From Clostridium sp. (GTDB lineage Bacteria; Bacillota; Clostridia; Clostridiales; Clostridiaceae), in assembly GCA_031292145.1 (NCBI GenBank), contig JARLHR010000211.1, positions 1 through 47,799 on the forward strand: DNA of 47,799 bases. The letters are read 5' to 3'. Both the position numbers and the translations under genes were made by a program. Position 1 is the first letter of the stretch. Each line of letters begins with the position of its first letter. Below are positions 1 through 47,799 of the stretch, one piece after another. The notes beneath the pieces are model-generated. The model was not told where the DNA came from. It saw only the letters and a list, made by a program, of their open reading frames with translations, and ran no database searches.

Positions 1-1
1 A

Positions 2-574
2 AGAGCAAATGGTGCTGATATTAGTGAAGCATCAATAAGTGGTGTTAAGATTGGTCTTATGGGACCTCTTGCTGGAGTTGGGGATCCAATATTCTGGGGA
101 ACATTAAGACCAGTACTAGCAGCTTTAGGTGCAGGACTTGCGCTTACTGGAAGTATCATTGGACCATTAATATTCTTCTTAGGATTTAATGCAATAAGAC
201 TTGCAACAAATTGGTATGGAATGTTCTATGGATATGAAAAAGGAACTCAATTAGTTTCTGACATGTCAGGAAATAAACTTAGATATCTTACAGAAGGATC
301 TTCTGTGCTTGGATTACTTGTTATAGGTGGGCTTGTTTCTAAATGGACAAGCATTAACATACCATTCGTCTTATCTAAATATACACAAAGTGATGGAAAA
401 GAAGTTATTACTACAGTTCAAAGCGTATTAGATAGTTTAATGCCAGGATTAGTGCCACTTCTATTAACATTTGCATGTATGTATTTATTAAAGAAAAAAG
501 TAAATCCACTATTAATAATCTTCGGATTATTTGCAGTAGGTATTTTAGGAGTTGCTTGTGGAATACTACAATAA
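2..574 (+). CDS. PTS mannose/fructose/sorbose-family EIID component (3' part)
   Basis: This is the C-terminal about 190 residues of a membrane EIID subunit; the gene enters from the left edge, and the frame is open from base 2, upstream of the first internal ATG at 59. The segment GPLAGVGDPIFWGTLRPVL is the hallmark of the mannose-class EIID (ManZ/LevG) family, and several hydrophobic helices follow to the end. In this family EIID works with EIIC to carry a hexose across the membrane while EIIA/EIIB phosphorylate it. The next gene on the same strand is a secreted GH32 fructanase, which matches the levDEFG-sacC order of B. subtilis, so fructose is the likely substrate. The substrate is inferred from context; the family call is firm. 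Confidence 0.93.
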   Translation, partial: RANGADISEASISGVKIGLMGPLAGVGDPIFWGTLRPVLAALGAGLALTGSIIGPLIFFLGFNAIRLATNWYGMFYGYEKGTQLVSDMSGNKLRYLTEGSSVLGLLVIGGLVSKWTSINIPFVLSKYTQSDGKEVITTVQSVLDSLMPGLVPLLLTFACMYLLKKKVNPLLIIFGLFAVGILGVACGILQ

Positions 575-637
575 CTTTAAGCTTAACCTATAGCTTAATT
601 TAAAAAACTATAAGTATAAACCAACTTTTATAATAAA

Positions 638-709
638 ATAGCATAGATTACCAATTATTATAGATTGAGATTTAAATTCAATGTATTATAATCGTGAAAT
701 CTATGCTAT
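638..709. repeat. 12-bp inverted repeat in the EIID-levanase gap
   Basis: The 368-base gap between the EIID and levanase genes contains the perfect arms ATAGCATAGATT (638-649) and AATCTATGCTAT (698-709), separated by 48 bases. It may be a terminator-like or regulatory structure; there is no T-run directly after it. I see no small gene and no convincing catabolite-repression site in the rest of the gap. Confidence 0.5.
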
Positions 710-942
710 CACATTAATCAAACCATATTGTGATAAATCAAAGGCCATATGGAAAATCTAATTATAAAGTAAACGTTGTCTGAAGCGAGAAAGCTTTTAT
801 AATGCAGTAAATTTGTATGAGATCTTTAAATAGAAATACAAAATGTAAATTACTTAAAAATTATATTTGTAAGATTATTAATTCATTTAAGGAATAAAAA
901 AGATAAACATTATTAAAAAGTAATGAGAAAAGGGGTAAAGAA

Positions 943-5082
<4,140 letters not shown>

Positions 5083-5190
5083 AAAATAAAAGGTGAGAAA
5101 GTTTATCACACTTGCGAAGATTTTTGGTAACTTATGAAAAACTGTAAAAGGTATATCTAAATAATATTACAATTAGACATCAAATGAATT

Positions 5191-5225
5191 TGAGTCACAT
5201 ATGAATGATATTCATATGTGACTCA
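5191..5225. terminator. Bidirectional hairpin terminator between levanase and esterase genes
   Basis: Perfect 15-base stem TGAGTCACATATGAA / TTCATATGTGACTCA with a five-base loop, about 110 bases after the levanase stop and about 30 bases after the convergent esterase stop. AT-rich flanks on both sides fit termination in both directions. Confidence 0.8.
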
Positions 5226-5255
5226 CTTGTATTTGATTTAGAATATAATTAATTA

Positions 5256-6383
5256 TTACTTAGCAAGTAACTTATTTGCTACCCAAGTTAAAGCTGCATT
5301 ATCTACATCTTCACCTTGATATCCATGAGGACCTTTAGAGTTAGACATAAAAATATTTTCAACACCTGCTTTTACAAGAGCATCTCTAAGTCTTAAACTC
5401 TGTTGAATTGGCACTAAGGTATCATGTCCTCCATGTGCTATAAACATTGGTGGGTCGTCTGAAGTTACATTATTTATAGGGCTGGCAAGTTCTGCCAACT
5501 TTACTTTATCCCAATAAGGAGAATTAGTTTCATTTTTATCTCTAATTTCTCTAAGAAGTCCTACACCTTGTCCTTCTTTACTAAATCCAAGTAGTTTAGA
5601 TTCATTAGCGTCTGGAGAATCATGTGTTGCTACTGCATCTTCATGAGATTGAAGAGATGGATCCATCTCAGTTGACATTGTAAGTAAATCTGTTGGACCA
5701 TAAAAGTCAACACAAGCCATTACTTTACTTGAGTAATCTAGGTTACCGCCTTCATCACCTTCAAGTTCTTTTACATCACCAGTAGTAGCAAGTTCAGCAG
5801 CTAAATGCGCGCCAGCAGAAGTTCCACATACTGCTATTTTATCTGGATCAAGACCATATTCTTTAGCATGTGCACGTAGATATCTAATTGCACCTTTAAC
5901 ATCATAAATTTGTGCTGGAAGGGCAGCTTCTGAATTTAAACGGTAATCTATAGAAACAAAAGTGATTCCTTTATTTAATATGCTTTTAAAAATTTTATAG
6001 GCTGATGCATTATCACCAGACATTTGACCTGTAGGTTGGCCAGTTTGATTTTGTGCAGGAGCACTTGAATCTTTAGGAGCATCATCACCTTGATAATCAC
6101 CCATAGCCCAGCCTCCACCATGAATGTACACAAGAACAGGAGTTGCTTCAGTTTTACCTTGTGGTTTAAATATATTCATTTTTAAATCTCTTTTATCTCC
6201 ATTATCATTATTAACTGTAGCAAAAACTAAATCTTTATATGTAGGCGCCATGTTGGTTTGATCTGTAGTTGAAGAAGCTGTAGAGGTTGATGCGTTTGTT
6301 TTTTGTGAACAGCCAGCTAAAGGTAGTACAAAAGTTGTTGTCAATAAAAGTGAAAGCGATATAAGCTTAATTTTTTTATTCAT
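5256..6383 (-). CDS. Alpha/beta-hydrolase lipoprotein (carboxylesterase-like)
   Basis: 375 residues. A lipoprotein signal peptide ends in LAGC with Cys25, so the enzyme should be anchored outside the membrane. The esterase/lipase fold is shown by the oxyanion motif HGGGW (88-92), nucleophile Ser189 in GTSAG, and a plausible Asp321 and His353 completing the triad. A low-complexity insertion (about 97-127) follows the oxyanion loop. It resembles the hormone-sensitive-lipase/BD-FAE group that acts on short acyl esters; substrate unknown. The start has a GAGGAG ribosome site. The MarR gene lies 70 bases upstream on the same strand, so the two are probably one operon controlled by that regulator. 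Polysaccharide deacylation is possible given the neighbouring levanase, but that is inference. Confidence 0.88.
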   Translation of the reverse strand: MNKKIKLISLSLLLTTTFVLPLAGCSQKTNASTSTASSTTDQTNMAPTYKDLVFATVNNDNGDKRDLKMNIFKPQGKTEATPVLVYIHGGGWAMGDYQGDDAPKDSSAPAQNQTGQPTGQMSGDNASAYKIFKSILNKGITFVSIDYRLNSEAALPAQIYDVKGAIRYLRAHAKEYGLDPDKIAVCGTSAGAHLAAELATTGDVKELEGDEGGNLDYSSKVMACVDFYGPTDLLTMSTEMDPSLQSHEDAVATHDSPDANESKLLGFSKEGQGVGLLREIRDKNETNSPYWDKVKLAELASPINNVTSDDPPMFIAHGGHDTLVPIQQSLRLRDALVKAGVENIFMSNSKGPHGYQGEDVDNAALTWVANKLLAK

Positions 6384-6453
6384 ATTGTTCCTCCTCGTAT
6401 TTGCATAGATTATAAAAGATGGTAGTTTTCTGTAGCCTAAGCAATTATGTAAC

Positions 6454-6906
6454 TTATTTTTCTTCGTTTTGAAATTGGATCAAATTATCTAGAGTTCTTT
6501 TTAGGAAACTTTCATATAGTATTACTTCATCATCACTAAAACCTTTATAAAAAATCTCTCCAGCTTCATCTATAATACTTTTATTTAAAGTTACGAGCTC
6601 TTCATTTCTATTTATTACTTTAACTAGTGTTTTTCGTTTATCAGTTTCGCATGGTATCAATTTGATATGACCAGCTTTTTCTAGTTTGGCTAATGTACTT
6701 GTTAAGGTTGATTTTTGCAGATGAGTAATTCTTGAGACTTCTTTTATAGATATTTCATCCTTTTGCCAAAGTAAGAACAAAAGTCGTGCTTGGGCAGATG
6801 TCAAAGTATCAATATTTGAGTCTCTATGTTTTTTCGATAAAATCCTATCTAATAATGCATCTATTGATGCGGATAATAAAACAGAAGCTCCTTTTATAAT
6901 ATTCAT
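6454..6906 (-). CDS. MarR-family transcriptional regulator
   Basis: 150 residues with the winged-helix core of the MarR family: ARLLFLLWQKDEISIKEVSR, then recognition helix QKSTLTSTLAKLEKAG, and a wing rich in Lys/Arg (ETDKRKTLVKV). There is a GGAGGT ribosome site before ATG 6906. First gene of a probable two-gene operon with the esterase lipoprotein. The long inverted repeat directly upstream (6924-6978) is a strong autoregulatory operator candidate. Only one Cys is visible (in the wing), so OhrR-type peroxide sensing is not obvious. Effector unknown. Confidence 0.9.
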   Translation of the reverse strand: MNIIKGASVLLSASIDALLDRILSKKHRDSNIDTLTSAQARLLFLLWQKDEISIKEVSRITHLQKSTLTSTLAKLEKAGHIKLIPCETDKRKTLVKVINRNEELVTLNKSIIDEAGEIFYKGFSDDEVILYESFLKRTLDNLIQFQNEEK

Positions 6907-6923
6907 TTTTACCTCCGGATTAA

Positions 6924-6978
6924 AAAATAGTTTTATATAGTACTATATAAAAATTATAGTACTATATAAAACTATTTT
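6924..6978 (-). promoter_or_regulatory. Operator of the MarR-esterase operon (nested palindromes)
   Basis: Perfect 24-base arms (6924-6947 and 6955-6978) separated by seven bases. Each arm itself holds a TATAGTACTATA palindrome, so two regulator dimers could sit about two helical turns apart just upstream of the MarR start. Placement and symmetry support autoregulation; binding by this MarR is inferred. Confidence 0.75.
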
Positions 6979-7336
6979 CAATACATTACATAAAATTAAT
7001 TTTATAGGTTTTACATTAACTTTTATATAGATATGGAATTAGCAGAAAATGATTTAAGAGTAGTTAATCTGTTAAGATACTCAAGTGCAAATTACAAAAA
7101 ACATTATTGTACCACTTCCAAAGGTACTTGCTTTTTGTGCTAAGTATAAAGAAAAAAGACATTGTTGCCTTTTTAGTGGATAAATAATATAGAAATGTTA
7201 TGTATCAACATTAAGGCAAGATTTAATAAAACTCAAAGTCGCTGTATTAGGTTTATAAGTATGTTTTTGATGTTATATATTTTACAATTTTTTATAGCTG
7301 CCCTGGAAATTTATTATGTTTCCTTTTAGCATAATC
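6979..7336. other. Gene-free stretch
   Basis: AT-rich, with stops in all frames and no recognisable product. A 36-codon frame starting near 7033 has no convincing ribosome site. It holds the presumed upstream promoter DNA of the MarR operon and nothing else I can identify. Confidence 0.5.
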
Positions 7337-7377
7337 AAACCTCCAATTGGTATTATTTTTATACCGATTGGAGGTTT
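7337..7377. terminator. Hairpin terminator after nitronate monooxygenase
   Basis: A 17-base stem, AAACCTCCAATTGGTAT against ATACCGATTGGAGGTTT (one wobble), with a seven-base loop. It lies 70 bases beyond the minus-strand stop at 7448. Confidence 0.7.
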
Positions 7378-7447
7378 TGTGTTATACAAAATTATTTAAA
7401 GTGACTTCCAAACATTTTTACATTTAAAAATAATTGGGAAGAGTAGT

Positions 7448-8428
7448 TTAATAAATAACATCTCCCATTAATGCTTCAATAATTTCACTGCAAGATTTAA
7501 TGTCTTTTATAAGTTCTATTGCATTGGAAACACTGTTTATTCCGTTATCAAGATTACCTTCTAGCATTCCAACTCTAATTCCTCCCACATCACCCATTCT
7601 AGCATTTATTTCTTCTCTTGTAGCTCCATTTTGGTCCATCTTATATAGTTCTAAAGAAAGTTCGTGAGGTGTGCATCTCCATGTTGGCATTGCTTTAAAT
7701 TCAACAAGATCCACAGTTTTAGCATTTATGATATCTTGCTTACAAAGATCACTTGCTGGACATTCTTTTGAGGCTATAAAACGTGTTCCAATATAAACAC
7801 CCTCTGCCCCTAATATCATTGATGCTTTTACACCTCTGCTATCAACAATTCCACCTGCAGCAAGTACAGGTATATTAACTGCATCAGCAATCAGCGGGAC
7901 AATCGCCATGGTTCCTATTGCATGTGCAGGTAATCCACCGCCTTCATCATAACCAGTTGCAATAATAATATCTGCACCTGCAGCTTCAATATTCTTTGCA
8001 GACTCTATAGTAGGATTTAAATCTCTATAGATAATTGTAAATCCTTCATTTTTTAAATTCTTTACTTCTTCTACTTCATTTCCTAAGCCCATACCTAGTA
8101 CTAACAAATACTTAATATCCTCTTCTCTTATAACTTGAAGAACTTTAGAGGAAAAACCCTGGGGATCACCTTGGAATGGTATAAAATACTGCACCGCAAA
8201 AGGTTTATCAGTAAGTTCCTTCGTTTTTCTGATTTCGCGTCTCATTCGTTCAGCAGTTTCCATTGGATCTGTTGTTAGGGTGGTCTGTCCCGCATTTGGA
8301 CCCAATACCCCCATTCCACCAGCATTAGATACAGCGGCTGCTAATTCGGCAGAGGTAATCCAACTCATAGAAGCCTGAATGACAGGATATTTAATTTTTA
8401 AGATTTCTGTTACTCTATTTTTACTCAT
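7448..8428 (-). CDS. Nitronate monooxygenase / FabK-like FMN-dependent oxidoreductase
   Basis: 326 residues, a TIM-barrel flavoprotein of the 2-nitropropane dioxygenase family. Visible features are the N-terminal YPVIQASMSWIT strand with a Gly-rich loop (NAGGMGVLGP), the central ATGYDEGGGLPAH segment with the conserved His, and the FMN-phosphate site AAGGIVDSRGV followed by GAEGVYIGTRF. Members oxidise alkyl nitronates or, in the FabK branch, reduce enoyl-ACP; sequence alone does not settle which. It stands alone rather than in a fatty-acid cluster, which favours the nitronate/detoxification branch. There is an AAGGAGG ribosome site. It is divergent from the TetR gene at 8675, with a 16-base palindrome just upstream of the start. 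Confidence 0.87.
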   Translation of the reverse strand: MSKNRVTEILKIKYPVIQASMSWITSAELAAAVSNAGGMGVLGPNAGQTTLTTDPMETAERMRREIRKTKELTDKPFAVQYFIPFQGDPQGFSSKVLQVIREEDIKYLLVLGMGLGNEVEEVKNLKNEGFTIIYRDLNPTIESAKNIEAAGADIIIATGYDEGGGLPAHAIGTMAIVPLIADAVNIPVLAAGGIVDSRGVKASMILGAEGVYIGTRFIASKECPASDLCKQDIINAKTVDLVEFKAMPTWRCTPHELSLELYKMDQNGATREEINARMGDVGGIRVGMLEGNLDNGINSVSNAIELIKDIKSCSEIIEALMGDVIY

Positions 8429-8444
8429 TTTAATCCTCCTTGTA

Positions 8445-8460
8445 TAATAACATGTTATTA
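8445..8460 (-). promoter_or_regulatory. Palindrome upstream of nitronate monooxygenase
   Basis: Perfect 16-base palindrome TAATAACATGTTATTA immediately upstream of the ribosome site. Its position near the expected transcription start suggests an operator, possibly for the divergent TetR. Confidence 0.5.
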
Positions 8461-8622
8461 AAATAATTTGATAGTATGTTGAAATTATATTTTACCCGTT
8501 CCACAAGCATTTGATTCAAGTATTGCTAGCTTAGTAGAGAGGTAATCAAAACAACTTAATGCACGTTGTAATTTTATTTTATATGAGTTAAAATGACAAA
8601 AAAATAGATACATATGTACTTT

Positions 8623-8638
8623 TGTATGATTTCATACA
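8623..8638 (+). promoter_or_regulatory. Palindrome upstream of TetR gene
   Basis: TGTATGA-TT-TCATACA, a perfect inverted repeat 37 bases before the TetR start, is a likely autoregulatory operator. The sequence differs from the palindrome at 8445-8460, so the same regulator need not bind both. Confidence 0.5.
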
Positions 8639-8674
8639 TTACGGTAAAAATGTATTGTAATTGAGGTGATTTAT

Positions 8675-9190
8675 ATGGATACTAAACAAATAATTTTAGA
8701 TGCCACAATAAAACTTATGAAAGTCAATAAGGCTAATAAACTAACAGTGCAAAATATACTCGATGAGGCTCATGTATCCCGTTCAACATTCTACAGCTTT
8801 TTTTCAGACAAATATGATGTGATAAACTATTACTTTGAATCTTACGCAGATTCTATTTCAAATGAAAATCAAAATATTGAGAACAATTGTGCCTATCAAT
8901 TTCTATATGATAACAAGGATTATTTTATAAATGCATTGTCTGTAGAAGGTCAAAATTCTTTTGAAGATTTTTTTTATAACTATTATTACGAGAATTGCTC
9001 TAGGATATATTTAGAGAATATGAATAAAGAATCATTATCAGATGATGATAGAATATCACTTGAGTTTTATTGTATGGGGTCTTTGCACATTGCAAAACAA
9101 TGGCTTACGAGGGGCGCTAAAGAGTCCCCATTAAAGATGACAGAATTGACACATCAATTAATACCTGAAAAGTACTGGAAACCTCTTTAG
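8675..9190 (+). CDS. TetR/AcrR-family transcriptional regulator
   Basis: 172 residues from ATG 8675, chosen over GTG 8666 because that GTG lies within the ribosome site TTGAGGTG. The N-terminal helix-turn-helix is typical: KLTVQNILDEAHVSRSTFYSFFSDKYDVI (read as two parts), ending in the YxxFxxKxxL-type element. The acidic, aromatic-rich C-terminal ligand domain has no recognisable family. It is divergent from nitronate monooxygenase, its probable target. Downstream lies a decayed IS3 transposase. Confidence 0.88.
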   Translation: MDTKQIILDATIKLMKVNKANKLTVQNILDEAHVSRSTFYSFFSDKYDVINYYFESYADSISNENQNIENNCAYQFLYDNKDYFINALSVEGQNSFEDFFYNYYYENCSRIYLENMNKESLSDDDRISLEFYCMGSLHIAKQWLTRGAKESPLKMTELTHQLIPEKYWKPL

Positions 9191-9192
9191 AT

Positions 9193-9290
9193 CTGCAACT
9201 TCATAGTGACCAGGGTTTTAATATACTTCTGCAGGGTATTGAAGCCTAACAAGCTGATACAATTAGATGTTCTTCAATGCAAGTATCTAT
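9193..9290 (+). pseudogene. Remnant of an IS3-family transposase (OrfB)
   Basis: From 9202 the frame reads HSDQGF-stop-YTSAGY-stop-SLTS-stop-YN, which is the HSDxGxQYTS catalytic block of IS3/IS150-type integrases. The Gln codon expected after HSDQGF is TAA, and further stops follow in the same frame. Only about 30 codons survive. It begins directly after the TetR stop. Confidence 0.7.
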
Positions 9291-9345
9291 TAAATTTAAT
9301 TTTGCCATAGTGTAAAATGATTCTAGAGCTTTTACATTTTGTAAT

Positions 9346-9379
9346 AAATATACTCTTAAAATTTGATAAGAGTATATTT
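9346..9379. terminator. Inverted repeat, possible terminator
   Basis: AAATATACTCTTA / TAAGAGTATATTT, a 13-base perfect stem with an eight-base loop, followed by TTTAATT. It could end transcription from the TetR gene. The rest of 9380-9645 holds no gene I can support. Confidence 0.45.
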
Positions 9380-9645
9380 AATTGAATGCAAGGGAGCTAC
9401 AAAAGAAACTGTTGCATATGCTAATCTAAAAAATAACAATAAGCAAAACTAGGGGGATTAAATCAATAGAAATTAATATAAATGATAACTTAATAATGTA
9501 TCTAAGTAAGGTCGGAGAATCAAGCCCAGATTGAACTGGAGGAGGTTCTCCTTCGTATTTTGTTACAAGAAGAAAGTTGATGATAAATTCTGTGAATATA
9601 AAGATTTGTATATAATAATTGTTTTAGTAAGGATATACAAATATA

Positions 9646-9674
9646 TTGACAAAAAAGAATTTAAAAAGTATATT
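9646..9674 (+). promoter_or_regulatory. Promoter of MarR copy 1
   Basis: Consensus -35 TTGACA (9646-9651) and -10 TATATT (9669-9674) with 17-base spacing. The predicted start falls in the palindrome at 9678-9693. Confidence 0.75.
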
Positions 9675-9677
9675 TAA

Positions 9678-9693
9678 TAGTGTAAATACACTA
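9678..9693 (+). promoter_or_regulatory. MarR operator, site 1
   Basis: TAGTGTA-AA-TACACTA overlaps the predicted start point. The same motif recurs at 10166, 18743 and in the centre of 19417-19456, always beside one of the two paralogous MarR genes. Confidence 0.75.
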
Positions 9694-9704
9694 AAAGAAA
9701 TAAG

Positions 9705-10151
9705 GTGATAATTATAGATAGAAAAGTTTATGATAAAAAATCATCTCCTTGTAATTGTGTTAATATTAGAAGAGCTTCACAAGCACTTACTGAAGTTTAT
9801 GACGAATTTCTTGCACCAAGTAATATAAAAATAGGTCAGTTTTCATTACTTAAACATATAAATCAATTAGAACCAGTAAGTGTAAGTGATTTAGCTTTAA
9901 TTATAAGATTAGACAGAACTACTCTTGTAAGAAATATTAAACCTTTAGAACAAAGTGGATTTGTAGAAGATATATCAGGACAAGGAACTAGAAATAGGCA
10001 GCTTAAGTTGACTTCTCAAGGAGTTGAAAAATATAAACATGCAGAAGAACTTTGGGAAAAAGCACAAAATTTTTTAGAAGAATATTTGGGTAGAGGCAAT
10101 ATAGATGTTTTTAGTACATTGTTATCTAAAATTGAGGCTTTAGTGCCTTAA
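9705..10151 (+). CDS. MarR-family regulator, copy 1
   Basis: About 145-148 residues, strongly similar along its whole length to the product at 18978-19415. The MarR core is clear: FSLLKHINQLEPVSVSDLAL, recognition helix RTTLVRNIKPLEQSG, then the wing. Both copies carry an N-terminal CNCxNxRRASQA motif; the paired cysteines could sense a metal or oxidant (inference). The start is odd: the only canonical start, GTG 9705, lies inside the ribosome site AAGGTGAT, and the residue aligned with the Met of copy 2 is encoded by ATA at 9714. The true start is therefore either the poorly placed GTG or a rare ATA/ATT. It is followed by an operator and a QueG-like gene, its probable target. Confidence 0.85.
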   Translation: MIIIDRKVYDKKSSPCNCVNIRRASQALTEVYDEFLAPSNIKIGQFSLLKHINQLEPVSVSDLALIIRLDRTTLVRNIKPLEQSGFVEDISGQGTRNRQLKLTSQGVEKYKHAEELWEKAQNFLEEYLGRGNIDVFSTLLSKIEALVP

Positions 10152-10165
10152 TTTTTTTATAATTA

Positions 10166-10181
10166 TAGTGTATATACACGC
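10166..10181 (+). promoter_or_regulatory. MarR operator, site 2
   Basis: TAGTGTA-TA-TACACGC lies just after the MarR copy 1 stop, ahead of the QueG-like gene; the core GTGTATATACAC is perfect. It suggests that MarR also controls the downstream gene. The gap 10182-10312 otherwise holds nothing recognisable. Confidence 0.65.
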
Positions 10182-10327
10182 AATGGTGAAAATATTAGGG
10201 GAAGTATAGATTCATAAATCAACCCCAATACGCTGTAATGCTGTTTTTGTGGCATTTAATATAAAAAATATTATGAATATAACCAATTGTTTATATTTGA
10301 TTAAATTTATCGAAGGAGTAACTTAAT

Positions 10328-11359
10328 ATGGATACAATTGAGCAAATGATTCAAAAAAGGGCTTATGAATTAGGCTATGAAAAATGCGGTATTATTCCGA
10401 TTAGTTTAATGGATGAATATGGTGAAAAATTTAATGAGCGTATCGAAAAAATTCCAAAATCAAAGATGTTTTATCAGAGTCAGCAGCGGTTGGTTAACCC
10501 TAAGGAAATATATCCGTGGGCAAAATCTGTAGTAGTGCTTACGGTACCATACGGAAAATACAAGGTTCCAGAGATATTAAATGGGCGAATTGCTAAGGCA
10601 TATTTATTTGATATACGTGTGGATGAAAATACAAAAGAATATCAGAATAATCGTGAATTGGAAAAATATATGCAAGAGCTTGGTTTAAGGGTAGAAACAA
10701 ATCAAAAATTTGGAGTGGTTGGAATGCGTTGGGCAGCTTTGCAAGCTGGAGTTGGTATTATTCGTAGAAATAATTTTTTGTATACAGAATCTGGTTCGTG
10801 GGTTCATCTTGAAGCTTGGGTAACTGATAGAGAAATGGAGTTGAAGGAAACAAATAATGTTATACCGTGTCCAAAAGCTTGTAATCACTGCAGGGAATCC
10901 TGTCCTACAAAATCTCTTTCAGCACCATATACTATGTCCCCAACAGAATGTATTTCTTTTCTGACAACATTTGGCGGGCGTGATTTGCCACAGGAACCGT
11001 TAAGTAAAAAATTTGGAAACTGTATTTATGGATGTGATATTTGCCAAGAGGCATGCCCTATGAACAGAGGAAAATGGAAAGATGAAGAAGATTTTCCTGG
11101 TCTTAAAGAATTATCTTATTCATTAACGCCAGAGAATATTTTAAATATGGAAGAGGATTTTTATCGTGAGAAGATTCAGCCAAAATTTTTCTACGTATCA
11201 GCAGAAGACCTTTGGAAATGGAAAGTAAATGTATTATGTTATATGCGTAATAACTATAAGGAAAGTTATAAGACACTTATTATAGGTGCATGCAATAATG
11301 AAAATAATAAAATAAGTGAAATGGCGAGATTAATTTGCAAGGAACTTTGTTTACAATGA
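10328..11359 (+). CDS. Epoxyqueuosine reductase (QueG)-like double 4Fe-4S protein
   Basis: 343 residues with an AAGGAGT ribosome site. The C-terminal half carries two ferredoxin-like clusters: Cys181, 185, 188 and 192 (CPKACNHCRESCP) and Cys232, 236, 239 and 243 (CIYGCDICQEACPMN). The second motif and overall order match QueG, a cobalamin-dependent enzyme, and related reductive-dehalogenase-like proteins. The N-terminal half resembles the DUF1730/cobalamin-binding region. Real QueG acts in tRNA queuosine synthesis, but here the gene is coupled to a MarR regulator with a shared operator and has a shorter relative at 19517, so a role in an inducible stress or xenobiotic reduction is equally possible. 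A terminator follows. Confidence 0.8.
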   Translation: MDTIEQMIQKRAYELGYEKCGIIPISLMDEYGEKFNERIEKIPKSKMFYQSQQRLVNPKEIYPWAKSVVVLTVPYGKYKVPEILNGRIAKAYLFDIRVDENTKEYQNNRELEKYMQELGLRVETNQKFGVVGMRWAALQAGVGIIRRNNFLYTESGSWVHLEAWVTDREMELKETNNVIPCPKACNHCRESCPTKSLSAPYTMSPTECISFLTTFGGRDLPQEPLSKKFGNCIYGCDICQEACPMNRGKWKDEEDFPGLKELSYSLTPENILNMEEDFYREKIQPKFFYVSAEDLWKWKVNVLCYMRNNYKESYKTLIIGACNNENNKISEMARLICKELCLQ

Positions 11360-11412
11360 TTTCTTGACAATAAGAGAAGTACCAAATTTATAATATGGAT
11401 ACTTAAACCAAT

Positions 11413-11460
11413 AAAACACGCAACTTAAAAGTTCATCACTTTTTTAGGTTGAGTGTTTTT
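11413..11460. terminator. Bidirectional terminator
   Basis: Imperfect stem AAAACACGCAACTTAAAAG against CTTTTTTAGGTTGAGTGTTTT. T-runs on both strands serve the QueG-like gene (+) and the GntR gene (-). Confidence 0.7.
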
Positions 11461-11545
11461 ATAATCTAGTGAATATAAAATATGGTAAAGTATTACATAA
11501 AAAATTATTTAGATGCAATATATTGTCCTTTATATTCTGCCAATT

Positions 11546-12211
11546 CTAATTTTCTTTTATGCTTGAATAATATACATCAATGGGACGCAACCAATTTTTT
11601 CGAGCTATGTTGGAAGCGGCTTCTTTATCTCTACACTCAAAAGCTTGTAAAATCGCTTCATGTTCTTCAACGGAATCAGCTGTAAGAATAATAGACTTAT
11701 GGAAAAAGAGTCTGCGGACATGAGCCTGAAGCATGGAGATTGTGTTATTGATATATGGATTTTGCGTTATATCAACAATACTTTTATGGAATTGTTCATC
11801 TAGCTTTAAAGCGGAATAATAATCACCTTCTTTAATTGCTTTGGAGAATTTTATGTTAATATCATGCAATGAATCTATAGATTGATTATCAATAACAGGT
11901 GTTGCTAGTTCGGAAGCTAAGGCCTGTAATACTGCTAAAGGAGGTAAAATTTTTGATATATCATCTTTATTTACAGTCGTAACTTGTGTAGCTACTCCTG
12001 GTTGCATTTCCACAAATCCTTGTACATTAAGTAATTGTAAAGCCTCTCTTACAGGAGTTCTACTTACTCCTAATGCTTGTGCCAACTCGGCATCATTGAG
12101 TTTTTCTTTTGGCTGAAGAGTACCATCAATAATCCATTCTTGTATTTGATTAAATGCACGTTCCTTTGCAGATAATCGGCTCGGGGTTAAAAAATCACTT
12201 GGTATAGGCAT
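11546..12211 (-). CDS. GntR-family regulator, FCD (FadR-type) subfamily
   Basis: 221 residues from ATG 12211; the ATG at 12217 is possible but too close to AAAGGTG. The winged helix includes IIDGTLQPKEKLNDAELAQA and the diagnostic GVSRTPVREALQLLNVQGFV. The C-terminal all-helical FCD domain has candidate metal or ligand residues (LDEQFHKSI and EEHEAIL), typical of regulators binding small organic acids or amino acids. Divergent from a LysE-type exporter, whose promoter region it shares; two palindromic operators there make it the probable repressor of both itself and the exporter. Confidence 0.92.
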   Translation of the reverse strand: MPIPSDFLTPSRLSAKERAFNQIQEWIIDGTLQPKEKLNDAELAQALGVSRTPVREALQLLNVQGFVEMQPGVATQVTTVNKDDISKILPPLAVLQALASELATPVIDNQSIDSLHDINIKFSKAIKEGDYYSALKLDEQFHKSIVDITQNPYINNTISMLQAHVRRLFFHKSIILTADSVEEHEAILQAFECRDKEAASNIARKNWLRPIDVYYSSIKEN

Positions 12212-12247
12212 TATCATTCACCTTTCTTTTTCTATTGTATTTATTTT

Positions 12248-12276
12248 AGTATAGGCTATTTATAATTAGAATTCAA
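12248..12276 (-). promoter_or_regulatory. Promoter of the GntR gene
   Basis: On the minus strand, -35 TTGAAT (12276-12271) and -10 TATACT (12253-12248) are 17 bases apart. This is a mirror image of the LysE promoter. Confidence 0.7.
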
Positions 12277-12313
12277 TATGCGATATATTACATATTGAAT
12301 TCTAATTATAAAT
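12258..12313. repeat. 23-bp inverted repeat forming a symmetric divergent promoter
   Basis: Arms 12258-12280 and 12291-12313 are perfect reverse complements around a ten-base centre. They place the two -35 boxes back to back. Confidence 0.85.
12277..12294. promoter_or_regulatory. GntR operator, imperfect copy
   Basis: TATGCGATATATTACATA lies exactly between the two divergent -35 boxes and matches the perfect palindrome at 12329-12346 at all but two positions. Confidence 0.65.
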
Positions 12314-12323
12314 ATGCTATTAT
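12295..12323 (+). promoter_or_regulatory. Promoter of the LysE-type exporter
   Basis: -35 TTGAAT (12295-12300), 17 bases, -10 TATTAT (12318-12323). The predicted start falls at the perfect operator. Confidence 0.7.
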
Positions 12324-12328
12324 TCTGG

Positions 12329-12346
12329 TATGCAATATATTGCATA
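12329..12346 (+). promoter_or_regulatory. GntR operator, perfect palindrome
   Basis: TATGCAATATATTGCATA is a perfect 18-base palindrome on the predicted start point of the exporter transcript. Confidence 0.75.
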
Positions 12347-12367
12347 TGAGTATTAAGGAGGTTGCAT

Positions 12368-13000
12368 ATGGAAAACTTATTTATGTATATACTAATATCT
12401 CTAATGATGGTCATTGTGCCAGGAGTAGATTTTATATTGGTAACGAAAAATACTGTATCTAGTGGAACAAGAGCAGGTCAGTTTACTACATTAGGCATTG
12501 CTTTAGCTCTTTCAATTTGGACAATAGTAGCAGTGCTTGGTTTATCCGCAATTGTTGCCCAATCTATAGTATTATTTAATATAATTAAATATTTAGGAGT
12601 AGCATATCTTGTATTTCTTGGGATTAAGTCCATTAGAAATAAAAGTACTTTCCCTATTGAAATTGATGATTCAGAAAATAGTAATGAATGGAGTAAATTA
12701 TCTATAAATAAATATAAAGCTTATTTTTTTCAAGGTTTTTTAAGTGATTTCCTTAATCCTAAAACAGTTATTGTTTATATGACCCTAATTCCTCAATTTA
12801 TTAATACAGATAAAAATGTTTATTTGCAGTTAATTATATTAGGATTAATTCTTATAGTAGAAGCAATTTTCTGGTTTTTAATTCTAGTCTACATTTTGAA
12901 ATATATTCGTAGTTGGTTTAAGGAAGCAAAAGTTCAAAGTATTTTTAATAAAGTAGCTGGGGCTATGTTAGTTTCGCTTGCAATTAAACTCGCCTTGTAG
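12368..13000 (+). CDS. LysE/RhtB-family amino-acid exporter
   Basis: 211 residues from ATG 12368, with AAGGAGG six bases upstream; an earlier TTG is not the start. About six membrane helices. The family signature MMVIVPGVDFILVTKNTVSSG lies near the N terminus (read as VPGVDF plus following residues), with the conserved second-helix GLS and the LGIKSIR loop, and a DFLNPKTVIVYM segment in the middle. Members export amino acids or derivatives such as lysine, homoserine or threonine; the substrate is unknown. It is regulated by the adjacent GntR. A strong terminator follows. Confidence 0.9.
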   Translation: MENLFMYILISLMMVIVPGVDFILVTKNTVSSGTRAGQFTTLGIALALSIWTIVAVLGLSAIVAQSIVLFNIIKYLGVAYLVFLGIKSIRNKSTFPIEIDDSENSNEWSKLSINKYKAYFFQGFLSDFLNPKTVIVYMTLIPQFINTDKNVYLQLIILGLILIVEAIFWFLILVYILKYIRSWFKEAKVQSIFNKVAGAMLVSLAIKLAL

Positions 13001-13020
13001 AAAGGAGCAAGTAAAATACA

Positions 13021-13059
13021 AAAAAAAGGATTTACCGTGATAATGTAAATCCTTTTTTT
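13021..13059 (+). terminator. Rho-independent terminator after LysE gene
   Basis: Perfect 15-base stem AAAAAAAGGATTTAC / GTAAATCCTTTTTTT with a nine-base loop. Confidence 0.9.
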
Positions 13060-13114
13060 ATCGCTAAAGATATTCTATTGAAGTAAGCTTCTAAATTTAG
13101 AATGCAAAATAGTA

Positions 13115-13708
13115 CTATAAAATTCCCTTCAGACATCTTCGAAGCAATTCATCTATAAATTTTGATATATCATATCTACCTTCAGTAGAACTCCAATCAA
13201 AAAAAACACCTTTTGTAATTACACATAAGTCATTTGATACTTCATAAGGCGTTCTTCCATTCGAAATGACAAAACCGTTTTTTATAGCATTGTCTAAATA
13301 TGAATTAGTAGTTTCTATCACCTTATTATGAAATATTGTATTGTTCAATTCTTCGTTTTTGGGGTTGAAAAAATTTCTACAAAAGTCCAAACCTAAGCCA
13401 GCAGATGAATTACATAGATTTATATAAAAAGTAATCAACTGTTCTTCAATATCCATATCCGTGCAATTTTCTTTTATAATATCGTCAAATGATTCTAGAG
13501 TTTTTGTATAGTAAAAGCATAACAAATCTTCTTTGGATTTAAAAAGGCTATAAAACTTACCAGTTGAAATTTCAGCAACTTCACAAATTTTACGAACAGT
13601 TAAATTGTCATACCCAACTTCTTTCATTATGGTCAGTGCAACTTCGAATATATGACTTTTTATTTTTAAGTCTCTTGATTGCTTCGTTTCATATTGTGGA
13701 TGGTCCAT
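13115..13708 (-). CDS. TetR/AcrR-family regulator
   Basis: 197 residues from ATG 13708, which has AAGGAGGTG upstream; the longer frame to 13732 reads through that ribosome site. The helix-turn-helix is visible as LTVRKICEVAEISTGKFYSL followed by FKSKEDLL. Its C-terminal domain is of the small TetR type, with no recognised ligand. It is divergent from the enoate-reductase-like gene at 14077, whose promoter carries a palindrome at the start point, so it is the likely repressor of that operon. Confidence 0.9.
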   Translation of the reverse strand: MDHPQYETKQSRDLKIKSHIFEVALTIMKEVGYDNLTVRKICEVAEISTGKFYSLFKSKEDLLCFYYTKTLESFDDIIKENCTDMDIEEQLITFYINLCNSSAGLGLDFCRNFFNPKNEELNNTIFHNKVIETTNSYLDNAIKNGFVISNGRTPYEVSNDLCVITKGVFFDWSSTEGRYDISKFIDELLRRCLKGIL

Positions 13709-13987
13709 TAGAAAACACCTCCTTGTCAACAAAAATTAAAATTGTTTGTTCATACCATGAGACAAAAATGAAAGCCTCAAATTATAACATGTTTTCCTAA
13801 AAGCCCTAGACGTATCTAGTGGAATATAAGTTATTATATTGCAAATGTAGTAAATAAACAAGCCAATATTACCTGTTTTTCAATTATGAATATATTGAAG
13901 ATTTCTATAGATAAAGTGATTATTTCGAAAAAGACTCAATAATTTATTGTTTTCGCAACTTGTATATTTACAAAAAAATTATTGTTA
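13709..13987. other. Divergent intergenic region
   Basis: AT-rich spacer between TetR and the enoate-reductase-like gene. A partial AACATGTTTTCC sequence near 13787 resembles half of the operator at 14020. There is no gene. Confidence 0.4.
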
Positions 13988-14016
13988 TTGACAATATATT
14001 AACAAGTAGATATACT
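13988..14016 (+). promoter_or_regulatory. Promoter of the enoate reductase operon
   Basis: -35 TTGACA (13988-13993), 17 bases, -10 TATACT (14011-14016). Confidence 0.8.
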
Positions 14017-14019
14017 TAA

Positions 14020-14038
14020 AACATGTTCAGAACGTGTT
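14020..14038 (+). promoter_or_regulatory. Operator at the enoate reductase start point
   Basis: AACATGTTC-A-GAACGTGTT, one mismatch between nine-base arms, covers the predicted +1. A second overlapping symmetry, CAGAAC-GT-GTTCTG, extends to 14041. Probable binding site of the divergent TetR. Confidence 0.65.
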
Positions 14039-14076
14039 CTGAAAATAAAATGTTGAAAAAAATTGGAGGTTTAATC

Positions 14077-16092
14077 ATGTCATTAAAGTATCCTGAATTA
14101 TTTAAACCATTTAATATTGGTAAATGTAAAATAAAAAATCGTATTGTTATGGCTCCTATGCATGTTACAGGAAGATTAAATGACAATGGCACATTGAATG
14201 ATGAGGCTATTGACTTTTACGAAGAGAGAGCAAAAGGTGGGGCTGGACTTATTATTACAACTTCTATGACTCCAGAAAACGGGGTTGAAAATACTTATAT
14301 GTCTCACGATCCATTTCAATCACCAGATGCCTTTTTGGTTCAAACTAAGAAATTAGCAGATAAAGTACATGCTTATGATACTAAGGTATTTATTTCAATT
14401 GGTGTAGGATTTGGACGTGTTATGTTCCCTAATATTATGACCCCAGCAATGAATAATACTCCAGTTGCGCCTTCTGCAATTCCAAACAGATGGAATCCTT
14501 CATTAATGTGTCGTGAAACTACGGCTGAGGAACTTCAACGTATAAGTGAATCATTAATTAAAGCAGCATCTATAGTGAAGCAATCTGGTGTAGATGGAAT
14601 TGTCGTTGATGGAATTTATGGTGGATATTTTATGGATCAGTATTCAACAAAAATATTTAACTCGAGAAAAGATGAATATGGCTATGAACAAAATGGTCAA
14701 CTTAAAATATTAATCGACACAATAAAAGGCGTAAAAGCTGTTTGTGGGGAAAACTTTCCTGTCTGTACTCGAGTTACACCAAAACATTATATGAAGGCAG
14801 TTGGTCAAAGTGCATTACCTGGTGAAGAATTTGAGGAAATGGGACGTGATATTAATGAATCCATTGAATTATCCAAACAAATTACAGAAGCTGGTGTTGA
14901 TGCAATATTAATTGGAAATGGATCGTATGATTCCTTCTATTGGCTATATCCGCCAATGTATCAAAAGGATGGATTATGGCTTGAAGATGCAAAGAAAATT
15001 CGTGATGTTGTTGATATTCCAGTTATTTGCCCTGGAAAAATATTAACTCCAGATTTAGCAAACAATGCAATTGGGTCAGGTATGGTTGATGCTATTGCCT
15101 TAGGGAGAGCATTGCTTGCTGATGCAGAATGGGCTAATAAAGCAAAAGAAGGTAATGATGACGAAATTCGTCCATGCATAGGATGTGAAACCGGATGTAT
15201 AGGTCGTATATTTATAGGTGAACCACTTACATGTGCAGTAAATCCTGGAATATTTAATGAAAAATCAGATCCTATTACACCTGCGTTAATTAAAAAATCT
15301 GTGGCTGTCATTGGTGGCGGAATAGCAGGAATGGAAGCAGCCAGAGTGGCAAAATTGAGAGGTCACAATGTAGATTTGTATGAAAAGTCTGATAAATTAG
15401 GCGGAGCAATTATTGCAGCCGCAGTTCCTGATTTTAAGGATGCAGATAGACGTTTACTAGAATGGTATAAAAGAAGCCTTAAAAAATTAGGTGTTAATAT
15501 TCATCTAGATAGTAATATGAGTCTTGAAGAGATAAAATTATTACAAGCTGATGAAATAGTCATAGCAGCAGGTGCTATTCCAAGAATACCACCAATTAAA
15601 GGATTAGATAGAGAAAAGGCAGTAACTGCAATTGATGTTCTTCTCGGCAAAAAAGAAGTAGGTAACAATTGTGTTATTATAGGCGGTGGACAAGTTGGCT
15701 GTGAAGTTGCTGTCTGGCTAAAAGAAAAAGGTAAAAATGTTACAGTGGTTGAAATGTTAGGTGAACTTATGGCAGGCGGAGTTGAACAAATACCAATTCC
15801 AAATAGGCTGATGATGATAGATATGGTGGCATATAATAATGTTCAGGTTAAGCTAAATTCAAAAGTTGAAAGTATTGAAGATAAATCTGTAAAACTAATA
15901 ACTGCAGATGGAAGTGAAACGATTGAAGCAGATACAGTTATTATTTCAGCAGGATTTAGTTCAAATGATACTTTGTATAACGTTATAAATGAAGAATTGC
16001 CAGTAAAAGTTTGGAATATTGGTGATTCAAAAGTTCCAACTAATATTCAGTATGCAGTTCGTGATGGATATGCTATCGGAAAGAGTATTTAA
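14077..16092 (+). CDS. NADH:flavin oxidoreductase, 2,4-dienoyl-CoA/2-enoate reductase type
   Basis: 671 residues from ATG 14077 (TTGGAGG upstream; an in-frame ATG at 14023 lies on the transcription start and is not used). Domain order is that of FadH/enoate reductases: an OYE-type FMN TIM barrel (1 to about 345), a 4Fe-4S cluster on Cys367, 370, 374 and 386 (CIGCETGC, then CAVNPG), then an FAD-binding Rossmann motif VIGGGIAG (about 411-418) and an NAD(P)H motif IIGGGQVG (about 534-541). Electrons would pass NADH-FAD-4Fe4S-FMN to an activated C=C bond. Substrate unknown. The flavodoxin-like gene lies 23 bases downstream, one operon. Confidence 0.93.
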   Translation: MSLKYPELFKPFNIGKCKIKNRIVMAPMHVTGRLNDNGTLNDEAIDFYEERAKGGAGLIITTSMTPENGVENTYMSHDPFQSPDAFLVQTKKLADKVHAYDTKVFISIGVGFGRVMFPNIMTPAMNNTPVAPSAIPNRWNPSLMCRETTAEELQRISESLIKAASIVKQSGVDGIVVDGIYGGYFMDQYSTKIFNSRKDEYGYEQNGQLKILIDTIKGVKAVCGENFPVCTRVTPKHYMKAVGQSALPGEEFEEMGRDINESIELSKQITEAGVDAILIGNGSYDSFYWLYPPMYQKDGLWLEDAKKIRDVVDIPVICPGKILTPDLANNAIGSGMVDAIALGRALLADAEWANKAKEGNDDEIRPCIGCETGCIGRIFIGEPLTCAVNPGIFNEKSDPITPALIKKSVAVIGGGIAGMEAARVAKLRGHNVDLYEKSDKLGGAIIAAAVPDFKDADRRLLEWYKRSLKKLGVNIHLDSNMSLEEIKLLQADEIVIAAGAIPRIPPIKGLDREKAVTAIDVLLGKKEVGNNCVIIGGGQVGCEVAVWLKEKGKNVTVVEMLGELMAGGVEQIPIPNRLMMIDMVAYNNVQVKLNSKVESIEDKSVKLITADGSETIEADTVIISAGFSSNDTLYNVINEELPVKVWNIGDSKVPTNIQYAVRDGYAIGKSI

Positions 16093-16115
16093 AATAACAA
16101 AGAAGGAGTTTTACT

Positions 16116-16769
16116 ATGAAAATTTACGCTATTAATGGAAGTCCAAGAAAAAACAATAATACAGCTACATTACTAAAAAAAGCTTTAGAAGGAGTAAAAG
16201 AATCAGTTAAAGATACCGAAGTCGAGACTGAAATAATTAACTTATATGATCTAAAATATACTGGATGCAAAAGTTGCTTTGCTTGCAAAAGAATTGGAAG
16301 TAAAAGTTATGGAAAATGTGCCGTAAAAGACGATATTCATGAAGTTTTAGAGAAAATATCTCAAGCTGATGGACTTATTTTTGGTTCGCCAGTATACTTT
16401 AGTAACATATCAGGTCAATTACAATCATTTTGTGAAAGATTATTATTTCCTTATTTAGTATATGATAAGAACCATTCCTCAATTGCTCCAAAGAAAATAC
16501 CAACAGCATTCATTTATACAATGAATATACCAGAAGAATTTATGAAAAAAAGTGGATATATATCAACTTTTAATAACATTGAATCTGCTATTGGACTTAT
16601 ATTTACAAAAACATTAGTTATGTATTCAAATAATACTTATCAATTTGATGATTACTCGAAATATAAATCTGACGCCTTCTCTGAAGAAGAAAAAGCTGAG
16701 CATAGAAAGATGCAATTTCCTTTAGATTGTCAAAAAGCATTTGAACTAGGTGCAAGTTTAATTAAGTAG
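16116..16769 (+). CDS. Flavodoxin-fold NAD(P)H-dependent FMN oxidoreductase
   Basis: 217 residues with an AAGGAG ribosome site. The N terminus MKIYAINGSPRKNNNTATLL is the FMN-phosphate loop of the NADPH-dependent FMN reductase/iron-sulfur flavoprotein family. Cysteines in GCKSCFACKR and GKCAVKDD resemble the compact cluster of Isf proteins, though the last spacing is longer than usual, so a cluster is not certain. GSPVYFSNISGQLQSF is the second flavin loop. Likely supplies reduced flavin or electrons, or itself reduces quinones or nitro groups. It is cotranscribed with the enoate-reductase-like gene. Confidence 0.87.
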   Translation: MKIYAINGSPRKNNNTATLLKKALEGVKESVKDTEVETEIINLYDLKYTGCKSCFACKRIGSKSYGKCAVKDDIHEVLEKISQADGLIFGSPVYFSNISGQLQSFCERLLFPYLVYDKNHSSIAPKKIPTAFIYTMNIPEEFMKKSGYISTFNNIESAIGLIFTKTLVMYSNNTYQFDDYSKYKSDAFSEEEKAEHRKMQFPLDCQKAFELGASLIK

Positions 16770-16854
16770 TGAATTAAATTATGATTCACTATGTCCACGT
16801 AATTCTATGTTACTGTCTACTTTTGATACATTTTATCACTCCTTTTAAAAGGTG

Positions 16855-16897
16855 AGAAGTGAGGTTCCTTGAGAAAGAACTTCACTTCTTATTTTTT
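16855..16897 (+). terminator. Rho-independent terminator
   Basis: AGAAGTGAGGTTC against GAACTTCACTTCT (one wobble) with a nine-base loop, followed by TATTTTTTT. Confidence 0.85.
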
Positions 16898-16985
16898 TCA
16901 TATAAACTTTGATTTAACCACCAAACCATCACTTTTAGCGATTTAGTTCAGAAAAAAGAGTTTTTGAAAAAATAAAAGATAAATG

Positions 16986-17000
16986 CTATATTGATTATAG
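16986..17000 (+). promoter_or_regulatory. Possible weak TetR operator
   Basis: CTATA-TTGAT-TATAG resembles the palindrome CTATACTAGTATAG at 17818-17831, but with a longer centre. Weak on its own. Confidence 0.35.
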
Positions 17001-17057
17001 TTATATATTTATGTTAATAGTGAATGTAATGTTTAAGAATGGAGCGTAATTAGATAA

Positions 17058-17723
17058 ATGGCAAGAAAGAAAAATATGGAGAAGCGAAATGAAATATTAA
17101 AAAGTTCATATCATATGTTTTGTGAGAAAGGATATGAGGAAGTATTTGTTCGAGAAATAGCTGATGAAGTAGGTATAAGCAAAGCATTATTTCAGCATTA
17201 TTTTACTAAAAAAATTGATATTCTGGAAACTATGCTTAAGGAGTTGCTAGATGTCTCTTTTAGCTATGTTGATTGTATAATAACTAAAGAAGAAAGTATT
17301 TATTTACGACTGTCAGTGTATGCAAATATTTTTTTTAAGACAATAAATTTTCAAAATAATTTATATAAATTTATTGTAAATATTATTTCGAGTAAAGAAC
17401 TTCTGAAAATGTGGATTAACATTATTTATCAATGGCTTAGTACAATAAAAAATAATGAAATGGAAAATATATCAGAAAGAGAATTTCAAATAGCACTATC
17501 ATTTTCTATGGCTGGAGGAACTGAATTACTGCTGCTTAATGAGGCGTTGAATATTCCGGTTTCATTTATAGTGGAACAAATGGTTACTTCCTTTATGAGA
17601 ATATTAAATAATGACCAGAAAGATATTGAAGATGTTATTACTCGAACACATACTAAGATTGATAATATTGACTTTGATGATTTTAATCAATCTTGTAAAG
17701 AACATATTTTGTGGTATAGATAA
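17058..17723 (+). CDS. TetR/AcrR-family regulator
   Basis: 221 residues. The N-terminal DNA-binding domain is clear: EILKSSYHMFCEKGYEEVFV, then REIADEVGISKALFQHYFTK. The C terminus (about 60-221) is a helical ligand domain with no identified subfamily. A GGAG element sits somewhat far upstream of the ATG. The next gene downstream, an unknown membrane protein, has a 14-base palindrome at its promoter; a related imperfect CTATA...TATAG sequence at 16986-17000 precedes this gene, which suggests the regulator controls both. Confidence 0.88.
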   Translation: MARKKNMEKRNEILKSSYHMFCEKGYEEVFVREIADEVGISKALFQHYFTKKIDILETMLKELLDVSFSYVDCIITKEESIYLRLSVYANIFFKTINFQNNLYKFIVNIISSKELLKMWINIIYQWLSTIKNNEMENISEREFQIALSFSMAGGTELLLLNEALNIPVSFIVEQMVTSFMRILNNDQKDIEDVITRTHTKIDNIDFDDFNQSCKEHILWYR

Positions 17724-17739
17724 TGAAGTTAATATGTGG

Positions 17740-17766
17740 AAAACGATGATTAGAAATCATCGTTTT
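17740..17766 (+). terminator. Rho-independent terminator after TetR gene
   Basis: AAAACGATGAT-TAGAA-ATCATCGTTTT, perfect stem followed by TTAA. It insulates the TetR gene from the membrane-protein gene. Confidence 0.88.
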
Positions 17767-17784
17767 TTAATTTGGTAAAAGACA

Positions 17785-17813
17785 TTGACAATATGAAAAA
17801 AACATAATATATT
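17785..17813 (+). promoter_or_regulatory. Promoter of the unknown membrane protein
   Basis: -35 TTGACA (17785-17790), 17 bases, -10 TATATT (17808-17813). Confidence 0.8.
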
Positions 17814-17817
17814 AAAG

Positions 17818-17831
17818 CTATACTAGTATAG
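17818..17831 (+). promoter_or_regulatory. TetR operator at the membrane-protein start point
   Basis: CTATACTAGTATAG, a perfect 14-base palindrome covering the predicted transcription start. The upstream TetR is the obvious candidate to bind it. Confidence 0.7.
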
Positions 17832-17856
17832 TTTATAAAACTGAGGAGATGAAAAA

Positions 17857-18594
17857 ATGGTGCAAGAATTAATGAACGCTTATACAAATAACACGTCACT
17901 TTTAATTATGTCAGCTATTACTTTTGCAATTGGTTATATTGAGTACATTTACAGTTTTAGATTAGTAATTAAAGAAAAATGTGCACCTTACCCAATATGG
18001 ATGCATACATTCTATTTTGCACATGATTTTACAGGGGCAGTTGTATTTTATATGTTAGCAAAAAATAATAATTGGTTTTGGTTCTTTACAGCAGCATCTA
18101 TAGCTTTGCTTATTTGGAATTGTTTTGAAATCTTTAATCTTTATATGGCTATTAAGGTTGAAAGACAAGAAATATGGGGAAAGTTCTATAATTCGCCTGT
18201 TACAGTTGGACAACCATTATCAAGGGTAATCGGTCAGATAGCTCTAATGTTTGTAATAGTGAATTTGTTTAGAGTATTTATGAATGATGAAGTTATGTTT
18301 AAATGGTTTGCATTTACAAATATTGTTATGGCAGTTGGTCCAGGTTATCTGTGGAATGAAAGAAAAAGTAGAAAAGGAAGTTCTATTGGACTTGCAATTG
18401 TTATATTTATAGGTACAGTCAACACCTTCTTACCAGCAGGATATGGTATGTGGACTACGACTTTTGCATATTTTAATCAACCATGGTTCTATATAACAGG
18501 TGCAGTGGTATCTGCATATGCCTTTAGAAATATAATAATGTTATTGAAATTTCCTAAGAAAGAAAGCAAGGATGATAAGAAAGCAATTTGGTAG
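17857..18594 (+). CDS. Uncharacterised seven-helix membrane protein
   Basis: 245 residues with a GAGGAG ribosome site. About seven membrane helices are visible (near 16-34, 45-66, 68-90, 118-138, 145-163, 173-193, 204-225), with a charged C-terminal tail KKESKDDKK. Distinctive conserved-looking elements are the CAPYPIWMHTFYFAHDFTG loop between helices 1 and 2 and a QPLSRVIGQ segment; such His/Asp/Arg placements within membrane loops suggest an enzyme or ligand-binding membrane protein rather than a simple channel, but I do not recognise the family with confidence. It has its own strong promoter with an operator and lies next to a TetR gene, so it is inducible. It might be involved in lipid or toxic hydrophobic compound handling, which is speculation. 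Confidence 0.75.
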   Translation: MVQELMNAYTNNTSLLIMSAITFAIGYIEYIYSFRLVIKEKCAPYPIWMHTFYFAHDFTGAVVFYMLAKNNNWFWFFTAASIALLIWNCFEIFNLYMAIKVERQEIWGKFYNSPVTVGQPLSRVIGQIALMFVIVNLFRVFMNDEVMFKWFAFTNIVMAVGPGYLWNERKSRKGSSIGLAIVIFIGTVNTFLPAGYGMWTTTFAYFNQPWFYITGAVVSAYAFRNIIMLLKFPKKESKDDKKAIW

Positions 18595-18709
18595 CTCGTG
18601 AAGTTTGTTTTTTAAACAAAGAAAATAACAAAACTATTGAAACTTCAAATTTTGAGATTGAGAATGTGAAATGTTCATGAATTTGCTATAGAATACAGAA
18701 GAAGATATA

Positions 18710-18738
18710 TTGACAAAAAGGCATTCAAGAGATAATAT
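18710..18738 (+). promoter_or_regulatory. Promoter of MarR copy 2
   Basis: -35 TTGACA (18710-18715), 17 bases, -10 TAATAT (18733-18738); same architecture as the copy 1 promoter. Confidence 0.75.
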
Positions 18739-18742
18739 GAAA

Positions 18743-18758
18743 TAGTGTAGATACACTA
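18743..18758 (+). promoter_or_regulatory. MarR operator, site 3
   Basis: TAGTGTA-GA-TACACTA at the predicted start point, nearly identical to site 1 at 9678-9693. Confidence 0.75.
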
Positions 18759-18778
18759 AAACTGAAAAAGGTGATAGT

Positions 18779-18865
18779 GTGAAAGATATGGTTTGGTTGT
18801 TAATAGTACGACTAAAAGCCCTAAATAGGATAAATCTTTTAAATAATCGATTTACACAGGATTAA
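18779..18865 (+). CDS. Possible 28-codon leader peptide
   Basis: A GTG-started frame directly after AAAAGGTGATA, a ribosome site homologous to that of MarR copy 1, encodes MKDMVWLLIVRLKALNRINL followed by eight residues. It fills the extra leader of copy 2. It may be a translated leader, or only a frame left by an insertion that separated the original ribosome site from the MarR gene. No known family. Confidence 0.3.
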   Translation: MKDMVWLLIVRLKALNRINLLNNRFTQD

Positions 18866-18915
18866 TAAAGTGATAAAAATGCCAAAGACATTTGACTTTT
18901 GAATAATTGACCAAT

Positions 18916-18961
18916 AATCGCTATGAACACATATATGTGTACCAATTTCATAGGGGCGATT
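18916..18961 (+). promoter_or_regulatory. Nested hairpin before MarR copy 2
   Basis: AATCGC-TATGAA pairs with TTCATA-GGG-GCGATT around the perfect palindrome ACACATATATGTGT (18927-18940). It ends seven bases before the GGAGG of MarR copy 2, so it may affect translation or mark an inserted sequence. Confidence 0.5.
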
Positions 18962-18977
18962 AGAAATGGAGGTTAAT

Positions 18978-19415
18978 ATGGAGAGAAATATTTTTAATAA
19001 GAAATCCTCTAGCTGTAATTGTATCAATGTGAGGAGAGCTTCTCAAGCAATTACTGAAGTTTATGATGAATTTCTTGCTCCAAGTAACTTGAACGTAGGT
19101 AAGTTTTCGTTACTTAAACATATATACCAATTAGGACCTGTAAGTGTCAGCAATTTAGCTCTCATAATCAGGTTAGATAGAACTACACTTGTGAGAAATC
19201 TTAAACCCTTGGAGGAAAATGGATTGGTAAGAGATATATCAATAGAAGGTTCTAGAAATCGTCAACTAAAATTAACGGATAAGGGAGTTGAAGTCTATAG
19301 ATCAGCAGAGGGGCTTTGGGAAAAAGCACAAATTTTTTTTGAAGAATATTTAGGGATAGATAATATAAATAACTTAACAGCAATACTTTCTAAAATTGAG
19401 GCATTAGTGCCTTAA
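18978..19415 (+). CDS. MarR-family regulator, copy 2
   Basis: 145 residues from ATG 18978, which has GGAGG six bases upstream; ATG 18966 is too early. It is closely similar to the product at 9705-10151, including the N-terminal CNCxNxRRASQA motif, recognition helix RTTLVRNLKPLEENG and identical ending SKIEALVP. Its promoter and operator also match. Unlike copy 1, a leader of about 200 bases with a hairpin separates promoter and gene. The downstream 40-base palindrome contains the same operator core, followed by a second QueG-like gene. The cysteine pair may be a sensor (inference). Confidence 0.88.
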   Translation: MERNIFNKKSSSCNCINVRRASQAITEVYDEFLAPSNLNVGKFSLLKHIYQLGPVSVSNLALIIRLDRTTLVRNLKPLEENGLVRDISIEGSRNRQLKLTDKGVEVYRSAEGLWEKAQIFFEEYLGIDNINNLTAILSKIEALVP

Positions 19416-19416
19416 T

Positions 19417-19456
19417 TTTTCAAGGTTATCGTGTATATACACGATAACCTTGAAAA
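19417..19456. promoter_or_regulatory. 40-bp perfect palindrome containing MarR operator core (site 4)
   Basis: Nineteen-base arms beginning TTTTCAAGGTTATCGTGTA mirror perfectly around TA; the centre GTGTATATACAC is the same core as site 2. It starts one base after the MarR copy 2 stop. It can act as operator for the downstream gene and, as RNA, as a very stable hairpin that ends or attenuates the MarR transcript. Confidence 0.75.
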
Positions 19457-19516
19457 TATACAATAATTAATTAGATGATATTGATACTTTAAAGTATGAG
19501 ATTAATGGAGGTTAAA

Positions 19517-20335
19517 ATGAAAGATTTAATAAGAAATAAAGTTAAAAAGTATTTGTTAGAAAACAAAGAAAATTGGAATTCTGAAACCAATGACCGTATT
19601 TATGATGAACCAATAATTAAATTTGCATCTGCAGAGGACCCATTATTTAAGGAGTATAAAAGCATTATTGGTAAAAAACATTTTACGCCGAAGGAAGTAT
19701 ATGAGAAGGAATTTGGGGAAAATAGCTATCAGGGAGGAACCGTAATAAGTGTTGTTCTGCCTATAAATGAGAAAATCAGGAAAGCCAACAGGGCACAGAA
19801 AGAATGGGCATCAAAAGAATTAATAGCTTCTTCTTCCTTTGATTTTGAGAATGATGTTTCTCAATATTTAACCGATATATTAACCGAGATGGGATATAAG
19901 ACAGTGGCTCCTAGCAATACTAAATGGTTCAAAAAGATCATTAAACTTAAAGGACCAATTTCAAATTGGTCGGAGCGTCATGCTGCTTATGTAGCCGGAC
20001 TTGGAACTTTTAGTTTAAATGAAGGGTTTATAACAGAAAAAGGTATGGCAATAAGGTTAGTATCTGTCGTTACTGAGCTAAAACTTGAACCGGATGTCCG
20101 GGAAGCTAAGAATCATATGGGAAACTGTCTGTATTACAATAATGGAACTTGTGGAGCGTGCATTAAAAGATGTCCTGTCAACGCTCTTAGTAAAAAAGGG
20201 CATAACAAATGGAAGTGTTATCATCATGTATATGTGGCTACTGAAAAAAAGTTTGGAGCTTCACAGTGTAGTTTGTGCCAAACTAGTGTGCCTTGTGAAT
20301 ATAGAAATCCCACATTGGCATTCGCGAAACAGTGA
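19517..20335 (+). CDS. QueG-like iron-sulfur protein, shorter form
   Basis: 272 residues from ATG 19517 (GGAGG upstream; ATG 19496 is less likely). It shares with the QueG-like group a C-terminal ferredoxin-type cluster: Cys212, 215 and 219 (CGACIKRCPVNALS), with Cys204 and a later QCSLCQTSVPCEYRNP segment that may complete one or two clusters. The middle part (SERHAAYVAGLGTFSLNEGF) matches the conserved GLGxxGxxx block of epoxyqueuosine-reductase-like proteins. It is shorter than the protein at 10328 and only distantly related, yet sits in the same MarR-operator-gene arrangement. Function unknown; probably a redox enzyme induced with the MarR. Confidence 0.78.
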   Translation: MKDLIRNKVKKYLLENKENWNSETNDRIYDEPIIKFASAEDPLFKEYKSIIGKKHFTPKEVYEKEFGENSYQGGTVISVVLPINEKIRKANRAQKEWASKELIASSSFDFENDVSQYLTDILTEMGYKTVAPSNTKWFKKIIKLKGPISNWSERHAAYVAGLGTFSLNEGFITEKGMAIRLVSVVTELKLEPDVREAKNHMGNCLYYNNGTCGACIKRCPVNALSKKGHNKWKCYHHVYVATEKKFGASQCSLCQTSVPCEYRNPTLAFAKQ

Positions 20336-20509
20336 GTTGAATTTTTGATATAAGTCACAGCTAGAAATTTTTAAAATCTATATAATTGTCAGTGCGCTGA
20401 CTTTAGGTTATCCGAAATATCAATGTGTAATGAGAAGAAAAGAAGTCATTATAGAACTGTTAGAGGTATTATTAGCATCTGGTCATATAAACAAATATTT
20501 ATTTTAACT

Positions 20510-20552
20510 AAAAAATGTCACTTGAAAAATTACCTTACAAGTGGCATTTTTT
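20510..20552. terminator. Rho-independent terminator
   Basis: AAAAAATGTCACTTG against CAAGTGGCATTTTTT (one wobble), T-run on the plus strand and A-run upstream. It lies 175 bases after the QueG-like stop; between them no gene is seen. Confidence 0.8.
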
Positions 20553-20674
20553 ATATTGGAATAATTCAATATAAATTAATAAAATTATTATCATTTTTAA
20601 GTGAATTTTCTATGAAATGTTTTTCAGAAAGCGATAAAAGTTTATTAAGAAAGTCAACAATTAAAAGTTCTTTC

Positions 20675-21259
20675 TTAGGAAAGTAATATTGAACTAATTC
20701 CTTTAAATGCAATATTACTAGCGGCATTTGCTAAATCTTCCAAAGACATATTTGAGTCCAGATTAAACCATTCAATATACATAGACATAATTCCAGAAGC
20801 AGTGAATTCAGCATATAAGTTTAACACTTCTTTATTGTTGTTAAGAGTTTTATAAAATCTTTCGACCAAGGTATCTTTTAATATTTTTTTTACTTTAATC
20901 AAAAGAAAATTGTAAGAATTGGCATGGATTAGTTTTTGATAAAAATCAAAATCTTCATTAATCACATCATTTAAACTGGTGAAAAAAGCATACTCATTAA
21001 ATTGATCATTAAAAAAGTCACATTTATCTAAAATAAGTAAAAACTTATCAATGATTTCATTTTCTATTTTATCGAAGATGTCATCAATACTTGAATAATG
21101 CATATAGAACGTTTTACGATTTATGTTTGCATTTTCAGCTAGTTCCTTTATAGTAATTTGTGAAACGTCTTTTTCTTTTAAAAGATTCATTAATGCATCT
21201 CTGATACTTTTCTGAGTTTTTCCAATACGACGATCTGTTTTTTCTAGGTGTTTATTCAT
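20675..21259 (-). CDS. TetR/AcrR-family regulator of the efflux operon
   Basis: 194 residues, AGGAGGA ribosome site. N-terminal domain: RRIGKTQKSIRDALMNLL, then ITIKELAENANINRKTFYMHYSSIDDIF, the arrangement typical of TetR members with a C-terminal TetR_C_8-like domain (DhaS-type). It is divergent from the membrane-fusion protein and RND pump genes, and two related boxes (21291-21320 and 21362-21391) flank the pump promoter, so it probably represses that operon. Confidence 0.9.
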   Translation of the reverse strand: MNKHLEKTDRRIGKTQKSIRDALMNLLKEKDVSQITIKELAENANINRKTFYMHYSSIDDIFDKIENEIIDKFLLILDKCDFFNDQFNEYAFFTSLNDVINEDFDFYQKLIHANSYNFLLIKVKKILKDTLVERFYKTLNNNKEVLNLYAEFTASGIMSMYIEWFNLDSNMSLEDLANAASNIAFKGISSILLS

Positions 21260-21290
21260 AATATCCTCCTAAGGTAACACTTTTTTCAAA

Positions 21291-21320
21291 TATGAGTATT
21301 AAACAACAAGTGCTTAATTT
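21291..21320. promoter_or_regulatory. Operator box A between TetR and efflux operon
   Basis: A 30-base box beginning TATGAGTATTAAACAACAAG matches box B at 21362-21391 at 25 of 30 positions. It lies close to the TetR start. Confidence 0.6.
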
Positions 21321-21327
21321 TTGACCA

Positions 21328-21356
21328 TTGTCAATTGATTATAGAGTAATTATAAT
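21328..21356 (+). promoter_or_regulatory. Promoter of the efflux operon
   Basis: -35 TTGTCA (21328-21333), 17 bases, -10 TATAAT (21351-21356). The predicted start point lies at the edge of box B. Confidence 0.8.
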
Positions 21357-21361
21357 ACAAC

Positions 21362-21391
21362 TATGAGTGTTAATCAACATGTGTTACATTT
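21362..21391. promoter_or_regulatory. Operator box B over the efflux start point
   Basis: A 30-base box beginning TATGAGTGTTAATCAACATG, the direct-repeat partner of box A. Its position over +1 fits repression by the divergent TetR. Confidence 0.65.
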
Positions 21392-21438
21392 ATGCTTTGA
21401 ATACTGATTTTATCTAGTTATTTGTGGAGGAATAATAT

Positions 21439-22676
21439 ATGATTTATAAAAAATTATGTTTAATTGTTTTATCAGGAGTAATACTTACATTACTAATTGG
21501 ATGTAGCAAATCAACAACTGCATCCCAAAAGAATTTATCTGAAATAAAACAAGTAAAAGTTGAAAATATTAAAAGCAAAAGTATTGACAGCGTATCGGAA
21601 TTATCTGGGACATTACAACCTTTAGAAGAAACAAAAGTTTCATTTGAGGTTTCAGGCACAATAAATTCTTTGAATGTAAAAGAAGGGAATTATGTAAATA
21701 AAGACGATATTTTAGCAACTGTAGATAATAAAAATTATGAGTTACAGGTAAGCCAGGCTCAAGCAAATGTTGACAAGGCTTCGGCAGCAGTAAGGCAAGT
21801 AGAAAAGGGAGCTAGGGAACAGGAAGTTCAGCAAGCTAAATTAAAAGTTGAACAAGCGGAAACTGCGTATAATCAAGCAGGAGTTGATTTTAGCAGAAAT
21901 AAAACATTATTTGAAGCAGGAGCTATAACTCAAAGTGACTATGAAAAATTTCAAAATAGTGAAATTGCAGCACAAAAAGATCTAGAAGCTGCAAAGCAGG
22001 CATATTCTTTAATTACTGAAGGTGCGACAGAAGAAGAAAAGGAGCAAGCAAGTGCAACGTATAATCAAGCGAATTCAGCAAAAGAACAAGCAGAACTAGC
22101 ACTTTTAAAAACCTCTCTTAAATCACCAATAAACGGAGTTGTAATATCTAAATCCATTTCTCAAGGACAGCTAATATCAGCAGGGACTCCAGCTTATACA
22201 ATAGGAAATGTAGACAAGCTTAAGGTTCTGCTGTCAGTTCCAGATTACGAAATTTCTTCATGGAAAATTGGAGATAATGTATCAGCAAAGTTATATGATG
22301 ATTCAATGGATGGAACAGTAACTAATATATTTGCGGCGACAAATGAAAATACTGGCAGCATAAATGTAGAAGTTACAATAGATAATACAGATCATAAATG
22401 GCATTCTGGACAGGTAGTTGCATGCAGCCATAGTTCAGAGGATAGACAAGGTCTTTTTTTGCCTAAAGAGGCTGTTATAAGTACTGGAGGTTCATCACCT
22501 TATGTTTTCATTTTAAAAGATAATAAGGCAATAAAAACAAAGGTTGAAATTGGGGTGTTAAAAAATAATGAATTAGAAATTAAATCTGGTGTAAATCAGA
22601 GTGATAGTGTAATCATTGAGGGAATGGATAGACTTTCAGATAATGATGACGTAAAAGTATTAGGGAGTGATGAATA

Positions 22677-22677
<1 letters not shown>
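21439..22677 (+). CDS. RND efflux membrane-fusion (adaptor) lipoprotein
   Basis: 412 residues with a GGAGGA ribosome site. A lipobox LLIGC gives Cys22 as anchor. The order is typical of MFP/HlyD adaptors: N-terminal strand, half lipoyl domain (about 55-85, VSFEVSGTINSLNVKEGNYV), long alpha-helical hairpin rich in Gln/Ala/Glu (about 90-220), second lipoyl half (SPINGVVISKSISQGQLISAG) and beta-barrel/membrane-proximal domains. In a Gram-positive the adaptor would extend the pump outward through the wall. It overlaps the RND pump gene by one base (TAGTG). Confidence 0.93.
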
Positions 22678-28459
<5,782 letters not shown>

Positions 28460-28462
28460 TGG

Positions 28463-28479
28463 GGAAGATGCTATCTTCC
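28463..28479 (+). terminator. Short hairpin after rph-like gene
   Basis: GGAAGAT-GCT-ATCTTCC directly after the stop; the T-run is poor, so termination is uncertain. Confidence 0.4.
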
Positions 28480-28889
28480 TCCTAGGGGATTAAATTAATC
28501 TGACTACTTTTAAATTATTGAAAGGACTATATCATTCTCTTCATAATGAAATATAAAATAGGGATATATTTATAAATATACTTAATTGGGTAAATGTTAT
28601 AAAGATTTAAAATGCTTTTGCTGGATTGTAAATTATAATAGTTTATAGAAGATAGGGTAGTTGAAATTATAGATGGTAGAATTTTAGCGATGTTTATTAT
28701 AATAATGTCATGGAATTTTGCGGATAGGAGTTCGGTGCGCTTCGCCTCCACCATAAAATCCACAATTTAAAATTCACCCTGTGAAGTGGACAAATGAAAA
28801 AATGAAATTTATGGTTATCGTAGGTTATTTGGTACTGTATAAGTGTAATTGTTAGACCGGTAAAAATGGTTAAATGATTGCACTTATTT
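28480..28889. other. Gene-free stretch with a dispersed repeat
   Basis: No gene is supported here. It includes a segment around 28733-28754 (GTGCGCTTCGCCTCCACCAT) that recurs near 47436-47452. Read on the minus strand this segment would give a short MVEAKRTELLSAKFHDI-like peptide, which looks more like a non-coding interspersed repeat than a gene. Confidence 0.5.
28741..28754. repeat. Dispersed repeat, copy 1
   Basis: TTCGCCTCCACCAT, preceded by GTGC and, further up, GCGGAT; the same core and context occur at 47439-47452. The two copies bracket the IS110-to-methyltransferase interval. Confidence 0.55.
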
Positions 28890-29084
28890 TAATTTATAAT
28901 TAAGGGAGTAATTGGTCTGACGATGGGTTATTTGGATTAACCACATCCGTAAATAAAACTGTCAGCCATCGCTTGTTATAAACATTCGATTAAGCAGGTT
29001 GAAACCATATAGGCTTTCGTGTAACTAACCAAAATGAATTGTAATAAGTGTAGGTGGAGACAATTACAAAAATAAAGTTGGAGG
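28890..29084 (+). ncRNA. Candidate bridge-RNA leader of the IS110 element
   Basis: About 195 non-coding bases precede the transposase start, the position and size where IS110-group elements encode their bridge RNA. Visible structure: CGATGG (28921-28926) with CCATCG (28966-28971), an inner hairpin GGTTA-TTTGGAT-TAACC (28926-28942), and CTGAC/GTCAG giving an alternative pairing. The element's ends are not defined, so limits are approximate. Confidence 0.35.
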
Positions 29085-29090
29085 TTGCTT

Positions 29091-30290
29091 ATGATAAGTG
29101 TAGGAATTGATGTATCAAAAGAAAAAAGTACAGTATGTATCTTAAAACCATACGGCGAGATCGTCAGATCTCCATATGAGATTACACATACGGAAAGTCA
29201 GATGGCGGAATTAGCATTGATGATAAAATGTTTTGATGATGAAGTAAGAGTTATAATGGAGGCAACAGGTAATTATCATTTACCAGTGCTTAGTTTTCTT
29301 AAAGAACATGGAATTTTTGTAGCTGTTATTAATCCGTTGATAATGAAAAAATATTCTAACATAATTCTTAGAAAAGGAAAAACAGATAAGCTAGATTCTA
29401 TAAAGATTGCCAATTATGGTTTGGATAATTGGTTTCATTTAACTAATCATGAGTCTAGTAAAGACGTTTATGTGCAGCTACGTCTTCTTGGAAGACAGTA
29501 CGGGCACTACATAAAACTCAAGATAGAAAGCAAATTCTCCTTAACTACAATGCTTGATTATACAATGCCAGGAATTAAAACAGCATTGAAGAGTCGTTCT
29601 GATAAACCAGAAAAAGATAAATTAAATGATTTTGTAGAAGAATACTGGCATTATGATAATATTACACAAAAAAGTAAAAAACAATTTATTAACAGTTATA
29701 AAACTTGGGCAAAAAAGAAGGGATATCACCAAAGCGAAGTGAAAGCCATAAAGATATATGACTTAGCTCAGCAAGGAATCTCTACCTTATCTTCCAATGC
29801 TCCATAGACCAAAATGTTAGTATTGGAAGCAGTTCGAGTTCTTCGTGAAATAGATAAAACTCTTGCATTGATTTTATCACAAATGCAGGAATTAGCAAAA
29901 TCTTTAAAGGAGTACACTGTTGTTCGTGAAATGAGTGGAGTGGGTGACATTATCGCACCGAGACTTATAGCAGAGATAGGTGATATTAGAAGATTTCATA
30001 GTGGAAAGGCATTGATAGCTTATGCAGGTATAGATGCACCTCCATATCAATCAGGTCAGTTTACAGGAACACGTCGACGAATTTCAAAAAGAGGATCATC
30101 GGTATTAAGAAAAACTGGATATGAAGTAATGAAATGTCTTAAAAGTAATAAACCCGACGCGGACGCAGTGTATTTATTTATAATAAAAAAAGAAGCTGAG
30201 GGAAAGGCATCTAAAGTTGCCAAAATAGCTGGATTGAATAAGTTTCTGAGAATTTACTATGCAAGAGTGAAAGAAGTATATAAAAATTAA
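29091..30290 (+). pseudogene. IS110-family transposase interrupted by an amber codon
   Basis: The frame from ATG 29091 (GGAGG six bases upstream) to 30290 would encode 399 codons, but codon 239 (29805-29807) is TAG. Before it lies the RuvC-like DEDD domain: GIDVSKEKS with Asp7, MEATGNYH, and GKTDKLDSIKIA. After it, in the same frame, lies the Tnp domain with GVGDIIAPRLIAEIGDIRRF and the serine motif ISKRGSSVLR. Both parts look well preserved, so the stop is recent; a CAG-to-TAG change is likely. Without read-through the two domains are separated and the element should be inactive. An internal ATG at 29814 could restart translation. Confidence 0.9.
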
Positions 30291-30390
30291 AAAGTTGAAT
30301 AATAAAATAATAATTTATTTAGCTAGAGCAAAAAAAATAAAAAATGTTCTGGCTAATTAGCATACAGAAAAATAAGTAAAAGTAAATTTA

Positions 30391-30431
30391 AAAACCTGCT
30401 CTAAAAGTATTGACTTTTATTAGCAGGTTTT
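30391..30431. terminator. Terminator hairpin downstream of IS110
   Basis: AAAACCTGCT pairs with AGCAGGTTTT, with inner AAAAGT/ACTTTT pairing, followed by TAGTTCTT. It could serve either direction. The remaining bases to 30598 hold nothing recognisable. Confidence 0.75.
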
Positions 30432-30598
30432 AGTTCTTAGATATTTAGAAAATGGGTTTGTATCTTTATAGGTAAGAAATTTAGCATATACAAAGGTGAA
30501 CTGTAGAACAAATGATGTAAACTTTTTTTGTAGTTAAGTTCTTATAGTAATAGTTATTAAATTAACTAACACAACGAGTTAAGTTAGTACAATATTTT

Positions 30599-31447
30599 CT
30601 AAAATGGATATACATAAGAAGTATCTGGATTAGGATCTTTTTCAATTTGCTCGGCAACTATAATTGGATCCACCTCATCTCCAGAAGTATTAGTTTTAAT
30701 TTTTCCTTTTACTTTTATCCAGGCGCCATTATCGAAAGATCCTAGATTGTTATCATCACATTCAATTCCTGCAACTTGTAGGTCAGCAGCACAGCACACC
30801 ATCATAAATCTACTTAGTATAAATTCATTTACTTTTAAATCTAAATCTTTACCTTTATATACGAAACCTGACATTTCTATTTCTTTACCTATATATTTAT
30901 TAGGATTTCCTAGAATCTCATCAAGAGAAAGTACAAAATTTTTAGGATTCACTTGTATAATATTATTTTCAATATCTAACTGATTTTTATCAACTTTGCC
31001 TTCCCCGTCACTTTCAGTTTTTCCACTATATAATTCATAGGCTGAGTTAGAAAGCAGAGTATTCTTCAAATCATTATTTTGATTGGAAGGGTTATTTGAA
31101 CTTTTAGAAAAATCAGTATTTGATGAAGTATTAGAATTTATATTTACATCACCTGTTGTAACTGCGGAGTTTGTATTAGTATTTTGCATAAAAAATGTCA
31201 TGATTAATGGAATTATAAAAATCATATAATTTTTAAGTTTGATTTTTTTCTTTTTATTGCGAAAGCTGTCTGTAATTAAAAATAGTGCAATTATAAACAT
31301 TGATATCATTCCAAAGATTACAAATGGAATTATTCTTGGATGTACATACATTATTATTTCATTATTGCTAATAATTCTAAAGTAAAATGCTGAAAAGCCT
31401 AATAATATCAATATCTTAATAATTATATCTAAATTTAATTTTTTCAT
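30599..31447 (-). CDS. TIGR03943/DUF1980-family membrane protein (YcgQ-like)
   Basis: 282 residues from ATG 31447 (AGGAG upstream; ATG 31456 directly abuts it). Three N-terminal hydrophobic segments (within 1-95), a Ser/Asn-rich linker, then the soluble C-terminal domain with VNPKNFVLSLDEILGNPNKYIGKEI and the characteristic RFMMVCCAADLQVAGI, whose Cys pair may bind metal. In many Firmicutes this family is encoded beside a COG0701 permease and COG0523 GTPases, as here, where it lies 54 bases after the GTPase-permease fusion. The two probably form one transport unit; a metal substrate is inferred from the zinc-type neighbours. Confidence 0.87.
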   Translation of the reverse strand: MKKLNLDIIIKILILLGFSAFYFRIISNNEIIMYVHPRIIPFVIFGMISMFIIALFLITDSFRNKKKKIKLKNYMIFIIPLIMTFFMQNTNTNSAVTTGDVNINSNTSSNTDFSKSSNNPSNQNNDLKNTLLSNSAYELYSGKTESDGEGKVDKNQLDIENNIIQVNPKNFVLSLDEILGNPNKYIGKEIEMSGFVYKGKDLDLKVNEFILSRFMMVCCAADLQVAGIECDDNNLGSFDNGAWIKVKGKIKTNTSGDEVDPIIVAEQIEKDPNPDTSYVYPF

Positions 31448-31510
31448 ATTATTCATCTCCTAATTAAAGTATCCTATAATAAAATATACTAACAAGTAAT
31501 TCTTAATATT

Positions 31511-33124
31511 CTAGAGTGATTTTAGATTAATAAGAATGACAAATGATACAAGAAGAATAACAAATATTAATTTAAGTACAAACTTCTTTTTAAAACTGCC
31601 AAAAAGCATAATGGTGTTTTTAATATCCAGCATAGGGCCTGCTACTAGAAAACCCATTATTGAATTTATTGAAAATTGTTTTAAAAAGCCTTTTGCAATA
31701 AATGCATCTGAAGTTGAACAAACTGAAAGTAAGAAGGATAATAGCATCATTAATAAAAGTGAAATTCTGCTATCCTTTGGAACAAACATATTATTATTTA
31801 TGGATACTACAGTTTGAAAAATACTAGATAAAAAAGTACCAATAATCATAAATTTACCTATATTAAAAAATTCATCTCCTGCATGAATAAATACTGCTTT
31901 AATCTTTTTCAATTTACTCTTTGAATAAACAGAGCTATCATCACAAAAGCCACAGTTACATTCAATGATAGTATCATCATTTTTTAAAATATTCTCATTT
32001 TTCTTTGTGCAAAACTGCATAATTAAACCTACTAAAATAGAGATTATTATTCCAGCAGTTATCCTATAAATTACTACTGATTTCATTCCTTGAAAAGCAT
32101 ATATAGTTGAAATAATTGCTATTGGATTTACTATTGGTGCTGCGAGCATAAAAGTAACTCCAGCTGCTATCGGTATTTTCTTTTTTATAAGGCCCTTAAC
32201 AACAGGGATTGTCCCACAATCACATATTGGAAATAGTAAACCTGCTAAAGCAGCGATTATGCACGATAAAAAAATATTCTTTGGAAATATCTTGATAAAG
32301 GTTTCTCTGGATATACAAATTTGTATTATTGAAGATACAAAACTTCCAACTAAGATGAAGGGAAAGCCTTGAATCAAGATACTTATAAATACAGTATAAA
32401 ATCTTTTAAACTCATCATAATATTTATTATATATACTAGGATCAGACATTGATAAAGTAACTAAAAAGATAAATAAAAACATTAGTAGACTTATATAAAA
32501 TAATGTTTTTAAATAAAAATTTTGATTTTGGCTAATTTCTATATATTCTTCTTGATAAAGTTCTTTTATATTTAATGAAGAAACATGCTCTAGAAGATGA
32601 GCTGTTTCATTAATATTTCTAATTTCTTTTTGAATATTTCTAAATTCCTTTTTGTTTAATTTGCTCACATTATTTAAGACTATAGTATTGCTATTAAAAA
32701 TATGAGGAACTAGCATACCTTTCATATTTCTAAAAAGTATAGAAAAATTTTTTACATCAATTACAGTTATTATGTCATCAATTCCACATAATTTTTTTAT
32801 ATTTTTATCATTGAATATATTAATAATAGCATTAGAATTTTCCATGCCATTTACTTCGATGAAAATTCTATCTGGAGAATATTCGCATATGATTTGTTTT
32901 ATATAATTTGCAGTAATATTATCATTTCCATCATTTTTTATTGCAATAATTTTATTGTTTCTTTTTGAATTATTAAAGTCAGATCTTATTTCACATTTGC
33001 CAAACTCATTTTGAATAATCACAATGGTTTCATTTTGTAGTTCATCACTTTTAAGCATGGAATTTATGAAATTAGTTTTACCTGATCCAAGAAAGCCTAA
33101 TACTATTTCAACTTTTATATTCAT
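31511..33124 (-). CDS. Fusion of COG0523-like GTPase domain and COG0701-type permease
   Basis: 537 residues, GAGAGGTG ribosome site. Residues 1 to about 195 are a G3E/COG0523 P-loop domain with Walker A GFLGSGKT (10-17) and the IIQNEFG strand, but the CxCC metal motif expected near residue 64 is absent (AIKNDGNDNI instead) and the NKxD guanine motif is not recognisable. Residues about 205-537 form a multi-helix permease with PICDCGTIPVVKGLIKKKIP (Cys301, Cys303), LAAPIVNPIAI, a cytoplasmic-type loop with CNCGFC (Cys389, 391, 394), and CSTSDAF near 469. These proteins are usually separate, so a fusion couples a GTPase-like switch to a permease. A truncated sister copy lies at 38448. Substrate: metal likely, unproven. 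Confidence 0.88.
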   Translation of the reverse strand: MNIKVEIVLGFLGSGKTNFINSMLKSDELQNETIVIIQNEFGKCEIRSDFNNSKRNNKIIAIKNDGNDNITANYIKQIICEYSPDRIFIEVNGMENSNAIINIFNDKNIKKLCGIDDIITVIDVKNFSILFRNMKGMLVPHIFNSNTIVLNNVSKLNKKEFRNIQKEIRNINETAHLLEHVSSLNIKELYQEEYIEISQNQNFYLKTLFYISLLMFLFIFLVTLSMSDPSIYNKYYDEFKRFYTVFISILIQGFPFILVGSFVSSIIQICISRETFIKIFPKNIFLSCIIAALAGLLFPICDCGTIPVVKGLIKKKIPIAAGVTFMLAAPIVNPIAIISTIYAFQGMKSVVIYRITAGIIISILVGLIMQFCTKKNENILKNDDTIIECNCGFCDDSSVYSKSKLKKIKAVFIHAGDEFFNIGKFMIIGTFLSSIFQTVVSINNNMFVPKDSRISLLLMMLLSFLLSVCSTSDAFIAKGFLKQFSINSIMGFLVAGPMLDIKNTIMLFGSFKKKFVLKLIFVILLVSFVILINLKSL

Positions 33125-33149
33125 ATTTCACCTCTCAATACTCATTAGA

Positions 33150-33586
33150 TTATTCACATACCTCTTCAAATAAATCTTTTAATCTAGACTTACTAAATTC
33201 TTCTTTTATTTCTACTGCCCTGTAATAAAACTATCTGCATTATGATTATGATTATGATGCTTTATATATGCAGCATTTCTTAAATTAGGCATATTAAAGA
33301 AAATAACAAGTCAAAGATGCGGCATATATTTTGTGTCAGACAAGGAGGTATGTTTGACTAATAGCGGGCTATTAGATGAATATACCAACGAAGTCTGACA
33401 CGAAATAGATTAGCATACTGACTTGTTATTTATTTTAATGTGCCTTATTATATTAATATTTTCCATCAACTATGATTTCATTTTCTTTATCTATTCTTAT
33501 GTCTTTCTCAAAATTTATTGTTTTGCTAAAATATATTTTATTTAAAAACTCTCTAATTATTTTCGCCTGTGGATTTATTTTTTTCG
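33150..33586 (-). pseudogene. COG0523 GTPase remnant split by a palindromic element
   Basis: Two pieces on the minus strand match the C-terminal half of the intact COG0523 protein at 37443. Piece one (33586-33446) reads INPQAKIIREFLNKI; piece two (33286-33150) reads NLRNAAYIKHHNHNHNADS, then after a frameshift EEFSKSRLKDLFEEV and a stop. A 159-base palindromic element separates them. The N-terminal GTPase half is missing: the remnant begins at the very stop codon of the ABC permease gene, indicating a deletion. The piece ends 25 bases before the GTPase-permease fusion, the same order as 37443-38448. Confidence 0.85.
33287..33445. mobile_element. MITE-like palindromic element
   Basis: Imperfect inverted arms of about 54 bases (33287-33341 and 33393-33445), starting AGGCAyATTAAA and containing AATAACAAGTCA and TGTCAGAC, flank a centre with the perfect hairpin CTAATAGC-GG-GCTATTAG (33358-33375). 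It has no coding capacity and interrupts the COG0523 pseudogene. A single related arm occurs at 40253-40299. Confidence 0.8.
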
Positions 33587-34375
33587 GTTAATTACTCTTG
33601 AAAAGAAATATATAAGCCCTCCTATTGCCGATACAAAAAATCCAATTGGCCATCCAGAGTAATAGGCTAAAATTAACGATATCCATACTGAAAATAATGA
33701 AAAGATTAAGGATAAAACCATAACGAATTTTGGATTACTTGTTATGTAAGCACTTGCACCAGTAGGAACAACAAGTAAACTAAAACAAAGTAATGCACCA
33801 ACTATAGGTACTGTAACGGCAGAAACTAATCCTAGTACCATCATGAACATTATTTCTATTAATCTAACAGATATTCCTCTTGATTCAGCAATATCTTTAG
33901 AAATAGACACAAGTAAAAGTGGCCTGTATAAGAAGATTATTCCTAAAAGGCAGATAACTCCTAAAATTGCTGTCTGAATTACTTGGGCATAGCTAATTCC
34001 TACGATTTGACCAAACAGAAGCGCATAAGCTCCTGCTGCATATTTATTGCTTATGCCCATAAATAATGCTCCCATTCCAAGAATGACAACAAGGCAGAGT
34101 GCAGTAATTATATCATTACGTTCTTTTCTGCTGAAAAGTCCAATTATTATTGCACCTCCAATTACAAATATAGATAATCCATACATAGGATTAATATTAA
34201 ATAATATCGCTGCAGCTCCTCCAGAAAATCCAGCCTGAGGTAAGGCATGAGATGCAAAGGAATCTCCTCTGATAACTACAAAAAAACCAATAAGAGCACA
34301 TAGCACAGCTATTATTGTTCCGCTAATCCAAGCGTGAATCATAAATGCCTCTGTAAATAGTCCGAGGTTATTCAT
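33575..34375 (-). CDS. Zinc/manganese-type ABC transporter permease 2
   Basis: 266 residues, about eight membrane helices, of the ZnuB/MntB (ABC-3) family. Family hallmarks are GFFVVIRGDSFASHALPQAGFSGGAAA near residues 26-52 and RGISVRLIEIMFMMVLGLVSAV with PIVGALL. Its start overlaps the end of permease 1 by eight bases, and both are in an operon with ATPase and binding protein. With permease 1 it would form a heterodimeric channel. A COG0523 remnant begins at its stop codon, so the C terminus may mark a deletion junction, although the length is normal. Confidence 0.92.
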   Translation of the reverse strand: MNNLGLFTEAFMIHAWISGTIIAVLCALIGFFVVIRGDSFASHALPQAGFSGGAAAILFNINPMYGLSIFVIGGAIIIGLFSRKERNDIITALCLVVILGMGALFMGISNKYAAGAYALLFGQIVGISYAQVIQTAILGVICLLGIIFLYRPLLLVSISKDIAESRGISVRLIEIMFMMVLGLVSAVTVPIVGALLCFSLLVVPTGASAYITSNPKFVMVLSLIFSLFSVWISLILAYYSGWPIGFFVSAIGGLIYFFSRVINRKK

Positions 34376-35267
34376 TAGATATCATCCCTCCTTTTTTGAT
34401 TTCCGGAAAGCTTACGAATTTCTCTTTTATTCTGGAAAGTACATAAAAAACTAATACAAGAACAGATATAAAAAAGCTCACAGGCCAGCCCCTTCCATAA
34501 GGAGGCCAATAGAAGCTGTCATAAGCTAGAACAACTCCAAGGCATACACTTAAAATTCCAATAACAGCTGATAATAACATTGCAAAATTCATTTTATGAG
34601 TAAGCCTCATAGCAGCTGCAGCGGGACCAATCAGGAGAGCACTACTTAAGAGAGAACCCATAATGAGTGAGCCTTCCTCAACTACAAAGGCTAATAGTAT
34701 TATAAATATAACGCCTATTAAAGTGATATTAACACCTCTGGTTTTTGCAAGATCAGAGTCTATAGAGCATAATAAAATGGGTCTATAGAAAATAGAAAAT
34801 ACAAGGATAGTAGCTATTGTAAGAAAAGCTACTACATATATTGTAGTAGGGTTAACCACAAAAATAGACCCAAATAAAATGAGCATAGGTTCGCTTGACT
34901 TTTGAGTAAGATGAGTATCGAAGTATAAAAATAATGCCTGCACACCTAAAGCAATTGATAGAACTACACCAGTAGATAAATCTTTTTCTTTGGCTTTAGT
35001 TCCTAAAAGTTCCACACCGATAGCTGCCAAAACTCCGAAACCAAAAAAGCCCCACAAGGAATTAATTCCAGATAAAAATATAATAGCTGCACCTGCACCA
35101 CCAAAATCCGCAATAGCATGAGCTGCAAATGTTTGACCTTTAATAATCACAAATACCCCTATAACTCCAGAGATGGCAGCAACAATGCTGCCAAGAATTA
35201 GAGCACGTAAAACTTGTGTACTTTCGAAAAAACCTGGTGCAAATAAAAAAGTTAAAAATTCTTTCAT
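34368..35267 (-). CDS. Zinc/manganese-type ABC transporter permease 1
   Basis: 299 residues from ATG 35267, which overlaps the ATPase stop by one base (TAATG) and has GGAGGTG six bases upstream. ABC-3 family permease with the hallmark GVFVIIKGQTFAAHAIADFGGAGAA and RGVNITLIGVIFIILLAFVVEEGSLIMGSLL; about eight or nine helices. It is a paralogue of permease 2, the two having probably arisen by duplication. It works with the ATPase at 35267-36100. Confidence 0.93.
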   Translation of the reverse strand: MKEFLTFLFAPGFFESTQVLRALILGSIVAAISGVIGVFVIIKGQTFAAHAIADFGGAGAAIIFLSGINSLWGFFGFGVLAAIGVELLGTKAKEKDLSTGVVLSIALGVQALFLYFDTHLTQKSSEPMLILFGSIFVVNPTTIYVVAFLTIATILVFSIFYRPILLCSIDSDLAKTRGVNITLIGVIFIILLAFVVEEGSLIMGSLLSSALLIGPAAAAMRLTHKMNFAMLLSAVIGILSVCLGVVLAYDSFYWPPYGRGWPVSFFISVLVLVFYVLSRIKEKFVSFPEIKKGGMISNE

Positions 35268-36100
35268 TAAAGCACCTCCGACTTTTTGCAATGGTAGTCA
35301 TCTACTGGGGAATATTGTTCACCTAATACTATGATTCTTCCTTTTACATTTAACACTTCTACTGGATAGCCATATAGTTTACTTAATACATCACTACGAA
35401 ATACCTCATTAACCTGTCCCATTACAGCATTTCCATCTGCTAAATATACAACTCTGTCCATTGCACCTAAAAGGGGATTCATATCATGAGCTACTAAAAT
35501 TACAGCTATACCTCTTTCAAGGCCTATACGTGATACTAAATTTATTATTTCATAAGCACTTTTAATGTCTAGGTTTGATAAAGGTTCATCTAGAAGAAGT
35601 ATTTTGGGATTTGTAAGCAAAGCTTGAGCTATAAGAAGTCTTTGCTGCTCTCCTCCAGATAGTTTCCCAACTGGTGCATCTGCATATCTCATTGCATCTA
35701 CTGCTTCTAATATTTCATTTACAAGTTTTTTTTTCTTTTTATTTGGAAAGGGAATTCCAAATTTATGTCCATCAAGACCAAGGGCTACTAAATCACGGCT
35801 TCTTAATGGAACATTAGGATCTAAAAATATTTTCTGAGGTACATATCCAATTATATGTTTTACATCCTTTTCTTTCCTACTAGAGATTATTACATTTCCA
35901 TTTGTAGGTTGTAATAAGCCTAAAATCACCTTAAGAAGTGTAGATTTTCCTGCTCCATTGGCACCAATGAGTCCTATAAATTCTCCTGGATACACGTTAA
36001 TATTTACATCTTTAAGTACTAAATGTTCACCAAAGCTTACTTTAATATTATCAAGAGACAATATAGGTTTTGATTGATTTAAGTTACTCTCATTTATCAT
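35267..36100 (-). CDS. Zinc/manganese-type ABC transporter ATPase
   Basis: 277 residues with Walker A GANGAGKST (46-54), Q-loop (YVPQKIF), signature LSGGEQQR, Walker B ILLLDEP and H-loop VAHD. Closest in style to ZnuC/MntB ATPases. Its ATG overlaps the binding-protein stop by four bases, showing translational coupling. A C-terminal extension (about 230-277) with HCKK may have a regulatory role. Confidence 0.94.
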   Translation of the reverse strand: MINESNLNQSKPILSLDNIKVSFGEHLVLKDVNINVYPGEFIGLIGANGAGKSTLLKVILGLLQPTNGNVIISSRKEKDVKHIIGYVPQKIFLDPNVPLRSRDLVALGLDGHKFGIPFPNKKKKKLVNEILEAVDAMRYADAPVGKLSGGEQQRLLIAQALLTNPKILLLDEPLSNLDIKSAYEIINLVSRIGLERGIAVILVAHDMNPLLGAMDRVVYLADGNAVMGQVNEVFRSDVLSKLYGYPVEVLNVKGRIIVLGEQYSPVDDYHCKKSEVL

Positions 36101-37074
36101 GAAAGTTTCTCCGTAGAAACGCCATCTTTTAAAGCTTTAACTATGTTTTCAGCTTCAGCCTGCATCCAAGTTTGATATGTGTGGTTTGGAGGCATAGTTT
36201 CATATACACCTACAATAGGAATATTATTATCTTTTGCAAGCTGTAATAGAGCAGTAGTTGAATCATCAATAGCTTGTTGATTGTATAAGAATACTTTTAC
36301 TTGTTTGTTTTTAAGAAGGTCTTCCTGTATTTTTACATTTTGTGGAGAAGGATCAGTATCATTCATTATTGAAGCTTGATAATCCCATGGAGTCTTTACT
36401 TCTAAATTAGCAGCTTCTAGTAAGTAATCCGCTACAGGTTCTGTAACAGCAACACCTGTCTTAGCATACGAATCTTGAATTTGTTTTAAATCATCGTTGT
36501 AAGCTTTTAGTGAATCATTAAATTTGCTTAAATTACCTTCAAAGTAATCTTTTTTATCAGGCAACTGATTTTCTAGATTTTTTGCAATAAGCTTTGCAAC
36601 CTGTGGCATAGTATCGGGTTTATACCAAAGATGAGGATTTTTTGTATCATCACCATAGTTAAGAGATTTAGCTACATCAATTACTGTTCTATTTGAATTT
36701 GAAGAACTTTCTTCAAGTTTGTCCATAAAGTCATCATAACCTAAACCATTTTCAACAATTAATGTTGCTTTACTTACAGCCTCTGAATCTTTAGTATTTG
36801 ATTCATAAGAATGAGGGTCTGTACCAACATCACTCATAATTGCTGTTACTGACACATAATCCCCACCAATTTGTTTTATAACATCAGCATATTCATTTTC
36901 TGCACCAACAGCTTGAACTACTTTATCATCAGTCTTTGAACTAGATGAATTCGAATTAGAAGAAGAGTTTTGAGCACTACATCCTGCTACTCCTAAGAAT
37001 AACGAAAGTGAAAGCGCAGATACTTTTAATACACTTTTAGCTTTGCTTTTGATAATAAAATCATATTGTTTCAT
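36097..37074 (-). CDS. Zinc/manganese-type ABC transporter binding lipoprotein
   Basis: 325 residues from ATG 37074, preceded by AGGTGGTG; the frame extends to 37116 but that ATG lies in the operator. Lipobox GVAGC gives Cys32. It is a ZnuA/TroA-type A-1 cluster binding protein. Likely metal ligands are His88 (TDPHSYE) and His148 (KNPHLWY); the third position, usually His, appears as Glu212 in VTEPVADY, as in a Firmicutes subgroup. The His-rich loop of many ZnuA proteins is absent. First gene of the four-gene operon, with a palindromic operator at its promoter. Zinc is favoured over manganese because of the neighbouring COG0523 gene. Confidence 0.92.
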   Translation of the reverse strand: MKQYDFIIKSKAKSVLKVSALSLSLFLGVAGCSAQNSSSNSNSSSSKTDDKVVQAVGAENEYADVIKQIGGDYVSVTAIMSDVGTDPHSYESNTKDSEAVSKATLIVENGLGYDDFMDKLEESSSNSNRTVIDVAKSLNYGDDTKNPHLWYKPDTMPQVAKLIAKNLENQLPDKKDYFEGNLSKFNDSLKAYNDDLKQIQDSYAKTGVAVTEPVADYLLEAANLEVKTPWDYQASIMNDTDPSPQNVKIQEDLLKNKQVKVFLYNQQAIDDSTTALLQLAKDNNIPIVGVYETMPPNHTYQTWMQAEAENIVKALKDGVSTEKLS

Positions 37075-37095
37075 TTTCACACCACCTATAAAATT

Positions 37096-37120
37096 GTAAA
37101 TGCATTTCGTTTGCATTTAC
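37096..37120 (-). promoter_or_regulatory. Candidate Zur/Fur-family operator of the ABC operon
   Basis: GTAAATGCA-TTTCGTT-TGCATTTAC, nine-base perfect arms, covers the predicted start point of the ABC operon. Size and AT-rich symmetry are those of a Fur-family (Zur-like) site. A weaker AAATGAAAATGCAAATTT sequence at about 37405-37422 precedes the divergent COG0523 gene. Confidence 0.65.
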
Positions 37121-37124
37121 ATAT

Positions 37125-37153
37125 ACCATAATCCTATAATTTTTATTTGTCAA
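37125..37153 (-). promoter_or_regulatory. Promoter of the ABC operon
   Basis: Minus strand -35 TTGACA (37153-37148), 17 bases, -10 TATGGT (37130-37125). Confidence 0.65.
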
Positions 37154-37342
37154 GGCTCTTAAAAATATTATTTATAATCCAAAAGTGAAACCTGAGTTCA
37201 TAAAGAGATGCAGAAATTAGTAAATATCTGTTAAAATTAAACGCTTAGAATGTAAAACAATTTATGAAATAAACTATTACCAAGATAAGTCTATTTTTTC
37301 TCGTTACAATCCCGATATATGATATATATATAAATTTAATAC

Positions 37343-37370
37343 AAGAATGGTATATATGAATACTATTCTT
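37343..37370 (+). promoter_or_regulatory. Hairpin with T-run upstream of COG0523 gene
   Basis: AAGAATGGTAT and ATACTATTCTT (one mismatch) around six bases, followed by ATATTTTTTT. It looks like a terminator or attenuator in the 320-base divergent region, or an operator for the COG0523 gene. Nothing else is recognised there apart from the ABC operon promoter and operator. Confidence 0.45.
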
Positions 37371-37442
37371 ATATTTTTTTATATACACGAATATAATTTA
37401 TTTAAATGAAAATGCAAATTTGTCGCAATAAGGAGAGTTTAC

Positions 37443-38420
37443 ATGGAAACAAAAATAGATATAATATCTGGATTTTTAGGTGCAGGAAAAACTACTTTAA
37501 TAAAAAAATTAATTGATGAGAAGTTTAAAGACGAAAAAATAGCAATTATAGAAAATGAATTTGGTGAAGTTTCAATTGACGGAGATATTTTAAAAGAGTT
37601 GAAGCTTAATATAAAAGAAATAAAATCAGGCTGCATATGTTGTAGTCTTGCAGGTGATTTAAAAGATTCTGTTAAAAGTATAATAGAATTATATTCTCCA
37701 GAAAGAATATTAATTGAACCTTCAGGAGTGGCAAAATTAAGCGATGTGATTAAAGCATGTGAAAGTTTAGAGGATGATTGTAATATTAAAATTAATATGT
37801 TAGTTACAGTTTTAGATGTTTTTAATGCAAAAATATATATAAAAAATTTTGGGGAATTTTATAAAGATCAAATTAAAAATGCAAAAACAATTATTTTAAC
37901 TAGAATAGAAAATGTTTCTGAAGAAAAAATTAAAGAAACAGTAAGAATAATAGAAGAAATAAATCCACATGCGAAAATAATTAGAGAAGTTTTAAATAAA
38001 ATAGACTTTAGTGAAATAATAAATAAAAAATTATTTAATTCAGAGGAAGAAGAAAAGCAGCTTAAAAATTATAAATTAATTCGTAAAAATAATTTAAGAA
38101 ATGCTACATATATAAAGTATCACAATCATAATGCAGATAGTATGTTTAGTACTTGGTCATTAGAAACAAAAAAAGAATTTAGTGAGTATAAATTAAAAGA
38201 ATTATTTGAAGAAATTACAGAAGACAAAGATTATGGTTTTATACTAAGAGGTAAAGGCATAGTAAAATTAGATACAGGAAAGAGCATTCAATTTCATTAC
38301 GTACCTGGAAAATTTGCAATAAGTGATATAAATGAACAAGAAATTAGTAAGATATGCATTATTGGAAGTAATATAAATAAAAATAAGTTAAATTACTTAT
38401 TTAAAGGGATTTATAAATAA
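37443..38420 (+). CDS. COG0523-family GTPase (putative metal chaperone)
   Basis: 325 residues, AAGGAG ribosome site. Walker A GFLGAGKT (10-17), then IENEFGEVSIDG, and the metal-binding CxCC motif GCICC with Cys64, 66 and 67, then a C-terminal CobW_C-like domain containing a His-rich YIKYHNHNADS segment. Such GTPases insert or allocate metals, often zinc under starvation, in the cytoplasm. It is divergent from the zinc-type ABC operon and upstream of the truncated fusion gene. The NKxD motif is altered (LTRIE). A decayed relative of this gene lies at 33150-33586. Confidence 0.9.
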   Translation: METKIDIISGFLGAGKTTLIKKLIDEKFKDEKIAIIENEFGEVSIDGDILKELKLNIKEIKSGCICCSLAGDLKDSVKSIIELYSPERILIEPSGVAKLSDVIKACESLEDDCNIKINMLVTVLDVFNAKIYIKNFGEFYKDQIKNAKTIILTRIENVSEEKIKETVRIIEEINPHAKIIREVLNKIDFSEIINKKLFNSEEEEKQLKNYKLIRKNNLRNATYIKYHNHNADSMFSTWSLETKKEFSEYKLKELFEEITEDKDYGFILRGKGIVKLDTGKSIQFHYVPGKFAISDINEQEISKICIIGSNINKNKLNYLFKGIYK

Positions 38421-38447
38421 TTTAAAGGATATTTTTTGAGGTGAAAT

Positions 38448-39524
38448 ATGAATACAAAAGTAGAAATAGTGATTGGATTTCTTGGCTCTGGAAAAACGAG
38501 TTTTATAAATTCTAAGTTACAAGGAGAAGAATTACAAGATGGAACTATTGTTGTTATCCAAGATGAATTTGGAAACTGTGAAATAAAAAATAGCTTAAAT
38601 AATCAAAACCAAATTATCGTAATTAAAACTGGTGAAGATGAAGAAATCAGTGCAGATTATATAAAAAAAATTATAAGTATATATACTCCAAATAGAATTT
38701 TTATTGAAACAAATGGCATGAAAGAGTCTACGCATATTATTAATATATTTAATGATAAAGAGATAAGAAAAATATGTAAGATTGATGATATAATAAGTGT
38801 AATTGATGTAATAAAATTTCCTATGTATTTTCGAAATATGAAAAGTATAGTTAGTACTCATATTTTTAATAGTGAAACGATAATTTTAAACAATACAAAT
38901 CAGTTAGAAAAAAAAGAATTTTTAAGCATACAAAAAGAAATTGAAAATATTAATGAAACAGCCAATATGTTGGAACATGTCAGCGGAGTAAATAATGGAA
39001 AATCAAACGAAGAAGAGTATGAAGGGATAGAAAGAGATAATATTTCGATTTTTAATGCTTTTTTCTATGCAAGTCTTGGAATATTTTTATTTATCGTAAT
39101 TACACTGGTGTCATTAAATATTAAAATATATGGTATATATTTAGATAGATTTAAAAAATTTTATGATGTGTTTATAAGCATATTGATTCAAGGGTTTCCT
39201 TTCATTCTTATTGGGAGCTTTGTATCTTCAATAATACAAATTTGCATATCTAGGGACACGTTTATTAAAATATTTTCAAAGAACATTTTTTTATCTTGTA
39301 TAATTGCAGCTTTTGCAGGTCTATTATTCCCAATATGCGACTGTGGGACAATCCCTATAGTTAAAGGACTTATGAAAAAGAAAATTCCTATAGCAGCAGG
39401 AATTACTTTTATGCTAGCAGCACCAATTGTAAATCCAATAGCAATTATTGCAACTATCTATGCTTTTCCGGAAATGAAATCTGTAGCAATTTACAGATAT
39501 GACAAATATGAAAATAATTCTTGA
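38448..39524 (+). pseudogene. Truncated second copy of the GTPase-permease fusion
   Basis: 358 codons. It follows the COG0523 gene by 27 bases. The first about 345 residues are closely similar to the protein at 31511-33124, including GFLGSGKT, the lack of CxCC, PICDCGTIPIVKGLMKKKIP and LAAPIVNPIAI. After SVAIYR the homology stops and eight unrelated codons follow to TGA, within the promoter of the TetR gene. The second half of the permease and the CNCGFC loop are missing, so transport is unlikely. A deletion joined this gene to the TetR region. Confidence 0.85.
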
Positions 39525-39549
39525 CCGATCGTTCTCAAAATGTTATTAT
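39521..39549 (+). promoter_or_regulatory. Promoter of TetR gene with operator
   Basis: -35 TTGACC (39521-39526), 17 bases, -10 TATTAT (39544-39549). The operator-like TGACCGATCGTTCT (39522-39535) overlaps the -35 box. Confidence 0.7.
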
Positions 39550-39574
39550 TAACACTATGCTAGGAGGGAAGTTA

Positions 39575-40153
39575 ATGGGACGAAGTAGGGAGTTTGATGA
39601 AAATGTAGTTCTCCATAAAGCAATGGAATTATTTTGGGAACAAGGCTATGAAAAGACATCTATGAACGATTTAGTAGAGCATATGGGAATACATCGTAGA
39701 AGTTTATATGATACCTTCGGCGATAAGCATACATTATTTTTAAAAATAATAGATTGTTACGAAAAATTAATAGAAGAAAAAATACAAGCTGTAATTTTAC
39801 ATGCGGAAACATCAAAACAAGCGATACAATTTATCTTTGATTTTATTATTGAAGGGTATGAGGATAGGCAATGGGGGTGCTTAATTGTAAATTCAGCAAC
39901 TGAGATGGCTCTTCGAGATAAAGAGGTAGAAGAAAAGACAAAAGAAGCATTTATGCAAAGTGAGCATCTTCTTGCAGATCTTGTTCGTAAAGGGCAACAA
40001 ACAGGTCAATTTTCCTGTGATTATGATGCTGAAGTTTTAGCAGAAATCTTGCAAAATACTTTGCTTGGAATCCGTGTGCTTTTAAGAACCTCAGCGAGCA
40101 AAGAAAAAATGCATCGTATAGCTGATTTTTTTGTAAATCTGTTAAATAAATAA
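39575..40153 (+). CDS. TetR/AcrR-family regulator
   Basis: 192 residues from ATG 39575 (AGGAGGG upstream). The N terminus GRSREFDENVVLHKAMELFW, then GYEKTSMNDLVEHMGIHRRSLYDTFGDKHTLF is a classic TetR helix-turn-helix. It likely represses itself and the OYE/nitroreductase genes downstream, since a similar 14-base palindrome occurs at its own promoter and twice before the OYE gene. Its last residues (FFVNLLNK) and 3' flank are partly duplicated at 40337-40430. Confidence 0.92.
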   Translation: MGRSREFDENVVLHKAMELFWEQGYEKTSMNDLVEHMGIHRRSLYDTFGDKHTLFLKIIDCYEKLIEEKIQAVILHAETSKQAIQFIFDFIIEGYEDRQWGCLIVNSATEMALRDKEVEEKTKEAFMQSEHLLADLVRKGQQTGQFSCDYDAEVLAEILQNTLLGIRVLLRTSASKEKMHRIADFFVNLLNK

Positions 40154-40214
40154 TTTTTTATACTAATTAGAATGATAATTCTCAAAAACGTGTTTATATT
40201 ATTCTAGAATCCTG
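40143..40214 (+). repeat. Direct repeat copy A with TetR operator
   Basis: About 70 bases, starting in the end of the TetR gene, are strongly similar to 40361-40430. The operator palindrome AGAATGATAATTCT is at 40169-40182. Confidence 0.8.
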
Positions 40215-40252
40215 TTACACAATAAAGAGAGTAGAACCACTATATAAATCAT

Positions 40253-40299
40253 TAAGGCACATGAAAATATATAACAAGTCCAAAGTTGCCAATATAAGT
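40253..40299. repeat. Solo arm of the MITE-like element
   Basis: TAAGGCACATGAAAATATAT and ACAAGTCCAAAGTTGCC match one arm of the 33287-33445 element. No opposite arm is seen; a small GCAGC-ATA-GCTGC hairpin follows at 40308-40320. Confidence 0.6.
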
Positions 40300-40336
40300 T
40301 CCTGTATGCAGCATAGCTGCTCTTTTCTAAGGGGTG

Positions 40337-40369
40337 GAGATTTTTTTCTTGAATCTATTGAATAAATAA
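40337..40369 (+). pseudogene. C-terminal remnant of a duplicated TetR gene
   Basis: Ten codons, EIFFLNLLNK and stop, match the end of the TetR product at 39575-40153 (ADFFVNLLNK), followed by a copy of its 3' flank. This shows that the TetR gene was once duplicated in tandem and the second copy was largely removed. Confidence 0.7.
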
Positions 40370-40430
40370 TTTTTTACACTAATTAGAATGATTGTTCTCA
40401 AAAATGTCCTTATGTTTCTTTAAAATCCTG
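40361..40430 (+). repeat. Direct repeat copy B with TetR operator
   Basis: Partner of 40143-40214; operator AGAATGATTGTTCT at 40385-40398, about 100 bases before the OYE gene, where it can control that gene. Confidence 0.8.
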
Positions 40431-40498
40431 ACTCATGCAAAAGGTAATTTATGTATGTAATAATAGAAAGTAAAAAATCATGTGAAGGAGAGAGTTTA

Positions 40499-41686
40499 AT
40501 GAAAACAGTATTTGAGCCATTTAAATTGGCGGGTATAACATTTTCTAACAAAATTATTAGATCAGCAACTTTTGAAGGAGTGGGCGATGAAAATGGTAAA
40601 CCTACAGATCAATTAATTAAAAAGTACGAAGCATTAGCTAAAGGAGGGGTTGGTGGAATTATTACTGGCTTTATTGGAGTTGGTCAGCAAGGAAAGGCTT
40701 CAGATAATATGGTTATGATTAATAAAGATGAAAATATTGAGATTTTAAAAAAATTAACGAAGAGAATGCATGAAATGGAAACACCAGTTATTGCACAACT
40801 TAATCATTGTGGAGGTCAGTCAAAAGAAGAAAGTGCACATATGCCAATTGTTGCACCTTCTAAAATATCTGACTATAAAGCAAAAGAAATGACTAAAGCT
40901 GAAATTTTAGAAGTAATAGAAATGTTTGTTCAAGGAATAAAAAATGCAAAAGAAGCAGGTTTTGATGGTGTACAAATTCATTTGGCACATGGATACTTAC
41001 TTTCAGAATTTATATCGCCAAGAATGAACAGGAGAAAAGATGAATGGGGAGGAAGTACAGAAAATAGATTTAGAATTATTAAAATGATATTTGAAAAAGC
41101 TAGGAAGGAAGTTTCGGATTATCCAATGATTGTAAAAATAAATGGATATGAAACCTTAAAAAATGGTATGACAATTGAAGAGTCTGTAAAAATAGCTAAA
41201 CTATTAGAGCAGGTGGGATGCGACGGAATTGAAGTTTCAAATGGAACATTAAAAGCTGGACTGGCAACAATGCGCGGGCAGGTGCCATGGAAAATGATAA
41301 TAGCTCAAAATGAGAAGTTAAATAAAATGCCAGAATTTATGAAAAACTTTGTTGGTATAGTTGCAAAGAAAACAGTACCACAACCTCAGCCGAAAAGCTT
41401 ATATAATTTAGAAGCAGCCATGTCAATCAAGAAAGCTGTAAATATTCCAGTTATTCTAGTGGGAGGAATAACGAAATTAGAAGAAATAGAAGACTTAATT
41501 GATAATTATAAATTTGATGCAATTTCAATGTCAAGACCACTTATAATCGAATCAGACTTAGTAAATAAATTCAAAACAGGAAAGCAGACACAGTCAAAAT
41601 GTATACAATGCAATTTCTGTATAGTCGGTGTGGAAAAGGGATCACTTAAATGCTATTACGGGAATGTTCCAGTAAGCAAGTCTTAG
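40499..41686 (+). CDS. Old-yellow-enzyme family NADH:flavin oxidoreductase
   Basis: 395 residues from ATG 40499 with AAGGAGAG upstream. An FMN TIM barrel only, without the C-terminal FAD/NAD domain of the protein at 14077. Visible blocks: IRSATFEGVGDENG, QLNHCGGQS, GFDGVQIHLAHGYLLSEFISP (substrate-binding His pair), RFRIIKMIFEKAR, and the phosphate site ILVGGITK with ISMSRPLI. C-terminal Cys residues (CIQCNFCIVG, then LKCYYG) suggest a 4Fe-4S site. Probably reduces activated alkenes or related electrophiles, fed by a ferredoxin- or NADH-type donor. The nitroreductase gene follows after 100 bases. Two TetR operators precede it. Confidence 0.9.
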   Translation: MKTVFEPFKLAGITFSNKIIRSATFEGVGDENGKPTDQLIKKYEALAKGGVGGIITGFIGVGQQGKASDNMVMINKDENIEILKKLTKRMHEMETPVIAQLNHCGGQSKEESAHMPIVAPSKISDYKAKEMTKAEILEVIEMFVQGIKNAKEAGFDGVQIHLAHGYLLSEFISPRMNRRKDEWGGSTENRFRIIKMIFEKARKEVSDYPMIVKINGYETLKNGMTIEESVKIAKLLEQVGCDGIEVSNGTLKAGLATMRGQVPWKMIIAQNEKLNKMPEFMKNFVGIVAKKTVPQPQPKSLYNLEAAMSIKKAVNIPVILVGGITKLEEIEDLIDNYKFDAISMSRPLIIESDLVNKFKTGKQTQSKCIQCNFCIVGVEKGSLKCYYGNVPVSKS

Positions 41687-41785
41687 CATTTACTAGATAA
41701 TTGATTTTTCATATTATTAATGTCTGTAATAATGGAAACATAAAGGTCCGTGAAGAGTACAAAAATTAATGAGGAGTGAATTAAA

Positions 41786-42592
41786 ATGAGTTTAATAAAT
41801 GTAAATGAAGAAAAATGTATAAAATGTGGATTGTGTGTAGAGGAATGTCCATTAGGAGTATTAAAACTAGAATCTACTGGTCCAAAAGAAGTGAATCCTA
41901 ATGCATGTTTTGCTTGTGGTCATTGTGTAGCTATATGCCCCAAAGAAGCTATAGATAATAATAAATCACCATTAGCTATGCAAAGTGAGATTGGAGAAGT
42001 TAAAAAATTAAATGCAGAAGAAGCAAAGAATTTTATTAGAGCACGACGATCTATTCGTTCTTATAAGAATACACCAGTTGAAAGAGAAAAGTTAATGGAG
42101 CTTGTTGATGTTGCTCATTTGGCTCCAACTGCAAGTAATTCACAAGGGATATCTTATCTAATAATAGATGATAAAAAAGCAATTCAATTAGCTGTTGAGG
42201 AATGTATTAACTGGTTTGAAAATGATCCAACTTGGAGCAATATGCTAGCTGTTATGATAAAAGGTTATAAAGAAAATAAAGTTGATACTATTTTAAGAGA
42301 TGCACCTAGTATAATTTTAACTTTGGCTGATGATGATTTTTATAATGGTAGAGAAAATTCTATGATTTCATTATCGTATCTTGAATTATATGCTCCATCT
42401 CTTGGACTTGGATCATGCTGGGCAGGAATATTTGAGATTTGCGCTCGTAGTGAGAATTCACCAATAAATAATATTTTTAATATTCCAGAAAAAAAGAAAA
42501 TAACAGGAGCTGTAATGGTAGGATATCCCAAGTATAGTTACAAAAGATTTACAGATAGACAACCATTATCTGCTTCATTTTATGAAAATTAA
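41786..42592 (+). CDS. Ferredoxin-nitroreductase fusion protein
   Basis: 268 residues, GAGGAG ribosome site. The N terminus has two 4Fe-4S motifs: Cys11, 14, 17 and 21 (CIKCGLCVEECP) and Cys41, 44, 47 and 51 (CFACGHCVAICP). The rest (about 75-268) is a nitroreductase domain, with the start RRSIRSYKNTPVE for FMN binding, APTASNSQG, and a GLGSCWAGIF segment. Such fusions are common in clostridia and use ferredoxin electrons to reduce nitro or flavin-type substrates. It is in line with the OYE gene and likely cotranscribed under the same TetR. Confidence 0.93.
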   Translation: MSLINVNEEKCIKCGLCVEECPLGVLKLESTGPKEVNPNACFACGHCVAICPKEAIDNNKSPLAMQSEIGEVKKLNAEEAKNFIRARRSIRSYKNTPVEREKLMELVDVAHLAPTASNSQGISYLIIDDKKAIQLAVEECINWFENDPTWSNMLAVMIKGYKENKVDTILRDAPSIILTLADDDFYNGRENSMISLSYLELYAPSLGLGSCWAGIFEICARSENSPINNIFNIPEKKKITGAVMVGYPKYSYKRFTDRQPLSASFYEN

Positions 42593-42700
42593 ATGATTAA
42601 ATAGATTTACTTTGGAGGTATAACCAATTCTCAGCCAAGTCAAAGAGAAAAGTTCCTTCAAGATATTAATCACAAAATTTAATAGTTAATTGTAATGTTT

Positions 42701-42738
42701 AAAAAGAGAGATTATGAAAAAATCTCTCTTTTTTTGGG
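42701..42738 (+). terminator. Rho-independent terminator
   Basis: AAAAAGAGAGATT pairs with AATCTCTCTTTTT, with more T residues following; ends the OYE-nitroreductase transcript. Confidence 0.88.
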
Positions 42739-42830
42739 TTATGCAGAAAGACCAACTGTTAAAAGTCAAATAATTTATATTAGTAGATGATTTGCACAAT
42801 CTGCCTGTTGTTGATTTAAGACATTAAGCA

Positions 42831-43493
42831 TTATTTCATTTTTCTGTATTCAGAAGGCGAAACTGAATATTCTTTTTTGAATATTTTTGAAAAAGCTAGT
42901 TGATCATCAAAACCTAAAGAATTAGCTATGATAGAAATAGGTAATTCTTTAGTCGTTAATAATTTACAGGCTTTTTTTAATTTTAATTCAATGAGGTATC
43001 TTTTAGGCGATAACTCATATTTTTGGCTGAAAATTTTAGCTAGGTAGTTAGGATGTATTCCAAACATTCTGGCGATATCTACAATTTTTATTTTTTCTGG
43101 ATAATTTATATCCAGAAAAAATTTGATTTCGTCGTCTAGTGAGTTTTTAAAACCAAAATCTTCATTAAAATTTAAATCTTCATATAACGAAGACATAATA
43201 TCAAATAAGATACTATTAGCTTTAAAATAATTACTTGTTGAAGATCCTTGCAACTCAATTATTTTGAATATGTTTTCTTTGTACTTATTTATATCCAAGT
43301 TATGAAAAACATAAATTTCGTTGGTAGAGTTCATAAGTTGATAAGTATACATTTGAGAATTAATTCCTAAAAAGCCAATCCAAACATAGTGCCAAGGATT
43401 TTCTGAATCTGCTTCGTAATATGCCACTTTATTAGAAGGGATGATAAATGCATCTCCTTCAGCAACTGTAAATATATGGTCGTTGATATGTAA
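42831..43493 (-). pseudogene. AraC-family regulator, 5' truncated
   Basis: The C terminus is a good double helix-turn-helix: IKIVDIARMFGIHPNYLAKIF, then SPKRYLIELKLKKACKLL and DDQLAFSKIFKKEYSVSPSEYRK. The N-terminal cupin domain survives only from DHIFTVAEGDAFIIPSNK onward; the open frame stops at 43494 and an ATG appears only at 43427. About 70-80 residues are missing relative to AraC/MsmR-type sugar regulators. It abuts a head-to-head truncated GH32 gene, so one deletion removed both 5' ends. Confidence 0.85.
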
Positions 43494-44251
43494 CTATTTA
43501 TATTACAAAAAAACAATTCTATCATTTAGAACCCTACAAGGGTTTGATGAACGATCCTAATGGATTAGTATATTTTAATGGTCTGTATCATGTTTTCTTT
43601 CAGTGGAATAGAGTTGAATTAAATCATTCTTATAAAGAATGGGGACTATTTACTTCTGAGAACATGATATCCTGGAATTTCTTTGGGAGTGCGTTGCTAC
43701 CAGATCAATACTATGATTTTCATGGTGTATATTCAGGTAGCGGGTATGAAATCGATGACCAATTGTATTTATTTTATACCGGTAATAGTAGATTTGATGG
43801 AAAAAGAAAAAGTTATCAATGTTTAGCTATTTCGGAAGATGGCAAAAGGTATCTAAAGAAAGGTCCTATTTTAACCACACCAAAAGAATATACTGAACAT
43901 TTTAGAGATCCCAGGGGATTCAAGGGAAAAGAAAATCCTTTTCTTATGGTAATTGGAGGGCAGTTACGTAATGGATATGGAGCTATTGCACTTTGTCGTT
44001 CACAAGATGGTGTTAATTGGGAATACGTAAATAAGTTAGCAATTTCTAATTCATGTCAAATGATTGAGTGTCCTGATTTGTTCAATATTGATGAAACTGA
44101 TATTTTAATATATTTCCCACAGAAAAGGGATAATAAAAAATATGAAAGTCTTTCAAGTTTTGCAGCATATAAATTTGGGAAATTCAATGAAGCTGATGGA
44201 ATTTTCGATTCAAGTAATTTAGATTCTGATTTTAAATTAAGGCTTTGTTAA
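43487..44251 (+). pseudogene. GH32 sucrose-6-phosphate hydrolase-like gene, truncated at both ends
   Basis: About 255 codons against a usual length near 480. It carries all three catalytic blocks, NDPNGLVYF, FRDPRGF and ECPDLF, and reads upstream as QFYHLEPYKGLMNDPNG without a start codon or ribosome site. The C-terminal part of the propeller and the beta-sandwich are missing; the frame ends in a stop after FKLRLC. It lacks a signal peptide and resembles cytoplasmic ScrB/SacA enzymes rather than the secreted levanase at 943. Original partner of the AraC gene, probably a sucrose locus. Confidence 0.88.
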
Positions 44252-44439
44252 AGAATAGTGTTGATAATTTTATTGTCAATTTCGGCACATATATATTTAT
44301 CATTATTAGACTGTATGTCACGATTAAATACTGTCATTAAATCATCGAAATTTAATTCTTTACTTGGCCATAATTGTTTGAATAATAAAAATACATCGTT
44401 AAAATCTTCAATTTTTGAATCTCTAATTATTACATCCAT
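44248..44439 (-). pseudogene. N-terminal fragment of a GNAT acetyltransferase
   Basis: 63 codons, starting MDVIIRDSKIEDFNDVFLLF and containing YICAEIDNKIIN, the first strands of a GNAT fold. The acetyl-CoA-binding half is absent, and the stop overlaps the end of the GH32 remnant, marking another deletion junction. Confidence 0.75.
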
Positions 44440-44542
44440 ATATTAATACTCCTTAATATATACTATTTGTCTTTAATTTACAATTGTCCGTTTATTTAAT
44501 TATATATCACATAGTTGCAAAATTACAAATACTTAACATAAA

Positions 44543-44810
44543 CTATATATAAATTGCTTCTCTAATTCTAAAGTCCTTTAATTTTGTGTCAGAATGACAG
44601 GTATGAGATTGTACCAACAGATTTTTACTCTTAATAGTATCTTTCCCTGTGTTAAAGATTTCCAACCACTTGAACCAATACATATAATTAGTAAGGTATT
44701 TAGTTGCAACGACATTAAACTGTACATACACTTCTTTAGTTTGCTATGGAAAGCGTTAATATGCTGTATTGAACATGATATTATGATATGGCTATTGAAT
44801 TACATCTGAT
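44543..44810 (-). pseudogene. IS1595 (ISXO2-like) transposase C-terminal remnant
   Basis: On the minus strand, HINAFHSKLKKC and, after a frameshift, FNVVATKYLTNYMYWFKWLE resemble the end of ISXO2-type transposases, which carry NxxExFHSxLK and GVATKYLxNYLxWF. Upstream sequence is too decayed to read. Confidence 0.6.
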
Positions 44811-44846
44811 TGTTGCCATATCACTAAAATAAACCAATTTTAAAAA

Positions 44847-44877
44847 CCCAGAAGCCTTTAAAATCAAGGCTTCCGGG
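44847..44877 (-). terminator. Terminator of the P1 peptidase gene
   Basis: GAAGCCTT/AAGGCTTC stem flanked by CCC/GGG; on the minus strand it is followed by a T-run. It lies 84 bases past the peptidase stop. Confidence 0.8.
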
Positions 44878-44960
44878 AATTTGTTTTTGAAGCGCCGGAA
44901 ACATTTGGTAAGGAACAGCTAGCACCGATTTCAGGTCCTATTTGGTGTGTATATCTCTAG

Positions 44961-45902
44961 TTATTGTGCCGCCAGTGCCCCGCGGATAATGGCTTGCTCC
45001 AGTACAACCGCAGCGGCTGTACCCACTAGCGTAATGAGCTCGTCGCTCGACAGGTTACTGGTGTATGAACCCAGGGCGAGGCAGAAAATTGTGTCACCGT
45101 CCCACTGCGTGTGGTTTGGGGAGATGGCTCGGGCCATTCCGTCTTCGGCGAGTGCTGCCACCCGGTTGGCTTCTGCTTTAGTCAGCCGCGCTGTTGTAGT
45201 TACTAGTGCGATTGTTGTATTCCTGGTCTGCCTGGACTTCGGTACCGGCACACCGGACAGCATCGCCTGGGTCTGGTTGACAAAGGTTCCGTCAGGATTT
45301 AGCGCTCCTACGACGATACGTCCATCACACCATACATCTCCGACGGGATTGACCACCGCCAGGGCCGCCACCACGGGGCCGCCTGGAATGCTAATGGAGG
45401 CAGTACCAAGTCCTGACTTCATTGGCCTACCGTAGATTTTTCCCGCCGTTGCTCCCGCTCCGGCACCCACATTTCCTTCCGGCACGGGACATGCATTTGC
45501 AGCCTGGCAGGCGGCGTAGGCAAGGGTCGCATTAGGCGGGGGTGAGCCCTTGGCGTAGGGGAGGTCGTAGATGACCGCCGCGGGTACAAGAGGTACATCG
45601 TCGATCCCTTGCTTAACGAGCCAGCGCATCACACCGCCTGCGGCCGGCAGCCCGAAGAAACTGCCGCCGGTGAGGAGGACGCCATATACAGGATACTCTG
45701 CAGTACCGGGGCGGATGATATCGGTATTCTGTGTGCCGGGACTACCTCCGCTTACGGATACGCCGGGGACTGCCCCATCCGGGCAGAGAATCACCGTGCA
45801 TCCCGTACGGCCGCTTTTGTCCTCAGCATTCCCCACTAGGATACCGGGAACATCAGTAAGTCCTCCCATAGTGGTTGTTTGCATTTTTCCATATTTCACC
45901 AT
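44961..45902 (-). CDS. P1-family (S58, DmpA/BapA-like) peptidase
   Basis: 313 residues, AAAGGAG ribosome site. Family hallmarks: GGLTDVPGILVGNAEDKSGRTGCTV, then GGSPGTQNTDIIRPG, LLTGGSFFGLPAAGGVMRWL, and NTTIALVTTTARLTKAEANR with the autocleavage/nucleophile region, then HTQWDGDTIFCLALG. These Ntn-type enzymes cleave themselves and act as aminopeptidases or on beta-amino peptides and amides. Codons are rich in G and C, unlike every other gene in the window, so recent acquisition from a GC-richer donor is likely. It has its own terminator. Confidence 0.92.
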   Translation of the reverse strand: MVKYGKMQTTTMGGLTDVPGILVGNAEDKSGRTGCTVILCPDGAVPGVSVSGGSPGTQNTDIIRPGTAEYPVYGVLLTGGSFFGLPAAGGVMRWLVKQGIDDVPLVPAAVIYDLPYAKGSPPPNATLAYAACQAANACPVPEGNVGAGAGATAGKIYGRPMKSGLGTASISIPGGPVVAALAVVNPVGDVWCDGRIVVGALNPDGTFVNQTQAMLSGVPVPKSRQTRNTTIALVTTTARLTKAEANRVAALAEDGMARAISPNHTQWDGDTIFCLALGSYTSNLSSDELITLVGTAAAVVLEQAIIRGALAAQ

Positions 45903-46628
45903 GCTTATAATCTCCTTTATCGAAAAATATTGTTATTGATGATTTATTACTGCAGCTCACACATGTGAGTAATCCGTGACGTACCAATGACTTCGTCACA
46001 ATGATCCAATGCATTTACCTGAAAATATGGACAATCGGAATTAACACAAATATCTGTCTCAAATCCGGTACGAGGGGTACATTTTACTTACATTTGCAGG
46101 CGTGTTATGAAAATCGAGCCAAAGGATTATACCGCGTGCCGGCCCGCATCGTATTGTAGGTTTTCTAGTAAAACGATTCATCCAGTCAGTTCTGATTCCT
46201 ACTACGGGACATTCAGGTTCCATCCATCTATTCAAACTGGTTATTAGACACATTATATGTCAATTAAGATAAAAATGTTACTGGCAAACAGCGTGATGAT
46301 TAGAAGTATGCGGAACCAGATTGGGAGTATTGCATGTTTATTTTGAGGCGGCCTAAAGCAAGATTGCAGCCTCCGGCCTTTATAAATAAGAGTTTCCGAA
46401 GGATGTTTTTTTCTTACTCATTTTATGAGGTAAATAACAATGAAAATACCAATAATATCAAAAATTAAAAAAACAAGAGCAGACCCTAAAAATAGTTTAT
46501 GAGGAGACACTTATAATTACAAAAGATTATTTAAATATTTATAAGATAATTGTATTAAAGATTTTATGAATGTATTATATAATGGAACAAGTAAAATAAT
46601 AAGATATGAAGAAAGATAGAGAGAAAAA
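45903..46628. other. Gene-poor stretch, partly GC-richer
   Basis: Up to about 46390 the composition still differs from the host, so it is probably part of the DNA acquired with the peptidase. A 64-codon minus-strand frame (46059-46253, beginning MCLITSLNRWMEPECPVVGI) has no recognisable family. A 20-codon frame at 46440-46502 (MKIPIISKIKKTRADPKNSL) resembles the start of phage portal proteins but stops at once; it may be a remnant. No firm gene. Confidence 0.45.
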
Positions 46629-47411
46629 ATGAATATTGCAGTTACAACTACGAGAGAAGCAGATGAGAGTTTAAATTATAAAGCAAAAGGTATATCTAAA
46701 GATTTAAATATATCATATATAAAAAGAGGTAATTTTAGTATCAAAAAAACAATTATAAAAGGCGGTTTTGATTACGTATTAGTAGTTGAAAAAGATAAGA
46801 TTGTCATAAAGGGAGAGGATAGTACACTATTTTGGCATCCTAATATGTCAGAACTTAAGATTAAATCAATAAGACAAGGCAATAAAGATATTATGATAGA
46901 GGCAATGAAATTAGAAGAAGGAAATAGTATATTAGATTGTACTTTAGGTCTTGCAGGTGATTCTCTTGTTTTTTCAGCAGTTGTTGGAGAAAAGGGATAT
47001 GTAGTAGGGACGGAAGTTAATAAGTATATAGCTTATTTAAGTAAATGTGGATTAGAAGACTATAATAAAGTTAATAGTGAAGCTATAGATAATATAAGGG
47101 TCGTTAATGAGTCATATGAAGGTTATATCTTAAAGCAAAGTGATAATAGCTTTGATGTAGTATATTTTGATCCTATGTTTAAAGAACCAAACAGAAAGTC
47201 AGCATCAATAAATGCATTTAGGGATTTTGCAGATCACAAAGGATTAACAAAATACATTTTAATGGAAGCACTTAGAGTGTGTAAAAAAAGAGTTGTTATT
47301 AAAGAAAGACAAGGTTTTAATGATTTTGAAAAGCTAGGAATAGAAAAATATTATGGAGGCAAAAAAAACGGTGCAATTATTTATGGAGTAATTGAAAAAA
47401 TAAATAAGTAA
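46629..47411 (+). CDS. Class I SAM-dependent methyltransferase (RsmJ-like)
   Basis: 260 residues, starting ATG 46629 with GAGAGA upstream. N-terminal domain of unknown type, beginning VTTTREADESLNYKAKGISK, then the Rossmann methyltransferase core from about 93: MIEAMKLEEGNSILDCTLGLAGDSLVFSA (SAM motif I, DCTLGLAGD), GTEVN (motif II), and YFDPMFKEPN (a DPM-type motif IV). This is the DUF548/RsmJ-like group found widely in Firmicutes; the enterobacterial member methylates 16S rRNA, but the target of the Firmicutes members is not established. A terminator follows. Confidence 0.85.
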   Translation: MNIAVTTTREADESLNYKAKGISKDLNISYIKRGNFSIKKTIIKGGFDYVLVVEKDKIVIKGEDSTLFWHPNMSELKIKSIRQGNKDIMIEAMKLEEGNSILDCTLGLAGDSLVFSAVVGEKGYVVGTEVNKYIAYLSKCGLEDYNKVNSEAIDNIRVVNESYEGYILKQSDNSFDVVYFDPMFKEPNRKSASINAFRDFADHKGLTKYILMEALRVCKKRVVIKERQGFNDFEKLGIEKYYGGKKNGAIIYGVIEKINK

Positions 47412-47438
47412 TTTGTTAGCGGATTTTAAAGGCCGTGC

Positions 47439-47452
47439 TTCGCCTCCACCAT
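47439..47452. repeat. Dispersed repeat, copy 2
   Basis: TTCGCCTCCACCAT after GTGC and GCGGAT; matches 28741-28754. It lies between the methyltransferase stop and its terminator. Confidence 0.55.
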
Positions 47453-47454
47453 GA

Positions 47455-47476
47455 ACCCACGACAATTGTCGTGGGT
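47455..47476 (+). terminator. Rho-independent terminator
   Basis: ACCCACGACAA-TTGTCGTGGGT, a perfect 22-base palindrome followed by ATTTTAATTT. Confidence 0.85.
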
Positions 47477-47799
47477 ATTTTAATTTAAAGAATATTAGAT
47501 TTATTAGAATTAATATCAAGGTTTATCCATGTTCTAATCATTTAATCTAAATTTCTCGTTCAATTGTTCTTTATTAAAAGTAATCTTTTGAGGCAGATAG
47601 GCATACTTTACGTATTTATAAATGTAAGGTGAAGTACTGATTTATAAGGATTGAGTGTAATTGTTAAAAAAAACACAAAGAATTCTAAAGTAACTAAACA
47701 TAAATTAAAGTTACTTAATATTTTAAATTTTCAGACAAAATGATATTATCTAATTACACCAAACAACAACAAAAAAATATTAAATATAAAATGTAAATG
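47477..47799. other. Gene-free end of window
   Basis: No gene is supported. A minus-strand frame at 47650-47534 reads like a protein tail (KYAYLPQKITFNKEQLNEKF) but has no start; it may be the end of a decayed gene. Confidence 0.4.

What the first reader, a model, noticed from the sequence alone, without database searches (positions are those of the whole stretch)
31511..33124. GTPase-permease fusion lacking the CxCC metal motif
A G3E/COG0523-like P-loop domain (GFLGSGKT) is fused to a COG0701-type permease with PICDCGT and a CNCGFC loop. The fused GTPase lost the CxCC motif and NKxD, while the separate COG0523 protein next door keeps CxCC. This suggests division of labour: one protein carries metal, the other gates a transporter by nucleotide state. 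With the DUF1980 protein it could be an uncharacterised metal transport or efflux machine.
Basis: partly seen in the sequence, partly recalled or inferred. Interest (0 to 1): 0.72.

Follow-up and report, generated by a model that had tools for sequence, protein, structure and literature searches.

The report
Zinc-operon permease with a built-in GTPase
In this Clostridium-like genome a metal-chaperone-type GTPase that has lost its metal-binding loop is joined to a membrane permease; relatives of the joined gene recur in other bacterial families, often beside zinc-uptake genes, so it looks like a real but unstudied part of how bacteria handle scarce zinc.

Summary
The fusion is real: one intact 537-codon frame, cobW/G3E domain (residues 5-177) plus ArsP_1 permease (239-530). 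It is no join artefact: intact fusions recur three times in this genome, in six Clostridium records, in 13 sampled genomes of the class and 4 more of the phylum; congeners carry the parts as two genes. The CxCC loop is cleanly deleted in 57 of 57 such GTPase domains, while 49 of 49 COG0523 proteins keep it; an S-to-N change in EPSG separates the groups equally. The same CxCC-less domain is fused to the DUF1980 C-terminal domain in 30 loci without a permease. So a distinct CxCC-less G3E branch works with CxCC-bearing COG0523 and CCxxD-bearing DUF1980. The permease-fused form is tied to zinc: znu or Fur-family genes lie within 6 kb in 10 of 14 loci versus 0 of 30 for the other fusion; some are same-strand znu-fur-COG0523-fusion-DUF1980 runs; an operator-like repeat precedes two of these operons and a znuCB-type one here. 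Best reading: a zinc-starvation transport and hand-off module whose fused domain docks or gates rather than carries metal. Metal, direction and docking are inferred; one published case hints at the opposite regulation.

The parts
31511..33124 (-). GTPase-permease fusion gene, 537 aa (cobW/G3E domain residues 5-177 + ArsP_1 permease residues 239-530)
   Evidence: three intact copies in this genome
32594..33112 (-). CxCC-less G3E P-loop domain
   Evidence: PF02492 match; CxCC loop deleted
33074..33097 (-). Walker A GFLGSGKT (residues 10-17)
31535..32410 (-). ArsP_1 (COG0701) permease domain
   Evidence: PF03773 match
32216..32224 (-). Cys-Asp-Cys of PICDCGT (residues 301-303), invariant in 23 aligned fusions
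31943..31960 (-). CNCGFC loop codons; not conserved across the family
30599..31456 (-). DUF1980 / TIGR03943 partner subunit, 285 aa: three hydrophobic segments (a weak fourth inside the C-domain), then DUF1980_C with CCAAD
33125..33583 (-). Gap between znuB and the fusion: remnants of a COG0523 gene (best match 33481-33583) and a repeat element (33283-33449)
33575..34375 (-). znuB-type ABC permease
   Evidence: PF00950
34368..35291 (-). second znuB-type ABC permease
   Evidence: PF00950
35267..36100 (-). znuC-type ATPase
   Evidence: PF00005; AztA and ZnuC models among the best NCBIfam hits, below their curated cut-offs
36097..37116 (-). znuA-type metal-binding lipoprotein
   Evidence: PF01297 5e-48
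37412..37428 (+). Operator-like imperfect inverted repeat ATGCAAATTTGTCGCAA, 14 nt before the COG0523 start codon
37443..38420 (+). COG0523 metallochaperone-type GTPase with CICC (residues 64-67) and CobW_C
38448..39524 (+). Second copy of the fusion, truncated inside the permease (homology ends at about 39496)

Best explanation
The fusion is the membrane component of a zinc-starvation module of three proteins: (1) a COG0523 GTPase that can hold metal in its CxCC, (2) the fusion, whose CxCC-less G3E domain is a non-carrier P-loop partner tethered to a YcgR-type permease with an invariant C-D-C site, and (3) a DUF1980 (YcgQ-type) subunit whose CCxxD domain probably faces outside. I think metal, most likely zinc, passes the permease and is handed between the external CCxxD domain and the internal CxCC protein, and that the fused domain docks the metal-carrying COG0523 at the pore and ties opening to nucleotide state. 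Shown here: the fusion, lineage-wide loss of CxCC, co-occurrence of the parts, genomic linkage to zinc-type uptake genes. Suggested: shared operator. Inferred: zinc as substrate, docking and gating, the outside location of DUF1980_C, and inward rather than outward transport (the least certain step).
For: Architecture: 14 of 60 fetched DUF1980_C places of the class carry the fusion, 13 of 14 with a CICC-bearing COG0523 alongside; intact fusions also in 4 other genomes of 398 sampled in the phylum. Split form (four genes) in this genome and two congeners (L008, L070, L075). CxCC loop gapped in 57 of 57 fused or split domains, present in 49 of 49 COG0523; EPSG serine N in 57 of 57, S in 49 of 49; the two sets lie on opposite sides of one branch, SH-aLRT 98. 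CC..D kept in 23 of 23 DUF1980 proteins with the permease fusion and 30 of 30 of the other fusion, but 1 of 11 stand-alone forms. Zinc link: znuA/znuB-type or Fur-family gene within 6 kb in 10 of 14 permease-fusion loci versus 0 of 30 for the DUF1980 fusion, Fisher 4e-7. Same-strand znu-fur-COG0523-fusion-DUF1980 runs in L048 and L175, variants in L174 and L177. The operator-like pattern lies at 4 places in 6.34 Mb, reversed control 0: two before COG0523-fusion operons (circular, the pattern came from these), one before an ABC-3-family znuCB-type operon, one inside a gene. In Bacillus anthracis, Zur binds upstream of an ArsP_1 permease gene and of yciC (PMC6336718, passages).
Against: The same paper reads the Zur boxes of the B. 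anthracis permease, from their position, as a sign of positive regulation by Zur, which would mean expression when zinc is ample and favours export. The nearest named models are exporters, though far below their cut-offs (84.7 of 300, 73.5 of 325 bits). Two loci have cobalt-type cbi genes as neighbours (L014, L176). ABC-3 transporters may also carry manganese. The DUF1980 fusion (30 loci) has no permease and no recurring neighbours, so transport is not the only job of this GTPase branch. The cis COG0523 gene is decayed beside intact fusions in the window, L006, L013 and L014. The window's own intact fusion and L006 have no operator-like site upstream. In the 10-of-14 versus 0-of-30 comparison 7 of the 30 stretches were cut short by contig ends and none of the 14. 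Positive-inside counts for the permease disagree among relatives. No structure or complex could be predicted.
Confidence: 0.42

Rival explanations
1. It is an exporter: the permease removes a thiophilic metal or metalloid (Cu, Zn, Cd, organoarsenical) as ArsP and SO_0444 do, and the fused domain energises or gates efflux.
For: ArsP_1 family; nearest named models are the SO_0444 Cu/Zn efflux and SaoE efflux families; in B. anthracis the Zur boxes of an ArsP_1 permease were read as positive regulation (PMC6336718, passage); a cation-efflux (CDF) gene lies in the L007 stretch.
Against: The model hits are far below their cut-offs. Linkage to znu-type and Fur-family genes and the operator 14 nt before the COG0523 start codon, a place that suits repression, suggest expression when zinc is scarce. 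I noticed no ars genes among the neighbours, but only some neighbours were run through Pfam.
Confidence: 0.25
2. Metallation rather than transport is the core job: the CxCC-less G3E domain and the DUF1980_C domain form a hand-off station for COG0523, and the permease anchors it or moves a ligand.
For: The same GTPase branch is fused directly to DUF1980_C, without permease, in 30 of 60 fetched class loci, 29 of 30 with a CICC-bearing COG0523 in the stretch; no hydrophobic segment in the three tested; CC..D in 30 of 30.
Against: Does not explain the invariant C-D-C of the permease and its fusion in a zinc-uptake setting.
Confidence: 0.2
3. The substrate is cobalt or nickel (or another metal) rather than zinc.
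For: cbiM-type genes beside the fusion in L014 and L176; the operator-like repeat resembles the Streptomyces Nur box tTGCaa-N5-ttGCAA (PMC3919588, passage); FeoB or NRAMP-like genes near some copies (by eye; 77).
Against: znuA/znuB-type genes within 6 kb in 6 of 14 class loci and 0 of 30 in the comparison set, and in L174, L175 and L177.
Confidence: 0.12
4. The fused frame is an artefact of a frameshift or assembly join between two genes.
For: Separate small-GTPase and permease genes exist in L008, L070 and L075.
Against: Intact fusions recur three times in this genome, in six Clostridium records and in other families, with the junction at a like place in 23 aligned fusions.
Confidence: 0.01

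Closest known systems
COG0523 / CobW metallochaperones (YjiA, YciC/ZagA, ZNG1; the last two names recalled)
   Same: PF02492 domain with Walker A; the only PDB relatives of the fusion by sequence at E 0.01 are YjiA entries (E 1e-16)
   Different: CxCC loop deleted, EPSG to ExNG, no CobW_C domain, C-terminal permease
Bacillus subtilis YcgR/YcgQ and Streptococcus ScfA/ScfB permease pairs
   Same: ArsP_1 permease with TIGR03943/DUF1980 partner (their family assignment is partly recalled); permeases without GTPase share C[DE]C in 29 of 29 and S[LV]C in 25 of 29. scfAB: function called unknown in PMC5584981 (passages)
   Different: No GTPase domain on the permease; COG0523 not mentioned in the passages seen
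Bacillus anthracis BAS1632 (ArsP_1 permease) and BAS1633 (YciC)
   Same: COG0523 protein and ArsP_1 permease, both with Zur-bound upstream DNA (PMC6336718, passages)
   Different: Separate genes; the permease is predicted there to be activated, not repressed, by Zur; no CxCC-less G3E domain in the passages seen
FeoB ferrous iron transporter (works like; recalled)
   Same: A G domain covalently joined to a metal permease
   Different: Different GTPase class and unrelated permease (recalled)
SRP54/FtsY pair (works like; recalled)
   Same: Two related SIMIBI GTPases, one carrying cargo and one at a membrane channel, form a heterodimer
   Different: Cargo is a protein; no heterodimer has been tested here
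SO_0444 Cu/Zn exporter and SaoE models
   Same: Same permease superfamily
   Different: Scores far below curated cut-offs

Membership tests
COG0523 (CobW) metallochaperone, for the fused domain | PF02492 domain with Walker A GxxxxGK[ST] | tested here: met
   77.7 bits versus cut-off 20.7; Walker A
COG0523 (CobW) metallochaperone, for the fused domain | CxCC metal motif, stated as common to all members by Haas 2009 (PMC2770081, passage) | tested here: not met
   Loop gapped in 57 of 57 fused or split domains aligned
COG0523 (CobW) metallochaperone, for the fused domain | CobW_C domain (PF07683) | tested here: not met
   No hit in the fusion; hit in the separate COG0523
COG0523, for 37443-38420 | PF02492 + CxCC + CobW_C | tested here: met
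   137.9 and 33.9 bits (cut-offs 20.7 and 22), CICC at 64
ArsP_1 permease (PF03773) | Pfam gathering score | tested here: met
   203.6 versus 32.3 bits
SO_0444 Cu/Zn efflux transporter (NF033936) | Curated score of 300 | tested here: not met
   84.7 bits
SaoE efflux transporter (NF040736) | Curated score of 325 | tested here: not met
   73.5 bits
TIGR03943 putative permease subunit, for 30599-31456 | Curated score of 88.8 | tested here: met
   156 bits
Zur regulon | Operator shared with zinc-uptake genes of the same genome | tested here: inconclusive
   Pattern before two COG0523-fusion operons and a znuCB-type operon; a 3-mismatch match before a znuA, one of 171 such places; the window's fusion itself lacks a site
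Zur regulon | Repression by zinc-bound Zur | not testable with these tools
   needs expression or binding data

The most novel reading that the evidence does not exclude
A receptor-type G3E GTPase: the CxCC-less domain has given up metal binding to become the membrane-bound receptor for a metal-loaded COG0523, pairing with it as a heterodimer at the mouth of the permease, much as the SRP receptor pairs with SRP at a protein channel. The same receptor was joined to a permease in one line and to a CCxxD metal-acceptor domain in another, so one docking device serves both transport and intracellular hand-off.
Probability: 0.25. Interest if true: 0.85.

Novelty: new variant of a known kind. Interest (0 to 1): 0.6.

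Why it matters
How COG0523 proteins contribute to zinc homeostasis is described as unclear (PMC6103462, passage), and the ScfAB permease pair has no known function (PMC5584981, passages). A natural fusion that physically joins the two families, with a matching CxCC-less GTPase branch, makes both questions testable with one protein set: does a metallochaperone dock on a membrane permease, and does nucleotide state control it?

Tried and rejected
Frameshift or assembly join: rejected. CNCGFC loop as metal site: dropped, not conserved. NKxD loss as specific to the fused protein: dropped. PICDCGT as special to the fusion: dropped, C[DE]C is general to this permease type. Plasmid records: 307 of 72,556 matched, 0 over at least 80% of the fusion. 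Defence-system models: no hit. Solved structures: only YjiA entries for the GTPase part; the one DUF1980 hit, E 0.06 (7x3h), was taken as chance. A palindrome scan with a G+C filter found no shared operator; a shared-motif search then did. Recurring neighbours of the DUF1980 fusion: no protein cluster spanned more than 5 of 30 loci, and that one was general ABC ATPases. Topology by hydropathy: of 23 DUF1980 proteins with the permease fusion, 21 came out N-in, 1 N-out, 1 undecided; 15 had three segments, 7 a weak fourth inside the C-domain, 1 only one; the permease gave both answers. The tree was the quick method with long branches flagged; which of fused and split came first was not settled. 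Classes were set by profiles seeded with CxCC-less sequences, so they are not fully independent of the motif; the Fur profile was seeded with four of the loci that it then found, all Pfam-confirmed. One split-type row (L009, 101 aa, cut by the locus end) was but left out as too short.

Full report
OBSERVATION. The window is one contig (C112) of a 6.34 Mb genome in 282 contigs; its nearest named relative among the loci found is Clostridium sp. LS (fusion 93% identical in the best segment). ORF 31511-33124 (-) encodes 537 aa without a stop: PF02492 cobW at residues 5-177 and PF03773 ArsP_1 at 239-530, both above cut-off. Downstream on the same strand is a TIGR03943/DUF1980 protein (30599-31456; 156 bits, cut-off 88.8). 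Upstream on the same strand are two znuB-type permeases, a znuC-type ATPase and a znuA-type lipoprotein (33575-37116). Divergent from znuA is a COG0523 protein with CICC and CobW_C (37443-38420), followed by a second copy of the fusion cut off inside the permease (38448-39524; homology to L007 ends at about 39496). Between znuB and the intact fusion lie remnants of another COG0523 gene (best 33481-33583) and a repeat element. So the window looks like two inverted copies of one operon around znuACBB, each decayed in a different gene.

NOT AN ARTEFACT. Three intact fusions exist in this genome. The named-genome scan gave six further loci, all Clostridium, 67-93% identical in the best segment, each an open frame of 534-538 aa. 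In the class, 85 of 291 sampled genomes hold a DUF1980_C match. I fetched 60 of the listed places, none from this genome; the rest were not opened. They sort into: 14 with the GTPase-permease fusion (13 genomes); 30 with the same GTPase fused to DUF1980_C and no permease; 2 with GTPase and permease as separate genes (L008 in this genome is a third case); 3 with permease and DUF1980 only; 11 with DUF1980_C alone. Of 398 genomes sampled in the phylum, 5 (this one included) show a match over the whole fusion in one open frame; at most three candidates a genome were scored, so this is a lower bound.

THE GTPASE BRANCH. I aligned 106 domains: 49 COG0523-type, 24 permease-fused (the truncated window copy included), 30 DUF1980-fused, 3 split; one further split-type fragment cut by a locus end was left out. 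The G-C-I-C-C stretch is present in 49 of 49 COG0523 and a gap in 57 of 57 others. The serine of EPSG is S in 49 of 49 and N in 57 of 57. The Walker lysine is kept in 106 of 106; the fourth Walker position is G in 49 of 49 COG0523 but E or D in 41 of the 57 others (13 permease-fused, 28 DUF1980-fused, 0 split). On the tree the 49 form one side of a branch (SH-aLRT 98) and the 30 DUF1980-fused one side of another (93) (quick method, several long branches). So loss of CxCC belongs to a lineage and is a clean deletion, not decay of one protein. NKxD is a poor contrast: 1 of 49 COG0523 has its N.

PARTNERS. A CICC-bearing COG0523 lies in the stretch of 13 of 14 permease fusions and 29 of 30 DUF1980 fusions, mostly as the next gene (L049's and L078's partners score lower, 194 and 71 bits, than the rest). 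The seven genomes that I checked because none was adjacent (G146, G181 and those of L010-L014) each have a COG0523-like match elsewhere (CxCC not checked there). Remnants of a cis COG0523 gene sit next to intact fusions in the window and L006 and in L013 and L014, so in Clostridium the partner may work in trans. CC..D is present in 23 of 23 DUF1980 proteins with the permease fusion, 30 of 30 DUF1980 fusions and 1 of 11 stand-alone forms (L104); with a separate permease it is 5 of 6, L008 being the exception. Hydropathy gives N-in for 21 of 23 DUF1980 proteins of the permease-fusion type and three segments in 15, so the CCxxD domain would be outside, while three DUF1980 fusions tested have no segment. 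This is crude.

PERMEASE. C301, D302, C303, E418 and C469 are invariant in 23 aligned fusions; a CxC...C loop is missing in 10 of 23. Permeases without GTPase share C[DE]C in 29 of 29 and S[LV]C in 25 of 29. The pore type is therefore that of YcgR-like permeases; for the streptococcal ScfAB pair the function is unknown (PMC5584981, passages).

ZINC. In the 14 class loci with the permease fusion, znuA or znuB lies within the stretch in 6, a Fur-family gene in 6, either in 10; for the 30 DUF1980-fusion loci the figures are 0, 0 and 0 (Fisher 4e-4 and 4e-7). Caveats: 7 of the 30 and none of the 14 stretches are cut by contig ends; znu calls rest on profiles seeded from the window and L009, spot-checked by Pfam. 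L048 runs znuA-znuC-znuB-fur-COG0523-fusion-DUF1980 on one strand. Of the four phylum-level loci, L175 has that order, L174 has znuA divergent, L177 has the znu-fur block after DUF1980; L176 has CbiM-type genes and a Fur-family gene. The Fur-family genes of L045, L050, L053 and L060 pass Pfam but no NCBIfam equivalog cut-off, so which metal they sense is open. L014 has cbiMQO upstream.

OPERATOR. Comparing upstream regions gave TGCAA-N5-TTGCA-like repeats. A pattern written from the window and its relatives hits 4 places in the whole genome and its reversed control none: 37412-37428 before COG0523, the like place before the L007 operon, a perfect palindrome before an ABC-3-family znuCB-type pair, and one inside a coding frame. 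The first two are circular; the third is independent. A looser pattern has 171 places against 70 for its control and includes one just before a znuA. In the genus set a site scoring at least 10 of 12 lies within 300 bp of 9 of 11 fused-type operon heads; singly these have background chances of 0.02-0.07, and the window's intact fusion and L006 have none; split-type operons have it in 1 of 3. The motif resembles the Nur box of Streptomyces (PMC3919588, passage). In Bacillus anthracis, Zur binds upstream of an ArsP_1 permease gene and of yciC; the authors infer repression for yciC but, from box position, positive regulation for the permease (PMC6336718, passages), which speaks against a simple starvation-induced importer.

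MECHANISM. I commit to a zinc-starvation transport and hand-off module: external CCxxD domain, permease C-D-C site, fused CxCC-less G3E domain as dock and gate, CxCC COG0523 as carrier. Shown: architecture, motif rules, linkage. Inferred: metal, direction, docking, gating. Inward flow is favoured by the zinc-uptake setting, outward by the names of known relatives and the B. anthracis inference. The DUF1980 fusion without permease suggests that docking and hand-off may be the common function.

NOVELTY. Each family is known; the CxCC-less branch and its two fusions were not found described in the ten full-text searches made, which cover only openly licensed papers and were seen as listings, with passages read in eight papers. 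A term count found neither 'permease' nor 'fused' in the main text of Haas 2009. I call it a new variant of a known kind.

Noticed in passing
window 33283-33449; also 40253-40280: A roughly 165-bp element with inverted ends; a 28-bp end pattern matches 214 places (100 + 114) in the genome within 3 mismatches, reversed control 0. Looks like a MITE-type family.
   Followed up: partly
window 38448-39524 and 33125-33583: Apparently two inverted copies of the COG0523-fusion operon around znuACBB, each decayed in a different gene.
   Followed up: yes
L061-L103 (30 of the loci): CxCC-less G3E domain fused to DUF1980_C, with COG0523 in 29 of 30 stretches, no permease, no recurring neighbours; its function is open.
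   Followed up: partly
L055, L058, L059, L063-L065, L073, L081, L092, L094: Ten stand-alone DUF1980_C proteins with one hydrophobic segment and no CC pair.
   Followed up: no
L104:5965-9057: A DUF1980_C lipoprotein-like gene (with CCGND) directly after a znuA-znuC-znuB run.
   Followed up: no
L006, L013, L014: Remnants of COG0523 beside intact fusions: the cis partner seems to have decayed repeatedly in Clostridium.
   Followed up: partly
window 29085-30290: IS110-type transposase in two frames separated by a stop.
   Followed up: no
window 44961-45902: Peptidase S58 gene in a G+C-rich island (up to 61% against about 25-33% nearby), suggesting horizontal transfer.
   Followed up: no
window 40126-40214 and 40342-40430: Two 89-nt direct repeats, 82% alike, around the gap between a TetR-type gene and an NADH:flavin oxidoreductase gene.
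   Followed up: no
window 943-5082: Large glycoside hydrolase family 32 protein with choline-binding-type repeats.
   Followed up: no
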